Shown: positions 1-64,000 of the stretch, piece after piece | Layout of the letters: the number at the start of each line of letters is the position of its first letter | How positions within the stretch are numbered: position 1 is the first letter of the stretch | Source: Blastomonas sp. SL216 | GTDB taxonomy: Bacteria > Pseudomonadota > Alphaproteobacteria > Sphingomonadales > Sphingomonadaceae | Assembly: GCA_026625625.1 (NCBI GenBank) | Contig: CP113055.1 | Coordinates: forward strand, 3,765,001-3,829,000 | DNA length: 64,000 bases | Reading direction: 5' to 3' | Made by a program: the position numbers and the translations under genes | The notes under the pieces: generated by a model | Database searches by the model: none | Told to the model about the DNA's origin: nothing | What the model saw: the letters and a program-made list of their open reading frames with translations, nothing else

Positions 1-2187
1 CATCGGCATGATGTCCTTCAGGCTGGTGTCGCCGACGACGAAGATCGAGGCGCGCTCGGGCCGCATCCACTGGCTGTGATAGGCAGCGATCTGGTCGCGG
101 CTGAGCTTGGCGACCACGGCCGGATCACCGGTGCCGGTCAGCGGCACGCCATAGGGGTGCGCCGGTCCGTAGAGCAGCGGCGGCAGGTTGCGCAGCGCGA
201 TGCCCTGGGGCTGGGTGAACTCGGCCTGGATGCGGGTAAGCTGCTGCACGCGCACGCGCTCCAGCTCCTTGGCATCAAAGGCGGGGGCGCGGATGACATC
301 GGCCAGCAGGTCGAGCGATGCGCCGAGGTTCGGCTTCATCGCGCTCATCGAGACGATGGTGCGGTCGAGATCGGACGACGCGCTGACACTGGTGCCCAGA
401 CGCTCCTGCGCTTCGGCGAGCTGCACCGAATTGAGCTTCTGCGTGCCTTCCTGCAGCAGCGCGATCATCAGGCTGTTGGTGCCGAGCGCGTCCTTGGGAT
501 CGCTGGCATAGCCGGCATCAAAGCTGACCGCGACGCGCACCACCGGAACCGCGGTCCGCTTGGCAAAGCGCACCTTGATGCCGTTCGACAGCGTCGCTTC
601 CTCGACATCGGGGAAGTCGAGATCGGGCACTGCGCCGGCTTCGGGGAAGGTCGAACGATCGACGGCGGCAAGCGGCTGCTTGCTGGCAGCACCTGCGGCC
701 ATCGCATCTTCGGCCATGCTCGAATAGAATGCCGGTGCAGCGAGCACGCCGGTACGCATGGCCGGACCGCTGCCGGTCACCTGACCGGTGCCGCCTGCGA
801 CTTCCTGATAGGCATCGCGCTCACCGGGCAGCACGTGCAGCTTGGCGACGGGACGCGTCAGCCATTTCTGCATCGCAGCGGTCACCTTGGCAGGCGTCAT
901 CGCGGCCAGCATGTCGAGCTGCTTCTTGTAGAAGGCCGGATCGTCGGAATAGAGCGCACCTTCCGCCAGCGTCACCGCCTTGCCGGAAAAGCCGCCAACC
1001 TGTTCCAGGCCGTTGATGCGCTGCGCAGCTTCGCGCGTGGCGACGCGCTGCACCTCGTCGGCGGTCGGACCCTTGGCGATGAAATCGGCCAGGATCTCGT
1101 CGAGCCGCTTGGACACGGCGGCAACATCTGCGCCGGGCTTCACATCGACATAGGCTTCGAACACGCTGCCATGCACGAAAGGCTGGGCCGATGCGGTGAC
1201 CGCGACGGCGGTCTGTTCGTCACGGACCAGGATGTTGTCGAGCCGCGAACTGGCAAGCCCGCCCAGCACCGTGGCTGCGACGTCGAGCGCGGCATAATCG
1301 GGATCGTTGAGGCCCGGCACGCTCCAGAAGCGATAGAGGCGCGCGGTCGGCACCTTGTCCTTCATCTCCGCGACCTTCTCCTTGTCCAGGGTCGGCAGCG
1401 GCGGGTTCAGCTTGGCGACTTCAGGCCCCTTGGCGATATCGCCGAAATATTTCTCCACCAGCGGCTTGGCTTCGGCGACATTGATGTCACCGGCGAGCAC
1501 CAGGATCGCGTTGTTCGGGCCGTAATGGTCGGTGAACCACTTCTTCATGTCGGCAAGCGAGGCGGCCTGCAAGTCCTCCATCGATCCGATGGTCGAATGG
1601 CCATAGGGATGCTCGGGCGGGGTCAGCATCTCGATCTGCTTGTATTCGACCAGGCCATAAGGCTGGTTGTCGCCCTGGCGCTTTTCATTCTGCACCACGC
1701 CGATCTGGTTGGTCAGCTTTTCCTGCGTGATGCCGTTGAGCAGATGGCCCATGCGGTCGCTTTCCAGGAACAGCGCGCCTTCCAGGCCTGCCTTGGGCAC
1801 GGTCTGGAAATAGTTGGTGCGGTCAAACCAGGTGGTGCCGTTATAGTCGGTCGCGCCCAGCTTCTTCAGATATTCGAAATAGTCGCCAGTCGCGTTTTCC
1901 GAACCGTTGAACATGATGTGTTCGAACAGGTGCGCATAGCCGGTCTTGCCCTTGGGCTCGTGCTTGGAACCGACATCATACCAGATCGAAACCGCGACGA
2001 TCGGGGCCTTGCGGTCCTCGTGCACGATCACGGTCAGGCCATTGGCCAGCGTGAACTGCTGATAGGGGATGTTCACCGTCTTGACGAGATCGGCGACCGG
2101 TGCGGCCTGCTGTGCCTGGGCGGGGGAAAGCGCCACGGCCAGCGCCAGCGAGGATACGGCGATAAGCGAACGGAAGGGCTTGATCAT
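1..2187 (-). CDS. M16 family zinc metallopeptidase, 3' end outside window
   Basis: Secreted or periplasmic insulinase/pitrilysin-type peptidase that cleaves peptides, seen as its first 729 codons; the reading frame is still open at the left edge. The start at 2187 opens a signal peptide (MIKPFRSL, hydrophobic core, then a SPAQAQ cleavage region near residue 25). The inverted zinc motif HLFEH is at residues 86-90. A second M16-like domain occupies the C-terminal half seen here. Family members with two M16 repeats are usually about 900-950 residues, so roughly 200 residues should be missing. It is transcribed away from the acylase gene behind it, with 131 bp between them that could carry a promoter. 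The family call is secure; the substrate is unknown. Confidence 0.93.
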   Translation of the reverse strand, partial: MIKPFRSLIAVSSLALAVALSPAQAQQAAPVADLVKTVNIPYQQFTLANGLTVIVHEDRKAPIVAVSIWYDVGSKHEPKGKTGYAHLFEHIMFNGSENATGDYFEYLKKLGATDYNGTTWFDRTNYFQTVPKAGLEGALFLESDRMGHLLNGITQEKLTNQIGVVQNEKRQGDNQPYGLVEYKQIEMLTPPEHPYGHSTIGSMEDLQAASLADMKKWFTDHYGPNNAILVLAGDINVAEAKPLVEKYFGDIAKGPEVAKLNPPLPTLDKEKVAEMKDKVPTARLYRFWSVPGLNDPDYAALDVAATVLGGLASSRLDNILVRDEQTAVAVTASAQPFVHGSVFEAYVDVKPGADVAAVSKRLDEILADFIAKGPTADEVQRVATREAAQRINGLEQVGGFSGKAVTLAEGALYSDDPAFYKKQLDMLAAMTPAKVTAAMQKWLTRPVAKLHVLPGERDAYQEVAGGTGQVTGSGPAMRTGVLAAPAFYSSMAEDAMAAGAASKQPLAAVDRSTFPEAGAVPDLDFPDVEEATLSNGIKVRFAKRTAVPVVRVAVSFDAGYASDPKDALGTNSLMIALLQEGTQKLNSVQLAEAQERLGTSVSASSDLDRTIVSMSAMKPNLGASLDLLADVIRAPAFDAKELERVRVQQLTRIQAEFTQPQGIALRNLPPLLYGPAHPYGVPLTGTGDPAVVAKLSRDQIAAYHSQWMRPERASIFVVGDTSLKDIMPM

Positions 2188-2318
2188 GGATATTGAGCCT
2201 CTCTTGGGAGCGTGTCTGTCTGTTCTGTCGGGTGTCACCGGCCTGTCGCAAAAGCGCCGGTGCCGCCTCGGGTTGCTGATTGAAACCATAAGCCTTGCCG
2301 ATCCGGTTTCAAGCGCAA

Positions 2319-4463
2319 TCAGGGGCGATAGCGGCGCTTGGCATGCAGCATCAGCTGTTCGCGGGTGAAATAGACGGGCTTCGTCTTGTGTTCGACGAAC
2401 AGCTTGGCCTGATCGGTATAATGCGGGCTTTCTGGCCGCGTCGTCGCCGCGCCGAAGGGCTGGATCGAGCGGGAGGTCAGCTTGCCATCCGCATCCCATT
2501 CGACGAACTGGATGAAGCTGTCGCCATGGCGCACGGCAAAGCGGCCATCCTTCTCGTCGACATCCCACAGCGTCGCTGCGCGCAGCGTGTCCGATCCGCC
2601 GTCCATCGGCAGATCGACCTTGCCCTGGCGCAGCCGCAGCACGGTGCCCAGCTTGGGGTCGAGCGTCTTGAAATGCTTTTCGAGATGGTCGATCGCGGCC
2701 ACCAGTTCCTCGCGCGCATCGGGCAGGGCCAGGCGGCGATAGCTCTGCCGCATCGCCGGACGCATCAGCATCAGCGCGAGAGCATCGCCCTTGCCCTTGC
2801 CGTCCATCTGCCAGTCCCAGGCGCGCAGCAGCGCCTGCGCCTCGGATATGCGCTTGTCGCCATCGGGCTTGACCGCCAGCAGCGCATTGATCCAGCCGGT
2901 GGCGTAATCGGACTTGTCATAGGCGACATCATATTTGATCCGGTCCAGCGTCGCGGCATCGATCTGCCCCGCTGCCTCGAACAGCTTGATCGCCTGCCGC
3001 GCGCGGTTGGTCATGTCGTCCTCGATGCCCATCAGCGGGGAGAAGCTGGCGCGATCCAGCTCGTCCCCAGGGCCTGCGGCGACATAGGGCGTGTTGTTGG
3101 CGTTCATGATATAGCCCGAAGCCGGATTGACCAGCAGCGGCACGCGATCCCAGGGCAGGTGCTCCTGCCAGATCAGGTCGCTGCGGTTGCCCGGCAGCAC
3201 GCCGCGCCAGTTCGCGCCCGGCTTGCGCGCCGGGAACAGCGCATTGTACGCCATCGCGATATTGCCCTTGGCATCGGCATAGATGAAGTTGGTTGCCGGC
3301 ACGCCCTGGATCGCCATCGCCTTTTGCCACTCGGCAAAATCGCGCGCCTTGTTGATCCGGAAATATTGTTCCAGCATCTTCAGCTCGTCTATCCCGGCAT
3401 AGCGGATCGCGAACGCGCCCTTGGCGTTCATGATCACCGGGCCATGGACCGATCGATAGACGGTCTGGGGATAGGGCAGGGTGAACGGCCCCATCTTGAC
3501 CTTCAGCCACACCCGCTTCGCTTCCAGATCGCGCCACTTTCCGTCGAGCCTGTACTGCGTCTTGTCGTCGTTGAGTTCGAGCGCATAGACGTCGATGAGG
3601 TCGGGCCGGTTGACCGTGTTGGTCCAGCCCAGCGTCTTGTTATGACCCAGGAACGGATAGGGCGATCCCGGGAAGGTCGCGCCCGCGAAATCCCAGCCTT
3701 CTTCCGAATGGACCACCAGTTCATACCAGGCGACACCGCCGCGCCAGGGCTGGTGCGAGTTCGAGATCAGCCGGGTGACATTGTCGGTCGAGCGCGCCGG
3801 GGCGACGGCAAAGGCATTCGATCCGTTCATGTCCGGCTCGGGGCCGATCGGGGTGACGCGCGCTTCCTGCTTGCCGGTGATCTTCGGTCCGCCCTCGATC
3901 GGCAGGTCCTTGCCCTCGACCAGCGCGCCGAGCACCGAATCGAGCCCGAAGAAGAAGGGCGAGCGCAGCACGAAACCGGCGGCGATATCGCGTCCGTCGA
4001 GCGGGAACAGGCCCGACAGGCGCACCTCTTCAGGGTGCTTGCCGGCATAATGGTTGAGACCCGCCGCATAGGCATCGAGCAGCGCGCGGATATCGGCGGG
4101 AAGGCTATCGTACTTGCGATCGACCGTGCCGCGAATGTCGAGCAGATGCGCGGCGAAATCGACCTTCGCACCATCCGCGCCCGTAAGCGCTCCGGTGCGT
4201 GCGCGCGTCATCGCGGCGACCTCCTGAATGGTCGAGAAATCGTCCTCGCTATGCGCATAGGCGACGCCATAGGCGACATCGGCATCGGTCTTGCCGAAGA
4301 TGTGCGGCACGCCGAAATCGTCGCGCACGATCTCGACATCATATTTCCGCGCTGGCGGTGCCTTGCCCGATTCGGCAACCAGCGGCTCCCAGAAGGCGAG
4401 CGCGATGGCCGTAACGGCAACGAGGACGAGGAGGCTGAGCGCCAGACGTTTCAAGACACGCAT
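2319..4463 (-). CDS. Penicillin acylase family amidohydrolase
   Basis: N-terminal-nucleophile hydrolase related to penicillin G acylase and acyl-homoserine-lactone acylases; such enzymes hydrolyse amide bonds of acylated small molecules after self-cleavage into two chains. The product is 714 residues from the ATG at 4463, which is preferred over an upstream in-frame start because it directly begins a signal or anchor segment (MRVLKRLALSLLVLVAV). The expected beta-chain nucleophile is Ser215 in a GSNAFAV motif, with the alpha-chain region before it. It stands in the same direction as the M16 peptidase gene and the TPR-like gene. Whether it acts on lactone signals, antibiotics or peptides cannot be read from sequence. 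Confidence 0.9.
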   Translation of the reverse strand: MRVLKRLALSLLVLVAVTAIALAFWEPLVAESGKAPPARKYDVEIVRDDFGVPHIFGKTDADVAYGVAYAHSEDDFSTIQEVAAMTRARTGALTGADGAKVDFAAHLLDIRGTVDRKYDSLPADIRALLDAYAAGLNHYAGKHPEEVRLSGLFPLDGRDIAAGFVLRSPFFFGLDSVLGALVEGKDLPIEGGPKITGKQEARVTPIGPEPDMNGSNAFAVAPARSTDNVTRLISNSHQPWRGGVAWYELVVHSEEGWDFAGATFPGSPYPFLGHNKTLGWTNTVNRPDLIDVYALELNDDKTQYRLDGKWRDLEAKRVWLKVKMGPFTLPYPQTVYRSVHGPVIMNAKGAFAIRYAGIDELKMLEQYFRINKARDFAEWQKAMAIQGVPATNFIYADAKGNIAMAYNALFPARKPGANWRGVLPGNRSDLIWQEHLPWDRVPLLVNPASGYIMNANNTPYVAAGPGDELDRASFSPLMGIEDDMTNRARQAIKLFEAAGQIDAATLDRIKYDVAYDKSDYATGWINALLAVKPDGDKRISEAQALLRAWDWQMDGKGKGDALALMLMRPAMRQSYRRLALPDAREELVAAIDHLEKHFKTLDPKLGTVLRLRQGKVDLPMDGGSDTLRAATLWDVDEKDGRFAVRHGDSFIQFVEWDADGKLTSRSIQPFGAATTRPESPHYTDQAKLFVEHKTKPVYFTREQLMLHAKRRYRP

Positions 4464-4534
4464 GGCGCGCACCTTATCAAGCAATCGCCGCGCGTCTACT
4501 GACAATGCTGTAGGTAGCGCAGCGCTTTACCGCA

Positions 4535-6097
4535 TCATCGTGCCAAGTCTGTGGCGCCCACGCTCGGCACGATCGGCAACCGACCGCCCAACGGTGCAAA
4601 GCGTTCCGGCACCACGCGCGCGACTTTCTCGAACTCGCTTGCCAGTTCCGGGCTCTTGGCCAGCAGGCGATAGGGCTCCTGATCGGTGACGGATGTGGGC
4701 TTGTCGCGCATATAGGCTGGCTGCAAGATCCCGATCATCGTCTTGCGCGAGCTTTCCTTGGCCAGGGCTTCGCGGGCCCAGGCGATCGCCAGATCGTCCC
4801 GGCCGGCACACATCGCATAACCGATCACCGCACTGGGCGCATCGGCCCGCAGCCCTTCCAGCACCGCAATCTGTTCCGGCACCTGATCGGCATGGCCAAG
4901 CTTGTTGTGCGAGCAGGCGCGCTGCCCGGCAACCAGGGCGCGCGCATAGGCCGATCCGTGCTCGTCAGCTACCTGTTGCGCGCGATCAAGCGCCTTGAGC
5001 GCGGCGGCATGCTGATTGTCCTCGCCCAGCGCAATCGCATGATTGATCACATAGTTGACCACCCAGCTATGAGCATCGGGGTCGACGGATGCCAGGCCCT
5101 CCAGCGCGGCGATGCCTTCCTTCTGACGCCCGGCGGCCCGCAGCGCGATGGCCATGTAATTGACGATCCAGGTCCCGTCTTCGGTGAGCTGGCTGTAATC
5201 GAAGTCCTTTTCGCGATAGCGGGCGGTCAGGTCGATCAGCTCGCTGATCTTGCCTGCCTGAAGCAGCGCATAGCCAAGGTTCGACAGGCGTCTGCCGTCA
5301 TCCGGGCTGGCTTCATAGCGCTCGGTATTCAGCTTCACATCGGCGTCGATCAGCCTGGCCAGCCCATCGCCTGCGCGCTCCTCCATAAGGGGCCAGATGG
5401 CTGCATAACGCCGGTCTGCCAGCATGCCTGCATAGGCGCTGCTGTTGGTCAGCAGGTCGAGCAGCGCTGCGTCCGCAGGGGTAAGACTGGCCATCTCGGC
5501 CTTGACGCCGAGCAGATTGATCGCCGTCCCGCCGCGGACGTCAGGGTCCAGTTCCGGAAACACCGGCGAGGCCTTGATAGCCGACCACATGGCTTCGCGC
5601 AGATCGGCACGCTTGGCGCGCACAAGGCTGGAGTTCAACTGAAACAGCATGACCGGATCGGTCTCGGCCAGTGCCGCGCCTTGATCCTTTTGCGCGATCG
5701 CCCCGACCCGTGCCACCGCGAGGTCGAGCTCCTGAAGATGGGCGTGCAGCGCCAGCGCGAGTCTGTCAAAAAAGCTTTGCTGACCGAATTTGGCTTCGGT
5801 GCGGACGATCAGGCTTGATGCGTCCTCATAGCGCTCTTCCTCGATCGCGCACAGCACGTTGGTGTTGGCCGACATCAGCATCAGCCCTGCTGGCGGTGAT
5901 TTCGATCGCTTGACGGCCTCGGCCCAGAGCGGTGCCAGTTCGGCGCAATAGCGCCGCTGCGGCCGGTTCGCTGCTTCTTCGATCGCCTTGGCGAGTTTCG
6001 GGTCGTCAATTCCGGGAAAATCGCCCGGCTCCGCGGTCGCTGGCGAAGCCAGGCCAAGGGCTGCCGTGATAACAAGCAACTTCGCGGTGCGCTTCAT
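4535..6097 (-). CDS. Secreted helical repeat (TPR-like) protein
   Basis: Protein of about 520 residues with a clear signal peptide (MKRTAKLLVITAALGLASPATA) and then Ala/Leu-rich helical repeats of TPR appearance, for example residues around 250-400, without a catalytic motif that I recognise. It probably sits in the periplasm as a protein-interaction factor. Two in-frame ATGs exist at 6103 and 6097; the second has the better-spaced weak AGG. A perfect 9-bp inverted repeat lies only 8 bases upstream of the first ATG, which suggests direct control by a dimeric regulator or by an RNA hairpin. Function unknown. Confidence 0.75.
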   Translation of the reverse strand: MKRTAKLLVITAALGLASPATAEPGDFPGIDDPKLAKAIEEAANRPQRRYCAELAPLWAEAVKRSKSPPAGLMLMSANTNVLCAIEEERYEDASSLIVRTEAKFGQQSFFDRLALALHAHLQELDLAVARVGAIAQKDQGAALAETDPVMLFQLNSSLVRAKRADLREAMWSAIKASPVFPELDPDVRGGTAINLLGVKAEMASLTPADAALLDLLTNSSAYAGMLADRRYAAIWPLMEERAGDGLARLIDADVKLNTERYEASPDDGRRLSNLGYALLQAGKISELIDLTARYREKDFDYSQLTEDGTWIVNYMAIALRAAGRQKEGIAALEGLASVDPDAHSWVVNYVINHAIALGEDNQHAAALKALDRAQQVADEHGSAYARALVAGQRACSHNKLGHADQVPEQIAVLEGLRADAPSAVIGYAMCAGRDDLAIAWAREALAKESSRKTMIGILQPAYMRDKPTSVTDQEPYRLLAKSPELASEFEKVARVVPERFAPLGGRLPIVPSVGATDLAR

Positions 6098-6110
6098 GAA
6101 CATGACCTAT

Positions 6111-6133
6111 AGTAATGCAAGAACTGCATTACT
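6111..6133. promoter_or_regulatory. Perfect inverted repeat before the TPR-like gene
   Basis: Arms AGTAATGCA (6111-6119) and TGCATTACT (6125-6133) are separated by 5 bases. It sits where a promoter or 5' leader of the leftward gene starting at 6097/6103 must be. No U-run follows it, so an operator is more likely than a terminator. The binding protein is unknown. Confidence 0.55.
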
Positions 6134-6210
6134 CATGCAGGTTGCGCCATCGCCAGGTCAAATGATCATGAGTATTAGCGCCAATATGGCGTAGAAAGTC
6201 TCTGCCTCGT

Positions 6211-7290
6211 TCACTCCGCCTCCGCCGCGATCGCCTGTTCGATCAGGCGGCGCGAGCGGACGCCGCCGGCGTCGATGTTGAGCAGCAGCAGGCGGCGGTC
6301 GGGATAGAGGTCCAGGTTCTTCTGCTGGCGCTCCAGCATCTCCATGTCCTCGGCAAAGATCTTGCCCTGGCCGTCGCGGATGGTGGTGGTAAGCTCGGTA
6401 TCGTCCACCGCAAAGCGGCGTGCCATGCCCCAGAAATACCAGTGCGATCCTTCGGTCTCGGGGGTCATGAAATCGACCACCACCGAATAGGCCTTGCGCT
6501 CGATCGGTGCTTCATAGCCGCCTTCGCCGATCGGCGCGACGCCGACCTCGATCTCGACGCTGCTGGGCAGGTGGAAGTGGCACAGCTGCCAGCGATCAAC
6601 CGGGCCGCTATCGGGCAGGCCCGCGCCGCGCAGCGCCATCGCCCAGAAGGGCGGCGGGTCGATCGCGTCCATGAACCGGCTGGTCACCACCTCGTCGCCG
6701 ACAAGCCGCGTCTTGACCGGGGCTTCGTCAATCTCCTTCTGGCCGATGCTGGTCGAATGGACATAGGTCTCGTGCGTCAGGTCCATCAGATTGTCGATCA
6801 TCAGCCGGTAGTCGCAGGCAATGTGGTACAGCCCGCCGCCATAGGCCCAGCCTTCATCCTCCGCCCATTCCAGATGGCGCAGCTTGGCAGGATCGGCCTG
6901 ATCGGCATCGCCCGGCCAGACCCAGATGAAGCCATAGCGTTCGATCACCGGAAAGGTGCGGATCGGCGGAAAGCCGCCGACGCGCTGGCCGGGCATGCCA
7001 ACGGTTTTGCCCTGACAGCCCATCGCCAGGCCGTGATAGCCGCAGACCAGATTGCCGTCGCGGACAAAGCCGAGCGACAGCGGCGCGCCGCGATGCGGGC
7101 AGAAATCCTCGAGCGCGGCCACCTTGCCTTCGGTGCCGCGAAAGAACACCATCGGCTCACCGCAAATCTTGCGGCCCAGCGGCTTGCCCTCGATCTCGTC
7201 GGGCGTGCAGGCGACATACCAGCTGTTGCGCGGCCAGGGCGCGGTGGCGCGGGCAGCGCTGCGCTCTTCCAGATCGGGGGCGGTGGCCAT
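6211..7290 (-). CDS. vanA: Rieske oxygenase, vanillate O-demethylase oxygenase subunit type
   Basis: Terminal oxygenase of 359 residues that most likely converts vanillate to protocatechuate plus formaldehyde with electrons from a VanB-type reductase. Rieske ligands are C64, H66, C83 and H86 (CPH...CGYH); the mononuclear iron site shows as D170, H173 and H178 in a DLTHETYVH motif. The start at 7290 has a GGGAGAT ribosome site; an upstream in-frame ATG at 7326 lies inside the operator and is rejected. The divergent VanR-type gene and exact VanR operator support vanillate as substrate. No vanB lies next to it or elsewhere in the window, so the reductase must come from another locus. It could act on another methoxy-aromatic acid. 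Confidence 0.85.
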   Translation of the reverse strand: MATAPDLEERSAARATAPWPRNSWYVACTPDEIEGKPLGRKICGEPMVFFRGTEGKVAALEDFCPHRGAPLSLGFVRDGNLVCGYHGLAMGCQGKTVGMPGQRVGGFPPIRTFPVIERYGFIWVWPGDADQADPAKLRHLEWAEDEGWAYGGGLYHIACDYRLMIDNLMDLTHETYVHSTSIGQKEIDEAPVKTRLVGDEVVTSRFMDAIDPPPFWAMALRGAGLPDSGPVDRWQLCHFHLPSSVEIEVGVAPIGEGGYEAPIERKAYSVVVDFMTPETEGSHWYFWGMARRFAVDDTELTTTIRDGQGKIFAEDMEMLERQQKNLDLYPDRRLLLLNIDAGGVRSRRLIEQAIAAEAE

Positions 7291-7315
7291 CGGTATCTCT
7301 CCCTGCATATTCGTT

Positions 7316-7327
7316 ATTGGATCCAAT
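7316..7327. promoter_or_regulatory. VanR operator palindrome
   Basis: The perfect palindrome ATTGGATCCAAT lies between vanA and vanR. From memory this is the same sequence as the VanR operator of the Caulobacter vanAB promoter. On the minus strand a possible promoter (TTGCGC at 7351-7346, 17-bp spacer, TATTGG at 7328-7323) overlaps it, so a bound repressor would cover the -10 region of vanA. Confidence 0.85.
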
Positions 7328-7402
7328 AATGCAGTTTACGATGCCGCGCAAGCCGGATGAGGGGGCTTGCCGGGCGCGGTGCAAAAGCTATGACCATCAC
7401 CG

Positions 7403-8092
7403 ATGGACCAAGCGATGAAGCCCGGCCAGCGCGTGCTGTTTGCCCTGCGCAAGATGATCGTTTCCGGCGAGATCCCCGATGGGACCCGCATAGCGGAGAT
7501 CGGCACGGCCGAGCGCTTCGGCGTCTCGCGCATGCCGGTGCGCACCGCGCTGCGCACGCTGGAGCAGGAAGGATTGGTGGCGAAGCTCGGGCGGCGCGGT
7601 TATGCGGCGCGTGGGCCGACGCCCAGCCAGATCGACGATGCCATCGAGGTGCGCGGTGTGCTCGAAGGGCTGGCGGTGCGGCTGATCGCGTCGCGGCCGA
7701 TTGCGCCGAGTTTCGTGCGCAAGCTGAGAGCGGTGCTGGCCGAAGGCGACGCGCTATTCGCGGGCGATGGCTTTGCGCCCGAGGATGTCGACCGGTTCTA
7801 CAGTTACAATCTGGCCTTTCACGACCTGTTGCTCGACGCCAGCGGCAACCGCGCGATCGGCGTGGCGCTGTCGCGCAACAACCATCTGCCGCTCGCCTCG
7901 GCCGCAGCGCTGGCGCTGGACTGGGACGATCTTGCCAATGTGCACAAGAACCTGAAGGCGGCGCACGAGGAGCATCTGGCGGTGGCCGACGCGATCCTTT
8001 CAGGCCGCGCCGACGAGGCCGAACAGCGCATGCGCCGCCACGCCCGCGCGGCGCTCAACCCCGGCCTGATTCCGCTGGTGGGGCCGGTTTGA
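7403..8092 (+). CDS. vanR: GntR/FadR-type repressor VanR
   Basis: Regulator of 229 residues with a GntR winged helix at residues about 8-72 and an FCD-type ligand domain at about 90-215. It is divergent from vanA with the operator ATTGGATCCAAT between the two genes, so it most likely represses vanA until vanillate binds. A second possible start is the ATG at 7415. The call as vanillate repressor rests on the operator and neighbour more than on residues. Confidence 0.85.
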   Translation: MDQAMKPGQRVLFALRKMIVSGEIPDGTRIAEIGTAERFGVSRMPVRTALRTLEQEGLVAKLGRRGYAARGPTPSQIDDAIEVRGVLEGLAVRLIASRPIAPSFVRKLRAVLAEGDALFAGDGFAPEDVDRFYSYNLAFHDLLLDASGNRAIGVALSRNNHLPLASAAALALDWDDLANVHKNLKAAHEEHLAVADAILSGRADEAEQRMRRHARAALNPGLIPLVGPV

Positions 8093-8289
8093 CGCGGTGT
8101 CATCATCTTGGCGACGCTGACCCCATCCGCTTGTTTCTGAAACAGGGTCAGGTCGGGCTCTGACCCGCAGACGGTATCGCGGGGCCTTCGGTAAGCCTTG
8201 ACTGAGGCAAGGACGGCTTTCCGGCGGCACTGAAGAAAACTTGCCGTTCCGCAAGCGACCCCAAAGCGGACGATCGCCGAAACTCTTGT
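8093..8289. other. Intergenic stretch without a supported gene
   Basis: Lies between the 3' ends of vanR and merR. It contains GGGTCA/TGACCC inverted repeats (about 8141-8166) that could help end vanR transcription, but no clear U-run. No coding frame here is convincing. Confidence 0.4.
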
Positions 8290-8712
8290 TCAGCACACTG
8301 AGCGATGGCTGTCGCCGCACAAGCCATGGTTGCCTAGTGTCTCGATTACTCGGCAGTCGGCAGCGAGACCACCTCGGCAGCGGCCTATCATTCGTACCAG
8401 CTCGTTGCGGAGTGTTACAAGCTGGGCGATTTTTTCGGTAACTTGCTCAAGGTGGCGCGATGCGATCTGGTCTGCGGCCCTGCAATCGCGCTCGGGGTGA
8501 TCCGAGAGGTCGAGCAGTGAACGAACTTCCTCAATCTTAAATCCGAGTTCGCGCGAATGGCGGATGAAAGCGAGACGCTGAACCTCTGCCGGTCCATAGG
8601 ACCGATAATTGCTGGTTGTGCGCGGCGGTGGCGGGAGGAGACCAATCCGTTCATAATAGCGGATAGTTTCGACCTTGGTGCCGACCGCCTTCGACAGCTC
8701 GCCAATCTTCAT
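8290..8712 (-). CDS. MerR family metal-responsive regulator
   Basis: Regulator of 140 residues with the MerR winged helix (MKIGELSKAVGTKVETIRYYE), a dimer helix at about 80-110, and cysteines at 77, 112, 120, 132 and 140 in a C-terminal pattern (RCRGG, ADCRVIE, HGLC) like the Cd/Pb/Zn sensors of the CadR/PbrR/ZntR group. It starts 4 bases from the -35 box of the divergent promoter it should control. Metal specificity cannot be fixed by eye. Confidence 0.88.
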   Translation of the reverse strand: MKIGELSKAVGTKVETIRYYERIGLLPPPPRTTSNYRSYGPAEVQRLAFIRHSRELGFKIEEVRSLLDLSDHPERDCRAADQIASRHLEQVTEKIAQLVTLRNELVRMIGRCRGGLAADCRVIETLGNHGLCGDSHRSVC

Positions 8713-8715
8713 TGC

Positions 8716-8746
8716 TTGACCCTGTAGTTGCTACAGGGTCCATATA
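8716..8746 (+). promoter_or_regulatory. MerR-type promoter with long spacer and dyad
   Basis: A -35 TTGACC (8716-8721) and a -10 CATATA (8741-8746) are 19 bp apart, the stretched spacing typical of MerR-activated promoters. Between and over them lies the dyad ACCCTGTAG-TTG-CTACAGGGT (8719-8739), close to operators of CadR/PbrR/ZntR-like regulators. Confidence 0.85.
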
Positions 8747-8783
8747 CGGTGCCGACTCGCATTTATGGCAAGGAGTTTCGGCG

Positions 8784-9122
8784 ATGGACGTTATCCGCAC
8801 AGCTTACCTAGAAGAACTCGCGGCATTTCGCATGGCGCGTGCGGAGGGGAAGTACGCCTCTGCGTGGCGTGCCCTTGAACGGGGGCACATCCTCTCTCAG
8901 CGTCGGCTTTCACTTCACCTTCACTCACATGGGGTGATGCTGCGATACGCGCTGGCGCGGCGCGAGTGGGGCGAAGCGGTTGGTCAGGTAATCAGACTGG
9001 TGCTTGCCCCGTTCGGGACTATCACGGGGCGCATTCCACGCGGAAATACCGGCCGCTCAAATGTCAGTGCCTTCGAGCCGATGGCAGTGCCTCACGATAT
9101 TGCGATTATCCTCGATGCTTAG
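8784..9122 (+). CDS. DUF3703 family protein
   Basis: Protein of 112 residues of a family usually found next to MerR regulators and cation-diffusion facilitators. The start at 8784 has AAGGAG 8 bases upstream. Typical features are the YASAWRALERGHILSQ stretch and an H..MLRYALARREW helix. It follows the MerR-type promoter and is the only target in view, because the usual metal efflux gene is absent. Biochemical role unknown; a metal-linked role is inferred from its promoter. Confidence 0.82.
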   Translation: MDVIRTAYLEELAAFRMARAEGKYASAWRALERGHILSQRRLSLHLHSHGVMLRYALARREWGEAVGQVIRLVLAPFGTITGRIPRGNTGRSNVSAFEPMAVPHDIAIILDA

Positions 9123-9247
9123 GGGAACTGAGACCGCTGCCTGCTCTTAGGGAGTTGTAAGGCAGCTGACCACCCAAAGTCCGCCCTTCCCGCAGCCAGA
9201 TCACTGGACTGAAAGCCGCCATTGCGCCAAAGAGTCAGCGATCCAGG
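9123..9247. other. Gap between the metal module and the aromatic operon
   Basis: 125 bases between the DUF3703 stop and the 3' end of the leftward catabolic operon. I see no gene and no strong hairpin with a U-run. Confidence 0.4.
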
Positions 9248-9964
9248 TTAATTCAGGTCCGCTCGCGCCATCCACTCCAGCAGCGCCGCGCTGACGGCTT
9301 CCGGCGTCTCCATCGGTGCCATATGGCCTGCGGTTTCGAAGACGACCATCGTTGCGCCTGCAATGGCATCGGCAATGGGGACGTGCTGGTCGGGCGGGCT
9401 CCACAGGTCGAATTCGCCGACACCGACCAGCGTGGGGCAGGCGATCTGGCCGAGCAGCGGGGCGGCGTCGGGGCGGTTCACCAGCGCGGTGATCTGTTGC
9501 CGGTGGATGGCGGGCGTCATGCGCTCGACCATCGCATAAAGCGTCGCGCGCAGCGCCGGGTCGGTATCGAGCAGGCCGGGCCGCACCATCGGCGGCAGCC
9601 ACGCATCGGCCAGCACGGTCATGCCTTGCCCCGCACTGATGTCGAGCATCGCCTGGCGCTTGGGCAGTTCCTCCGGCGGCGCGGCGTGGACCCCGGTATC
9701 GAGCAGCCCGATCCGCGCCACGCGCTGGGGCGCAAGGCGGAACACCTCCAGCGTGACACGCCCGCCCATCGAATGGCCGACGATCGAGAACCGCTCCGGT
9801 GCTGCGTCCAGAATGTGCGCGGCCATGCCCGCCAGCGAATCATGCCGGGTGAGGTCGGGAACGATGACATCGTAATGCTCACCCAGGGCGGCGCTCTGGT
9901 GCGTCCAGACATCGCTATCGCACAGCAGGCCGGGGACAAGGATGACGGTTTCGAGTATGCTCAT
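9248..9964 (-). CDS. Alpha/beta hydrolase, last gene of aromatic operon
   Basis: Hydrolase of 238 residues with nucleophile Ser65 in GHSMGG, likely acid D186 (GEFDLWSP) and His214 (AGHMAP). It has no signal peptide, so it acts in the cytoplasm. It is the most distal gene of the leftward operon that starts with the FAD monooxygenase, 4 bases behind the cupin gene. It may hydrolyse an ester, an enol-lactone or a ring-cleavage product; the family alone does not say which. Confidence 0.85.
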   Translation of the reverse strand: MSILETVILVPGLLCDSDVWTHQSAALGEHYDVIVPDLTRHDSLAGMAAHILDAAPERFSIVGHSMGGRVTLEVFRLAPQRVARIGLLDTGVHAAPPEELPKRQAMLDISAGQGMTVLADAWLPPMVRPGLLDTDPALRATLYAMVERMTPAIHRQQITALVNRPDAAPLLGQIACPTLVGVGEFDLWSPPDQHVPIADAIAGATMVVFETAGHMAPMETPEAVSAALLEWMARADLN

Positions 9965-9968
9965 GCGG

Positions 9969-10466
9969 TCAGGGCATTACATCGGCCAGGGGGCTTCCGT
10001 CCACTATCCTTGGTGCCGCCTCGATCAGCACGAAGGCGATGCGGCAGATCTCGGCGGCCGAGGGATTGCGCCACAGATGGATGGTACCGCGCTGCACGAT
10101 GATGTCGCCCGCCATGGCTGTCGTCACCACGCCGTCGTCCAGTTCCAGCTCGACCTCGCCCGACAGCACGATGCCGTAATCGATGCTGCTGCTGCGATGG
10201 AATGGCGAGACACCGCCCGGCAGCATGTCGACGATGCGGATCACCGACCCCTTGTGCAGCGTCAGCCCGGCGTCGCGGGTGCGGCCGTCGGTCTCGTCAT
10301 TATTGTCGGCAGGGACGGTCGCGGTGGTCCAGACCAGGCTGAACGCCGCATCGCCCGACGGGATGGGCGTGACCGGCAGCATGTCGTCGCTGCGGATGAT
10401 CGCGCGGCCGGTTGCATCATGCCCGGTGACGATGCGGCGGACGGGTGGGGAGGCCATGGCGCTCAT
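9969..10466 (-). CDS. Cupin domain protein
   Basis: Single-domain cupin of 165 residues. The metal-binding first motif reads GGVSPFHRSSSIDYGIVLSGEVE (about residues 84-106) and the second GDIIVQRGTIHLWRN. The start at 10466 overlaps the stop of the upstream FAH-family gene (ATGA), so they are translationally coupled. Cupins of this size in aromatic operons can be isomerases, decarboxylases or ring-modifying enzymes; here the substrate is unknown. Confidence 0.82.
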   Translation of the reverse strand: MSAMASPPVRRIVTGHDATGRAIIRSDDMLPVTPIPSGDAAFSLVWTTATVPADNNDETDGRTRDAGLTLHKGSVIRIVDMLPGGVSPFHRSSSIDYGIVLSGEVELELDDGVVTTAMAGDIIVQRGTIHLWRNPSAAEICRIAFVLIEAAPRIVDGSPLADVMP

Positions 10467-11422
10467 CCCTTGACCACCTTCTGGTCGATCGCGCCGAACA
10501 GCAGCCCGCCATCGGGCAGCCGCGCCTCCATCCGGACGGTATCGCCAAAGCGCATGAAGCCGGTACGCGCCTGCCCCTCATCGAGCATCTCGATGCCGCG
10601 CCGCTCGGCGATGCACGAGGAGCCGATCTCGCGGAAATTGCTGTTCGATACCGTGCCAGAACCGATGATCGTGCCCGCACAGAGCGAGCGCGTGCTGGCG
10701 GCATGCGCGACCAGCTGGTGAAAGCCGAATTCCATGGGGCCGCCCTCGGCATTGCCGAAGCGTTCACCGTTCCAGTCGACCGTCAGCGGCAGATGCACGC
10801 GGCCTTCGCGCCAGGCCTCGCCCAGCACATCGGGCGTGACAGCAAAGGGCGCAACCGAACAGGCCGGTTTGGCCTGGACCCAGCCGAACCCGGTCTTCAT
10901 CTCGACAGGGGCGAGCGCGCGCAGCGACCAGTCGTTGATCTGCACCAGCAGCTTGATATGGCCAAGCGCCTGTTCGGGGGTGACGCCCATCGGCACGAAA
11001 TCGGTGATCACGCCGAATTCGCCCTCGAAATCGATACCATCCTCTTCGCGCGGCAGCGGCACATCGGCGGTGGCGGACAGGAACTGGTGCGACAGGCCCT
11101 GGTACATCAGCGGCCGGCCCGGCGGCGGCGGTTCGGTGCCGAACAGCGTCTCCATCAGCTCGCCATGGCTGCGATAGGCTGAACCATCGAGCCACTGCCA
11201 AGCGCGCGGCAGAGGGGCGGCATAGACCAGGCCCTCGGTGCGCTCGCCTTCGCCCGCCGCGAGCCGCTCAGCGAGCGCGCGCAGGCCCGGTTCGGCGCTG
11301 TCCCAGCTCTCGATCGCGGCCTGCAGCGTGGCCGGGGCGGCAGGCAGATAGCGGCTGCCATCGGCGCTGACGATGGCCAGTGCGCCATCGGGCGTGCCGT
11401 TATCGATGGTGGCGAGTTTCAT
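10463..11422 (-). CDS. Fumarylacetoacetate hydrolase family protein
   Basis: Protein of 319 residues with the FAH fold: a metal-site stretch DGIDFEGEFGVITDF near residues 127-141 and the FGFHQLVAHAASTRSLCAGTIIGSGTV region typical of fumarylpyruvate or fumarylacetoacetate hydrolases. Such enzymes cleave a C-C bond in a dioxo acid or decarboxylate/tautomerise an oxalocrotonate-type product. AAAGGAA precedes the ATG. In this operon it probably acts late, on the product made after extradiol ring cleavage. Confidence 0.9.
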   Translation of the reverse strand: MKLATIDNGTPDGALAIVSADGSRYLPAAPATLQAAIESWDSAEPGLRALAERLAAGEGERTEGLVYAAPLPRAWQWLDGSAYRSHGELMETLFGTEPPPPGRPLMYQGLSHQFLSATADVPLPREEDGIDFEGEFGVITDFVPMGVTPEQALGHIKLLVQINDWSLRALAPVEMKTGFGWVQAKPACSVAPFAVTPDVLGEAWREGRVHLPLTVDWNGERFGNAEGGPMEFGFHQLVAHAASTRSLCAGTIIGSGTVSNSNFREIGSSCIAERRGIEMLDEGQARTGFMRFGDTVRMEARLPDGGLLFGAIDQKVVKG

Positions 11423-11440
11423 GGCATTTCCTTTCGTGGG

Positions 11441-12364
11441 TCACAGATCGGCCAGGGCATTGGCGACCAGCGCGGCGATGTCGCCATCATGCGCCAAGCC
11501 CAGCCGGTCTGCTGCAGGCGTGAAAAGCGGAGGTTGCGAACCGAACGCTGCCTCGATCGCCGGATCGGGGGCGTAGGTCGCCAGCGCAGGATTGGCCCCG
11601 GTCTGGCGCGCAACCTCGGCCACCAGATCGCCCATGCGCACGCGCAGCGCTGGCAGGTTGAGTCGGCTGGTCTCGGGATCGCTGGCCAGGTCGAGCGCGG
11701 TCACCAGCTGGCCCACCAGCGCGCGGCGCGAAAGCAGCCAGCATGTTGCATCGGCCGAGACGGGCAGCGTGATCGGCTCGCCCGCTTTCAATGCGTGGAA
11801 CAGGTTGCTCAGGAATGCCGATTTCATCCCAGATGGGGCGAGCGGTCGTGCGATGATGCCGGGCAGGCGCAGCGACAGCCCGCGGAGCGCGCCGCGCCGG
11901 GTCAGCGTGGCGATCCATTCCTCGATCATCGCCTTGTGCGCGCCGTAAAACAGCATCGGACGAGCGGGCGTGGCGTCGTCGACATGGGGCGGCAGCGGAT
12001 CGCCGAACACCGCAATGCTGCTGGCGAAGATCAGGCGCGGAGCGTTGCCGTGCGCGGCCAGGGCATCGAGCAGCGCCATGGGGGCTGCGACATTGATGCG
12101 CGCGGCGAGCGCGGGATCGCCCTCTGCCGCGCCGCCCGGGATGGTCGCGAGGTGGACGATCGCCCCCACTGGCGCTGCAGTCAGCTGCGCGACCAGTGCC
12201 GGATCGTCAATCTCGCCCGGCAGCGCGGTCACGCTCGGCAGATCGACGAAATCCAGCCCGGTGCGGTCGGTCGCGATGACCGAACGCGTGCCCGCGAGCG
12301 CGCGCACCAGCGCCTGGCCGACAAAGCCGCCCGCGCCGGTGATCAGGACGGGCTCAGCTGCCAT
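11441..12364 (-). CDS. NAD-dependent epimerase/dehydratase family protein
   Basis: Extended SDR of 307 residues with the N-terminal GAGGFVG nucleotide motif and a YGAHK active-site motif near the middle. The start at 12364 is chosen because it lies directly before the Rossmann strand (MAAEPVLITGAGGFVG) and overlaps the previous stop by 11 bases; a longer frame upstream shows no family sequence. Its place among hydrolases and an FAH-fold protein suggests oxidation or reduction of a ring-cleavage fragment rather than sugar-nucleotide chemistry. Confidence 0.87.
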   Translation of the reverse strand: MAAEPVLITGAGGFVGQALVRALAGTRSVIATDRTGLDFVDLPSVTALPGEIDDPALVAQLTAAPVGAIVHLATIPGGAAEGDPALAARINVAAPMALLDALAAHGNAPRLIFASSIAVFGDPLPPHVDDATPARPMLFYGAHKAMIEEWIATLTRRGALRGLSLRLPGIIARPLAPSGMKSAFLSNLFHALKAGEPITLPVSADATCWLLSRRALVGQLVTALDLASDPETSRLNLPALRVRMGDLVAEVARQTGANPALATYAPDPAIEAAFGSQPPLFTPAADRLGLAHDGDIAALVANALADL

Positions 12365-13121
12365 CGGTGATCGATGTGCCGCCGTCGATGGCAATCTGCT
12401 GGCCGGTGATGAAGCTGCCGGCGTCCGAGGCGAGGAACAATGTGGCGGCGGCGACATCGTCGACCTCGCCAACGCGGCGCAGCGGAGTCATCTGCAACCG
12501 CCGCTCCATGAATTCTGCATTGGCCATCAATGGCTCGGACAACGGCGTGCGGATCAGCCCCGGCGCGATGGCATTGACGCGCACGTTGCTGGGCCCCCAT
12601 TGTACCGCGAGGTTGCGCGCGAGTTGCGCGACGCCGGCCTTGGCCAGCGCATAGGCGTTGATGCTGCCATTGCCGCGCAGCGCAGACAGGCTGGACATCA
12701 GGACCACACTGCCGCCGCCCCGCGCGGCCATATGCGGCAGCGCAAGGCTGGTCAGTGCAACCATCGAGCGCAGGTTGATCGCCATCACCGTGTCGAAATC
12801 GTCGAGCGACCAGCTGCCCGCTGCGCCGGTGATCCCGGCATTGCACACCAGGATGTCGATGCCGCCAAAGGCCGAGATCGTGCCCTTGACCAGTCCGGTC
12901 AGCGCGGCGCTATCGGTGATGTCGCACGCAATGCCGCGCACCCGATAGCCTTGCCCCGCCAACACGGCTTCTATCTCCGCCACATCGCCCGCATCTTCGC
13001 TCGACACGACGACATTCGCGCCCGCTTCGGCAAACATCTCGGCGATGGCGAGCCCGATTCCGCGCGTCGATCCGGTGACGATGGCCGTGCGGCCCGCAAG
13101 ATCAAACGCGCGGTCCAGCAT
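12354..13121 (-). CDS. Short-chain dehydrogenase/reductase
   Basis: Classical SDR of 255 residues: TGSTRGIG cofactor motif near residue 16, NAG motif (VCNAGITG), catalytic Ser in the LMSSLSAL stretch and YxxxK (YALAKAG). It ends in a typical GGTSITDGS tail. It should oxidise an alcohol or reduce a ketone of an operon intermediate with NAD(P). Confidence 0.92.
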   Translation of the reverse strand: MLDRAFDLAGRTAIVTGSTRGIGLAIAEMFAEAGANVVVSSEDAGDVAEIEAVLAGQGYRVRGIACDITDSAALTGLVKGTISAFGGIDILVCNAGITGAAGSWSLDDFDTVMAINLRSMVALTSLALPHMAARGGGSVVLMSSLSALRGNGSINAYALAKAGVAQLARNLAVQWGPSNVRVNAIAPGLIRTPLSEPLMANAEFMERRLQMTPLRRVGEVDDVAAATLFLASDAGSFITGQQIAIDGGTSITDGS

Positions 13122-13124
13122 CGG

Positions 13125-13904
13125 TCAGTCTTCGATGATCGCCACCGCACGCGTCCAGCCGGCTGACGCGCCGCGGATCTTGTGCGGGAAGCAGCTGACG
13201 GTGAAGCCGTGCGCGGGCAGGCTTTCGAGGTTGTGCAGCTTTTCGAGGTGGCAATAGCCGATGTCGCGCCCGGCCTTGTGGCCTTCCCAGATCAGCGAGG
13301 TATCGCCGGTCTCGGCGACCTTCTTGGCGGTATGGCTGAACGGTGCATCCCAGCTCCAGGCGTCGGTGCCGGTGACGCGGATGCCGCGCTCGAGCAGGTA
13401 CATTGTCGCCTCATAGCCCATGCCGCAGCCGATATTGACGAATTCGGGATTACCCACCGCGCTGCCTGCTGCGGTGTTGACCAGCACGATCTCGAACGGC
13501 TGGAGCTCGTGGCCGATGCGCTTGAGTTCGGCTTCGACATCGGCAGCGGTGACGACATAGCCGTCCTCGAAATGCCGGAAGTCGAGCTTGACGCCGGGGT
13601 TGAAGCACCATTCCAGCGGCACCTCGTCGATTGTGATCGCGCGCTGGCCGCCATCCATCGTCGGGTGGAAGTGCCAGGGCGCATCGAGATGCGTGCCGTT
13701 GTGCGTGGTCAGCGTCACCCATTCGGCCGCGGCAAAGCCTGCGCCATCGGGAGTCTGCTCGGCAGTCACACCGGGGAAGAAATGCCCGAGCTCCGCAATC
13801 GTGTCGGCATGCTGCTGATAGGTGATCTTGGGCCGCATGAACGGCGGATCGGTGATGACGTCGTTTTCCAGATAGATCGACAGGTCGACGAAGGTGCGGG
13901 CCAT
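13125..13904 (-). CDS. Cyclase family (KynB/isatin-hydrolase-like) metal hydrolase
   Basis: Protein of 259 residues with the metal-binding motif HNGTHLDAPWHFH at residues 68-80, the hallmark of the family that includes kynurenine formamidase and isatin hydrolase. GAGGATAACC precedes the ATG at 13904. It should be a cytoplasmic Mn/Zn hydrolase that opens an amide, lactone or cyclic intermediate. A lactone formed during ring degradation is a reasonable substrate, but this is inference. Confidence 0.88.
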   Translation of the reverse strand: MARTFVDLSIYLENDVITDPPFMRPKITYQQHADTIAELGHFFPGVTAEQTPDGAGFAAAEWVTLTTHNGTHLDAPWHFHPTMDGGQRAITIDEVPLEWCFNPGVKLDFRHFEDGYVVTAADVEAELKRIGHELQPFEIVLVNTAAGSAVGNPEFVNIGCGMGYEATMYLLERGIRVTGTDAWSWDAPFSHTAKKVAETGDTSLIWEGHKAGRDIGYCHLEKLHNLESLPAHGFTVSCFPHKIRGASAGWTRAVAIIED

Positions 13905-13906
13905 GG

Positions 13907-14359
13907 TTATCCTCTCGGCAAGATTGCGCGCAATGCGATGGGGGTGATGATCAGCCCCAGCAGGCCACCATATCCGACTTTCAGCGCCAGCGCGCTGCCC
14001 CATGGCATGGTTTCGATGCCGCCCAGCCAAAGCAATGCGGTGACGGCTGCGGCGAGGGCGAGCGAAGCGACCGCCAGCCAGACCGCGCGCTTGGCGATCT
14101 GCAGGGGCAGGGGCGGCGCTCCGGCCAGGCTGCCGGCGGCCATTTTGGTGCGGGTCTGCAGGGCGGGCATCAGCGCTGCCATGAAGCCTGCCGCCAGGGT
14201 CTGGGGAATGAAATCGAGCGTCAGATTATCCGGTGCGAAGACGGAGATCACGGGCTTCAGACCGAACACGAGCAGGAAAAAGGCCGCGCTGATCGCCATC
14301 GAAATGCCGATGGAGATCAGCGTGCTGTTCCGCAGGTGCGCGGCTGCTGCGGATGTCAT
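13907..14359 (-). CDS. Small inner-membrane protein of unknown function
   Basis: Protein of 150 residues with about four hydrophobic segments (near 15-35, 50-68, 88-112 and 120-145). It starts in an ATGA overlap with the DUF2218 gene and ends 2 bases before the cyclase start codon, so it is a full operon member. No family recognised. It could help import or export an intermediate. Confidence 0.7.
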   Translation of the reverse strand: MTSAAAAHLRNSTLISIGISMAISAAFFLLVFGLKPVISVFAPDNLTLDFIPQTLAAGFMAALMPALQTRTKMAAGSLAGAPPLPLQIAKRAVWLAVASLALAAAVTALLWLGGIETMPWGSALALKVGYGGLLGLIITPIALRAILPRG

Positions 14360-14682
14360 CCATCGACCCAGTTATAGGCGAGCGGCACCTCGCGGAACGC
14401 AAAGCGGTCGATATGCCGCTCCAGCGCGCCCTTCAGCCCGTCACGCTGGCCCTCGGCGCTGGCGTTGATCGTGCAGACGAGCGTGTCGTCCTCTGCATCG
14501 AGCGTAACCAGCGCATCGGCAGGCCATTCCGCCCCGCGCGCATCCCTGGCAAAGGTGATCTCTCCGTGCGCCTTGTCAAAGGTCACGGGCAGATTGTGCT
14601 CCCAGTGCTTGCAGACCTGTTGCAGATACTTGCTGGCGCTGGTGGTGGGGATGCGGGCGGTTGCGACAAAGCTCATGGTCAT
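14356..14682 (-). CDS. DUF2218 family protein
   Basis: Small soluble protein of 108 residues with the family pattern: an N-terminal ARIPTTSASKYLQQVCKHWEH helix region, a central beta region with TFDKAHGEI, and a C-terminal HIDRFAFRE segment. Members often sit beside siderophore-receptor or oxidoreductase genes and their role is not settled. It is translationally coupled to the hydrolase upstream and the membrane protein downstream. Confidence 0.8.
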   Translation of the reverse strand: MTMSFVATARIPTTSASKYLQQVCKHWEHNLPVTFDKAHGEITFARDARGAEWPADALVTLDAEDDTLVCTINASAEGQRDGLKGALERHIDRFAFREVPLAYNWVDG

Positions 14683-15845
14683 TCGGCTCCTGAAACATCG
14701 CCGCCGAGCGTTTCGGCGAACCAGTCGGCGATGTAATCGCAGCCATAGGCCATGTTGTCAGCCCCGACATGCTCGACCCCGCCTTCGCGCGGCGTGAAGA
14801 TCTTCAGCTCGCGCTTGGGGCTGTTGGTCAGCTGGTCATAGCTCTGGTGCGCATATTCGACGCTGATCTGCCGGTCCTGCTCGCCGTGCGTGACCAGGAA
14901 CGGTACCTTGATCCGTTCCATCACGCCATTGAGCGTCATGTCCTGCGACTTCTCATGGAACTCGTCCATGTCCTTGGCGCCGAACACCCACATCACGTGC
15001 GCCCAGTAATGCGGCACGGGGTTTTCGCCCTCGCGGCGCAGGCGCTTCTGCTGCACTTCGGCCCAATTGTGGTTCGCACCCCAGACCGCACCGCTGGCAA
15101 AGCGCGGCTCGAACGCGACTGCGCGCGGGGCGAAATGGCCGCCGAGCGAAATGCCGGTCATGCCGATGCGCTTGGGGTCGACATCGGGCTGCTTTTCCAG
15201 CCAGTCGACCGCAGGCGAGGCCCATTTTTCCGAATGCGGCGTGGCGGGCAGATTGTTGATGCGCAGCGCTTCGCCCGTGCCCGGCTGATCGACGCACAGC
15301 GTCGAAATGCCGCGCGCGGCCAGCGCCTGGGGCAGGTTGGACCAGTAGAGAAGCTCCTTGGAGCTATCGAGCCCGTTGCAATAGATCACCACCGGCTTGG
15401 GACCTTCGCCCGGCGCGCGGACGAACAGCGCCGGATATTCGCTGCCCTCATAGGGGATCATCACGCGCTCGACCGGGTGCTTGCCCAGCGTCATCGCCCT
15501 CGCAAACGTGTCCTGCGCCAGCGCAAAGGTGGCAACGCGCGCGGGATTGCCATGGCCCTGCATGCGTTCGCCGACCAGCAGATACAGCGCGGCGCGCTCC
15601 AGCTTCTTGGAGGCCGACAGGCTGCGGCCGCGTGCCTCGTCCTCGGCGGCCAGGCCGATCAGCTTTTCGCCCATCGCCACCCATTGCTGCAGGAACTCGC
15701 CGGTGCCGGCATCCTCGCCATTGGCCGCCGCGTCGCGGATCGGCTTGCACATGTCGATGATCTCGCCGATCTTGCCGCCGCTTTCCAGCGCGATCGAGAC
15801 CGACAGGTTCCAGACATAATTGGGGAAATATTCAAACAGGGCCAT
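14679..15845 (-). CDS. Alpha/beta hydrolase, C-C hydrolase-like (FrsA/DHPON hydrolase type)
   Basis: Protein of 388 residues with an N-terminal helical domain (about 1-125) and a C-terminal alpha/beta hydrolase domain: nucleophile Ser233 (GISLGGH), acid D324 (GEQDRQIS) and His359 (GGVEHVG). This two-part build is like 2,6-dihydroxypseudooxynicotine hydrolase, which splits a C-C bond between an aromatic ring and a side-chain carbonyl. It follows the extradiol dioxygenase by 5 bases, so cleavage of a ring-fission product or acyl-aromatic is a good guess. An ordinary esterase cannot be ruled out. Confidence 0.85.
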   Translation of the reverse strand: MALFEYFPNYVWNLSVSIALESGGKIGEIIDMCKPIRDAAANGEDAGTGEFLQQWVAMGEKLIGLAAEDEARGRSLSASKKLERAALYLLVGERMQGHGNPARVATFALAQDTFARAMTLGKHPVERVMIPYEGSEYPALFVRAPGEGPKPVVIYCNGLDSSKELLYWSNLPQALAARGISTLCVDQPGTGEALRINNLPATPHSEKWASPAVDWLEKQPDVDPKRIGMTGISLGGHFAPRAVAFEPRFASGAVWGANHNWAEVQQKRLRREGENPVPHYWAHVMWVFGAKDMDEFHEKSQDMTLNGVMERIKVPFLVTHGEQDRQISVEYAHQSYDQLTNSPKRELKIFTPREGGVEHVGADNMAYGCDYIADWFAETLGGDVSGAE

Positions 15846-15850
15846 AAGGA

Positions 15851-16753
15851 TCAGACTCCGGCGGGCTGGAAGAGGCCGGCATCAGGCGCCGGGTGCGGCA
15901 TGGTCTGCGGTCCGCCGATGCCGACGCCCCACTGGTCCATGACCATGGGGGCAGGAACGTGCACCTGTGCCTCCCAGGTGGCGTCGTCCACTTCCTCCAG
16001 CTCGGCCGTATATTCGACCGCGAAACCGGCAGGGGTGGTGAAATAGCTGAAGGTGTTGTTGCCCGCCGTGTGGCGGCCGGGGCCCCAGCGGATATCGGTG
16101 CCCTTCTGCTTCAGCCGATGGATGCCGCGCATCATGTCGTCGACGCCCAGCATGTCATAGGCGACATGGTTGAGACAGGCGGGTCCGGGCAGCAGCGCGA
16201 TCCGGTGGTGCCACTGGTTGCAGCGCAGGAAGCACATGAAGTCGCCCAGCCAGTCGCTGACCTTGAAGCCCAGCACATCGGTGAAGAAGCGCACCATCTC
16301 CTGATGGTCGGGCGAATGCAGCACGATATGGCTGATCTTCTGCGGAATGCCTTCCCAGCGGGTCAGCTCGCGTGCGCTGCCGCGCGCCACGTCGCTCGAA
16401 ATCTCGAACGGCAGACCGTCCTTGCTGAAGAAGCGGAAGCCATAGCCACCGCCCAGCGTGTCGAGCTCGCGCGGTGCGAACACGACCTGGCAGCCATAAT
16501 CGGTCACCTTGGCGTGGAGCGCGTCGACATCGGCGCGGCTGTCTGCCGCCAGGGTGATGATGTCGATCCGCTGCGTGTCCGATGCACGCAGCCGCACGAC
16601 GTAAAGCTCGTCATTGCCCTCCGCTGCAAAGTGCAGCATTCCGTCCTTCTCGCCGGCATCCTTCAGACCCCAGACGTCGCGATAGAATGCGGCTTCGGCG
16701 GCAAGATCGGTGACGGCATAGCCGACATGGCGAATTTCGCTGACACGTGCCAT
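15851..16753 (-). CDS. Type I extradiol ring-cleavage dioxygenase (VOC fold)
   Basis: Two-domain VOC protein of 300 residues. The iron ligands of the active C-terminal domain are visible as His142, His196 (CLNHVAYD) and Glu247 (FAVEYTAE), matching in order and spacing the H/H/E of BphC-type enzymes. It should open a catechol-type ring next to the hydroxyls with Fe(II) and O2. It lies directly behind the FAD monooxygenase gene, so it probably cleaves the diol made by that enzyme. AAGGAG precedes the ATG. Confidence 0.9.
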   Translation of the reverse strand: MARVSEIRHVGYAVTDLAAEAAFYRDVWGLKDAGEKDGMLHFAAEGNDELYVVRLRASDTQRIDIITLAADSRADVDALHAKVTDYGCQVVFAPRELDTLGGGYGFRFFSKDGLPFEISSDVARGSARELTRWEGIPQKISHIVLHSPDHQEMVRFFTDVLGFKVSDWLGDFMCFLRCNQWHHRIALLPGPACLNHVAYDMLGVDDMMRGIHRLKQKGTDIRWGPGRHTAGNNTFSYFTTPAGFAVEYTAELEEVDDATWEAQVHVPAPMVMDQWGVGIGGPQTMPHPAPDAGLFQPAGV

Positions 16754-16790
16754 AAAGTAACTCCTTGATGTGAATGGAAAGGGGCGAGCG

Positions 16791-17909
16791 TCAAATCGGC
16801 TCTGCCACCTTCATGAACATGTCCTTGGTGGCCTCTGCATTGTCGATCAGCGGTCCCTTGCCGATCTGGCCGAAGCAGATGGCGCGCGAGGATTCGACGA
16901 TATAGCGGCACCGTTCGAAGCGGCGGTTGCGATAGGCGGTGAGCGCCGGTTCGATCCCGTCAGCCGCGACCAGCTCGTCCGCGAGCACCAGAGCGTCCTC
17001 GATCGCCATGCCTGCACCCTGGCCCAGATGCGGGGTGGTGGCATGCACCGCATCGCCCAGCAGCACGACCCGGCCCTTGTGCCACGCACCTTCCAGGAAC
17101 ATCCATTCGAGCGGCTTGTAGACGACCTCGTCATCCTCGGTGATCTGACCGACCAGCGCCTGGATGGCGGGCGAGGGAACGCCGGCGATCTTGGAGCGCA
17201 TCGTGCTCGCCAGTTCCTCCTTGGCGTACCAGGGATTGCCCGGCTCGGGCGTGGTGACATACATGTACATCAGCTCGTCCGAGAGCGGGACCAGGCCGAT
17301 GCCCGTCTGGCCCTCATAAGCCTGCAGCGCGATCACATCGGGCGTGCGCCTGAAATTGTAGCGCCATACGGCCTGGCCGGTGAATTCGGGCGTTGGCGCA
17401 TCGGGAAAGATCATCGTGCGGGTCTGCGAATAGAGGCCGTCGGCGCCGATCACCAGGTCATAGCGCCCGGTACTGCCATCGCTGAAAGTGACCGAGACGC
17501 CGTCGCCATCATCGTCCAGCGTGCTGACCGTGATGCCCAGCCGGATATTGGCACCAGCCTCCTTGCTGCGATCGCCCAGCACCTTGTGCAGCGCGCGCCG
17601 GCCGATGCCGACATTGCCCGGATAGCCTTCAACGAGGCGTGGGGTCGGAATGTCTGCAACGCACTGGCCGGTCGGGATATAGACCTGCACCCGGTCAAAG
17701 CCGAAGCCCGCGCTGATATAATCGTCGATCAGGCCCAGTTCGGTCATCGCGCGGACGACATTGCCCTGCTGGATGATACCGACGCCATAGACCGACCAGT
17801 CGGGATCGCGCTCGATCACCTCGATTTCAAAACCCTTGCGGCACAGCGCGATGGCAGACGTCAGTCCGCCAATTCCGCCGCCCACGATCAAGATTCGCAT
17901 GTCCTTCAT
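16791..17909 (-). CDS. FAD-dependent aromatic hydroxylase, first gene of operon
   Basis: Class A flavoprotein monooxygenase of 372 residues: GGGIGG dinucleotide motif at residues 10-15 and the GD...P motif (GDAVHATTPHLGQGAG) near 285-300. It resembles salicylate and 6-hydroxynicotinate hydroxylases in layout. It should add a hydroxyl to a phenolic ring with NAD(P)H and O2. It is the promoter-proximal gene of the operon, behind a nod-box-like site and a NodD-like LysR gene; this and the extradiol partner make a polyphenol A-ring hydroxylase, as FdeE of Herbaspirillum naringenin degradation, a candidate. Start 17909 is preferred over 17900 for ribosome-site spacing. Confidence 0.87.
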   Translation of the reverse strand: MKDMRILIVGGGIGGLTSAIALCRKGFEIEVIERDPDWSVYGVGIIQQGNVVRAMTELGLIDDYISAGFGFDRVQVYIPTGQCVADIPTPRLVEGYPGNVGIGRRALHKVLGDRSKEAGANIRLGITVSTLDDDGDGVSVTFSDGSTGRYDLVIGADGLYSQTRTMIFPDAPTPEFTGQAVWRYNFRRTPDVIALQAYEGQTGIGLVPLSDELMYMYVTTPEPGNPWYAKEELASTMRSKIAGVPSPAIQALVGQITEDDEVVYKPLEWMFLEGAWHKGRVVLLGDAVHATTPHLGQGAGMAIEDALVLADELVAADGIEPALTAYRNRRFERCRYIVESSRAICFGQIGKGPLIDNAEATKDMFMKVAEPI

Positions 17910-17985
17910 GCCGATATGCCTCTCCCCGCCCGGAATTGCGTAACCGGGCCTGTTCATCCCGGCCTAGATAAGGGGAGAGCGGTAA

Positions 17986-18032
17986 ATCTGTAAATCTTAT
18001 TGTATTGATCCATAGGTATCACTTCCATGGAT
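17986..18032 (-). promoter_or_regulatory. Nod-box-like LysR binding site upstream of the monooxygenase operon
   Basis: Read on the minus strand, ATC-N9-GAT (18032-18018) is followed after 8 bases by ATCAATACAATAAGATTTAC (18009-17990), close to the second half of the rhizobial nod box. The outer part is also a perfect inverted repeat, TGATCCAT (18006-18013) and ATGGATCA (18027-18034), 13 bp apart. It lies 77 bp upstream of the monooxygenase start and just past the 3' end of the NodD-like gene. The comparison with the consensus is from memory. Confidence 0.6.
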
Positions 18033-18040
18033 CATCGGTG

Positions 18041-18955
18041 CTAATCGAGCGCGCTGTCACGGCGCAGCTGCTCGCGCAGCCAGGCAAGCCCCTCATCCGC
18101 GCTGCGGGCGTGGTTGAACTGCATCATCTCGCGCATCACCGGAAAGGGGAAGGGGATGGGCGCGATCGCCAGCGGAAACATCAGCGCCATGCACCGCGCC
18201 AGGCGCTCATGCATCAGCGCCAGCCGGTTGGTCTCTATGACCAGCCAGGGGACCACGGTGAAAGAGGAGGCCGTCATGTCCATCCGGCGGAAATGGCCCA
18301 GCTTCTCCATGATGCTGTCGGCAAAGGCACTGGTGCGCTGATTGCCCATCTGAATGCCGACATGCCCCGCCCGCAGCACCTCTTCCAGCGTCACTTCGCC
18401 CGAAAAGACCGGGTTGCCGTTCCAGCCGACAATGACATGGCGTTCCTCGAACAACAGCTCGGCGGGCTGGCCGGGGTTGATGAACTCCTCGGGCGTGATC
18501 AGCAGATCGAACGCGCCTTGCGCGATCAGATCGGCGCTGCCGTCCGATGGCAGCACCGCCTCCAGCCGGATGCCCGGCGCGACATGCGCCAGGCGGCGCG
18601 ACAGCGGTGCAATGACGGCCGCAGTGATATAATCGGATGCGATCAGCCGGAACACGCGCTGCGACGTCGCAGGGTCGAAGCTGGTCGTTGTCGTGATCAG
18701 CGCATCGATCCGGCGCAGCGTATCCTGCACCATCGGTACCAGCGATTCGGCGTAAGGCGTCGGGAACATCCGCTTGCCCTGCAGCACCAGCAGGTCATCG
18801 CCGAAATAGTCGCGCAGCCGGCCTAGCGCCGCGCTCATCGCCGGTTGGCTGAGATTGAGCTGTTCCGCCGCGCGCGACACGCTGCGCGTTTCCATCAGCA
18901 CGTTGAATGCCACCAGCAGATTGAGATCGAGGCCCTTGAACCGCATTGGCTTCAC
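18041..18955 (-). CDS. LysR-type regulator of the NodD/NahR group
   Basis: Activator-type regulator of 304 residues. The N-terminal winged helix from the ATG at 18946 (MRFKGLDLNLLVAFNVL, then LNLSQPAMSAALGRLR) reads almost like rhizobial NodD proteins from memory, and the ligand domain has the DLLITPEEF and C-terminal WLREQLRR patterns of the NodD/NahR/LinR subgroup, which sense flavonoids and aromatic acids. It lies between the monooxygenase operon and a divergent TonB receptor gene, each preceded by a nod-box-like site. The start at 18955 is possible; 18946 matches the family start better. Confidence 0.85.
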   Translation of the reverse strand: MKPMRFKGLDLNLLVAFNVLMETRSVSRAAEQLNLSQPAMSAALGRLRDYFGDDLLVLQGKRMFPTPYAESLVPMVQDTLRRIDALITTTTSFDPATSQRVFRLIASDYITAAVIAPLSRRLAHVAPGIRLEAVLPSDGSADLIAQGAFDLLITPEEFINPGQPAELLFEERHVIVGWNGNPVFSGEVTLEEVLRAGHVGIQMGNQRTSAFADSIMEKLGHFRRMDMTASSFTVVPWLVIETNRLALMHERLARCMALMFPLAIAPIPFPFPVMREMMQFNHARSADEGLAWLREQLRRDSALD

Positions 18956-18957
18956 CT

Positions 18958-19004
18958 ATCCGTGAGATGATTGGATTATCATTAAAACAAAAGATTTCAC
19001 CAAT
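18958..19004 (+). promoter_or_regulatory. Nod-box-like site between NodD-like gene and TonB receptor
   Basis: The plus strand carries ATT-N9-GAT (18981-18995) followed by TTCACCAAT (18996-19004). The 20 bases 18985-19004 match the remembered nod-box 3' half (AAACAATCRATTTTACCAAT) at 17 positions. An ATC at 18958-18960 begins a weaker upstream half at the same 23-base offset as in the sister site at 17986-18032. It could control both the receptor gene and the divergent regulator gene. Confidence 0.6.
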
Positions 19005-19082
19005 GGCTAGCCTTTCTCGTAAATGTATCCCCGATACAGCCGGTGCCCGTGCAGGCACCGTGCATTTTTGGGGAGATGTATG

Positions 19083-21392
19083 ATGAAGGCATTCTTGCTT
19101 GCGACGACCGTGCTGGCTGCACTGAGCATTCCTGCCACCGGTTTTGCACAAAGCACTTCCACCACCGAATCGAGCGAAGCGACCGAGGACCAGGGGCTGG
19201 GCGAGATCGTCGTGACTGCGCAGCGTCGCGAGGAGAGCCTGCAGCGCGCCGCTGTGGCGGTGACCGCAGTAACCGGCGATGATCTCACCAAGTCGGGCAT
19301 CACCGAAACCGCCAATCTGGGCCGTCTGGTCCCCTCGCTGGTCGTTCAGCCCACCGGCGGAACCACCAGCTTCTTCCTGCGCGGCGTCGGCACCAACTCG
19401 CAGAACTCGTTCGCGGAAAACGCCGTCGCGTTCAACTTCAACGGCATCTATGTCGGCCGCCCGACCGCGCCTGCCGGTGTGTTCTACGATCTGGAACGCG
19501 TCGAGGTGGTCAAGGGCCCGCAGGGCACGCTCTATGGCCGCAACGCCACCGGCGGTGCGATCAACGTGATCCCCAAAAAGCCGGTGCTCGGCACGTTCAG
19601 CGGCGAGGGCCTGTTCGAATATGGCAATTACGACAGCAAGAAGGCCTCGCTTGCGCTGAACATTCCGATCGGCGAGACCGTGGCGCTGCGCCTGGCAGGG
19701 CAGATCGTCGATCGCGACGGCTTCATCTCGGACGGCTATGACGACGACAAGGGCGAAGCCTTCCGCGCGTCGCTGCTGATCGAGCCGTCGGATCGCTGGT
19801 CGATGACGTTGGTGGCGGACTATTACAACCAGCATGGCAAGGGTGCAGGCGCGGTGCTGCTGCCCGAGGCGCGCTATGCGGTGCCCGCGCTCGAAGATCG
19901 CGTCAGCATTTCCGACCCGCGCGCACAGACCGCGATCCGGCGGCTTGCATCGGGCATCTTCGCGCCGCCCTTCTGCGGCGGAGCGGGCAATTTCGTCAAC
20001 AGCGGCTGCGTCGCACTCGCCGGGACCGACGGTTTCCTCGATAATGAATTCATCGGCGTCAGCGCCACGATCGTCGGCGACATGGGCTTCGGCACGCTGA
20101 CCTTCGTGCCAGCCTATCGCCGCTCCGACGTCAATGTGCTGACCTATCTGCCGGGCTTTGCCGGAACGATCCGCGATGTCGCCGAGCAGTCCTCGCTCGA
20201 AGTCCGGCTGGCCTCGAACGAGGACCAGCGGCTGCGCTATGTGCTGGGCGTGTTCTATTTCGGCGAGAACCAGGTGACGGAGAACTTCTTCCGCCAGGGC
20301 AATATCTCGACCACCCGCTTCACCCCGCGGCTGAGCACCGAGAGCATCGCCGCCTTTGGGCAGCTTACCTTCGACATTACCGATACGCTACGTCTGGTGG
20401 CCGGTGGCCGCTATACACGGGAAGACAAGTCGCAGCTGACATCGGTGGCTGCGGGCGGCTTGCCCGGTCCTGTCAACCCGCCGCTCAGCGCGCCGTTCAC
20501 CGGCGACCTGACCTTTGAAAAGTTCACCTGGAAGGCCGGGGTGGAATGGGACGCCGGGCCGCAGTCGCTGGTCTATGCCAATGTCGCTACCGGCTTCAAA
20601 TCGGGTGGTTTCTTCGTCGCCCAGCCGCCGAACAACACCTTCGCGCCGGAGAACCTGACCGCCTATACCATCGGCGCCAAGAACCGGTTCTTCGACAACA
20701 AGCTGCAGCTGAACATCGAGGCGTTCTATTGGGACTATAAGGACCAGCAGATCACCTTTGTCGGAGGCGTCCGCACGGCTGGCGGCACCTTCGCGCAAGG
20801 CTCCACCACGGTCAACGCGGGCAAGTCGCGCATCTATGGTGCCGAGTTCGAAGCGCGCTTCGCGCCCAGCCGGAACGACCTTTTCAGCCTGAACGTCCAG
20901 TATCTCAACGGCAAATATGACAGCCTGACCACGGCCAATTTCTCGCCCACCGGCGCGCCGGTCACCACGGGATGCCGCACGCTCGGCAGCCGCCTGGCCA
21001 ATCCCGGCGTCAACACCGCGCGCTTCTTCGATATCGACTGTTCGGGTCGTCCCACGGTCAACTCGCCCAAATGGGCGGTCAACCTGGGCTATGAGCGCAC
21101 CTTCGAGCTGACCGGCGACCTGAACCTGATCTTCGGCGCGCGCGGCAATATCGAAAGCAGCCGCTTCCTCAATTCGAACTTCCGGCCCGAGGAACGCCAG
21201 GGCAGCTTCGCCATGGCCGATGCCTATGCGACGCTCGAAAGCGCCGGCGGCTGGAATGTCACCGCGTTCATCAACAACATCACAGATGAGGAGGTGCTGG
21301 CACGCGCCGGTACCCGTCCGATCCTCGACTTCCCGGTGGCAACGCTGCGCCCGCCGCGGACCTATGGCGTGCGGATCGGGTATAACTTCTGA
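19083..21392 (+). CDS. TonB-dependent outer-membrane receptor
   Basis: Receptor of 769 residues for energy-coupled uptake over the outer membrane. It has a signal peptide (MKAFLLATTVLAAL...GFAQ), a TonB-box-like stretch (EIVVTAQRREES), a plug domain with VEVVKGPQGTLYGRNATGGAINV at about residues 140-162, and a beta barrel ending in YGVRIGYNF with the terminal aromatic residue. GGAG at 19072-19075 fits a start at 19083; 19080 is the alternative. It is divergent from the NodD-like gene and likely brings in the substrate of the aromatic operon. Confidence 0.95.
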   Translation: MKAFLLATTVLAALSIPATGFAQSTSTTESSEATEDQGLGEIVVTAQRREESLQRAAVAVTAVTGDDLTKSGITETANLGRLVPSLVVQPTGGTTSFFLRGVGTNSQNSFAENAVAFNFNGIYVGRPTAPAGVFYDLERVEVVKGPQGTLYGRNATGGAINVIPKKPVLGTFSGEGLFEYGNYDSKKASLALNIPIGETVALRLAGQIVDRDGFISDGYDDDKGEAFRASLLIEPSDRWSMTLVADYYNQHGKGAGAVLLPEARYAVPALEDRVSISDPRAQTAIRRLASGIFAPPFCGGAGNFVNSGCVALAGTDGFLDNEFIGVSATIVGDMGFGTLTFVPAYRRSDVNVLTYLPGFAGTIRDVAEQSSLEVRLASNEDQRLRYVLGVFYFGENQVTENFFRQGNISTTRFTPRLSTESIAAFGQLTFDITDTLRLVAGGRYTREDKSQLTSVAAGGLPGPVNPPLSAPFTGDLTFEKFTWKAGVEWDAGPQSLVYANVATGFKSGGFFVAQPPNNTFAPENLTAYTIGAKNRFFDNKLQLNIEAFYWDYKDQQITFVGGVRTAGGTFAQGSTTVNAGKSRIYGAEFEARFAPSRNDLFSLNVQYLNGKYDSLTTANFSPTGAPVTTGCRTLGSRLANPGVNTARFFDIDCSGRPTVNSPKWAVNLGYERTFELTGDLNLIFGARGNIESSRFLNSNFRPEERQGSFAMADAYATLESAGGWNVTAFINNITDEEVLARAGTRPILDFPVATLRPPRTYGVRIGYNF

Positions 21393-22360
21393 TGACCCGC
21401 TGGGCTATCGCGCCGGTGCTGGCAGCTCTTCTGGCCGCAGCACCGGTCGCGGCCCAGCCCGTGCCCAGCGCAGATGGATTCATCACGCTCGGCACGATGG
21501 GCGGGCCGGTGCCGTCGCCCAGCCGGTCGCAGCCGGCCAACGCGCTGGTGCATCAGGACAAGGTGTATCTGGTCGATGCCGGGGATGGCACGGTGCAACA
21601 GCTGGCGCGGGCCGGCATATTGCTGCCCCGGGTGCGGGCGGTGTTTCTCAGCCATTTGCATGCCGATCATACCGGCGGCTTGTCCGCCGTGCTGGCTCTG
21701 CGCAACCAGACCAACCAGCGCGATCCGATCACCGTCTATGGCCCGCCGGGAACGCGTGAGCTGGTCGCGGGGATGGTCGCATCGATGCAGCCGGCCGCGC
21801 GCGTCGGCTATGGCATTCCCGGCCAGCCCTGGGCACCGCCTGCCGATACGGTCACGGTAATCGAACTCGGTGATGGCGAGCGGACCTCGCTCGAAGGCTT
21901 CACCGTCACCGCCGCGCAGAATTCGCATTATGATTTTGCGCCCGGCAGCGTCGAGGATCGCAACTACAAGTCGCTGAGCTTCCGCTTCGATCTGCCCGGC
22001 CGGTCGATCGTCTATACCGGCGATACCGGCCCCAGCGCGGCGGTGGAAAAGCTCGCCAAGGGGGCAGACCTGCTGGTCAGCGAGATGATCGACATGGCCG
22101 GGACCATGGCGAATGTCGCGCGCAATTCGCCCGATATGCCGCCACAGGCCAAGCAGCAGCTCGAGCAGCATCTGTCCACCCATCACCTGACGCCGGAGGC
22201 GGTCGGCCAACTGGCATCACGCGCGGGCGTCAAGGCGCTGGTCATCACCCATTTCGCGGCAGGCACGCCCGATCCTGAACGCACCAAGGGCTATATCGCC
22301 GATATCGCCAGGCTCTATTCCGGCCCGGTGACGCTGGCGAACGATCTCGATCGCTTCTGA
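21392..22360 (+). CDS. Secreted metallo-beta-lactamase-fold hydrolase
   Basis: Protein of 322 residues with a signal peptide (cut near AAQ, residue 22) and the zinc motif HLHADH at residues 88-93; further ligands are expected at H-rich NSHYDF, the TGDTG motif and the late ITHF motif. Start and receptor stop overlap (TGATG), so it is cotranslated with the receptor. It probably hydrolyses an ester or lactone group of the compound taken up, in the periplasm. It ends 7 bp from the convergent ligI stop. Confidence 0.9.
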   Translation: MTRWAIAPVLAALLAAAPVAAQPVPSADGFITLGTMGGPVPSPSRSQPANALVHQDKVYLVDAGDGTVQQLARAGILLPRVRAVFLSHLHADHTGGLSAVLALRNQTNQRDPITVYGPPGTRELVAGMVASMQPAARVGYGIPGQPWAPPADTVTVIELGDGERTSLEGFTVTAAQNSHYDFAPGSVEDRNYKSLSFRFDLPGRSIVYTGDTGPSAAVEKLAKGADLLVSEMIDMAGTMANVARNSPDMPPQAKQQLEQHLSTHHLTPEAVGQLASRAGVKALVITHFAAGTPDPERTKGYIADIARLYSGPVTLANDLDRF

Positions 22361-22367
22361 CCCGCGG

Positions 22368-24304
<1,937 letters not shown>

Positions 24305-24339
24305 GAGCCCGTGCCCGTCAGGGGAGCGTCATGGGTTAC

Positions 24340-24384
24340 GCCCATTCCGGGCGGAAAACCGGTTCCCACTTTTCCTGAATGGGC
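24340..24384 (-). repeat. Intergenic hairpin between ligK and ligU
   Basis: Outer arms GCCCATTC (24340-24347) and GAATGGGC (24377-24384) enclose GGAAAA (24353-24358) and TTTTCC (24369-24374), so one long imperfect stem-loop can form in the ligK-ligU mRNA, 4 bases behind the ligK stop codon. The inner sequence (GGAAAACCGGTTCCCAC) looks like a repeat seen in many alphaproteobacterial genomes. It may be a processing or attenuation element. Confidence 0.6.
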
Positions 24385-24388
24385 TTGG

Positions 24389-25060
24389 TCAGACATATTT
24401 CAGGCCCATTTCGGCAAGCCGGGGCCGCATGTTGTAGATGTCGAGGCCGAGTTCGCCCGCTGCCAGCCGCTGGCGCTTGGCCTCCTCGGCCGCTTCGCGC
24501 GCCTGCGCCTTTTCCAGCACGGCGGCGGCATCGGCGCGCTTGACGACGCATACGCCATCGTCATCGGCGACGATCACATCGCCCGGCTCGATTGCGGCAC
24601 CGGCGCAGACGATCGGCACGTTGACGCTGCCCAGAGTGTTCTTGACCGTGCCCTGGGCGAAGACCGCCTTGGACCAGACGGGGAAGCCCATCTGCGTGAG
24701 ATCGCGGACATCGCGCACGCCCGCATCGATCACCAGGCCCCGGCAACCGCGCGCCATCGCGCTGGTCGCCAGCAGGTCGCCGAAATAGCCGTCGACGCAC
24801 GGGCTGGTCGGTGCGAGCACCAGAATGTCGCCCGCCTGCAGCTGCTCTATCGCGACATGGATCATCCAGTTGTCGCCCGGAGGCGCGGAGATGGTGACCG
24901 CATTGCCTGCGATGCGCGCGCCGGAATAGATCGGGCGCATATGGTGCGCCAGCAGGCCGATCCGCCCCTGCGCCTCATGCACCGTTGCGACCCCCGCGCT
25001 GCCAAGCCCATCCACCACTGCAAGATCGGTGCGCTCGATATTCTGGACGACAGTTCCCAT
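24389..25060 (-). CDS. ligK: 4-carboxy-4-hydroxy-2-oxoadipate aldolase
   Basis: RraA-like class II aldolase of 223 residues; it splits 4-carboxy-4-hydroxy-2-oxoadipate to pyruvate and oxaloacetate, the last step of the pathway. The motif [12 protein letters not shown] (about 110-122) holds the conserved Arg-Asp that binds pyruvate and metal, and GDIVV-type strands follow. AAGGAG lies 7 bases before the ATG at 25060; the ATG at 25066 would be only 1 base from it. First gene of the leftward lig operon, divergent from ligR. Confidence 0.94.
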
Positions 25061-25148
25061 GGCCATGCTCCTTGTTGTGCCGCCGTGCCCGCGAGGCTGC
25101 CATCCATGCCAATCCAACTTGTGGACGCGCAATAAGTTTTTGCTATGT

Positions 25149-26363
25149 ATGCTGCCAATGATCGAGCCGTTCGACCTGAACCTCCGGCATCTGCGCGCGC
25201 TTGTCAGCGTCGTGGCGCTGCGCAGCCTCAACCGCGCGGCAGAGGCGGCGGGGCTCTCTCAACCGGCGTTGACGCAAGGCATGGCCAAGCTGGAGCGGCA
25301 ACTGGGCGTGTTGCTCTTCGACCGGCATTCGGGCGGGGTCGAGCCGACCCTTGCGGGCGAAGCCCTGGCCGAACGCGTCGAGCGGGCCTTTGTCCATCTG
25401 GCCGCTGCGGTGCGCAGGCCGGGAAGGGCAGGTGCGCGTGGCTTTTCCCGCCCCGAACAGCTGATGACCGGTACCCAGCTACAGGCGTTCCTGCATTTTG
25501 CCGAAGCCCAGGGTTTTGCCGGGGCCGCGCTGGCGAGCGGCCTGTCGCAGCCGGGCATCCACCGCGCGGTGCGCGAGCTGGAGCAGATCAGCGGGCATGC
25601 GCTGGCCGAGCGGCGCGGGCGCGGCATGGTGCTGACCCCGGCGGGCCGGGCGATGGCGCGCGGCGTGCGTCTGGCTGCGGGCGAGCTTTCCGCCGGGATC
25701 GCAGAGGCGCTGGGCGAGGCGCACCCTGCCACGCGCATCGCCATCGGCGCAATGCCGCTCAGCCGCGCGCTCGTCGTGCCGCGAGCCATCGCGCACTTCC
25801 TGCGCGATTGCCCCGGCACCGTGGTCGATGTCATCGAAGGATCGTGGCGCGAGCTGGTCGATCCGCTGCTCGACGGGGTCATCGACCTGATGGTCGGTGC
25901 GCTGCGCGATGCGCCGCCCGACGGGATCGAGCAGGTGCCGCTGTTCACCGATCGCCTGGCGGTGTTCGCGCGCAAGGGCCACCCGCTGGCCGGGCGGCGA
26001 GTGGCGCTGCCCGAACTGCAGGCGCAATCCTGGGTGGTCGGCCCCCAGGGCACGCCGCTGCGCGCGCACTGGCAGGCGCTGTTCAGCGGTGATCCGCCGC
26101 CGGTGCCGGTGGAATGCGGATCGGTGATGGTGATCCGCGGGCTGGTGATGCAGAGCGATCTGCTGACATTGCTGTCGCCCGACCAGATCGCGGTCGAGCT
26201 TGAAACGCAGATGCTGGTGCGGATCGATGTCGATCTGCCCGGCAGCGTGCGGACGATCGGCCTGACAACGCGGCGCGGTTGGCGGCCGACGGCAGCGCAG
26301 CAGCGGCTGGTCGATCTGATCCGCCAGGCCTCGCTGGAAACCAGACTTCACGAAAACCAATAG
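25149..26363 (+). CDS. ligR: LysR-type regulator with two N-terminal winged helices
   Basis: Regulator of about 404 residues, longer than the usual 300. A first LysR helix-turn-helix ([33 protein letters not shown]) is followed at about residues 105-160 by a second, degenerate one ([35 protein letters not shown]), then the ligand domain. From memory GalR and LigR proteins of gallate/protocatechuate clusters have this build. It sits between the two divergent lig operons and should activate them in response to a pathway intermediate. An ATG at 25158 is the alternative start. Confidence 0.85.
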
Positions 26364-26417
26364 GTAGCCCGGCAATTGGATTGGTAGCGGTGACAAGTCC
26401 TCGCCTAGGCCGGAGTC

Positions 26418-27281
26418 ATGACGTTCAACGCGACCTTTATTGGCTTTGGCGAGGCGGGCCAGGCATTTGCGCTGCCCGGTGCGCGCGCCTTTGATCGCAA
26501 GACCGACAGTCTGGGCGAACGCGACGCGATGCTGTCCGCCTATGCCGCAGCTGGCGTGCAGGGCGAGGATGACGTCGCCACCGCGCTGGCCGAGGCTGAG
26601 GTCGTGCTGTGCCTGGTGACCGCCGATCAGGCCGTGGTGGCTGCCGGGGCTTATGCCTCCATGCTCAGGCCCGGAACCCTGTGGCTCGACATGAACAGCG
26701 TCGCCCCGGCCTCCAAGGCTGAGGCCGCGACGATGGTGGAGGCAGCCGGCGGGCGCTATGCGGATGTCGCGGTGATGGCTCCGGTGCTGCCGCAGCGCCG
26801 CGCGGTTCCGCTGCTGGTCTCCGGACCGCATGCCAGCGCCGCTGCAGACGCGCTGGAGGCGCTCGACTTTACCCGGATTTCCATCGCCGGAGACGCGATC
26901 GGCCAGGCCTCGGCGATCAAGATGATCCGGTCGGTCATGGTCAAGGGGCTGGAAGCGCTGAGCGCCGAATGTGCGCTTGCCGCCTCGCGCGCGGGCGTGC
27001 TCGATGCGGTGACCGCCTCGCTCGATGCCAGCTGGAAGGAGCAGGGCTGGGCCGAGCGGTTCGACTATAATCTCGACCGGATGATGGCGCACGGGTTGCG
27101 CCGCGCCGCCGAGATGGAAGAGGTTGCAGCAACGCTGGCCGATCTGGACATCGACCCGCTGATGACGCGCGGCACGATTGCCCGCCAGCGGGCGATCGGC
27201 GCGCTCGGTCTCACCCCGCCCGATGGCCTCGACGCCAAGCTGACATCACTCGACACCCTCGTCTCGAAGAGAACTGCATGA
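26418..27281 (+). CDS. NAD(P)-binding DUF1932 protein in the lig operon
   Basis: Protein of 287 residues: an N-terminal 6-phosphogluconate-dehydrogenase-like Rossmann domain (FIGFGEAGQAF near residue 6-16) and a C-terminal helical DUF1932 domain (about 185-260). The fold fits a beta-hydroxyacid dehydrogenase. It overlaps ligJ (ATGA). None of the known steps of the PCA 4,5-pathway needs it, so it may reduce or oxidise a side product such as an oxo acid or act on a gallate-derived compound. Role unknown. Confidence 0.82.
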   Translation: MTFNATFIGFGEAGQAFALPGARAFDRKTDSLGERDAMLSAYAAAGVQGEDDVATALAEAEVVLCLVTADQAVVAAGAYASMLRPGTLWLDMNSVAPASKAEAATMVEAAGGRYADVAVMAPVLPQRRAVPLLVSGPHASAAADALEALDFTRISIAGDAIGQASAIKMIRSVMVKGLEALSAECALAASRAGVLDAVTASLDASWKEQGWAERFDYNLDRMMAHGLRRAAEMEEVAATLADLDIDPLMTRGTIARQRAIGALGLTPPDGLDAKLTSLDTLVSKRTA

Positions 27282-28303
27282 CCCTGATCATCGATTGCCA
27301 CGGCCATTATACGGTCCTGCCCAAGGCGCATGACGCCTGGCGCGAGGAGCAGAAGGCCGCGTTCAAGGCTGGAACACCATGCCCGCCGTACCCCGAAATT
27401 TCCGATGACGATATCCGCGAGACGATCGAGGCCAACCAACTGCGCCTGATCAAGGAGCGCGGTGCGGACCTGACGATCTTTTCCCCTCGCGCCTCGGCCA
27501 TGGCGCCGCATGTCGGCGACGAGGCGATGGCGCGCGAATGGGCGCGGCGCTGCAACGACCTGATCGCGCGCGTTGTCGGCCTGTTTCCGGAAACCTTTGT
27601 CGGCGTGTGCATGCTGCCGCAAAGCCCCAAGGCCGACATGGCGGGCTCGATCGAGGAACTCGAACGCTGCGTGACCGAACTCGGCTTTATCGGCTGCAAC
27701 CTCAATCCCGATCCGGGCGGCGGCCATTTCCAGCATCCGCCGCTCACCGACCGCTTCTGGTACCCGTTCTACGAGAAGATGGTCGAGCTGAACGTTCCGG
27801 CGATGATCCATGTCTCGGGCAGCTGCAACCCGGCGATGCACGCCACCGGCGGCTATTATATCGCAGCCGATACCATCGCCTTCATGCAGCTGCTGGAAGG
27901 CGACCTGTTCGCCGACTTCCCGACGTTGCGCTTCATCATCCCGCATGGCGGCGGCGCGGTTCCCTATCACTGGGGGCGCTACCGGGGCCTTGCCGACATG
28001 CTGAAAAAGCCGGCGCTCGACACGCACCTGATGAACAACATCTTCTTCGACACCTGCGTCTATCACCAGCCAGGCATCGACCTGCTCGCCGATGTGATCG
28101 ACAACAAGAACATCCTGTTCGGCAGCGAGATGGTCGGCGCGGTGCGCGGCATCGATCCCACCACCGGCCATTATTTCGACGATACCAAGCGCTATGTCGA
28201 CGCGCTCGAGATCAGCGATGCCGAGCGGCACATGATCTTCGAAGGCAATGCCCGCCGCGTCTTCCCCCGGCTTGATGCCCTTTTGAAGGAGCGCGGATTG
28301 TGA
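27278..28303 (+). CDS. ligJ: 4-oxalomesaconate hydratase
   Basis: Amidohydrolase-2 fold protein of 341 residues, the same length I recall for LigJ of Sphingobium sp. SYK-6. It adds water to the (tautomerised) oxalomesaconate to give 4-carboxy-4-hydroxy-2-oxoadipate. Metal-site features: DCHGHYTV at residues 6-13, IHVSGSCNP in the middle, and the FGSEMVGAVRG motif late. It overlaps both neighbours by 4 bases. Confidence 0.94.
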   Translation: MTLIIDCHGHYTVLPKAHDAWREEQKAAFKAGTPCPPYPEISDDDIRETIEANQLRLIKERGADLTIFSPRASAMAPHVGDEAMAREWARRCNDLIARVVGLFPETFVGVCMLPQSPKADMAGSIEELERCVTELGFIGCNLNPDPGGGHFQHPPLTDRFWYPFYEKMVELNVPAMIHVSGSCNPAMHATGGYYIAADTIAFMQLLEGDLFADFPTLRFIIPHGGGAVPYHWGRYRGLADMLKKPALDTHLMNNIFFDTCVYHQPGIDLLADVIDNKNILFGSEMVGAVRGIDPTTGHYFDDTKRYVDALEISDAERHMIFEGNARRVFPRLDALLKERGL

Positions 28304-28707
28304 GCCATCTCGACATTCACGCCTATCTGGCCGAGTTCGAGGATATTCCCGGCACGCGCGTGTTCACGGCCGCGCGCGCACGCCAGGGCTATCATCTCAA
28401 CCAGTTCGCGATGAGCCTGATGAAGCCGGAGAACCGCGAGCGTTTCAAGGCCGATGAGCGCGCCTATCTGGACGAATGGGCGATATCGGAAGAGGCCAAG
28501 CAGGCGGTGCTGGCGCGCGATTACAACGCGCTGCTCGATATCGGCGGCAACATCTACTTCTTGTCCAAGCTGTTTTCCACCGACGGCATCGCCTTCGCGC
28601 AGGCGGTCAGCACGATGACCGACATGAGCTGGCCCGAATACCGCCAGATGATGCTCGACGGCGGCCGCTCTCCGCAAGGCGTACGCTCGATCAGGGAGGG
28701 ACGATAG
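28300..28707 (+). CDS. ligA: Protocatechuate 4,5-dioxygenase alpha subunit
   Basis: Small helical subunit of 135 residues that closes the active site of the LigB subunit. The start is GTG at 28300, overlapping the ligJ stop (GTGA), with AAGGAG 9 bases upstream. Family sequence: a central LNQFAMSLMKPENRERFKADE helix pair, then AVLARDYNALLDIGGNIYFL. It ends directly before the ligB ATG. Confidence 0.94.
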   Translation: MSHLDIHAYLAEFEDIPGTRVFTAARARQGYHLNQFAMSLMKPENRERFKADERAYLDEWAISEEAKQAVLARDYNALLDIGGNIYFLSKLFSTDGIAFAQAVSTMTDMSWPEYRQMMLDGGRSPQGVRSIREGR

Positions 28708-29547
<840 letters not shown>

Positions 29548-29569
29548 GGATTTCTCAATGTCTGTAATT

Positions 29570-29621
29570 GACGCTCGCTCTCGGGGAAGTCCCCATTGTG
29601 CCGAAAGCCGAGGAGAGCGTC
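29570..29621 (+). promoter_or_regulatory. Leader hairpin covering a ribosome binding site
   Basis: GACGCTC (29570-29576) pairs with GAGCGTC (29615-29621), which touches the ATG at 29622; CTCGG (29580-29584) pairs with CCGAG (29608-29612). The 3' arm contains the AGGAGA ribosome site (29611-29616). The folded form would block initiation of the small gene, so translation could be conditional. Confidence 0.5.
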
Positions 29622-30017
29622 ATGTCACAGCATTGCGTTTTAGTGGCTGTACTAAAGGAACTGGACCGTCTGTCATTCGAGCTTCGGTCTATTGTTGAAC
29701 ACCAGCCGGAGGACTGGAAAAAGAGCTACGCATCATATCGTCGGCAGCTCGGTTTATGCATAACCGAGATGGTTAATTTGGCAAACCATGATCTTGGACT
29801 GAGCAGGCGGGATGCCCGGGTGCTCAAGGCGACGGTCGAACTGTGCCGGGCCAAGCTTGCGAGGCATCAGGAACAGCACCCGATCGAAGGTCTGGTGCTC
29901 GATGGGCCCGATTTCATGGCTTCGTTTGACCGGGTTCACGGCTGTTTCATCGAATTCAAGACGGTGATGCAGGATCTGATCGAACGATATGAGGTGGATT
30001 GGAAAATTGCCGTTTGA
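29622..30017 (+). CDS. Small helical protein of unknown function between ligB and ligC
   Basis: Protein of 131 residues, mostly amphipathic helix, without signal peptide or membrane segment; cysteines at about 5, 44 and 69 and no motif I know. The ATG at 29622 has AGGAGA close by; a longer frame from 29568 would run through the leader hairpin. Codon use (TTTTAGTGG, GTACTAAAGG) is less GC-biased at third positions than in ligB or ligC. Its insertion in the middle of a conserved pathway operon is unusual. Confidence 0.65.
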   Translation: MSQHCVLVAVLKELDRLSFELRSIVEHQPEDWKKSYASYRRQLGLCITEMVNLANHDLGLSRRDARVLKATVELCRAKLARHQEQHPIEGLVLDGPDFMASFDRVHGCFIEFKTVMQDLIERYEVDWKIAV

Positions 30018-30059
30018 GGTGCTCGGTCCGGGCACCGCATTGATGAACAGGAGTATCTC

Positions 30060-31001
30060 ATGCGTATTGCCCTTGCCGGCGCCGGAGCGTTTGGCGAAAA
30101 GCATCTGGATGGTTTGAAGCTGATTGACGGGGTCGAGATTGTCTCGATCATCAGCCGCCGCCTCGAACAGGCTGAGGCGGTGGCCCGGAAATACGGCGCG
30201 ATCCATGCCTCGACCGAGCTCGACGACGCGCTCGCCCGCGATGATGTCGATGCCGTGATCCTCTGCACGCCGACCCAGATGCACGCCGAACAGGCGATCG
30301 CCTGCATGAATGCGGGCAAGCATGTGCAGGTCGAAATCCCGCTGGCCGACAGCTGGGCGGATTCGCAGGCCGTGCTCGACAAGCAGAAGGAAACCGGCCT
30401 CACCTGCATGGTCGGCCATACCCGCCGCTTCAACCCCAGCCACCAATATGTCCATAACCGGATCAAGGCGGGTGAGTTCAACGTCCAGCAGATGGACGTG
30501 CAGACCTATTTCTTCCGCCGCAAGAACATGAACGCCAAGGGCGAGCCGCGCAGCTGGACCGACCATCTGCTGTGGCACCACGCTGCGCACACGGTCGATC
30601 TGTTCGCCTATCAGGCGGGCCGCATCGTCAAGGCGAATGTGCTTGAAGGCCCGCACCATCCCGATCTGGGCATCGCGATGGACATGTCGATCCAGCTGAA
30701 GAGCGAGAGCGGCGCGATCTGCACGCTGTCGCTGAGCTTCAACAATGACGGGCCGCTTGGCACCTTCTTCCGCTATATCGGCGATACCGCGACCTATATC
30801 GCGCGCTACGACGATCTGGTGAACGGCAAGGAAGAGCCGATCGACGTCAGCCAGGTCGATGTGTCGATGAACGGCATCGAGCTGCAGGACCGCGAATTCA
30901 TCGCCGCGATCCGCGAAGGCCGCGAGCCCAACAGCTCGGTCGCGCAGGTGCTCGATTGCTATCGTGTGCTCGGCGAACTCGAACAGCAGTTGCTGGCATG
31001 A
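30060..31001 (+). CDS. ligC: 4-carboxy-2-hydroxymuconate-6-semialdehyde dehydrogenase
   Basis: Gfo/Idh/MocA-fold oxidoreductase of 313 residues that oxidises the ring-fission hemiacetal to 2-pyrone-4,6-dicarboxylate with NAD(P). The N-terminal motif GAGAFGEKHLDG binds the dinucleotide; the PTQMHAEQAIACMNAGKHVQVEIPLA segment is typical of the fold and of LigC. CAGGAG precedes the start. It overlaps pobA by 4 bases. Confidence 0.95.
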   Translation: MRIALAGAGAFGEKHLDGLKLIDGVEIVSIISRRLEQAEAVARKYGAIHASTELDDALARDDVDAVILCTPTQMHAEQAIACMNAGKHVQVEIPLADSWADSQAVLDKQKETGLTCMVGHTRRFNPSHQYVHNRIKAGEFNVQQMDVQTYFFRRKNMNAKGEPRSWTDHLLWHHAAHTVDLFAYQAGRIVKANVLEGPHHPDLGIAMDMSIQLKSESGAICTLSLSFNNDGPLGTFFRYIGDTATYIARYDDLVNGKEEPIDVSQVDVSMNGIELQDREFIAAIREGREPNSSVAQVLDCYRVLGELEQQLLA

Positions 31002-32176
31002 GCGCGCGCCGCACACAGGTCGCTATCATCGGGTCGGGGCCTGCCGGACTGCTGCTCGGCCATCTGCTCAAGGCCGAGGGCATTGATTGCGTGCTGCTCG
31101 AACGCGCGAGCCGCGAGCATGTCGAAAGCCGCATCAGGGCAGGGGTGCTGGAAACGGTGACCACCGATCTGATGCACCGGCTCGGGCTGGACGACCGGAT
31201 GAACCGCGAGGCGATGATCGAGGACGGCTTCAACCTCGCCGATGGCGACATGATGGTCCGCATCGACATCAAGGCGCTGACCGGCAAGACGGTGGTGGTC
31301 TATGGCCAGACCGAACTGACCCGCGATCTGATCGCCGCAGCGCCCCAGCGCGAGCTGGAGATCGTGTTCGAAGCCGAAGGCCTGGCGCTGCACGATGTCG
31401 ATAGCGACCATCCCAGCGTCACCTATAGCAAGGACGGCGTCGCGGTGACGCTCGAGTGCGATTTCATCGCCGGATGCGACGGTTTCCACGGCCCCTCGCG
31501 CCGCGCGATCCCTCAGCATCTCGCGCGCGAGTACATCCACGAATATCCGTTCGGCTGGCTGGGCATTCTGGCCGATGTACCGCCCTGCCATGACGAGCTG
31601 ATCTATGCCAACGGCCCGCGCGGCTTTGCGCTCGCCTCGATGCGATCGCCGACACGCAGCCGCTATTACATCCAGGTGCCGCTCACCGAAAAGATCGAGG
31701 ACTGGCCCGAGGACCGGTTGTGGGACGAGTTGGAGGAGCGGTTCAACGGCATTTCCAAACATGGCGTGACGCGCGGTCCGGCGCTCGAAATGTCGATCGC
31801 GCCGCTCAGGTCCTATGTGTTCGAGACGATGCGCCACGGCCGCTTGTTCCTGGCGGGCGATGCCGCACATATCGTGCCGCCCACCGGGGCCAAGGGACTG
31901 AACCTGGCTGCATCCGACGTGCATTACCTGTCCGATGCGATCATCGCCCATTACCGCCGCCAGGATGAAACCGCGTTGCTCGGCTATCGCGACAAGGCGC
32001 TGGCGCGCATCTGGAAGGCCGAACGCTTCAGCTGGTCGCTGACCAGGCTGATGCACAGCTTCCCGGAGCAGAATGCGTTCGAGCGGCGGATGCAGGTCGC
32101 CGAAATGGACTATCTGTCGCGCTCGCCCGCGATGCAGACCGCGATTGCCGAAAACTATGTCGGGCTTCCGGTATAG
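30998..32176 (+). CDS. pobA: 4-hydroxybenzoate 3-monooxygenase
   Basis: Flavoprotein hydroxylase of 392 residues that turns 4-hydroxybenzoate into protocatechuate with NADPH and O2. Motifs: GSGPAG FAD motif near residue 11, ESRIRAGVLE, the DGFHGPSR motif and GDAAHIVPPTGAKGLNLAASD near 285-305. Length equals that of known PobA proteins. Its ATG overlaps the ligC stop, so the feeder enzyme and the ring-cleavage pathway share one transcript that ends at the terminator behind it. Confidence 0.95.
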   Translation: MSARRTQVAIIGSGPAGLLLGHLLKAEGIDCVLLERASREHVESRIRAGVLETVTTDLMHRLGLDDRMNREAMIEDGFNLADGDMMVRIDIKALTGKTVVVYGQTELTRDLIAAAPQRELEIVFEAEGLALHDVDSDHPSVTYSKDGVAVTLECDFIAGCDGFHGPSRRAIPQHLAREYIHEYPFGWLGILADVPPCHDELIYANGPRGFALASMRSPTRSRYYIQVPLTEKIEDWPEDRLWDELEERFNGISKHGVTRGPALEMSIAPLRSYVFETMRHGRLFLAGDAAHIVPPTGAKGLNLAASDVHYLSDAIIAHYRRQDETALLGYRDKALARIWKAERFSWSLTRLMHSFPEQNAFERRMQVAEMDYLSRSPAMQTAIAENYVGLPV

Positions 32177-32210
32177 CCGACCTGTTTCTGATGGCTTTGG
32201 ATTTTCCCTG

Positions 32211-32243
32211 ATGCCCGGTCAGCGCCTGCTGGCCGGGCATTTT
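32211..32243 (+). terminator. Rho-independent terminator behind pobA
   Basis: Arms ATGCCCGGTCAGC (32211-32223) and GCTGGCCGGGCAT (32228-32240) with a 4-base loop and one G-U pair, followed by TTTTA. It closes the lig-pobA transcript. Confidence 0.8.
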
Positions 32244-32277
32244 ACATCTCTCCCCATATCGGCGCTAGTAACTTGCA

Positions 32278-32306
32278 TTGACGAACCTTTATCATAGGTC
32301 TAGTAT
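32278..32306 (+). promoter_or_regulatory. Sigma-70-like promoter of the second TonB receptor
   Basis: TTGACG (32278-32283) and TAGTAT (32301-32306) are separated by 17 bp, 48 bp upstream of the receptor start. Confidence 0.65.
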
Positions 32307-32354
32307 TGCAAGTGACCGGCGACAAGCGCTGGCGATGAGGGGAGGAACTGATTG

Positions 32355-34712
32355 ATGCCAAAGCACAACCGTGTTGCGCGTTGCCGATTCAACCGTATTT
32401 CGATGACCGCGCTGGGCCTCGCGCTCATGGCAGCGGTTGCCACGCCCGCAGCCGCGCAGGACGCCGGTGAGCAGGCTGGGGGTGAGCAGGATTCTCAAGG
32501 GCCGCAGATTGCCGATATCGTCGTGACCGCGCAGCGGCGCGATTCGACGGTGCAGGATACGTCTGCCGCCATCTCGGCGTTCAGCGCGGAATCGATCGAG
32601 ACCGCCCGAATCCTCAGCTTCGAGGATTTGGCCGGGCAGGCGACATCGCTGAGCTTTACCGCGCTGTCGCCGATTGACCAGGAATTCAACATCCGCGGCA
32701 TCACCAATACCCGTCTCGACAGCCCCTCGGCTGACCAGTCGATCGGTATCTTTGTCGATGACGTCTATGTCGGCCGTTCTGGCCTGTTCAACTTCGACAT
32801 GTACGATATCGAGCGGGTCGAAGTGGTGCGCGGACCGCAGGGCGTGCTGCTGGGCCGCAACGTCGTCGGCGGCGCGATCAGCATCTACAGCGCGCGGCCT
32901 CAGGCCGACACCGGCGGCAGCCTGGCTGTATCCTATGGCAATTATAACGAGAAGCTGGCGCGCGGGCACATTACCGGCACGATCAGCGGACCGCTGACCG
33001 GGCGGCTGAGCTTCCAGTATCGCAACCGCGACGGCTTCAATCAGGATCTGCTGCACGATGTCGATCTCGACGATGTCGACAGCATCCAGTTCCGCGGCCA
33101 GCTGATGGTCGAGCCCGACGACAGCGATTTCACCGCGCGGCTGGTGTTCGATTATACCAAGGACAAGTCGAACGGCTTCCATTCGGTCGCGATCGATGGT
33201 CCTGCAGCAGGCTCCGGTCCGTGGAGCGCGGCGCGCGCCGCGATCGGCACGATCCGCGGACGTCCGCTCAAGTTGCGCGAAGGTCTGCCCGAATGGCCGC
33301 GCTACAAGGGCGATACTGCCGATACGCCGCAGCAGCTCAACCGCGAGGCCTGGGGTCTGTCGCTGCGCATGGACCAGGGGCTCGGCGGTGTCGGCACGCT
33401 GTCGTCGATCACCGGCTATCGTAAGGGCGAGGCGTTCAACGTCTATGACCAGACCGGCATCGGCCCCGACAATGGCTTCGGCGTGATCTCGCCGACGCTG
33501 TTCACTTTCCCGGTCAATGAAGACGAGGACATCCGCCAGTTCAGCCAGGAATTGCGCGTCGTGTCCGAAGAGCAGTCGGATCGCGGGTTCGACTGGATTT
33601 TCGGTGCCTATTATCAGCACGACAAGGTCACCAAGCTCGACCGCTTCTGGGCCGAGGTGCCGTTGACGGTGCTGACCACACTGTCGGGTGAAAGCCGGTG
33701 GAACAACCGGGCGACCAACGAGAGCTACGCGTTCTTCGGCCAGCTGGGCTATCGCTTCTCGCCGAAGCTGCGCGTGGTGGCAGGTGTCCGCTATTCCAAG
33801 GACCGCAAGTCGGGCATCGTGACCGGTACCGCAGTCGAAGGCGGCGACAAGTTCAACCCCAACGACCAGGTCGCGCTGACCCCGCTCGCAGGCACGTTCC
33901 GCGAAGGGCAGAGCTTTACCGCGCGCTATTCGGACAGCTGGAGCGAGATCACGCCGCAGGCGACGATCGAGTTCAAGCCGAATGACGACATGCTGTTCTA
34001 TGGTACCTTCTCGACCGGCTATAAGGGCGGCGGTTTCGAGGATGATCCGGCCAATGCGGCAGCAGCGGTATCGAGCTATGATCCCGAAACGGTGACCAGC
34101 TTCGAACTGGGCGGCAAGCTCGACCTGTTCGATCGCAGGCTGCGGCTCAACGTCGCGGTGTTCGACATGAAGTACAAGAACCTGCAGGTCACCCAGACCT
34201 CCGCAGCGTGCCTGTGCAACATCACCGACAACGCGGCGGATGCGAAGATCCAGGGTGTCGAGGCCGAAGCGACCGTGGCGGTGGCCACCGGGCTGACGCT
34301 GTCGGGCGGCCTGACGCTGCTCGACACGAAGTACATCGCCTTCACCGATTCGCTGGGCAACAACAATTCGGGCAACTTCCTGCAGCGCACGCCCAAGGCG
34401 CAGTGGAACGTGGCGGCGGATTTCGTCACCGATATCGGCGACTGGTCGGATGCACTGCGCTTCAACGTCAATTACAGCCACCAGGCGCGGCTGTTCTGGG
34501 CACCAGACAACCTTCAGCGCGAAGGCGGCTATGGCCAGCTCGGCAGCCGTGTCTCGTTCACCCCGGGCAACGGCAACATCACCTTCTCGCTCTATGGCCG
34601 CAACCTCACCAACACCTTGTATCGTACCAACATCATCGCGTTCTTCGGCGATGAGGTCAGCCGTCTGGGCGCACCGCGCCAGTACGGCGCAGAGGTCTCG
34701 GTCAAGTTCTGA
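32355..34712 (+). CDS. TonB-dependent outer-membrane receptor
   Basis: Receptor of 785 residues with signal peptide ending in PAAAQ (about residue 35), TonB-box-like IVVTAQRRDS, plug with VEVVRGPQGVLLGRNVVGGAISIYSARP, and a barrel ending in YGAEVSVKF. The start at 32355 follows GAGGGGAGG; a TTG at 32352 is also in frame. It has its own promoter and terminator. It lies behind pobA and before the SDR/SnoaL operon, so it likely imports an aromatic or polyphenol; the ligand is unknown. Confidence 0.94.
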   Translation: MPKHNRVARCRFNRISMTALGLALMAAVATPAAAQDAGEQAGGEQDSQGPQIADIVVTAQRRDSTVQDTSAAISAFSAESIETARILSFEDLAGQATSLSFTALSPIDQEFNIRGITNTRLDSPSADQSIGIFVDDVYVGRSGLFNFDMYDIERVEVVRGPQGVLLGRNVVGGAISIYSARPQADTGGSLAVSYGNYNEKLARGHITGTISGPLTGRLSFQYRNRDGFNQDLLHDVDLDDVDSIQFRGQLMVEPDDSDFTARLVFDYTKDKSNGFHSVAIDGPAAGSGPWSAARAAIGTIRGRPLKLREGLPEWPRYKGDTADTPQQLNREAWGLSLRMDQGLGGVGTLSSITGYRKGEAFNVYDQTGIGPDNGFGVISPTLFTFPVNEDEDIRQFSQELRVVSEEQSDRGFDWIFGAYYQHDKVTKLDRFWAEVPLTVLTTLSGESRWNNRATNESYAFFGQLGYRFSPKLRVVAGVRYSKDRKSGIVTGTAVEGGDKFNPNDQVALTPLAGTFREGQSFTARYSDSWSEITPQATIEFKPNDDMLFYGTFSTGYKGGGFEDDPANAAAAVSSYDPETVTSFELGGKLDLFDRRLRLNVAVFDMKYKNLQVTQTSAACLCNITDNAADAKIQGVEAEATVAVATGLTLSGGLTLLDTKYIAFTDSLGNNNSGNFLQRTPKAQWNVAADFVTDIGDWSDALRFNVNYSHQARLFWAPDNLQREGGYGQLGSRVSFTPGNGNITFSLYGRNLTNTLYRTNIIAFFGDEVSRLGAPRQYGAEVSVKF

Positions 34713-34732
34713 CACAGCCTGGCAAACACAAG

Positions 34733-34770
34733 AAAAGGGGCAGTCGGCGCGAACCGGCTGCCCCTTTTTT
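34733..34770. terminator. Bidirectional terminator between receptor and SnoaL genes
   Basis: AAAAGGGGCAG (34733-34743) and CTGCCCCTTTTTT (34758-34770) form a strong stem between two convergent genes; A-run and T-run on the two sides allow termination in both directions. Confidence 0.88.
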
Positions 34771-34788
34771 CTGCTCGGGAAATTAAGG

Positions 34789-35316
34789 TCAGAAGCGGCT
34801 GTAGCTAAGGTCGCCCTTGCCCTTTTCGCCGATATGCATGCGCGGATCCTCCGGCTTGAACATGCCCAGGCACCATCCTTGCGCCATCGGCATGTCGCGG
34901 TTCCAGTCGAGCGTGATCTTGCGGTGCGCAATCCGCCATTCGCCGCCGCGCTTCTCGAACCGGTCGACGATCCGCCCCCCGGTCAGCGTGTCCCATTTCT
35001 CGCCCTGTTTGGCAAAGCGGGCGAAGGTCAGCACATAGCATTCGGCAAAGGCGAGGCTGTCGCTCTCGAACTCGACATGCAGGTTGCACAGATAGTGGCC
35101 CATCACGTCGCCGCCCTGCATCCGTTCGATCGCGCCGTCGATATAGGCGCGCGCCGGGCCTGAATAGCTGCTGCCATGCTCCTCGATACTGTCGTCGAAA
35201 TAGCAGCTGTGCAGCAGCTCGCCATCGGCGCGGTCGACGCCGCGGGCATAGCGCGCCAGGCAGTCGGCAATGTCCTGCTTGGCCAGCATCGTTTCCAGTG
35301 TGTTGGCATATTTCAT
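34789..35316 (-). CDS. SnoaL/NTF2-fold protein, first paralogue
   Basis: Protein of 175 residues with the SnoaL-4 pattern: LARYARGVDRADGELLHSCYFDDS (about 18-41) with the usual Tyr and Asp, then HYLCNLHVEFESDSLAFAECYVLTF. Relatives include the bile-acid dehydratase BaiE and other cyclases or dehydratases that use a Tyr/Asp/His pocket. It is the last gene of a four-gene leftward operon in which SDR and SnoaL genes alternate. It probably dehydrates or isomerises the product of the SDR. The substrate is unknown. Confidence 0.85.
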   Translation of the reverse strand: MKYANTLETMLAKQDIADCLARYARGVDRADGELLHSCYFDDSIEEHGSSYSGPARAYIDGAIERMQGGDVMGHYLCNLHVEFESDSLAFAECYVLTFARFAKQGEKWDTLTGGRIVDRFEKRGGEWRIAHRKITLDWNRDMPMAQGWCLGMFKPEDPRMHIGEKGKGDLSYSRF

Positions 35317-35317
35317 G

Positions 35318-36070
35318 TCAGCGCCTCCCGTCGTGCAGCGCCTTGGCCATCGCGCGCTTGAGCGTATAGGGATCGCGCGCCAGGAACGCGCGGACCGATT
35401 CCGCATGCGGGTCGGTGTCCAGTTCGTCGACCTTGCGCGCGGCGGCCATCAGCCCGGCCTTGCCGATATCGCGCGGGCTCGATTTGGCCTGCCAGGTGAC
35501 ATGCTCCGCCATGCGCGTATCGACCGACCCGACGATCAGCGCAGCAATATGCGTGCCCTGCGGCTCCAGCTCGGCGCGCAGGCAGTCGCTCGCGGCGCGC
35601 GCGGCGAACTTGCTGGGGCTGTAGCCGCCCATGTTCGGCACCGCGCAGATGCCGCCTGCGGACAGCACGTTGACGATGGCACCGCCCCCATTGGCTTTCA
35701 GCACCGGGGCAAAGGCGCGGACCATCGCCAGCATGCCGAAATAGTTGGTGTCCATCTCGTTGCGGGCGAAATCCATGTCGGGCGCTTCGAGCAGCGTCTG
35801 GCGATGGAAGGCGCCGGCATTGTTGACCACCAGATCGACATCGGTGCAGCGCGCAGCGGCGGCGGCAACCTCGTCATGCTTGGTGACATCGAGCTGGATA
35901 GGCACGACCCGAGCATCGCCTGTGCTCTTGGCGGCTTCCTCGGCATCGGTGAGCTTGCGCGAGGCGAGATAGACCCTGGCCGCGCCCTGATCGAGCAGTT
36001 CCTCGACAAAGCCGAAGCCGATGCCGCGATTGGCCCCGGTGACGATGGCGGTGCATCCCTGAATGTTCAT
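35318..36070 (-). CDS. Short-chain dehydrogenase/reductase
   Basis: SDR of 250 residues: TGANRGIG near residue 11, NNAG (VVNNAGAF), catalytic Ser in NVLSAGG and YSPSKF as YxxxK. It starts in an ATGA overlap with the SnoaL gene upstream and its stop lies 1 base from the start of the next SnoaL gene. The sequence is not close to the other SDR of the operon. Confidence 0.9.
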   Translation of the reverse strand: MNIQGCTAIVTGANRGIGFGFVEELLDQGAARVYLASRKLTDAEEAAKSTGDARVVPIQLDVTKHDEVAAAAARCTDVDLVVNNAGAFHRQTLLEAPDMDFARNEMDTNYFGMLAMVRAFAPVLKANGGGAIVNVLSAGGICAVPNMGGYSPSKFAARAASDCLRAELEPQGTHIAALIVGSVDTRMAEHVTWQAKSSPRDIGKAGLMAAARKVDELDTDPHAESVRAFLARDPYTLKRAMAKALHDGRR

Positions 36071-36627
36071 GCCGCTGCCTCCGCCTTGCTGCGCTCGCGT
36101 GCCCATGCGCCGTACAGGATGTCATCGGGTTTTTTCGCCCCGCGCACCGCCTTGCTCATGTCGGGGATGATCATGCCGCGACCCCAGGTTTCGTTGAGCG
36201 GCATTTCGTGGTTCCATTCCCAGGCGAGGCGGCGATGCGCGATCTTCCACGCGCCGTCGCGGCGCTCGAACCGGTCGACGCAGCGCGCCATGGTCAGGCT
36301 GTCGAACGATCCGCTCTCCGCCTCGCGGCGCGAGAAGGTGAGGAAATAGCATTCGGTGACAGCAAGATCGGCCTCGACAAACTCGACCGAGATATTGGTG
36401 CACAGGTGCGACATCAGCGGCGCGGTGGGCAGGATCTTGGCCATCAGCGCGACATAATCCGCCGCCGGACCCACATAGACCCCGCCATGATCCTCGATCG
36501 CATCGGGATGATAGGCGGCACGGATCAGATCGACATCCGCCCGGTCCGCCCCGCGCGCATAGCCGATCAATATGTCCTCTATCTCCTGCCGGTCGAGCAG
36601 TTGTTCCACGGTCAGTCGCATCCTCAT
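36067..36627 (-). CDS. SnoaL/NTF2-fold protein, second paralogue
   Basis: Protein of 186 residues that repeats the layout of the gene at 34789-35316: IGYARGADRADVDLIRAAYHPDAIEDHGGVYVGPA and HLCTNISVEFVEADLAVTECYFLTFSR. Both proteins share about the same length before the WRIAHR/WKIAHR strand and a following W-N-x-(D/E)-MP motif, so they are diverged duplicates. It has a start at 36627 or 36621. Dehydratase or isomerase role is inferred from the family. Confidence 0.85.
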   Translation of the reverse strand: MRMRLTVEQLLDRQEIEDILIGYARGADRADVDLIRAAYHPDAIEDHGGVYVGPAADYVALMAKILPTAPLMSHLCTNISVEFVEADLAVTECYFLTFSRREAESGSFDSLTMARCVDRFERRDGAWKIAHRRLAWEWNHEMPLNETWGRGMIIPDMSKAVRGAKKPDDILYGAWARERSKAEAAA

Positions 36628-37517
36628 CCTCCGGTATTTGTCATGTCTATGGTTGCATAAAGATCGGCAAAGGCGGCCTCTGCGCCGCTGAACTCGCGTG
36701 CGCCGTCCATCGCCGCGATGCGGTCCAAATGGGCGGCGATCCAGGCGCTGCTGTCATCGGGGGCAGAGGCTCCGCGCCCTTCGACCATGCGCGCGCGGCG
36801 ATAGCGGCGGCCGCCCGCCAGAAAGATCTGGCCGTTGGCGCTGCACGCCTCGCTGGCGAGAAAGGCCGCCATGCCCGCTGCATAAGCCGGGTCAAGGCGG
36901 GGATCGTCTGCCACTCCGTCCTGCGCGGTCATTGGGGTGGCGGCATAGGGGCACAGCACGTTGACCCGCAATGCCGTGCGCTTGAGCTCATCGGCCAGCG
37001 TCAGCGCCATCGCGTTGAGCGCGCCCTTGGACGCGGCATAGGGAATGCGCCCGCGCACCCCGTGCAGCCCGGCAGAGGAGGAGACGAACACCATCCGTCC
37101 TGAAGGGCTGGCCAGCAGGTGCGGCAGTGCTGCCTGGGCGAGCGCTGCCTGGGCCAGGAAATTGGTGTTCAGCACATCGCGCAGCGCGGCAATGTCCATG
37201 TCGGGCAGCTTTGCCGCCGGGCCGATGATCCCGGCATTGAAGATGATGGCATCGATCCGCCCGAAAGCGTCGAGCGCGGCCTTGACCAGGGCCTGTGCGG
37301 CGCCGGGGGCGGCGATATCCTGATAGTTGGCCAGAGCCCTGCCGCCCTGTGCGCGGATGGTGTCGGCGATCGCCCCGGCGCTGTCCGGCTGGTCCTGGCG
37401 CAGGCGGTTGTTGACCAGCACCGCTGCGCCTTCGGACGCCATCGCCAGCGCAAATGCGGCACCCAGGCCCTTGCCTGCACCGGTGACAATGACCGCGCGC
37501 TCAACGCTGGAATCCAT
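36624..37517 (-). CDS. Short-chain dehydrogenase with C-terminal extension
   Basis: Promoter-proximal gene of the SDR/SnoaL operon; 297 residues. SDR core with TGAGKGLG near residue 12, NAG (IFNAGIIG), SSSAG and YAASKG, then about 60 extra residues after the GGRRYRRARM segment. The build resembles the N-terminal dehydrogenase part of peroxisomal-type multifunctional enzymes, so a 3-hydroxyacyl-CoA substrate is possible, but this is a guess. Confidence 0.88.
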   Translation of the reverse strand: MDSSVERAVIVTGAGKGLGAAFALAMASEGAAVLVNNRLRQDQPDSAGAIADTIRAQGGRALANYQDIAAPGAAQALVKAALDAFGRIDAIIFNAGIIGPAAKLPDMDIAALRDVLNTNFLAQAALAQAALPHLLASPSGRMVFVSSSAGLHGVRGRIPYAASKGALNAMALTLADELKRTALRVNVLCPYAATPMTAQDGVADDPRLDPAYAAGMAAFLASEACSANGQIFLAGGRRYRRARMVEGRGASAPDDSSAWIAAHLDRIAAMDGAREFSGAEAAFADLYATIDMTNTGG

Positions 37518-37559
37518 GGCTTATTCTCTCCCGCTGATGCGAGGCTAGCCAGTTTGGTA

Positions 37560-37578
37560 TGATAATGAAAGTGATAAT
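37560..37578 (-). promoter_or_regulatory. Direct repeat TGATAAT upstream of the SDR/SnoaL operon
   Basis: TGATAAT occurs at 37560-37566 and again at 37572-37578, one helical turn apart, about 43-61 bases upstream of the operon's first ATG (37517). It may be a regulator site, for example for the nearby HxlR protein. No further support. Confidence 0.35.
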
Positions 37579-37640
37579 TGCGGGTGCTGGATTGGATTGT
37601 CGCGGCAAAGGTTGAGGCACGTACTGACAACGCAGCATTT

Positions 37641-37720
37641 CGTCATTCCCGCGAAGGCGGGAATCCCGCTTTACCATTGCCACAAGTTTTAGGAGCGGGC
37701 CCCCCGCCTACGCGGGGGTG
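37641..37720. repeat. REP-like palindromes in intergenic region
   Basis: Two palindromes: ATTCCCGCGAAGGCGGGAAT (37645-37664) and CCCCCGC-CTAC-GCGGGGG (37701-37718), both in CGTCA...-type context as seen in dispersed repeats of many proteobacteria. The 235-base gap 37518-37752 holds these and the TGATAAT repeat, and no gene. Confidence 0.7.
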
Positions 37721-37752
37721 ACGATGAAAGATGCTATGCTAGAGCCGGACAA

Positions 37753-38724
37753 TCACGCTGGAACAGCCTGCTTTTCCTCGGCATCCTCGTCGCAAACCTC
37801 GATCAGCCGGAAGTCGACCTGATGCGCTTCGAGTGGCTCGCGGCAGTGCGAGCAGACCACCTGCGGCTCCAGCCTGTGGCCGCAATCGCGATGGGTGAGC
37901 AGCACCGGCGGACCATTGGGTGAGCAGAAATACTTGTCGCCCCACATCATCAGCATCAGCAGCGCGGGGTAATAATCCACGCCCTTGCGGCGCAGGCGAT
38001 ATTCGTAGCGCGGCGGGCTTTCGACATACTGGACCTGGCGGATGACGTCGATCGAGGTCAGCCATGCAAGCCGCTCGGCCAGGATGTTGGTGGCGATCGC
38101 GGTGTCGCGGCGGATGTCGTCGAAGCGGTTGATGTTGGTGAAGATCGACCGCATGATCAGGCTGGCCCAGCGGTCGCCCATGATGCGCGCGGCCTCGTCG
38201 AACAGCGTGGTCGCATCCTGTGTCGTCTCGCGCTGCTGGCGGCGACGCGAATAGACCGGTTCCATCATGCCGACACCGGGGCCGGGCTCCCATTCCATCT
38301 GCGTCGCATCGATCGTCTGATTGCACGCCTTGCACGCGGGTTCGGGCTCGAACACATGGCCGCAGGTCTTGTGGGTCAGCTCGACGCGCAGCTTGGTGCG
38401 GCCCGCGCCCCAGCGCTGCTCCCAGCGAAGCAGCATCAGCGAGGTCCAGTACAGATCACGGCCCTTTTGCGTCAGCACATATTCGTGCCGGTTGCCGCCA
38501 TCGCTGCTCGCGCATTTCTCGATCATGCCATTGGCGATCAGCCGCTTCAGCCGGTCGCTGAGCAAGGCCTTGAGCAGCCCGGTGCGCTTGCGCAAGGCAT
38601 CGAAGCGGCGGGTGCCCAGCCAGATTGCCTCGATCACCAGCACCGTGGGCGCATCGCCCACCACTTCCAATGCCCGCCAGATCGAGCAGGTACGAATTAA
38701 TTGCGGTTCAACAGTCACAGGCAT
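37753..38724 (-). CDS. Tandem HxlR regulator with two zinc-knuckle tails
   Basis: Regulator of 323 residues built from two full HxlR-type winged helices. Domain 1 spans about 8-108 and ends in C121-G-H123...C131-x2-C134; domain 2 spans about 170-268 and ends in C281-G-H283...C291-x2-C294, with the same spacing. HxlR proteins are normally about 110-150 residues and dimeric, so this is an in-line fused dimer, each half with a metal-binding tail. It may control the SDR/SnoaL operon downstream or the stilbene-dioxygenase region. Confidence 0.85.
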   Translation of the reverse strand: MPVTVEPQLIRTCSIWRALEVVGDAPTVLVIEAIWLGTRRFDALRKRTGLLKALLSDRLKRLIANGMIEKCASSDGGNRHEYVLTQKGRDLYWTSLMLLRWEQRWGAGRTKLRVELTHKTCGHVFEPEPACKACNQTIDATQMEWEPGPGVGMMEPVYSRRRQQRETTQDATTLFDEAARIMGDRWASLIMRSIFTNINRFDDIRRDTAIATNILAERLAWLTSIDVIRQVQYVESPPRYEYRLRRKGVDYYPALLMLMMWGDKYFCSPNGPPVLLTHRDCGHRLEPQVVCSHCREPLEAHQVDFRLIEVCDEDAEEKQAVPA

Positions 38725-38732
38725 GATAATAA

Positions 38733-38773
38733 GCGCGCCGGAGCGCTACGTCGAGCCTTTCGCTCCGGCGCGC
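38733..38773. promoter_or_regulatory. 13-bp inverted repeat upstream of the HxlR gene
   Basis: GCGCGCCGGAGCG (38733-38745) and CGCTCCGGCGCGC (38761-38773) are perfect complements around 15 bases, 9 bases upstream of the hxlR-type ATG and 20 bases behind the SnoaL stop. There is no U-run. It may be a terminator of the upstream gene, an operator, or a dispersed repeat. Confidence 0.5.
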
Positions 38774-38793
38774 CATCCATCCCTGATGGGCTC

Positions 38794-39327
38794 TCAATGC
38801 GCCGCGGCGGGCGTGTGGAACTCTTCGGCTATGCCCATTTCGCGCAGCAGCTCTGCCCGGTCATAATATTCGCGCCACACCTTCACATGGTCGCCCTCGA
38901 CCTCGAGAATGCCGACCACCGGCACCTTGCCGTGATGGCCCTTGTACACGAACTCGTCGGTCCGCTCGATCACCACCACATCGCCGATACGGCCGATATT
39001 GTGGATGTGCAGCGTGATGCTCTCAATGCCCGAACCCAGTGCGTTGATCCGCTCGGCAATCGCGGGGCGGCCCTTTACCGGCTCGATCATCATCGAATGC
39101 AGCACGCCGTCCTCGGCAAACAGATCGCCCACCAGCTTCCAGTCGCGGCGGTTCCAGGCATCGATCATCTTCTCGACAACGGCAATCTTGGGGTCGGTCA
39201 TCTTGCTCTCCTGCTTGGGGGTGGCGGCTGCCATCGCGTCATTGGCCATGGCCGCGCCAGGCAGGGCCAGGCCCGTGGCTGCGGACAGGGCGACCAGCGC
39301 CAGCGCGGCGGTCCGGAATTTCGTCAT
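38794..39327 (-). CDS. Exported SnoaL/limonene-epoxide-hydrolase-like protein
   Basis: Protein of 177 residues with a signal peptide (MTKFRTAALALVALSAATGLALPGAAMA) and an NTF2-like domain at about 45-165 that reads like the limonene-1,2-epoxide-hydrolase group (MIDAWNRRDWKLVGDLFAEDGVLHSM..., WREYYDRAELL). CGGAGGATGCC precedes the ATG. It is divergent from the stilbene-dioxygenase gene. A periplasmic hydrolase or binding role is possible; catalytic residues cannot be assigned with certainty. Confidence 0.83.
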   Translation of the reverse strand: MTKFRTAALALVALSAATGLALPGAAMANDAMAAATPKQESKMTDPKIAVVEKMIDAWNRRDWKLVGDLFAEDGVLHSMMIEPVKGRPAIAERINALGSGIESITLHIHNIGRIGDVVVIERTDEFVYKGHHGKVPVVGILEVEGDHVKVWREYYDRAELLREMGIAEEFHTPAAAH

Positions 39328-39382
39328 GGCATCCTCCGTAGGTGTTGTTATGCGACCGGCGGACCCGGCCTGCGGTAACGGT

Positions 39383-39430
39383 GTATCGCAAAGAGACTTG
39401 CGTAACCAGACCATTCTGCTATCCGGTCTG
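39383..39430. promoter_or_regulatory. Two adjacent 24-bp imperfect dyads in a divergent promoter region
   Basis: GTATCGCAA-N6-TTGCGTAAC (39383-39406) is followed without gap by CAGACC-N12-GGTCTG (39407-39430). They lie 35-82 bases before the CCD-family gene and 56-103 bases before the exported SnoaL gene. They may be operators for two regulators, or two sites of one. Confidence 0.4.
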
Positions 39431-39464
39431 CACAAGACGAAGAACACCATAGGGGGGTGAGGAT

Positions 39465-40967
39465 ATGGCCATGAAAATCGAGCGGCAGCCCGCAATCCGG
39501 ACCAGTTTGCAGCCCAGCAATCACCCCTATCTGACCGGCGCCTGGACCCCGCAATATGAGGAGGTCAACGCCTTCGACCTCGAGGTGATCGAGGGCGCGA
39601 TCCCCGAGGATCTGGACGGCATCTACCTTCGCAACACCGAAAACCAGGTGCACCAGCCGCTGGGCAAATATCACCCGTTCGATGGCGACGGCATGATCCA
39701 CCAGATCGATTTCCGCCGCGGCAAGGCGCATTATCGCAACCGTTTCGTCCGCTCGCGCTGCTTTCAGGCAGAGCAGGAGGCGGGCGGATCGCTCTGGGGC
39801 GGCCTGCAGGACAAGCCCAGCCTGTCGCGCCGCCCCGGTTTCGGCGCGCATGGCAGCCTGAAGGACAGCGCATCGACCGACATCATCGTGCATGCGGGGC
39901 AGGCGATCGCCACCTTCTACCAGTGCGGCGAAGGCTATGTGATGGATCCCGAAACGCTGGAGCAGCTGGGCCCTGCGCCCTGGGTGCCGATCGACGGCAT
40001 CTCCGCGCATCCCAAGGTCGATGAGCGCACCGGCGAGCTGCTGTTCTTCAACTATTCCAAGCACGCACCCTTCATGCATTATGGCGTGGTCGACGCCGAG
40101 GGCAGGCTGAAAAGCTATAGCCCGGTGCCGCTGCCGGGGCCGCGCCTGCCGCACGACATGGCGTTCAGCGAGAACTGGGCGATCCTCAACGACTTCCCGG
40201 TCTTCTGGGACGAGGAACTGCTCGAGCGCAACATCCACGCGGTGCGGCTCCACGATCTGCCGTCGCGCTTTGCGCTGGTGAACCGGCACGACCCCTCGGA
40301 CATCCGCTGGTTCGATGCCGCGCCGACCTATGTGCTGCACTGGCTGAACGCCTGGGAAGAGGGCGAAGAGGTGGTGCTGGACGGCTATTTCCAGAACAAC
40401 CCGACGCCCGATCCGCTGGAGCATGACGGCGGACTTGGCGCGATGATGGCGCATATCGACGAGAACAGCTTCAAGCCGACTCTTCACCGCTGGCGCTTCA
40501 ACCTGCGCACCGGCGAGACGCGCGAGCAGTCGCTGGGCGACCAGCTGGTCGAGTTCGGCATGATCAACCAGCGCTATCTGGCGCAGCCCTATCGCTATGC
40601 CTATTCGACCACGACCCGGCCCGGCTGGTTCCTGTTCAACGGCTTCGTCAAGCATGACCTCGCCACCGGCAAATCGACCACGATCACGCTGCCCGAAGGT
40701 CGCTATGCCTCCGAAGCGCCGTTCGCCCCGCGCGTTGGCGCGCAGGACGAAGATGACGGCTATCTGGTGAGCTTCGTGATCGACGAGAACCAGGGCACGT
40801 CAGAGTGCATCATCATCGATTGCAAGCGCTTTGCAGAGGGTCCGATCTGCCGCATCGCGCTGCCGCACAAGATCAGCAGCGGCACCCATTCGCACTGGGT
40901 GGAGCGTGAAGTGCTGGAACGCGACAAGGCCGCGCGGCGCGACCGGATGATGGCGGCGGCGGCCTGA
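39465..40967 (+). CDS. Carotenoid-oxygenase-family dioxygenase, lignostilbene type
   Basis: Non-haem iron dioxygenase of 500 residues that would cut an interphenyl C=C bond into two aldehydes. The four iron His are H182 (ISAHPKV), H230 (LPHDMAF), H292 (YVLHWLNAWEEG) and about H475 (GTHSHW). K133 falls near the Lys134 that binds the phenol in lignostilbene dioxygenases, if the alignment holds. In Sphingobium SYK-6 I recall lsdA next to ligI; here it is in another operon in the same region. Starts 39465 and 39471 are both possible. Resveratrol-like stilbenes or lignostilbenes are likely substrates. Confidence 0.85.
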   Translation: MAMKIERQPAIRTSLQPSNHPYLTGAWTPQYEEVNAFDLEVIEGAIPEDLDGIYLRNTENQVHQPLGKYHPFDGDGMIHQIDFRRGKAHYRNRFVRSRCFQAEQEAGGSLWGGLQDKPSLSRRPGFGAHGSLKDSASTDIIVHAGQAIATFYQCGEGYVMDPETLEQLGPAPWVPIDGISAHPKVDERTGELLFFNYSKHAPFMHYGVVDAEGRLKSYSPVPLPGPRLPHDMAFSENWAILNDFPVFWDEELLERNIHAVRLHDLPSRFALVNRHDPSDIRWFDAAPTYVLHWLNAWEEGEEVVLDGYFQNNPTPDPLEHDGGLGAMMAHIDENSFKPTLHRWRFNLRTGETREQSLGDQLVEFGMINQRYLAQPYRYAYSTTTRPGWFLFNGFVKHDLATGKSTTITLPEGRYASEAPFAPRVGAQDEDDGYLVSFVIDENQGTSECIIIDCKRFAEGPICRIALPHKISSGTHSHWVEREVLERDKAARRDRMMAAAA

Positions 40968-40977
40968 GCGCCCCCGC

Positions 40978-42681
40978 CTAACGCTCCATCGCCGCCAGCA
41001 CGGCCGCGCGCAGATCGGCGCGCACCACCTTGTTCATCGCGTTGCGCGGCAGGGCGGGCAGCACCACCAGCCGCTCCGGGCGCTTGAACACGGCCACGCC
41101 CGCTGCAGCCAGATGCGCGCCGACGCCTGCGATGTCAGGCGGGGTGATGCCGTCATCGACCACCACCGCCACCGCGATCCGCTCGCCCAGATCGGCATCG
41201 GGGATGCCCACCGTCGCTGCCTCGCGCACGTTCGGCAGGCTCACCAGCAGTTCGTCGATCTCTGCCGGAGAGATGTTCACGCCGCCGCGCACGATGATCT
41301 CCTTCGATCGCCCGACAAAGCGGTAGAAGCGCGACAGGGGCCCTTCGCCCGCGATTTCGAACAGATCGCCGGTGCGGAACCATTCGCCGTCGAAGCTCGC
41401 GGCATTGAGCTCGGGCGAGCGCCAATAGCCTGAAATGACCGTGCCGCCCGCAATGTGCATTTCGCCGGGCATTCCCGGTTCGGTGATGATCGCGCCGCTC
41501 TCCGGATCGACCAGCCGTGTGCGCATCACGGCGGAGACCGGGCTGTCCCATTCGACCCCCTCCGCGCCGAAACGCGGAAAATAATGCGCGCGCTCGGCGC
41601 GGTCGGGCACGTCGCCGGGCGAGGACATCAGCGCCATGCCCTCGTTCGATCCGAAGATGTTGCAGATCTCGATCCCGTGCGATTGCGCCCAGCCTTCGAT
41701 CAGCCAGGGGGTGAGCGGGGCCGATCCGCTGCCGATGGCACGCAGCGAGGAGAGGTCCACCGAGGCAGTGATCTGCGGCTGCTTGAGCAGGGCGGTGAGC
41801 ACGGCCGGCGGCGCGATGGTATAGGTCACGCGCTCGGCCTCGATCTGTTTCAGGAACACGCCAAGATCGAACGGATGGTGCAGCACCATCGTGCCGCGCA
41901 TTTCCAGCCAGGGCAGCATCAATCCGCCGATCGAGGCGATATTGACCAGCGGAAAGGGGTTCAGCAGCACGTCGCCCGGCAGCATGCCGGTGCCCCAGGC
42001 GACCACCTTGGCATTGAGCACCCAATGGTTGTGGTCGCGCGGCACGCCCTTGGGCCGGGCCTCGGTTCCGGACGTCCAGCAGATCGTCAATACCTCGCCT
42101 CCATCGACGGGATTTGCGGCACACCAGACGGGAACACCCGCGCGGTCGGCGGTGGCGGCGAGCGCCTTGAGGTCAGTGCCATGGGGGGCAGCACCGATGG
42201 TCAGCAGCATCATGCCGGGGCGCGTCTCGACCAGCCCTGCTGCCATGGCGGCATAGTCATGGCCATGGAATGCGGGCACGGTGACGAAGGCGCGGGCATC
42301 GGTGAGCGACAGGATATGGCCCAGCTCGTGCTCGCGATATTGCATCACGACAGGGCTGATGATCAGGCCCAGCCGCGCGGCGGCGAGGAACAGGATGACG
42401 GCATCGACCGTGTTGGGCAGCTGCGCGCAGATCACGTCGTCGCGCTTCAGCCCCAGGCCGATCAGCGCGGCGGCCTTGCCATCGACCCGCGCATCGAGCT
42501 CGGCCCAGTCCAGCCGCTCGGGCGCGCACCCGTCCAGCGCCGCGCGGTTCAGCGGATCGACCAGCGCCAGGCTGGTGCCGCGCTCTGCCACGGCCCTGCG
42601 GAACATGCTGTCGACGGTGATTCCCTCCCACCAGCCGCGCGCCTGATAGTCCGCAATCCGCTCTGCCGGGGTCAGAAACAT
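40978..42681 (-). CDS. AMP-forming acyl/aryl-CoA ligase
   Basis: ANL-superfamily ligase of 567 residues: P-loop TSGTEARPKGVPRDHNH (about residue 195), motif YWRSPE, GRSKEIIVRGGVNISPAEID hinge and the C-terminal Lys in PRNAMNKVVRADL. AGGAGAGAGCG precedes the start at 42681. It resembles cyclohexanecarboxylate or 2,3-dihydroxybenzoate ligases. It is convergent with the stilbene-dioxygenase gene and divergent from the reductase-thiolase operon. The acid it activates is not known; an aromatic or aromatic-propanoid acid fits the location. Confidence 0.88.
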   Translation of the reverse strand: MFLTPAERIADYQARGWWEGITVDSMFRRAVAERGTSLALVDPLNRAALDGCAPERLDWAELDARVDGKAAALIGLGLKRDDVICAQLPNTVDAVILFLAAARLGLIISPVVMQYREHELGHILSLTDARAFVTVPAFHGHDYAAMAAGLVETRPGMMLLTIGAAPHGTDLKALAATADRAGVPVWCAANPVDGGEVLTICWTSGTEARPKGVPRDHNHWVLNAKVVAWGTGMLPGDVLLNPFPLVNIASIGGLMLPWLEMRGTMVLHHPFDLGVFLKQIEAERVTYTIAPPAVLTALLKQPQITASVDLSSLRAIGSGSAPLTPWLIEGWAQSHGIEICNIFGSNEGMALMSSPGDVPDRAERAHYFPRFGAEGVEWDSPVSAVMRTRLVDPESGAIITEPGMPGEMHIAGGTVISGYWRSPELNAASFDGEWFRTGDLFEIAGEGPLSRFYRFVGRSKEIIVRGGVNISPAEIDELLVSLPNVREAATVGIPDADLGERIAVAVVVDDGITPPDIAGVGAHLAAAGVAVFKRPERLVVLPALPRNAMNKVVRADLRAAVLAAMER

Positions 42682-42804
42682 CGCTCTCTCCTGTCTGTGC
42701 TTTACAGCTTTCATAAAGATACCTAAACCCAAGGCAAGCCAGAGCTGCGGCCCGGGGTACGATTATTCGGCGCTCTGAAGAGACGGCAAAAGGGGAGGGC
42801 GGGC

Positions 42805-43848
42805 ATGGCCTGCAAAGTCATCCAATGGGCAACCGGCGCGATGGGCCGGACGGCGCTGCGCCGGATCATCGACGATCCCGCGCTGACGCTCGCGGGCGTG
42901 CATGTCTATTCGCAGGCCAAGGCCGGCAAGGATGCCGGAGAGATTGCGCGGCGGCCGCTAACCGGGGTGCTGGCCACGCATGAACTGGCCGAAACGCTGG
43001 CCACCAAGGCCGATGTCGTCATCCACACCCCCCGCATCACCCTGCCCTATGATGCGCTGGTGCCCGATGTCGAGGCGCTGCTGCGATCGGGCAAGAATGT
43101 CATTTCCACCGCCGGCTTCCACTGGCCTGCAGCCCAAGGGCCTGAATATGCCGACCGGCTGCATCGCGCAGGGCTGGAAGGCGGAGCGACGCTGGCGGGT
43201 GTCGGTGTCAGCCCCGGCATGATCGTCGAGCGGATTGCGCTGGCGGTCACGGCGATGTCGGTCGAGGTCGAGCACATCAAGGTCAGCGAAACGGTCGATG
43301 CCTCGGCCATGGCGAGCGCGGCGTTCGTGTTCGAGCTGATGGGGCTGGGCAGCGATCCTGCCGTCCGCGACATCCGCACCGGCCCGCTGGCCGAGCTGTA
43401 CCGCGCGCTGTTCTCCGAAGTGCTGGTATTCGCCGGGTACCAGATGGGTACATCGGTCGAACGAATCGAACCGGATCATCAGCTCACGCTGGCCCCGGCG
43501 GATATCGTCATTCCGGCAGGGACCATCCCCAGGGGCACTGTCGCTGCCACCGAATGGCGCTGGACCGCGTATTACACCTGCGGCGCGCGCTTCACGCTGT
43601 CGATCCTGTGGACCGCCGATCCCGGGCTGCACGAGGGCGGACGCGGCCATTGGGATGTGCGGATCGAGGGGCGGCCGAACATTCACCTGACCATGGATAT
43701 CACCGAGTCCGATCCCGGCGCGCCGCCCTCGCGCGCGCTCACCGACGCGACCGTGGCGGTGGCGATCAACGCCATCCCTGCCGTGATCGCTGCGCCGCCG
43801 GGGCTGTTCGCGTTCCAGCCGCCCAGCGCGTGGAGGGCGGCACCATGA
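42805..43848 (+). CDS. DapB-like NAD(P)-binding oxidoreductase
   Basis: Protein of 347 residues with an N-terminal dihydrodipicolinate-reductase-like Rossmann domain (IQWATGAMGRTALRRI at about 5-20). Relatives include 2,4-diaminopentanoate dehydrogenase and many uncharacterised proteins in steroid, terpenoid and aromatic degradation clusters. It overlaps the thiolase start by 4 bases, so the two are coupled. It might reduce or oxidise a beta-oxo intermediate before thiolysis. Function not known. Confidence 0.8.
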   Translation: MACKVIQWATGAMGRTALRRIIDDPALTLAGVHVYSQAKAGKDAGEIARRPLTGVLATHELAETLATKADVVIHTPRITLPYDALVPDVEALLRSGKNVISTAGFHWPAAQGPEYADRLHRAGLEGGATLAGVGVSPGMIVERIALAVTAMSVEVEHIKVSETVDASAMASAAFVFELMGLGSDPAVRDIRTGPLAELYRALFSEVLVFAGYQMGTSVERIEPDHQLTLAPADIVIPAGTIPRGTVAATEWRWTAYYTCGARFTLSILWTADPGLHEGGRGHWDVRIEGRPNIHLTMDITESDPGAPPSRALTDATVAVAINAIPAVIAAPPGLFAFQPPSAWRAAP

Positions 43849-44990
43849 GCGAGGCCTATCTCCACGTTGCGCTGCGCACTCCGCGCGGGCGTGCCCGCCC
43901 CGATGGCGGGCTGGCGCAGGAAACGCCGCACGGGCTGGTCGCGCATCTGGTCGATGCGATGGAGGCGCGCAGCGCTGATCCGCGCGGGCGGGCGGAACGA
44001 ATGACCCTGGGCTGTGTCGGCCAGGTTGGCGCGCAAGGCGGACATATCGCGCTGGTCGCCAAGCTGAAGGCCGAACTGCCCGATGGCGTCGCGGTGCACA
44101 CGCTCAACAATTTCTGTGCCTCGGGCCTGTCGGCCGTCGGCGCAGCAGCGGCAGCGGTCGCTTCGGGTCAGGCGCAATGGGCGCTGGGCGGCGGGGTGGA
44201 GATGCTGTCCAGGGTCGCGTTCATGGCCGACAAGGCGGATTATTATACCGCCGCAGAACTGCCGCCCGACCGGCGCTATATCCAGGTCGCGCTGGCGGCC
44301 GACCTGCTGGCGCAGAAGGAGTGTATCACCCGCGACGAGCTGGATTCCGTCGCTTTGGTTTCACAGGCGCGCGCAGCAGCAGCCGAGGACAGGCCCGCCT
44401 TGCTTGCCTCGCGCATTGCGGTGGCAGGGCTGGACCGCGAAGAGGCGGTGCGACCGATGACGCTCGACCGGCTGCAGGCGCTGCCCCCCGCCTTTCCGCC
44501 GCTGGCGGAAGGCTATCGCGACATTCTGGGCGACCGGCCCATCGATCATCGCCACACCGTCGCGCATGCCCCGCCGATGACCGATGGCGCGGCGCTGGCG
44601 CTGATCGGCCCGCGCGAGGGCGCAATCGCGCGCATCGTCGCGCATGTCGAAATCGGCGGCGACCCCTGGGATTCGCTCACCGCAGGCTTTGCCGCGATGG
44701 ACAAGGCGCTGGCCAGGGCAGGGATGACGCTCGCCGACATGGACCGCATCGAGTTCATGGAAGCGTTCGCCGTGACGTACGCCAAGTTCCTGCGCGACCG
44801 CGCGCCCGATCCGGACAAGGTCAATGTCAGCGGCGGCCATGTCGCCAAGGGGCACCCGATGGGCGCGACCGGCGGCGTGCTGCTTTCGACACTGGTCGAC
44901 GCGCTGGCAGAGGCAGGGGGCACGCTGGGTCTGGTCGTGGCGACCGGCGCGCAGGGCGTGGGCGTGGCAACCATCGTGGAGCGAATCTGA
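43845..44990 (+). CDS. Thiolase-family protein lacking the second catalytic cysteine
   Basis: Thiolase of 381 residues with nucleophile C91 (NNFCASGLSA) and the late His motif KGHPMGATGG. The usual NEAF motif reads MEAF, and the C-terminal CxGGGxG loop reads VVATGAQGVG without Cys. It therefore differs from normal biosynthetic or degradative thiolases and may use another residue or catalyse a different Claisen-type reaction. It is coupled to the DapB-like gene and directly followed by a flavoprotein gene. Confidence 0.87.
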   Translation: MSEAYLHVALRTPRGRARPDGGLAQETPHGLVAHLVDAMEARSADPRGRAERMTLGCVGQVGAQGGHIALVAKLKAELPDGVAVHTLNNFCASGLSAVGAAAAAVASGQAQWALGGGVEMLSRVAFMADKADYYTAAELPPDRRYIQVALAADLLAQKECITRDELDSVALVSQARAAAAEDRPALLASRIAVAGLDREEAVRPMTLDRLQALPPAFPPLAEGYRDILGDRPIDHRHTVAHAPPMTDGAALALIGPREGAIARIVAHVEIGGDPWDSLTAGFAAMDKALARAGMTLADMDRIEFMEAFAVTYAKFLRDRAPDPDKVNVSGGHVAKGHPMGATGGVLLSTLVDALAEAGGTLGLVVATGAQGVGVATIVERI

Positions 44991-45914
44991 ATGATGATCG
45001 AAAAATTGCGCCTGCCCGTGGTGGCCGCGCCGATGTTCCTGGTGTCGGGCCCCGAAATGGTGATCGCTGCGGCGCGCGCGGGCATTATCGGGGCTTTCCC
45101 CACGCCCAATTGCCGCACGGCGGCGGACCTCGACGCCTGGATGACGCGCATTTCCGCCGAGACCGCTGGCGCACCGGGTCTCTGGGCGGCGAATCTCGTT
45201 ACGCACAGCAGCAACCAGCGGCTCGCCGATGACCTGGCGCTGATCGCCAAGCACAAGCCGCCGGTCGTCATCACCGCGCTGGGCAGCCCGGCTCCGGCGG
45301 TGGAGACGGTGCACAGCTATGGCGGCATCGTGCTCGCTGATGTCATCACCGTGGCTCTGGGGCGCAAGGCGGCTGCGGCGGGCGCGGACGGGCTGGTTTG
45401 CGTGTCGGCGGGCGCTGGCGGGCATACCGGTTTCCTGTCGCCCTTCGCGTTCATCACCGCGCTGCGCGCCGAGTTCGAAGGCATCATCTGCGTCGGCGGC
45501 GGCATTTCCGATGGCGCGGCCCTCGCCGGCGCAATCGCGGCGGGCGCGGACCTCGTGTACATGGGCACGCGCTTTCTCGCAGCAGAAGAGAGCATGGCGG
45601 TGCCCGGCTACAAGCAGATGGTGGTGGACAGCCATATCGAGGATCTGGTCGTCAGCCCTGCGATCACCGGCACGCCCGCGTCGTGGCTGATCCCGTCGCT
45701 GGTTGCGTGCGGCTATGATCCCAAGGACCTCGGCAAGCCCGCCACCCGCGATTATGGCGGCGATCCGCATGCCAAGTGGAAGGATCTCTGGGCGGCAGGC
45801 CAGGGGATCGGCACGGTGCAGGGTATCGAGCCGGTCAGCGTGATTGTCGACGAGATCGAGGCCGGTTTCCGCGAGGCGGCGAAGCGGCTGGATCAGCGGG
45901 CCGGAACCCGCTGA
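44991..45914 (+). CDS. Nitronate monooxygenase-like flavoprotein
   Basis: FMN-binding TIM-barrel protein of 307 residues, NPD/NMO family: N-terminal RLPVVAAPMFLVSGPEMV, the VCVSAGAGGHTGF motif with the conserved His, and GGGISDG plus GADLVYMGTRF phosphate-binding motifs. Members oxidise nitronates or act as enoyl reductase-like flavoenzymes. In an operon with a thiolase a reductive or oxidative step on an unsaturated acyl compound is as likely as nitronate removal. It follows the thiolase stop without gap. Confidence 0.88.
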   Translation: MMIEKLRLPVVAAPMFLVSGPEMVIAAARAGIIGAFPTPNCRTAADLDAWMTRISAETAGAPGLWAANLVTHSSNQRLADDLALIAKHKPPVVITALGSPAPAVETVHSYGGIVLADVITVALGRKAAAAGADGLVCVSAGAGGHTGFLSPFAFITALRAEFEGIICVGGGISDGAALAGAIAAGADLVYMGTRFLAAEESMAVPGYKQMVVDSHIEDLVVSPAITGTPASWLIPSLVACGYDPKDLGKPATRDYGGDPHAKWKDLWAAGQGIGTVQGIEPVSVIVDEIEAGFREAAKRLDQRAGTR

Positions 45915-45926
45915 CCCAGGCCGCGC

Positions 45927-46715
45927 TCAGCCGCGCTTCGGCGGCATAGGGATGAAGCCCGAGGTACGCGCGACATAATCGGCATAGCCCTCGCGCGTCT
46001 TGGCGAGCCGCTTTTCGACCGTTGGCGCGCCCGACCATTTCATCAGCGTCCAGGTGAGCAGCATGGGGCCAACCACGGCTGCAAGGCCCGTCGAAGTCTC
46101 GGCCGCGATCAGCCACAGCCCCCACCAGGTGGTAGCATCGCCAAAATAATTGGGGTGGCGGGTATAACGCCACAGGCCGCTGGTCATCAGCTTGCCCTGA
46201 TTTTCCGGCTTGGCCTTGAACGCGACCAGCTGCGCATCGCCGATCGTCTCGAACGCAATGCCGAACAGCGCGATGCCAGCGCCGATCATGCCCAAAGTGC
46301 CGACCGGCGGCGTGGCGTCGATCTGGCCCAGCTGCACCGGCAGGCAGACGACGAACAGCAGCGGGGCTTGCGTCGCGAACACCAGCTGGCCCGAGGCGCG
46401 CGCGAAGCTCCAGCCCTTGTGCTGCTGCGCCTTGCCGAGCAGCGCCGAATAGCGCCGGTCCGGACCATGGCTGCGCCAGCGCCAGAGCATGAACGTGCCC
46501 AGCCGCGCTGCCCAGAGGCCCGATATCGCCAGTAGCATCAGCATGCGCGTGGGATCGCCATCGGCCTGGACAAATGTGGATATGGCCATGACCAGCATGC
46601 CCCAGGCCCAGAAGCTGTCCACCGGGGTCACATCGCGCGTCCCCAGACAGATCAGCCACAAGGCGACAAAGCACGCGGCCAGCACAGCCGCGTTGATCGC
46701 CAAAATCATCAGCAT
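45927..46715 (-). CDS. DUF1295 (steroid 5-alpha-reductase-like) membrane protein
   Basis: Integral membrane protein of 262 residues with about six hydrophobic segments and the C-terminal family motif GLWRYTRHPNYFGDATTWWGLWL, shared by the 3-oxo-5-alpha-steroid 4-dehydrogenase/isoprenylcysteine methyltransferase fold. It would bind NADPH and reduce a C=C bond, or be a methyltransferase-like protein. It is the last gene of a leftward operon with a CoA ligase, a SnoaL protein and an SCP2-type thiolase. The true substrate is unknown. Confidence 0.88.
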   Translation of the reverse strand: MLMILAINAAVLAACFVALWLICLGTRDVTPVDSFWAWGMLVMAISTFVQADGDPTRMLMLLAISGLWAARLGTFMLWRWRSHGPDRRYSALLGKAQQHKGWSFARASGQLVFATQAPLLFVVCLPVQLGQIDATPPVGTLGMIGAGIALFGIAFETIGDAQLVAFKAKPENQGKLMTSGLWRYTRHPNYFGDATTWWGLWLIAAETSTGLAAVVGPMLLTWTLMKWSGAPTVEKRLAKTREGYADYVARTSGFIPMPPKRG

Positions 46716-46751
46716 CCCGTTTTCTCCCGATTATTGCGTAGTTTCGGCGCG

Positions 46752-48530
46752 TCAGCCGGTGATCGCGACACCTTCGCCCGGCGGATCGGCAAACACCCGC
46801 TCCACTGCGGCGCGCCGTCCGTCGAGCACCGCCCGGCGATTGATCGTGCCCTTGTCGGACAGCTCGTGTGCCGCCGGATTGGGCGGCGTGTCGAACAGGG
46901 CGATGCGCTTGATCACCGCGCCGCCGCGCGCGCTGCGATTATAGCCGCGCACCGCCTCGGCCACCGTCTCCAGCGTCGCGCCGGGCTTGGGCCAGGCAAG
47001 CATGGCGAGATAGGGGCTGCCGTCATCGGCCAGCACCAGATCGGCGATCAGGCCATCGCAGGCCTTGAGCAGCTTTTCACGCACCGCGCCGCCATAGACC
47101 CAGTTGCCATTGGCGAGCTTGAACTCCTCGGCCAGCCGCCCGGCAAAGGCGAGGCCCTGGCCATGATCATCCTCGTCATGGAACACCGCGACATCGCCGG
47201 TGCGGTAAAAACCTTCCTCATCGAACGCTGCTGCCGTCTTGTCGGGATCGCCCAGATAGCCCTTCATGACGTTCGGCCCGGCGAGCCGAACCTCATAGCG
47301 TCCGTCACAGGGCACGAGCTTGAGCGAAAGGCCGGGCGCGGGCAGGCCGATACCGACCCGGGTAGCGGGGAAATGGATCGCCATGCAGCCGGACACCGTC
47401 TCGGTCATGCCATAGCCGGTGGTCATGTGGATGCGGTGGCCGGTTTCCGCGATCGCCAGCTCCTGCAGACGATCATAGACCGGCTGGGGTAGCCCGGCGC
47501 CGCCATAAAGCATCAGCCGCATCTTGGCGAAGAAGCGCGCGCGCAGCTCTGCGTCCTGCTCCATTGCATCGACCAGCATCGCATAGCCGGTGGGCACATT
47601 GTTGAAATAGGCGACCGAAATCTCGCGCAGATTGGCGAGGGTCTGGTCGAAAAGGCCGGGCAGCGGCTTGCCCGCATCGATATGCAGCGTGCCGCCTTCC
47701 AGCAGGCATGTGCGCATGACGGAGGCGCCCGCGGCATGATGCCAGGGCAGCCAGTCGAGCATCACATCGTCCCAGCCGGCCGCCTTGCCGATCATGTCCA
47801 GCCCTTGCGCCCCGCACGCGGCGAGCGCGGTCAGGCTGTGCGGCACGATCTTGGGCAGCCCGGTCGAGCCCGAAGTCAGCATGTAGATCGCCGCAGCATC
47901 GGGATCGACATTTGCGATGGCCTCAGCTGCCGTCGTGCCAGGATCGGTCGCGATGACATCGGCATAAGCCGTGGCGCCGGCAAAAGGCGCAGGATCGCTG
48001 CTGATGATGCGTGCGTCCGGCGCGGTCGCGGCGAGCGCGGCGGCGATGGCGGGGTGCGGTTCGGCCAGGATGGCCTCTGGCTGCGTCCGCGCGATCACGT
48101 GCCGCAGCCGCGCATGATCACCGCCCGCCAGACCATAAGCGATGCTCACCGGAACGATGATCATGCCCGCTGCCCAGGCGGCAAAGGTCATCACCGCGAC
48201 CGGCAGGCTGTTTTCCGCGATGATCAGCAGCCTGGTGCCGCGCGGAAAATTCTCCGTGAGCCAGCGGGTCGCGCCGTCCATGTCGCGCTTGATCTCAGCG
48301 TAGCTGCGATAGGCCCATTGCCCGTCCGGCCCGCGCCAGCCGATCGCCGGGGCATCGCCCTTGAGCGCTGCGCGTGCGGCAAAGGCACGCGGGATATTGG
48401 CGTCAAAGTCGCGCAGGGGCACGCGGCTCTTGATGATGATCGTGCCATCATCGCGCCGCTCCACCGCGAGGTCGACCGGCATGAATTCGGCCTCACGGAA
48501 CGGCGCTTCGGCAAGCATTGCGGTCGTCAT
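46752..48530 (-). CDS. Feruloyl-CoA synthetase-like ligase
   Basis: AMP-forming ligase of 592 residues. N-terminal RREAEF-type region, P-loop MLTSGSTGLPKIVPHS near 225-240, GYGMTETVSG, and a C-terminal domain ending in LSDKGTINRRAVLDGR with the conserved Lys-Gly-Thr. This long form with a short N-terminal extension is the type annotated as feruloyl-CoA synthase in sphingomonads and pseudomonads. It should activate ferulate, coumarate or caffeate. No enoyl-CoA hydratase/aldolase (FerB/Ech) gene is in the window, so side-chain removal may use the thiolases here or a distant gene. Confidence 0.86.
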   Translation of the reverse strand: MTTAMLAEAPFREAEFMPVDLAVERRDDGTIIIKSRVPLRDFDANIPRAFAARAALKGDAPAIGWRGPDGQWAYRSYAEIKRDMDGATRWLTENFPRGTRLLIIAENSLPVAVMTFAAWAAGMIIVPVSIAYGLAGGDHARLRHVIARTQPEAILAEPHPAIAAALAATAPDARIISSDPAPFAGATAYADVIATDPGTTAAEAIANVDPDAAAIYMLTSGSTGLPKIVPHSLTALAACGAQGLDMIGKAAGWDDVMLDWLPWHHAAGASVMRTCLLEGGTLHIDAGKPLPGLFDQTLANLREISVAYFNNVPTGYAMLVDAMEQDAELRARFFAKMRLMLYGGAGLPQPVYDRLQELAIAETGHRIHMTTGYGMTETVSGCMAIHFPATRVGIGLPAPGLSLKLVPCDGRYEVRLAGPNVMKGYLGDPDKTAAAFDEEGFYRTGDVAVFHDEDDHGQGLAFAGRLAEEFKLANGNWVYGGAVREKLLKACDGLIADLVLADDGSPYLAMLAWPKPGATLETVAEAVRGYNRSARGGAVIKRIALFDTPPNPAAHELSDKGTINRRAVLDGRRAAVERVFADPPGEGVAITG

Positions 48531-48958
48531 GCGGCAGGCCGGTCGATCAGTTCCTTGACCTGCGCAGGGTAAGGCTTGCCCGCCTTGATCGCGTCGACCG
48601 TGCCGCGATCGAGATAATCGCGCCAGCCGATGATCTTGTCGCCCTTGTATTCGATGATCCCGGCATAGGGCGCGGCGACGCGGACGCCGTCTGTCGTCAC
48701 ATATTCGTCGACACCCTCGACGAACAGCCGGTCGGCGGTTTCGGCATGCGCGAAGATGCGCCAGTTGACTTGCGCAATGGTCGATCCGAACCGATCGATA
48801 AACGCGCGCGCCTCGGCCTTGCCGCGCGCAGGCGGGGCGATGGCGGCAGCATAATGCCAGACGACATCGTCGTGCAGCATGCCAAGCACGGCTTCGGCAT
48901 CCTTGCGGGTCCAGGCGGCGATCAGTTGCTTGAACTGGTTGAAACGGGTGTCGCTCAT
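48527..48958 (-). CDS. SnoaL/NTF2-fold protein
   Basis: Protein of 143 residues with one NTF2-like domain: FKQLIAAWTRKDAEAVLGMLHDDVVWHYAAAIAPPARGKAEARAFI and the closing GDKIIGWRDYLDRGTV strand pair, like limonene-epoxide-hydrolase and SnoaL proteins. The start at 48958 overlaps the thiolase stop and its stop overlaps the CoA-ligase start, so the three genes are coupled. Likely a cytoplasmic hydratase, dehydratase or isomerase acting on an acyl-CoA or ketone intermediate. Confidence 0.83.
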   Translation of the reverse strand: MSDTRFNQFKQLIAAWTRKDAEAVLGMLHDDVVWHYAAAIAPPARGKAEARAFIDRFGSTIAQVNWRIFAHAETADRLFVEGVDEYVTTDGVRVAAPYAGIIEYKGDKIIGWRDYLDRGTVDAIKAGKPYPAQVKELIDRPAA

Positions 48959-50184
48959 GCTGCCTGCTCCACGATGAAGCTGACCGTGGTGGTGGTCGAT
49001 CCGCCGATGTTGAGTGTCTGGACGCGGCGCGCGCCTTCGACCTGGTTGTCCGCCGCCTGGCCTGTCACCTGACGGTGCGCATCGAGCAGCATGCGCACGC
49101 CTGTTGCCCCCACCGGATGGCCGAGCCCGATCAGCCCGCCCGAGGGATTGATCGGCAGCTTGCCGCCGATCTCGATATCGCCAGCCTCGACCGCCTTCCA
49201 CGCCTCACCGGGCGCGGTAAGGCCGAGATGGTCGATCGCCATATATTCGGTCATCGCAAAGCAGTCGTGCGTTTCCACCGCATCGATCGCCTCGATTCCC
49301 GAAACGCCTGCGCGCGCGCGGGCATCGTCAATGGCGCGCTTGACCTGCGGGAAGAGATAGGGACTGTCGCCCGCCATGCGCCTTTTGTCGCGATAGCCGA
49401 GCGCCGCCGAGCGGTGGCCCCAGCCGGCGATGCGCGACAGCGATTCCATTGGAATGCCGCGCTTGGCCGCATATTCGCGCGCGCGCTTTTCGGAGGCGAG
49501 GAACACCACCGCAGCGCCATCGGTCACCTGGCCGCAATCATTCTTGCGGGTACGGCCTTCGACGACCGGATTGGCCTCGTCATCCTCGGTAAAGCTCCTG
49601 GGGCCGAACTGCCATTGCCGGGTCTGCGCGGCGGGGTTGCGCCGGCCATTGGCAAAGTTGATCTCCGCAATGCGGCCGAGATGGTCGTAATCGAGGCCGT
49701 ACAGCGCGTCATATTCTTCGGCCAGGTCGGAAAAGGCGCGCGGCCACACGAATTGCGCATCGCCGAACTCGCGGCCCTGATAGGCGGCAGCGCCCAGATT
49801 TTCGGCGGCTTTCTGCCCCGGCACGTTGCGCATCATCTCGATGCCGACGACGCAGGCCAGGTCATAGCGCCCGGATTCGATTTCCGCGGCTGCAGCGAGG
49901 ACCGACACGCTGCCCGAGGCGCAGGCTGCTTCGTGGCGGGAGGTGGGAAGACCATCGAGCGCCGGATCGACATAGGCGAAGAAACCGCCGAGCAGGCCCT
50001 GGCCTGAAAACAGGTCGCCGACGAAATTGCCGACATGGCCGCTTTCGATTTCGGCCGCATCGAGGCGCGTCGCGTCGAGCCCCTGACGGACCGTTTCGAC
50101 AAAGCCGTCGCCTATCGAAAGCCCCTCGCGCGCCCAGTTGCGCGCAAAATCCGTCTGGCACCCGCCGAGCACATATACCATCAC
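48955..50184 (-). CDS. SCP2-type thiolase (acetyl-CoA acetyltransferase family)
   Basis: Thiolase of 409 residues: nucleophile Cys in EAACASGSVSV near residue 89, the SCP2-type HDCF motif (ETHDCFAMTEY) and GLIGLGHPVGATG. These are the marks of sterol-carrier/archaeal-type thiolases that work on bulky substrates and often pair with an OB-fold protein, which is not seen here. First gene of the leftward operon, behind a short palindrome at 50201-50216. It may shorten an aromatic propanoyl-CoA side chain. Confidence 0.9.
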   Translation of the reverse strand: MMVYVLGGCQTDFARNWAREGLSIGDGFVETVRQGLDATRLDAAEIESGHVGNFVGDLFSGQGLLGGFFAYVDPALDGLPTSRHEAACASGSVSVLAAAAEIESGRYDLACVVGIEMMRNVPGQKAAENLGAAAYQGREFGDAQFVWPRAFSDLAEEYDALYGLDYDHLGRIAEINFANGRRNPAAQTRQWQFGPRSFTEDDEANPVVEGRTRKNDCGQVTDGAAVVFLASEKRAREYAAKRGIPMESLSRIAGWGHRSAALGYRDKRRMAGDSPYLFPQVKRAIDDARARAGVSGIEAIDAVETHDCFAMTEYMAIDHLGLTAPGEAWKAVEAGDIEIGGKLPINPSGGLIGLGHPVGATGVRMLLDAHRQVTGQAADNQVEGARRVQTLNIGGSTTTTVSFIVEQAA

Positions 50185-50200
50185 GCCTCTCCTGCTTTTA

Positions 50201-50216
50201 TGGTATGCTTATACAA
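50201..50216 (-). promoter_or_regulatory. Short palindrome upstream of the thiolase operon
   Basis: TGGTATGCTTATACAA has GTAT/ATAC arms and T..A outer bases, like operators of GntR/FCD or TetR regulators. It is 17 bases upstream of the ATG at 50184. Confidence 0.4.
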
Positions 50217-50280
50217 GCTTGGGCCATCGTGCAACCGGGGCGTGAGGGTTTATGCGCAGAGGCGGAATTACGCCGACGGT

Positions 50281-50913
50281 TCAGCTCTCGTCGTCATGCT
50301 CCTCGTCGCCCGGGTACGGATTTGACTTAAGAAGTCCGGCCAGATGCGCGGTGTTCGCCGCGAGCATCCGCGCGGTTTCAAACGTAGCTTCCGGCGTCTC
50401 GTCGAGGTCCTGGAAGTCGGTGCTGCCCATCGCCTCGCCGACCCAATAGCAGGCCGCACCCGCCGGAATGGTGAAGCCGACATCGTTCAGGGCCTGGAAC
50501 AGGTCGGCAGAGGTGCGGTGCGCGCCGTCTTCGTTGCCGACGATCGCCGCCACCGCGACCTTGGAGAAGCTGGGCATTCGGCCAAGCTCGTCGGTCTCGT
50601 CGAGGAATGCGTCCATCCGCTCGAGCACGCGCTTGGCGATGCTCGACATCTGGCCCATCCAGATCGGGGTGCCGAAAATCAGGATATCGGCGGCGAGGAT
50701 GCGCTTGCGCAAATCGGGCCATTCATCGCCGTCGCCCTCGTCTGAGCTGACGCCCGGCAGCACGTTGTAATCGGCGATGCGGATCGTCTCGGTCAGCTCG
50801 ACCTCGTGCTTGGACAGCTGCTGGGAAATCAGCTCGATCATGGCATCGGTCGAGGAGCTTTCCTTGCCCGAACGCTTGAGCGTGCAGTTGATGGCGATGG
50901 CTTTGAGAGTCAT
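50281..50913 (-). CDS. Flavodoxin-like NAD(P)H-dependent FMN reductase
   Basis: Protein of 210 residues with a flavodoxin-like fold: FMN phosphate loop NCTLKRSGKESSST at residues 9-22 and the TPIWMGQMSS motif near 82-91. It could supply reduced flavin or reduce quinones formed during aromatic oxidation. It stands alone between the thiolase operon and the aldehyde dehydrogenase, with only weak ribosome-site sequence. Confidence 0.87.
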   Translation of the reverse strand: MTLKAIAINCTLKRSGKESSSTDAMIELISQQLSKHEVELTETIRIADYNVLPGVSSDEGDGDEWPDLRKRILAADILIFGTPIWMGQMSSIAKRVLERMDAFLDETDELGRMPSFSKVAVAAIVGNEDGAHRTSADLFQALNDVGFTIPAGAACYWVGEAMGSTDFQDLDETPEATFETARMLAANTAHLAGLLKSNPYPGDEEHDDES

Positions 50914-50995
50914 GGGGGCTGCATCCTTGTGCGGGGGTTCGATGGGCTTACGAACCGGCCCGCATGAGGTTGCGCCGACAAGGCAGGATGGGCGA

Positions 50996-51022
50996 CCGGG
51001 CGCAGCGCGATGCCGCGCCCGG
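50996..51022 (-). terminator. Hairpin behind the aldehyde dehydrogenase gene
   Basis: CCGGGCGC (50996-51003) and GCGCCCGG (51015-51022) form a GC-rich stem 8 bases beyond the stop of the leftward dehydrogenase gene. No clear U-run, so it may be a weak or factor-assisted terminator. Confidence 0.45.
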
Positions 51023-51030
51023 GCTTGTGA

Positions 51031-52551
<1,521 letters not shown>

Positions 52552-52706
52552 GAATATTCTCCTCTCGCTTGGCGACTGGCCCGTGATGTGCCGGGACTCA
52601 GCGGTTCGCGAGGCACAGGCTGGCAGCGGCGCGGCGTGCGGGCGAGGGGAGGGGCGAAGGTTGCGCCATGCAACTGTCTCGCGATTGAGACAGGTGAGGC
52701 GATCAA

Positions 52707-53657
52707 TCACTGGATTCCGGCGCGCTCCATGCGGCGGTAGAAGGTGGCGCGGCCGATCCTCAGGCTGCGGGCAGCCGCTGCGACATTACCGCCGCAGCGG
52801 GCGAGCGCCTGGCGCAGCACCTTGCGTTCGGCCGCCGCGATCGGGTCTTCCTCGCCCAGGCCGAACAGATCGGCAAGCGGAACGGGCGTGGCAGCGCTGA
52901 CCCCTGCGAGCAGCGCATGATGGCGCGCGGCGCGGCTTGCGCCGATAACCAGATCGTCGCGATCGACCGCCACCATTGCGGCATGGCCGTGCGTCTGCTG
53001 GTCGAGCAGGACAATGCGACAATCGCTGAACGTGTCGGTGAACATCAGCCGCTCGACCGATGCCGCGGCCTCCTGCAGCGCGGCCATGACCAGGGCGGTG
53101 GTATCGAGATCATGGTCATACCGGTTGGTGGAAACGTCGAGCGCGGCGATGATGCGCCCATCCGCGCCATGGATCGGCACGCCCATGCAGCTGACATGGG
53201 TATTGCTGCTGAGGAAATGCTGGTCCTTGAGGATCGCGACCGGGCGGTCCTCGACCACGCAGGTGCCGATGCCGTTGGTGCCTTCCGCCGCTTCGGACCA
53301 GCATTCGCCGGGCACGAGCCGCGCACGGTCGAACATCGCGGCGTCGCCGTCGGTCATCCGGCCTTCTAGGATCAGGCTGTTGCTGTCGGTCAGCAGCAGG
53401 CAGCGCCCGGTGCGCACGATGCTGCGCGCCAAAGTGTCGAGCACGGGCCGCGCATGACGGAGCAACCGGGCATTGGCCTCGCGCGCCTCGGTCAGCTGCA
53501 TTGCATCGAGACGGTCGGCGGCGGGGCCATGCGCCGGGTCGAGCCCATGGCGCAGCGCCGATCGGCACCAGGATGCCGCCAGCAAGGATTGCGCCGCCGC
53601 AGCGGGGGAGGCGATGGCCGACCGGATGACGGCGGCGTGCTGTTCGGCCTCTGCCAT
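52707..53657 (-). CDS. AcoR-like regulator lacking the AAA+ domain
   Basis: Protein of 316 residues. An N-terminal sensor with GAF-like domain (about 60-205, with the [24 protein letters not shown] and [19 protein letters not shown] motifs of AcoR) is joined directly to a Fis-type helix-turn-helix at about 275-315 ([34 protein letters not shown]). The central sigma-54 activator ATPase of normal AcoR (about 600 residues) is missing, and there is no GAFTGA motif. It probably controls the neighbouring aldehyde dehydrogenase gene with sigma-70 RNA polymerase. Confidence 0.87.
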
Positions 53658-53718
53658 GATGCTGTCAGGCTATCACGCCGCCCTTCGCGTCACAAGCGGA
53701 CGCGAGGGCGGCGAGAGG

Positions 53719-55032
53719 TCAGAAGCGGTTGACCAGATTCTCGCAATATTCCTGCCGTCCCGATCGCGGGGCAGGGGCGCTGTTCGATACCACCGCGCGG
53801 TCGGCGATCTGGGCGAGTGTCGTGCCCTCGGCATGGATCATCCGGCCCAGCTCGCCCTGCCAGCCGGCATAGCGTTCGGCGCGGAATGCCTCTAGCCGCC
53901 CATCCTCGATGATCGCGGCGGCGCGCAGCAGCGCCCGGGCAATCGTATCGACCCCGCCAATATGGCCGTGGAACAGATCGACGGCATCGATCGACTGGCG
54001 GCGCACCTTGGCGTCGAAGTTGAAGCCGCCATTGCCCAGGCCCCCGGCGCGCAGCACCTCCAGCATGGCCAGGGTGAGTTCCTCGACCGAATTGGGGAAC
54101 TGGTCGGTATCCCAGCCATTTTGCGGATCGCCGCGATTGGCATCGATCGACCCCAGGATGCCGAGCGCGCGGGCCATTGCGATCTCGTGCTCGAAGGTAT
54201 GGCCGGACAAGGTGGCGTGGTTCGCCTCGATATTGACCTTGACCTCGTTCTCCAGCCCGAAGCGCTTGAGGAACGCGTAGACGGTCTGCGTGTCGAAATC
54301 ATATTGGTGCTTGGTCGGCTCGTGCGGCTTGGGCTCGATCAGTATGGTGCCGGTAAAGCCGATGCGGTGCTTGTGATCGACGACAAGCGACAGGAAACGC
54401 CCGAAATTCTCCTGCTCGGTACCGATCTCGGTGTTGAGGATCGAATCATAGCCCTCGCGTCCGCCCCACAGCACATAGTTGGCGCCGCCAAGCCGGTGTG
54501 TTGCCTCCAGCGCATCGCGCACCTGCGCGGCCGCCCAGGCATAGACTTCGGGATCGGGATTGGTCGCCGCGCCCGCCATATAGCGCGGGTGGCTGAACAG
54601 ATTGGCCGTGCCCCAGAGCAGCTTGCGGCCATGCTGCGCCTGCAGTTGCTCGAGATGGTCGACGGCTTGCGCAAAACTGCTGCGAAAATCGCCGATGGTC
54701 TCGGCATCGGCCATCACGTCGACATCGTGGAAGCAATAGAAGGGCAGGTCGAGCTTCTCGACAAAGGCCAGCGCCGCCTCGCGCTTTGCGGCGGCGTTCG
54801 CAGCGTCCATCGGGCCCTGCAGCCAGGGGCGGTTGAAGGTGCCCGCGCCGAACACGTCGCTGCCAGGCCAGCAGAAGCTGTGCCACATGCAGACGGCAAA
54901 GCGCAGGTGATCCTCCATGCGCTGGCCCATCACCACGCGGTCCTTGTCATACCAGCGATAGGCAAGATCGTTGGAACTCTCCGGCCCTTCGAAGCGGACG
55001 GTGTCGAATGCGGCGAAATATTCGGCGGACAT
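53719..55032 (-). CDS. xylA: Xylose isomerase
   Basis: Metal-dependent aldose isomerase of 437 residues that turns D-xylose into D-xylulose; it may also take glucose. Signature stretches: YCFHDVD with the catalytic His, and [15 protein letters not shown] with metal ligands. Length matches the class II enzymes. It is the third gene of the leftward operon GMC oxidoreductase-xylB-xylA, whose promoter faces the C-glycoside deglycosidase genes. Confidence 0.97.
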
Positions 55033-55044
55033 CGGTGTTTCCTC

Positions 55045-56484
55045 TCAGATCGTTCTTATGGCGGCATAGGCAGAGCGGAACCGGGCGAGCTTCGGGGCCA
55101 GGCGCTCGGCCAGCGCGGGATCGGGATTGATGCTCTCGCGGACCGGCGGACGGGTGCAGATGGTCGCCGGATCGGCGCCGGTGGCCGCGATCTGCGCCAG
55201 CCGTGCCGCGCCCAGCGCCGGGCCGACTTCGCCGCCGTCGAGATAATCGAGCCGTACGTTTAGCGCGGCCGCGATGATCCGGCCCCACCAGGTCGAGCGT
55301 GCGCCGCCACCGATGACAGACAGGCTCTCGATGCGGGTTCCGGCGGCCTGCAGCGCAGCGAGGCCATCGGCATGGGCAAAGGCGACGCCCTCCAGCACGG
55401 CTGCGGCCATGCGCCCCGCGCTGCTGTCATGGCTGAGCCCCAGAAATGCGCCGCGCACATGCGGGTCGTTATGCGGGGTGCGTTCGCCCGACAGATAGGG
55501 CAGGAACAGCTCGCTGCCCTGGCCAGCGCCCTCGGCCTCTGCCGCAGCGAGCATGCCGGGCACGCTGAGGTGCATCATCGCTGCCGCCCAATCGAGACAG
55601 ACGGCGGCAGACAGGTGCACGCTCATCTGGTGCCAAAGCCCCGGCAGGCAGTGGCAAAAGGCGTGCACCGCGCCATCGGGATTGGCGCGCAGCGTGTCGG
55701 TGGCGACAAAGATCACCCCCGATGTGCCGAGCGACAGCAGCGCATCGCCATCGCGCACCACGCCGACGCCGACCGCACCCGCCGCATTGTCGCCCGCGCC
55801 GCCCGCAACGGGCACGCTGGCCATGCCCCAGCGCGCGGCGACCTCGGCGCGGAGCGTCCCGCCGATTTCGCTGCCCTCGACCAGACGCGGCATGTGCCCC
55901 CGCGTCAGCCCGGTCGCGGCGAGCAGTTCGTCCGACCAGTCGCGTCTGGCGACATCGAGCCAAAGCGTGCCCGCGCTGTCGGACATGTCGCTGACCCTGT
56001 CACCGGTCATCAGCAGCCGGATATAGTCCTTGGGCAGCAGCACATGCCGCGTGTCTGCGAAGATCTGAGGCTCGTGCGCGCGCACCCAGGCGAGCTTGGG
56101 CGCGGTAAAGCCGGGCATCGCGATATTGCCCGCGATGGCGCGCAAATCAGGCACGGCAGCCTCCAGCGCGGCGCATTCGGCATGGCTGCGGCCATCGTTC
56201 CACAGGATGGCGGGGCGCAATGGCCGGTCATCTGCGCCCAACAGCGTCGCGCCGTGCATCTGCCCGGCCAGGCCCACGCCGTCCACCTGCGCGCGCAGGC
56301 CGGCTGGCAGCGCGAGGACGGCCGTCTCGGTCGCGCGCCACCATTCTGCCGGGTCCTGTTCCGACCATAGCGGCTGCGGGCGCTGCACGTCGAGCGCGGC
56401 GCTCGCCTGGGCGGCGACATGACCATCCGGGTGCAGCAGAACCGCCTTGACCCCGGAGGTGCCGATGTCGATGCCCAGATACAT
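55045..56484 (-). CDS. xylB: Xylulokinase
   Basis: FGGY sugar kinase of 479 residues; MYLGIDIGTSGVKAVLLHPDG at the N terminus binds ATP phosphate and the GAGDNAAGAVGVG segment is typical of xylulokinase, with the HAFCHCLPGLWHQM substrate region behind. It phosphorylates D-xylulose for the pentose phosphate pathway. It lies 12 bases before xylA and 4 bases behind the GMC gene. Confidence 0.95.
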   Translation of the reverse strand: MYLGIDIGTSGVKAVLLHPDGHVAAQASAALDVQRPQPLWSEQDPAEWWRATETAVLALPAGLRAQVDGVGLAGQMHGATLLGADDRPLRPAILWNDGRSHAECAALEAAVPDLRAIAGNIAMPGFTAPKLAWVRAHEPQIFADTRHVLLPKDYIRLLMTGDRVSDMSDSAGTLWLDVARRDWSDELLAATGLTRGHMPRLVEGSEIGGTLRAEVAARWGMASVPVAGGAGDNAAGAVGVGVVRDGDALLSLGTSGVIFVATDTLRANPDGAVHAFCHCLPGLWHQMSVHLSAAVCLDWAAAMMHLSVPGMLAAAEAEGAGQGSELFLPYLSGERTPHNDPHVRGAFLGLSHDSSAGRMAAAVLEGVAFAHADGLAALQAAGTRIESLSVIGGGARSTWWGRIIAAALNVRLDYLDGGEVGPALGAARLAQIAATGADPATICTRPPVRESINPDPALAERLAPKLARFRSAYAAIRTI

Positions 56485-56488
56485 CGCG

Positions 56489-58105
56489 TTATCCGCGCGC
56501 GTCTTCCAGGATCAGCTCGGAGGCGCGCTGCGCCAGAGCGATCGCAGGGCCGTTGGTGTTGCCCGAAACAGGGCTGGGCATGATCGAGCAATCGACCACG
56601 CGCAGCCCGGCCAGGCCATGCACCCGGCAGCGCGCATCGACCACGGACCCTGCGGGATCGGTGCCCATCGAACAGGTGCCGGTTCCGTGCAGCCCGCATT
56701 CGGTCATCTTGCGCACCTCGGCGACCAGTGCGTCTCCGTCCTTTACTGCGGCGCCAGGCATCCGCTCATCGCCGATGAACGGAGCGAGCGCGGGCATGCT
56801 GGCGAGCTTGCGGAACAGGTGGAACAGCTCCATCGCCTTTTGCTGGTCATACGGGTCGCTCCACATCTTCGGATCGACCACCGGCGCGTCGCGATGGCTG
56901 GGCGAGGTAAGGGTGACCGTCCCCCGGCTCTTCGGGCGAAGGTGATAGCCTGAAAAGGTGAGGCCGGGCCGGTCGGTCAGCGGGCTGCCGGGACGCTCAG
57001 CCATCTCGTTGATCGTGCGCATTGCAAAGGGTGCGGCGGCGACCTGGAATTCGGGCCAGTCGTCCAGGCCCTCGGTCGAGATCAGCCCGGTGATCGGCAT
57101 GCCGACGCGCGCCAGCGGCCCGGTGCGGGTCAGGAAATAGCGGATCGCGTTGCGGTACAGCCGCCAGCCCAGAAACTCCCGATTGTTGCCGGGATTGTTG
57201 TGCAGGTCGAACGACACGCCCATTTTCTGGTGATCGGCGAAATTCTGGCCGACCGCGGCGAGGTCATGCGTCACCGGGATGCCCAGCCGCTGCAGCTCGG
57301 CACCCGGGCCGATACCCGACAGCTGGAGAAGCTGCGGCGAACCATATACGCCCGCGCTGACAATGACCTCGCCCGCCTGGTGTGCCTCTTCCACACCGTC
57401 GCGCTCACACACCACGCCGGTGACGCGGCCGTCCTGCACGGTCAGCCGCGAGACGGCGACAGGGTGGATGACGGTCAGGTTAGGGCGGCTGCGGATCGCC
57501 GCGACAAAGGCCTCATAGGTCGAATGGCGCTGGCCCGCGCGGTCGACGGTATATTGCGATCGGCCTGCGCCGGTGATGCCGGGGGCAGTGATATCGCTCA
57601 CCCAGGGCATGCCGCCTTCCGCGAAGGCACCGGCCAGCGCATCGAAGACCGGGCCCTTGTAATCGGACGGGGTGATCTGCTGTTCGCCATCATGGCCGCG
57701 CCCCGGATGCGCGCCGGGCGCGCGGTAGCTTTCGACCTGCCGGATGCAGCGCGCCATCTCGTCCCAGCCCCAGCCGCTCAGCCCCATGGCTGCCCAGCCG
57801 TCATAATCACCGGGCATGCCGGGCAGATACCAGGTGCCGTTGATCGCCGAAGAGCCGCCCAGGCCGCGGCCATAGGCGTGCATTTCCTGCCGCCGTCCGG
57901 GCTGCTGCGCAACCGGATAGGCACGGAAATAGGCGGGGTTGCCCATGATCTTCACAAACCCGCCCGCCATCAGGATGAATGGATGGTCGTTGCGCCCGCC
58001 ATCCTCGATCAGCAGCACCTGATGCCGCGGATCGGCGCTCAGCCGGTTGGCGAGCACGCAGCCCGATGAGCCTGCGCCCACAATGATATAGTCGAACCGG
58101 GCCAA
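56489..58105 (-). CDS. GMC family FAD oxidoreductase, candidate glycoside oxidase
   Basis: Flavoprotein of 538 residues of the choline-dehydrogenase branch: GAGSSG at 10-15, GRGLGGSSAINGT at 79-91, catalytic pair H473 (GLHGTGTCSMG) and N518 (SGNTNGP). It oxidises an alcohol to a carbonyl. It is divergent from the C-glycoside deglycosidase pair and shares palindromes with it. Deglycosidases of this kind need a 3-keto sugar, and GMC-fold oxidases supply it in known carminate degradation, so oxidation of the glycosyl C3-OH is the best guess. It does not look like the pyranose-oxidase branch, so an aryl alcohol is an alternative. Confidence 0.85.
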   Translation of the reverse strand: MARFDYIIVGAGSSGCVLANRLSADPRHQVLLIEDGGRNDHPFILMAGGFVKIMGNPAYFRAYPVAQQPGRRQEMHAYGRGLGGSSAINGTWYLPGMPGDYDGWAAMGLSGWGWDEMARCIRQVESYRAPGAHPGRGHDGEQQITPSDYKGPVFDALAGAFAEGGMPWVSDITAPGITGAGRSQYTVDRAGQRHSTYEAFVAAIRSRPNLTVIHPVAVSRLTVQDGRVTGVVCERDGVEEAHQAGEVIVSAGVYGSPQLLQLSGIGPGAELQRLGIPVTHDLAAVGQNFADHQKMGVSFDLHNNPGNNREFLGWRLYRNAIRYFLTRTGPLARVGMPITGLISTEGLDDWPEFQVAAAPFAMRTINEMAERPGSPLTDRPGLTFSGYHLRPKSRGTVTLTSPSHRDAPVVDPKMWSDPYDQQKAMELFHLFRKLASMPALAPFIGDERMPGAAVKDGDALVAEVRKMTECGLHGTGTCSMGTDPAGSVVDARCRVHGLAGLRVVDCSIMPSPVSGNTNGPAIALAQRASELILEDARG

Positions 58106-58146
58106 GCCCCTCTCCCCTGGCTGCTCTGCTGAACGAGAGCGCTAAA

Positions 58147-58166
58147 TCTAGAACTGTTGTTCTGAT
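58147..58166. promoter_or_regulatory. TetR-type operator, copy 1 (GMC side)
   Basis: TCTAGAACTGTTGTTCTGAT carries the core TAGAA-N6-TTCT shared with the copies at 58204-58223 and 61663-61682. It lies 42-61 bases upstream of the GMC gene. Confidence 0.6.
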
Positions 58167-58203
58167 TTTTTCAACACCAGCCTTGACCCGCTGTCAAGCC
58201 ACA

Positions 58204-58223
58204 ATTAGAAACATCATTCTAAT
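58204..58223. promoter_or_regulatory. TetR-type operator, copy 2 (deglycosidase side)
   Basis: ATTAGAAACATCATTCTAAT lies within a perfect inverted repeat AATTAGAA-N6-TTCTAATT (58203-58224), 17 bases upstream of the deglycosidase beta gene. A possible promoter TTGACC (58183-58188) with TAGAAA (58206-58211) overlaps it. Confidence 0.75.
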
Positions 58224-58240
58224 TAAGCGAGGAGAGAAGG

Positions 58241-58621
58241 ATGCTTCCGGTTGAACGTATCATCGGAGAAGAGGGGCTGAGCGCCACGCCCGAAGGGCTG
58301 CGTCTGGCGATGCGGCTGCCCTGGTACCGCTCGCTGCCATTTTCCATCGTCGAGATCGACCAGGTCCGTATCGACGGCCAGCCAGTCGATCTGTCCGACG
58401 CCAGGGTCGAATTCGATGGCATGGTCTGGCCGCTCAGCGAACTGGGCGAGCAGACCAATGCCTTCTGGTTCGTGCGCGACAGCGCCTTTCTGCACCTTCC
58501 CGGCCAGACTGCAGCGCCCGGAAGCGAGCACGAGGTGGCGCTGAGCATGTTCATCAGCCCGCCCTACATCCCCGGAATGAAGCGCGCGAACACGCAGACG
58601 CAAACGCTCTGCGTCGCCTGA
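58241..58621 (+). CDS. C-glycoside deglycosidase beta subunit (DUF6379)
   Basis: Protein of 126 residues, all-beta, with the family pattern LRLAMRLPWYRSLPFSIVEIDQVRIDGQPV (about 20-49), FDGMVWPLSEL, and a late ISPPYIPGM. It matches what I remember of the small subunit of C-glycoside deglycosidases (CarC, DgpC), which makes a jelly-roll that completes the active site of the alpha subunit. GAGGAGAGAAGG precedes the ATG, and the alpha gene follows after 13 bases. The pairing of this fold with a TIM-barrel neighbour is the main support. Confidence 0.8.
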   Translation: MLPVERIIGEEGLSATPEGLRLAMRLPWYRSLPFSIVEIDQVRIDGQPVDLSDARVEFDGMVWPLSELGEQTNAFWFVRDSAFLHLPGQTAAPGSEHEVALSMFISPPYIPGMKRANTQTQTLCVA

Positions 58622-58634
58622 AGGAAGCCCTGAT

Positions 58635-59636
58635 ATGACCAGCACCAGCACCGGCCCGCAGACGGGCGTCACCCTCTATTCGTTCACCAATGCCTGGCTC
58701 AACCGCAAATATGAGCTCGACGGCCTGCTCCACGAGGTCGCCCGGCGCGGCATGGGCCCGAATATCGAGATCATCGGGTTCCAGAATTTCCGCGAATTTC
58801 CCGATGTGTCGGATGAATTCGCCGAAAAGTTCAAGGCGATGATGGCCGATGCGGGGCTCAACGCCACGTCCTGTGCGATCAATTCGGACCGTTTCCTGCG
58901 TCCCGGCGCACAGCCGATCGACGATGCGACGCTGGTCGAATATCACAAGCGCCAGCTGCGTTCCGCCAAGAAGATGGGGTTCGGCCTGGTGCGCTATCAG
59001 TTCGCGCTGCCGGTCGAGCTGCTGCCCCAGATCGCGCCTTATGCCGAAGAGCTCGACATCCGCATGGGCGTGGAAGTTCATGCGCCGATGTGGGCCGGGC
59101 ACCCGGCTGTACAGGCCTATGGCGAGATGTATGACAGGCTCGACACGCCCTATCTCGGCTGGATCCCCGATTTCGGCGGCACGGCGAGCCGCATTCCCGA
59201 ATCGATGCTCAACGCCGCGCGCGAGAAAGGCGCGAAGGAGAGCCTGCTCGACAAGCTGAAAGAGGTCTGGCTGGAGCCGGGCATGAGCCATGAAAAGGCC
59301 GGTCGACTGCGCGAATGGGCGCTGAAGGAAGGGCATGCGCCGGACCATATCCAGGCCGCCAGCCTCGCCTTTTTCATCCTGTCGAACCATGATCCCAAGA
59401 GCTGGGCCGCGCTGGTCGACCGGACCATCCATATCCATGGCAAATTCTACGGCATGGGCGATGATGGCCGCGAGGAAGCGATCGATTACGAGACCATCCT
59501 GCCGCTGTTCCGCGATGGCGGCTTTACCGGCACGCTGGTGAGCGAATGGGAAGGCCATGCATATCTGCCCGATGATGGCTTCGATCAGGTCGAAAAGCAC
59601 CAGGCGATGTGCCGCCGCATCTTCGCAGGCCACTGA
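58635..59636 (+). CDS. C-glycoside deglycosidase alpha subunit (TIM barrel)
   Basis: Xylose-isomerase-like TIM-barrel protein of 333 residues. Likely divalent metal ligands are E147 (GVEVHAP), D179 (IPDFGG), H268 (HIHGKF) and E304 (SEWEGHAY). Known relatives (CarB, DgpB) cut the C-C bond between a 3-keto sugar and an aromatic aglycone, as in carminate, puerarin or orientin breakdown. Next to the DUF6379 subunit this role is more likely than plain sugar isomerisation. AAGGAAG precedes the start and a strong terminator follows. Confidence 0.8.
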   Translation: MTSTSTGPQTGVTLYSFTNAWLNRKYELDGLLHEVARRGMGPNIEIIGFQNFREFPDVSDEFAEKFKAMMADAGLNATSCAINSDRFLRPGAQPIDDATLVEYHKRQLRSAKKMGFGLVRYQFALPVELLPQIAPYAEELDIRMGVEVHAPMWAGHPAVQAYGEMYDRLDTPYLGWIPDFGGTASRIPESMLNAAREKGAKESLLDKLKEVWLEPGMSHEKAGRLREWALKEGHAPDHIQAASLAFFILSNHDPKSWAALVDRTIHIHGKFYGMGDDGREEAIDYETILPLFRDGGFTGTLVSEWEGHAYLPDDGFDQVEKHQAMCRRIFAGH

Positions 59637-59652
59637 TCCGGCGACAAAACGC

Positions 59653-59688
59653 AAAAGGGGCGCGGATCTGCAGGTCCGCGCCCCTTTT
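59653..59688. terminator. Bidirectional terminator behind the deglycosidase operon
   Basis: AAAAGGGGCGCGGA (59653-59666) and TCCGCGCCCCTTTT (59675-59688) form a 14-bp perfect stem with an 8-base loop between two convergent genes. Confidence 0.9.
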
Positions 59689-59715
59689 ACGTGCCCGCAT
59701 TCGGTGTGCGGCAGT

Positions 59716-60168
59716 TCAGAACATCGGATGCTTGTTGGCCGACTGGGCCGGGATCGGTTGCAGCACATCCCAGTGTTCCACGATCTTGCCATCCTTGAGC
59801 CGGTAGATATCGGCCACGGCAGCCCCCGGGGTAGCGGGATCACCGCGCCCGAACAGGTGGATCGCGGCCAGATCACCATCGACCAGGATGCGCTTGACCT
59901 CGAACCGGGCATCGGGGTTTGCGAACATCGGTGCCAGCGCCTCGATCGCGGCGTCGCGCCCGTCGGCAATGCCGGGATTATGCTGGATGTAATCGCGCGC
60001 GACGTGCTTTTCGAACGCCTGGCGGACATCGCGCTGTGCGTAGAACAGCCTGGCGAAATCCTCGACAATGGCGCGGTTGGCTTCAGTCGGGCTGGGTGGC
60101 GGTGCAGCGCTGCAGCCAGACATCAGCGCTGCGGCCATCGCGATTGTCATCCATTTCGTCTGCATCAT
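59716..60168 (-). CDS. SnoaL-like lipoprotein
   Basis: Protein of 150 residues with a lipoprotein signal (AAALMSGC, lipid Cys near residue 19) and a SnoaL-like domain at about 30-145 with HNPGIADGRDA and the VADIYRLKDGKIVEHWDVLQPIP tail typical of the predicted-SnoaL group. It is membrane-anchored in the periplasm. It overlaps the transporter stop (ATGA), so it belongs to the sugar-uptake operon and could act on an oxidised sugar or glycoside there. Function not known. Confidence 0.85.
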   Translation of the reverse strand: MMQTKWMTIAMAAALMSGCSAAPPPSPTEANRAIVEDFARLFYAQRDVRQAFEKHVARDYIQHNPGIADGRDAAIEALAPMFANPDARFEVKRILVDGDLAAIHLFGRGDPATPGAAVADIYRLKDGKIVEHWDVLQPIPAQSANKHPMF

Positions 60169-61619
60169 GCTTCCTCCTGAGCCGCGCTGCGCAGCGCATC
60201 CACTTTGGTCCGGTCGATCCGCAAGGTGCTGACCAGCCAGGCCATTGCGCCGCCCGCCAGCGTTACCAGCGCCAGCACGAACCAGGCGAGCGCGTCGATC
60301 TTGTCCTGCGGCATCGCCTCCACTGACAGCCCGACGGGAAAGTCGATCAGTCCCAGGAAAGATCCCGCCAGCAGGGCCACCGCGCCGCTGCCCAGTTGCA
60401 GGCCGATGAACATGAAGCTCGCCACCAGCCCCTGGGCGGGGCGGCCGGTATCATAGGCGTGCTCGTCGCCGATCTCGTACGTCACGACGTTGAACGGCAC
60501 GACATACAGGCCATAAGCCAGCCCACCCAGAAACCGCAGCCCCGCGATCAGCCCGCCGATCGCGGCGGTGCCTGCTGCCGGGGCGAGTCCGCCCAGCGGC
60601 AGCAATACCGCCAGCGCCTGCACCGCGAAAAAGCCGCAGAGCCCCAGCACCATCGCCTGGCGGGTGGAGAAAAGCCTGAGGAACAGCGGCGCCAGCACCA
60701 TTGCCAGCAGCGAGCCTGCGGTCGCGGCCATCAGCAGCCGCGGCGTCCAGCTCTGGTCGAGCTGCCAGAAATAGGTGGCGAGGTGCAGCGACAACTGGTT
60801 GATCACCGAATTCACGAACAGCACCAGAAACGCGACCATCAGCAGCTTGCCGATATTTGGGGTGGTGCGCACCGCCTGCACCAGCCGCATCAGCACCGCG
60901 ATCGGACCCGAAGCCTGCGCGCGGTCCGGCTCGAAGCTCTCCTGCGCCTCGATCTGGCGGGCACGGCGATAGGTACCCAGCGCGCCCAGCAGCATCAGTG
61001 TGCCGCCCAGCGCGGCGACGAACAGGCCGAAGCCCGGATAGGGTGCAGGGTTGAGCTGCGGCTTGGGAAAGCCCGGCGCGGCGACGAAGAACAGCTCGAA
61101 CGCGACGGCGGGAACTGTGAGGATGACCAGCTGGTTGCCGACATTGCGCAGCACCGCGACCAGCCGCCGCTCGACCGTGTCGCTGGTCAGTTCACCGCCC
61201 AGCGCATAGGCCGGTACCGTCCAGAACGAGATGCCGCAGCGCGCCAGCAGGCCCCAGCCGAGCAGCCAGGCCAGGATCTGCATCTGGGCCATGCCGGCAG
61301 GGGGGGCGAAGACCATGGCGATCCCGATCGTGAAGGGCAGGATCGCGGCAAACATCAGCGTATGCCGCCTGCCCAGCCGGGTTCCGTGCAGCCGGTCCGA
61401 AAACGCGCCGATCCACGGATCGACCAGCGTATCGAACAGGATGATCACCGCGATGGCGACGCCGATCAGCCATCCGGACAAGCCCACGACCTGCGCGTAG
61501 AAGAACAGCACGAACGCGTCCCAGGCGAAGGACTTCACCAGTTCGGGCATCGCGCAGACCATCCAGGCCAGACGCTGCGGCCAGGACAGGCGCTGCGCGA
61601 TCTTGGGGGCGGACGCCAT
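60165..61619 (-). CDS. GPH-type sugar/glycoside:cation symporter (MFS)
   Basis: Inner-membrane transporter of 484 residues with about 12 hydrophobic segments. The DTLVDPWIGAFSDR stretch after helix 2 and RLGRRHTLMF loop are marks of the glycoside-pentoside-hexuronide symporter group. AGGAGAAGAGGC precedes the ATG. It lies directly behind a copy of the shared palindrome and the TetR gene, so it likely imports the glycoside or the sugar handled by the deglycosidase and xylAB genes. Confidence 0.92.
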   Translation of the reverse strand: MASAPKIAQRLSWPQRLAWMVCAMPELVKSFAWDAFVLFFYAQVVGLSGWLIGVAIAVIILFDTLVDPWIGAFSDRLHGTRLGRRHTLMFAAILPFTIGIAMVFAPPAGMAQMQILAWLLGWGLLARCGISFWTVPAYALGGELTSDTVERRLVAVLRNVGNQLVILTVPAVAFELFFVAAPGFPKPQLNPAPYPGFGLFVAALGGTLMLLGALGTYRRARQIEAQESFEPDRAQASGPIAVLMRLVQAVRTTPNIGKLLMVAFLVLFVNSVINQLSLHLATYFWQLDQSWTPRLLMAATAGSLLAMVLAPLFLRLFSTRQAMVLGLCGFFAVQALAVLLPLGGLAPAAGTAAIGGLIAGLRFLGGLAYGLYVVPFNVVTYEIGDEHAYDTGRPAQGLVASFMFIGLQLGSGAVALLAGSFLGLIDFPVGLSVEAMPQDKIDALAWFVLALVTLAGGAMAWLVSTLRIDRTKVDALRSAAQEEA

Positions 61620-61662
61620 GCCTCTTCTCCTGATTCCGGCGCAGCTTTCCCGCTACACCTTT

Positions 61663-61682
61663 ATTAGAATCAGAACTCTAAT
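61663..61682. promoter_or_regulatory. TetR-type operator, copy 3 (transporter promoter)
   Basis: ATTAGAATCAGAACTCTAAT has the same ATTAGA-N8-TCTAAT frame as the copy at 58204-58223. It lies 44 bases upstream of the transporter start and 16 bases behind the TetR stop. Confidence 0.75.
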
Positions 61683-61698
61683 TGAGAGGAGGGGTTTG

Positions 61699-62385
61699 TC
61701 AATCCGCGCGCAGATAGGCCAGGCACATCCGTGCCAGTTCGCGCTTCATCTGGTTCCAGTCATAGGCATGCGCGGCCTCGCCGCTCGACCCCAGGCTCAG
61801 CTGCCGGGCGAGGGTGGCAAAGATGACATGATAGCCCGATTGCGCCTTCACCTCGTGATCGGCTGGATCATCGCCGCCAAATTCATCGGCATGGGCCAGC
61901 ATGGCTTTGGTCGCGTCCTCTTCGGCGCGAAAGGCATATTGCTTGCCAGGGGCGGCCACCAGCGGGTCATGTTCGGCGCGCATCATGGTCAGGCGCAGCA
62001 ACGGGGCGTGCTTGCGCAGAACTTCGGCATAGCCTTCGACATATTCGAAGACGAAGCTCGCCAGGTCGGGGCATTCGGCGCTCAGCCGCTCGACCAGGGT
62101 CGATTCCTCGGCGGACTGCTCTTCCAGCGCCTCGGCGATGACACCGCGGACCAGATTGTCCTTGCTTTCGAAGCGCAGATAGATCGATCCGATCGAAACC
62201 TGTCCGCGTTCGCTCACTTCCTGCAGCGTGAATTCCTCGCTGCCGCGCTCCAGCATCAGCTCGCGCGCCGCTTCCAGCATGCGTTTTAGCGAGGCGAGCG
62301 AGCGGCCCTGTTGCGGCTTGCGGCTGACATCGGCCACCGCAAACCCCTTGGCCGCATCCTTCTTCTTCTTCACGCTGCCGGGCAT
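61699..62385 (-). CDS. TetR family regulator of the glycoside genes
   Basis: Regulator of 228 residues; a basic N-terminal stretch (KKKKDAAKG) precedes a TetR helix-turn-helix (FTLQEVSERGQVSIGSIYLRFESKDNLV at about 52-79), followed by a helical ligand domain. It sits upstream of the transporter in the same direction, with a palindrome between them that recurs in the deglycosidase/GMC promoter region. It is thus the likely repressor of all three transcripts, released by a glycoside, aglycone or sugar. Confidence 0.88.
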   Translation of the reverse strand: MPGSVKKKKDAAKGFAVADVSRKPQQGRSLASLKRMLEAARELMLERGSEEFTLQEVSERGQVSIGSIYLRFESKDNLVRGVIAEALEEQSAEESTLVERLSAECPDLASFVFEYVEGYAEVLRKHAPLLRLTMMRAEHDPLVAAPGKQYAFRAEEDATKAMLAHADEFGGDDPADHEVKAQSGYHVIFATLARQLSLGSSGEAAHAYDWNQMKRELARMCLAYLRAD

Positions 62386-62513
62386 GGGGCGACACTTTGC
62401 GTGGCTGGGAGGGAGGGCAGGGGTAGGTTTGGCATCAAGTTTTCCGTCATCGCACCTTTATGAGGCAACCGACATGCGGCGCATCAGAACTTTGTGCAAC
62501 CGCGAAATGCCTG

Positions 62514-63419
62514 TCAAGGTTTGCGGTGCAGCATGCCGTTCACGTCAAGCCAGCGGTGAAAGCTGTAAATCCAGTCGGCGCTGCTGGTGCCAGCTCGGCC
62601 CAGGCCAAAGCCATGTCCGCCATTCTGCAGCAAGTGGAACTCGACCGGCGCGCCGGCCTTGCGCCACCCTTCGACCAGCGCAAAGCCCTCGCGCCCGAAC
62701 AGCGGATCGTCGGCCGCGATCAGCGCGAACATTGGCGGGGCCTTGGCGGGCACCGGGCTCGGGGCCTGCCGGCCATAGATCGGGGCGACAAAGGCCGGAC
62801 GCGCGTCGGGTGCATCGGCGGCCGTCACCGATAGCGCGAGAAAGGCTCCGGCAGAAAAGCCCATCATTCCGGTGCGCGCGGGATCGATGCCATAATCTGC
62901 GGCATGCGTCAGCACGTGGCGCAGCGCAGCCTGACCGTCGGCCAGCGCCTCTGCCGGCGTATCGGCAGGTGGCCGAAAGCTTGCCGGCCCCTTGCCGGTG
63001 CGCACGGCAACCAGCTCGCGCCGGAAGGTAAGGGGATCGGCCGGGGTAGGCAGCACCCGGTATTTCAGCACGAAGGCAGCGATGCCGTGATCGGCCAGCC
63101 AGCGTGCAACACGAAAGCCTTCATCCTCGATCGCCAGCCCCAGAAACCCGCCGCCCGGCGCGACGATTACCGCAGCGCCCGTGGCCGATTGCGGCCTGGG
63201 CAGGAAGGGCGTCAGCGTCGCCTCGGCGACATTGCGCACCTGCAGGGCGCCATCCTGGCGAAACCACTCCTCGCTCGGCTGGCCCGGACCCGTACCCAAG
63301 CGGATCACGCCGGGATAGTCGGCGGGCGCAGCGTCGCTGAAGCGGAATTCGGGCAGCGCCTGCGCGAACGCCGGGCACGCGAGCACGAGCGCAAGCGATG
63401 CGGCGACGGCACGGATCAT
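62514..63419 (-). CDS. Secreted alpha/beta hydrolase (acetyl-xylan-esterase-like)
   Basis: Esterase-like protein of 301 residues with a signal peptide (MIRAVAASLALVLACPAFAQ). Oxyanion region PGGGFLGLAIEDEG, nucleophile Ser in GFSAGAFLA (about residue 180), Asp in IAADDPLFG and His in NGGHGFGLG. It would remove acetyl or other acyl groups from sugars or glycosides in the periplasm. It overlaps the stop of the upstream MFS gene (ATGA). Confidence 0.9.
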   Translation of the reverse strand: MIRAVAASLALVLACPAFAQALPEFRFSDAAPADYPGVIRLGTGPGQPSEEWFRQDGALQVRNVAEATLTPFLPRPQSATGAAVIVAPGGGFLGLAIEDEGFRVARWLADHGIAAFVLKYRVLPTPADPLTFRRELVAVRTGKGPASFRPPADTPAEALADGQAALRHVLTHAADYGIDPARTGMMGFSAGAFLALSVTAADAPDARPAFVAPIYGRQAPSPVPAKAPPMFALIAADDPLFGREGFALVEGWRKAGAPVEFHLLQNGGHGFGLGRAGTSSADWIYSFHRWLDVNGMLHRKP

Positions 63420-64000
63420 GCGCGCACAGCCTGTGGCCGCGTGGCCATGCCGGTCAGCATCGCGGCGGCCGCCCCGCCCAATGCCACGCAGCCTGCCATC
63501 AGGAACGCGCCCTGCATCGAACCGACGCTGGCGTCGATCACATGCACCAGCCGCGGCGATTGCGACTGGCCCAGGAAGAAGGCCGCGGTCCACATGCCCA
63601 TGCCGGTACCGCGATGGTGGAAATCGAATTTGGTCTGCGTCCAGGTGATCAGCGACGGCACGGCCATGCCTGCTGCAGTCTGCTGCACGATCAGCGCCGC
63701 CGCCATGATCGCGGGTGTCGTCGCGAGCCCCATCCCGGCCAGGCCCAGCCCCATCAGCGTCAGGAAGGTGCCAAGCTGCACCGTGTTCTTCTGGTTGGAG
63801 AGCAACTTGAACAGTCCGGCCCCGGCCAGGATGAAGAACTGCGGGATGAAGATGATCGCGGCATAGTTCTGGGGCTCGGTCACGCCCACTTCGCGGAACA
63901 CCAGCGCGCCGTTGATGATGAACACATAGTAGAGCATCGAACAGAACAGGGTGACCGATGCAATCTGGACCAGGCTGATCCAGGGAAAGGGGGTCTTGGG
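63416..64000 (-). CDS. MFS transporter, 5' end outside window
   Basis: C-terminal 194 codons of a major-facilitator transporter; the frame is open through the right edge. At least five hydrophobic segments are visible (around LVQIASVTLFCSMLYYVFI, AAIIFIPQFFILAGAGLFKL, FLTLMGLGLAGMGLATT, AFLMAGCVALGG), with a short hydrophilic loop MTGMATRPQA at the C terminus. It resembles the EmrB/QacA-type drug:H+ antiporter or aromatic acid transporters. The operon with the esterase suggests transport of an acylated plant compound, or export. Confidence 0.85.
   Translation of the reverse strand, partial: PKTPFPWISLVQIASVTLFCSMLYYVFIINGALVFREVGVTEPQNYAAIIFIPQFFILAGAGLFKLLSNQKNTVQLGTFLTLMGLGLAGMGLATTPAIMAAALIVQQTAAGMAVPSLITWTQTKFDFHHRGTGMGMWTAAFFLGQSQSPRLVHVIDASVGSMQGAFLMAGCVALGGAAAAMLTGMATRPQAVRA

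Follow-up and report, generated by a model that had tools for sequence, protein, structure and literature searches.

The question raised by this locus is whether a small gene and a TIM-barrel gene of Blastomonas sp. SL216, which stand divergently to a gene for a GMC flavoprotein followed by xylB and xylA, encode a C-glycoside deglycosidase (CGD), and, if so, on which substrates and with which partners it may act. The window, i.e. the whole stretch of 64,000 nucleotides that was analyzed, contains the features listed below; genes outside the list of open reading frames were called with a GC-position script, and TonB, TlpA and MFSb are names assigned by reading.

53719..55032, minus strand: xylA, xylose isomerase (TIGR02630, 642 bits)
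55045..56484, minus strand: xylB, xylulokinase (TIGR01312, 540 bits)
56489..58105, minus strand: GMC oxidoreductase of the choline/alcohol-oxidase branch, 538 aa from a TTG start, putative oxidase partner (profiles, structures, conserved linkage)
58149..58164, no strand: operator site A, TAGAACTGTTGTTCTG, 44 bp upstream of GMC, between GMC and cgdB1
58206..58221, no strand: operator site B, TAGAAACATCATTCTA, upstream of cgdB1
58241..58621, plus strand: cgdB1, CGD beta subunit (PF19906, DUF6379), 126 aa (profile and PDB matches, orthologue beside cgdA1)
58635..59636, plus strand: cgdA1, CGD alpha subunit, TIM barrel, 333 aa (PDB matches, active-site residues)
59716..60168, minus strand: SnoaL-like protein (profile; hydrophobic N-terminal stretch judged by eye)
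60165..61619, minus strand: MFS_2 sugar transporter, weakly GPH-like (family profiles)
61665..61680, no strand: operator site preceding the gene for the MFS_2 transporter (consensus match)
61699..62385, minus strand: TetR-family regulator, which may read the operator (family profiles)
62514..63440, minus strand: alpha/beta hydrolase, Abhydrolase_3/BD-FAE, with a weak acetylxylan-esterase match, start uncertain (profiles)
63416..64000, minus strand: MFS-type transporter-like gene, named by reading, extending beyond the window to 64630

The spacing between cgdB1 and cgdA1 is 13 bp, the divergent starts of GMC and cgdB1 are 135 bp apart, and xylB starts 4 bp downstream of the GMC stop. Family profiles and coordinates agree with the original prediction in the identities of GMC, XylB and XylA and in the divergent arrangement of GMC and cgdB1.

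The Pfam profile search confidently identified cgdB1, predicted earlier to be a DUF6379 protein, as a member of PF19906 (CGDB; 49.5 bits, curated cut-off 27.6, E-value 4.2e-13), and the search of PDB sequences reported 7dnm_B (AgCarC2) as its nearest solved relative (E-value 5.4e-11). For cgdA1, all eight PDB sequence matches at E-value <= 0.01 are CGD chains, with 7dnm_A as the best (E-value 2.6e-45) and the Deinococcus aerius CGD ranking second. The residues to which attention had been drawn in the TIM barrel, E147, D179, H268 and E304, are found at these positions together with H149, K270 and E306, and the seven match all metal/catalytic residues of AgCGD2 (E147, H149, D179, H269, K271, E305 and E307 in AgCGD2 numbering). 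Thus, the CGD metal site E/D/H/K/E is present as E147, D179, H268, K270 and E304, while the catalytic His149 and Glu307 of AgCGD2 correspond to H149 and E306; all seven are invariant in the 35 aligned alpha sequences, that of the window included. One locus (L049) encodes a natural beta-alpha fusion with both CGD subunits in one frame, and the 16 best Foldseek hits of its predicted structure (a model of moderate quality built from 20 rows, pLDDT 72, pTM 0.57) are again all CGD chains. By these sequence criteria, cgdB1-cgdA1 is a pair of the CGD family, and its active site is intact. It is exceedingly improbable that we are dealing with a plain sugar isomerase or epimerase whose beta homology is incidental: the only Pfam score of cgdA1 is to AP_endonuc_2 (28.9 bits, under the cut-off of 31.1) and the NCBIfam search gives a name to neither subunit, but the sequence and structural matches of alpha all lead to CGDs, and the gene for beta, itself above threshold, adjoins cgdA1 in 35 of 35 loci.

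Identity between cgdA1 and the AgCGD2 alpha subunit amounts to 99 of 326 positions, and R123, S124, N248 and M249 of the latter are replaced by Q, F, F and I, hence the substrate of AgCGD2 cannot be transferred to cgdA1. As to Tyr17/Asn248, the aglycone contacts of AgCGD2-like actinobacterial enzymes, Tyr is kept (Y15) and Asn248 is replaced by F247 in all 35 sequences; these contacts are a specificity feature, not a family-defining one.

The CGD1 pair was found in 13 of 396 genomes of the same order (representing five genera; the co-occurrence counts ignore phylogeny). In the alpha tree (36 rows: 17 of the 35 cgdA1 sequences, 9 of the 19 cgdA2 sequences, four solved chains and 6 of the 17 further loci L018-L034, of which the motif filter yielded no row for 11), the cgdA1 sequences form a separate sphingomonad clade of their own on a long branch. 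AgCGD2 and A2_L058 likewise appear as long branches, and their placement is unsure. Plasmid pNL2 of Novosphingobium aromaticivorans carries orthologous GMC, DUF6379 and TIM-barrel genes (SARO_RS18765/18760/18755; 81.7% for the alpha subunit) and a second DUF6379/TIM-barrel pair (SARO_RS18735/18730), accompanied by genes for ThuA and for DUF1080 (PF06439); unlike in Blastomonas, no xylAB is listed within this 31-kb stretch of pNL2. Among the texts consulted in an open-licence library, none names a sphingomonad CGD.

Analysis of the genomic neighborhood revealed that CGD1 has a genuine partner in the divergent GMC flavoprotein. In each of the 33 informative named loci the two stand face to face, and the genomes with a GMC of at least 60% identity are exactly those with CGD1 (13 = 13 of 396); in G144, GMC is found 10.7 kb away from cgdA1. 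The locus L053, which begins 27 bp before cgdB1, is uninformative in this respect. An apparent counter-example, L068, turned out to be a chimera, in which a Nitrospira contig enters at the cgdB1 start and leaves cgdA1 at residue 179, and was for this reason omitted from the linkage counts. Distant GMC relatives are located near other CGD pairs in G343 and G372, not in G221; that of G343 (50%) forms a row with IolE-like, GFO, MFS-like and CGD genes.

The closest NCBIfam model of GMC is NF002550 (E-value 1.2e-113, under its curated cut-off), and its best PDB matches are a chloramphenicol-inactivating oxidoreductase, choline dehydrogenase and an alcohol oxidase. The Foldseek search with the predicted fold (modeled from 23 of 34 rows) reported alcohol oxidases, 8rpf, choline oxidase and HMF oxidase (HMFO) as top hits. 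Among the lower PDB matches there are sugar oxidizers that belong to the same branch as GMC, namely glucose oxidase and a pyranose dehydrogenase (4h7u, E-value 1.1e-39), the latter of which acts on C2 and C3, while pyranose oxidase is absent among the 46 PDB matches (E-value 1e-20). The structure 7qf8 is that of a bacterial G3Ox. The TIGR02462 score of GMC is 23.4-23.9 bits, compared to 213.8 and 209.8 bits for the GMCs of the pyranose-oxidase branch encoded within two CGD operons, one from Arthrobacter and one from Deinococcus; none of the GMCs compared attains the curated cut-off of 544.9. Together with a tree of 16 rows, these comparisons place GMC in the choline/alcohol-oxidase branch, outside the pyranose-oxidase/CGOx branch.

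Beyond the window end, the cluster encodes a second CGD pair (cgdA2-cgdB2), which begins 7.4 kb past the end of cgdA1, a GFO/IDH/MocA enzyme, an IolE-like TIM barrel and a fructose-dehydrogenase-like flavoprotein (g3dL). The closest solved relative of cgdA2 is the Deinococcus aerius CGD (E-value 8.7e-100). PDB and profile comparisons revealed the resemblance of g3dL to fructose and glucose dehydrogenases, and g3dS-g3dL exhibits the pattern of an FAD sugar dehydrogenase, i.e. an FDH/GDH-like GMC with a Gluconate_2-dh3 Tat subunit. g3dL (at least 70% identity) is present in 20 of the 22 CGD genomes; however, G178 possesses both g3dL and IolE-like genes without a CGD alpha match at E-value 1e-20, which indicates that these genes are not CGD-specific. 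GMC, g3dS-g3dL and the GFO enzyme are competing candidates for the C3 oxidation.

The prediction that CGD1, GMC and xylBA belong to one regulon is supported by shared operator sites with the consensus TAGAAN6TTCTA. Of 17 such sites in the genome, seven fall within the 25.1-kb cluster, which makes up 0.65% of its length (binomial p ~9e-12, assuming independent sites and given cluster borders, which were set after the sites had been seen). The reversed pattern used as a control is commoner (55 hits versus 17, per strand), so the operator is not a common sequence genome-wide, and it is the clustering that constitutes the finding. A site with at most one mismatch is present in the GMC/cgdB1 gap in 33 of 33 loci, and in other species the sites precede the same genes, some of them falling outside the named promoters in L039, L040, L045, L065 and L067. 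In Blastomonas, the site at 76347 precedes the g3dS-g3dL operon, and that at 64774 overlaps the called start of the GFO gene, which may be called too early; no site with up to two mismatches was found just upstream of the TetR gene. The operator apparently ties CGD1, the second CGD and further pathway genes under one switch.

We propose that CGD1 is, with good probability, a beta-eliminase of 3-keto-glycosides that operates with the second CGD in a regulated pathway for plant aryl glycosides, the substrates of which are most likely plant C-glycosides and perhaps O-glycosides. Upon import, the glycoside would be oxidized at C3 by the divergent GMC and/or by g3dS-g3dL, a flavoprotein pair that includes a Tat subunit. 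cgdA1-cgdB1 would act as a divalent-metal alpha/beta eliminase (the metal being probably Mn) with the active site at the subunit interface, where H149 may abstract the C2 proton of the 3-keto-glycoside, and beta-elimination would expel the aglycone to produce the free aglycone and a 2-hydroxy-3-keto-glycal; the cleavage step could be carried out by CGD1 or by the paralogous CGD2. The IolE-like TIM barrel would hydrate the product and the GFO/IDH/MocA enzyme would then reduce it to the free sugar, with XylAB taking the pentose wherever one is released. The TetR-type repressor probably reads TAGAAN6TTCTA and would release the whole gene set jointly.

Two parts of this pathway could be read differently. 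It is conceivable, although we consider it doubtful, that the pair eliminates 3-keto O-glycosides such as flavonoid, lignan and phenolic glucosides, with C-cleavage minor or absent. According to PMC10628242, the CGE of the gut strain PUE cleaves 3-keto O-glucosides as well as C-glucosides, which means that the natural substrate of CGD1 might be other than a C-glycoside, and the authors of that paper ask whether the wide spread of CGDs fits the scarcity of C-glycosides; moreover, IolE-like, GFO and g3dL genes belong to the regulon, and g3dL and IolE have relatives that occur without a CGD as well (G178, above). On the other hand, CGD1 retains the beta subunit and all catalytic residues, the characterized CGDs cleave 3-keto C-glycosides (PMC8563793 and PMC12724307), and Agrobacterium performs the O-reaction with a single-subunit enzyme, as described in PMC10628242. 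As to the oxidase, it is somewhat short of an even chance that the 3-keto sugar comes from g3dS-g3dL or the GFO enzyme and that GMC oxidizes another alcohol, for instance on the aglycone. The choline-, alcohol- and HMF-oxidase types among the best PDB and fold matches of GMC would fit this, as would the operator-preceded g3dL with its presence in nearly all CGD genomes and the gut-bacterial DgpA, reported in PMC8563793 to be a GFO-type enzyme; yet GMC tracks CGD1 exactly, has distant relatives near other CGD pairs (G343, G372), is matched by sugar oxidizers of its own branch, and has counterparts, though from a different branch, in CGD operons from Arthrobacter and Deinococcus.

The original prediction had also named C-pentosides and mixed di-C-glycosyl flavones as possible targets of the module. 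We regard it as unlikely that these are the targets and that XylAB takes up a pentose set free from them. In its favor, xylBA directly follows GMC behind the same operators, the window XylA is closer to the eight other cluster copies (80-96% identity) than to the other XylA of the Blastomonas genome (75%; 73.5-75.8% for the cluster copies), and the xylAB pair is retained in cgd1 loci as distant as L064 and Blastomonas. However, xylAB adjoin GMC in only 8 of the 33 GMC-bearing loci and are absent from 25 (one of which, L043, has just 210 bp beyond GMC), and with so limited a linkage a C-pentoside target is kept here as a conjecture. F123 in place of Ser124 was considered as a filler for the missing C6 in the pocket and was dropped as a hint of pentose, because the counterparts of Q122/F123 are Q-W in PuCGD and Q-F in the W974-1 enzyme (9m3a). 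To our knowledge, no pentose-specific residue has been described. Bolder still, and improbable in our opinion, is the combination of a C3 oxidase of the choline-oxidase branch, recruited independently of the pyranose-oxidase and GFO types, with CGD1 and CGD2 stripping mixed di-C-glycosyl flavones and CGD1/XylAB handling the pentose.

C-glycosides, in which the sugar and the plant compound are joined by a very stable carbon-carbon bond, resist hydrolases, and in the literature examined their environmental breakdown has been worked out just in a few soil actinobacteria. With CGD1 as a probable eliminase of plant aryl glycosides, the sphingomonad clade would represent a separate CGD lineage, its partner oxidase coming from a branch other than those described for CGDs, and would add two CGDs in one regulon as well as a regulatory sequence by which more genes of the pathway can be found. 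If GMC is the C3 oxidase, the same chemistry has been recruited repeatedly from unrelated oxidoreductase branches, and the enzyme would be a new biocatalyst for C-glycosides. Since N. aromaticivorans carries an orthologous locus, the pathway is directly testable. A review of genetic tools for this species exists (PMC12619356).

Among the known systems, AgCGD2 (AgCarB2-C2 from Arthrobacter globiformis, 7dnm/7dnn) likewise combines an alpha TIM barrel with a beta subunit encoded by adjacent genes, and the roles assigned here to the CGD active-site residues are those given in PMC8563793. The Deinococcus aerius CGD (8qvc/8qvd/8umc), closest to cgdA2, differs from cgdA1, which belongs to a separate clade. 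PuCGD/DgpBC, PurBC (puerarin) and CarBC (carminic acid) are members of the same family, for which an oxidoreductase supplies the 3-keto substrate: DgpA is of the GFO type, in contrast to the choline-oxidase-branch GMC next to CGD1 of Blastomonas, CarA and PurA are mutually similar FAD C-glycoside oxidases (PMC12724307), and CGOx falls in the sequence space of pyranose oxidases (PMC10807413). The earlier statement that gut bacteria and actinobacteria are where such systems are known is slightly narrow, as PMC8563793 and PMC12724307 report homologues from Proteobacteria/Pseudomonadota and a Deinococcus CGD has been solved. The GlycDH-AtOGE-AtHYD-Gfo operon of Agrobacterium, likened here by its description in PMC10628242, follows the same logic of oxidation, elimination, hydration and reduction and contains two TIM barrels and a Gfo enzyme, as does the Blastomonas cluster; its O-glycoside eliminase AtOGE is, unlike CGD1, a single-subunit enzyme described there as having no sequence similarity to CGDs.

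The CGD1 pair, i.e. cgdB1 (58241-58621, +) and cgdA1 (58635-59636, +), had been predicted originally to be a C-glycoside deglycosidase (CGD) made of a DUF6379 protein and a TIM barrel. Its membership in the CGD family is confirmed: the beta subunit cgdB1 passes the PF19906 threshold in the profile scan, the PDB sequence search identified the alpha chain of AgCGD2 (the solved CGD of Arthrobacter globiformis) as the nearest solved relative of cgdA1, and in the alignment to AgCGD2, cgdA1 retains 7 of 7 residues to which PMC8563793 assigns metal binding or catalysis. The same seven residues are invariant in 35/35 aligned alpha sequences, including the window copy (the 35 related loci fetched gave 34 alpha rows, since the alpha of L068 is truncated). 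The window occupies positions 3765001-3829000 of a 3.86-Mb genome assembled as a single contig. By alpha identity, the nearest named loci belong to Sphingomonas ursincola KR-99 (96%) and to two records of Blastomonas (95%, 93%). In Novosphingobium sp. MW5 (L049:9596-10990) beta and alpha form one fused frame, possibly by sequencing error, which resembles the single-chain CGD of Microbacterium testaceum (8qrz).

The divergent GMC flavoprotein gene (56489-58105, -), also part of the original prediction, is a true partner of CGD1. It is found beside the pair in 33 of 35 loci, and the other two are uninformative: L053 starts 27 bp before cgdB1 and L068 is a chimeric contig (a Nitrospira MAG contig with a spliced-in sphingomonad CGD fragment, i.e. 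an assembly chimera). Among 396 genomes of the order, alpha and GMC (each at >=60% identity) occur in identical sets of 13 genomes, 0.52-0.65 kb apart in 12 of them and 10.7 kb apart in G144. GMC relatives at the next lower level of identity (48-50%), in genomes G343 and G372, are located near other CGD pairs, and the one in G343 is collinear with genes of IolE-like, GFO and MFS-like type; no CGD pair was found near a third relative, in G221, within the 10 kb viewed.

The gap between GMC and cgdB1 contains two inverted repeats, both of TAGAAN6TTCTA type. With <=1 mismatch, this operator occurs at 17 genomic places, 7 of which fall in the 25.1-kb stretch 53657-78751 (p about 9e-12, with the borders chosen after the sites were seen). 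The genome-wide profile search also revealed a second CGD beta gene 3.1 kb past the window end (107 bits vs 49 for the first).

Features of the CGD region (window coordinates, continued past the window end; operator sites with <=1 mismatch unless stated)
58106-58240: divergent gap, 135 bp, between GMC-xylB-xylA (-) and cgdB1-cgdA1 (+)
58149, 58206: operator sites before GMC/cgdB1
61665: operator site before the MFS_2 gene
64666, 64774: operator sites before MFSb (transporter-like)/GFO; 64774 overlaps the called GFO start
64780-65931, +: GFO/IDH/MocA enzyme, start uncertain
65945-67000, +: IolE-like TIM barrel
67080-67454 and 67468-68487, -: cgdB2 and cgdA2 (L003:5080-6487; start picked by us)
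68593, 72404: operator sites, two mismatches, before cgdA2 and GPH, respectively
between cgdA2 and the next gene: SnoaL_4 protein
69995-70768, +: hydroxypyruvate-isomerase-like TIM barrel
70989-72386, -: GPH symporter
72623: operator site before TonB
72713-75067, +: TonB-receptor-like gene
76347: operator site before g3dS
76421-77053: g3dS, Gluconate_2-dh3, Tat signal
77072-78751: g3dL, GMC, fructose dehydrogenase closest

The second CGD pair, a paralogue of CGD1, belongs to the same regulon. Its cgdA2 is close to a Deinococcus aerius CGD (E 8.7e-100, PDB sequence search). Across the 396 genomes, 13/13 of those with CGD1 carry a further alpha that shares about 27-33% identity with cgdA1, and 9 other genomes have such distant alphas only, without CGD1. 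Elsewhere, the GMC/cgdB1 gap has an operator with <=1 mismatch in all 33 loci carrying both genes, and operators precede MFS2 (L035, L036, L038), MFSb/GFO (L035-L038), cgdA2 (L038, L052, L064), TonB (L061-L063) and g3dS (L053). The TetR protein encoded in the cluster is a candidate reader of the operator; we infer this role tentatively, since no operator was found directly upstream of the TetR gene in the window genome, though a perfect one directly precedes a TetR gene in L079.

The idea that pentose genes belong to the regulon is supported by the shared operators. xylBA lie directly downstream of GMC, whose promoter they should use, but they accompany it in only 8 of the 33 GMC-bearing loci (L035, L036, L038, L039, L049, L051, L054, L064). 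The genome holds another xylA with adjoining xylB, and the window XylA is 80-96% identical to other cluster copies vs 75% to that one. Thus, the pentose link is specific where it occurs, yet dispensable for the CGD1 module.

CGDs are described in PMC8563793 to split 3-keto C-glycosides via metal-assisted acid/base beta-elimination, and PMC10628242 describes a CGD-type enzyme that splits 3-keto O-glucosides as well, and hydration followed by Gfo-type reduction after elimination in Agrobacterium. Each part of an oxidise-eliminate-hydrate-reduce scheme has a candidate gene in this regulon, and the steps would follow the order of the described CGD and Agrobacterium systems. In the IolE-like protein E186/H188, D217, H243/K245 and E300/E302 are each conserved in >=15/16 sequences and correspond, as matched by eye, to the E-x-H, D, H-x-K, E-x-E pattern of CGD alpha chains. 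IolE-like and g3dL genes also occur together in genome G178 (C1:770250-773625), where the search of the 396 genomes gave no CGD alpha match; this locus is possibly an O-glycoside version of the pathway. The window also encodes the ring-cleavage dioxygenases LigA and LigB (28300-29547) and an amidohydrolase (22368-23255). Perhaps these form a 4,5-cleavage set of the protocatechuate/gallate type, which could receive aglycone fragments.

As to the oxidase, the profile scan gave choline dehydrogenase models for the window GMC, and the predicted structure of this protein (pLDDT 80, pTM 0.86) is closest to alcohol and choline oxidases. Sugar oxidation is nevertheless feasible for its branch, given that glucose oxidases and a single pyranose dehydrogenase are among its 46 PDB matches. 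The main rival for C3 oxidation is g3dL, since it is found (>=70% identity) in 20/22 CGD genomes, as well as in one genome without a CGD match. With the Tat-type subunit g3dS, this flavoprotein forms a candidate glycoside 3-dehydrogenase (L003:14421-16751; window 76421-78751), of which a second genomic copy, 52% identical, lies at 193-195 kb. The window GMC differs from the oxidase known in CGD operons: the pyranose-oxidase model recognises the GMCs of the Arthrobacter and Deinococcus plasmid operons (5e-63 and 8e-62, respectively), the Arthrobacter one is very close to 7qf8, a bacterial G3Ox, and the three GMC types separate in the tree. A pyranose-oxidase search of the whole genome gave at best a partial match of 56.7 bits at 195 kb (Arthrobacter enzyme: 213.8).

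An orthologous CGD locus on plasmid pNL2 of N. aromaticivorans offers a handle for experiments. Within it are DUF1080 and ThuA genes (L081:17235-18098, 22950-23894); DUF1080 is PF06439, for which the profile search found no match in the window's genome. An apo-carotenoid cleaving dioxygenase gene (L081:10708-12117) adjoins its TetR-GMC-CGD part, and the window has an RPE65-family dioxygenase gene (39465-40967).

Proteobacterial CGD homologues have already been reported in PMC8563793 and PMC12724307. New, as far as searches of the open-licence literature show, are a well-bounded sphingomonad CGD clade, the double-CGD regulon with its operator, the optional xylAB in CGD1 loci, and the exact pairing of CGD1 with a GMC of another branch, which is choline/alcohol-oxidase-like, whereas the CGD operons of Arthrobacter and Deinococcus carry a GMC of the pyranose-oxidase type.
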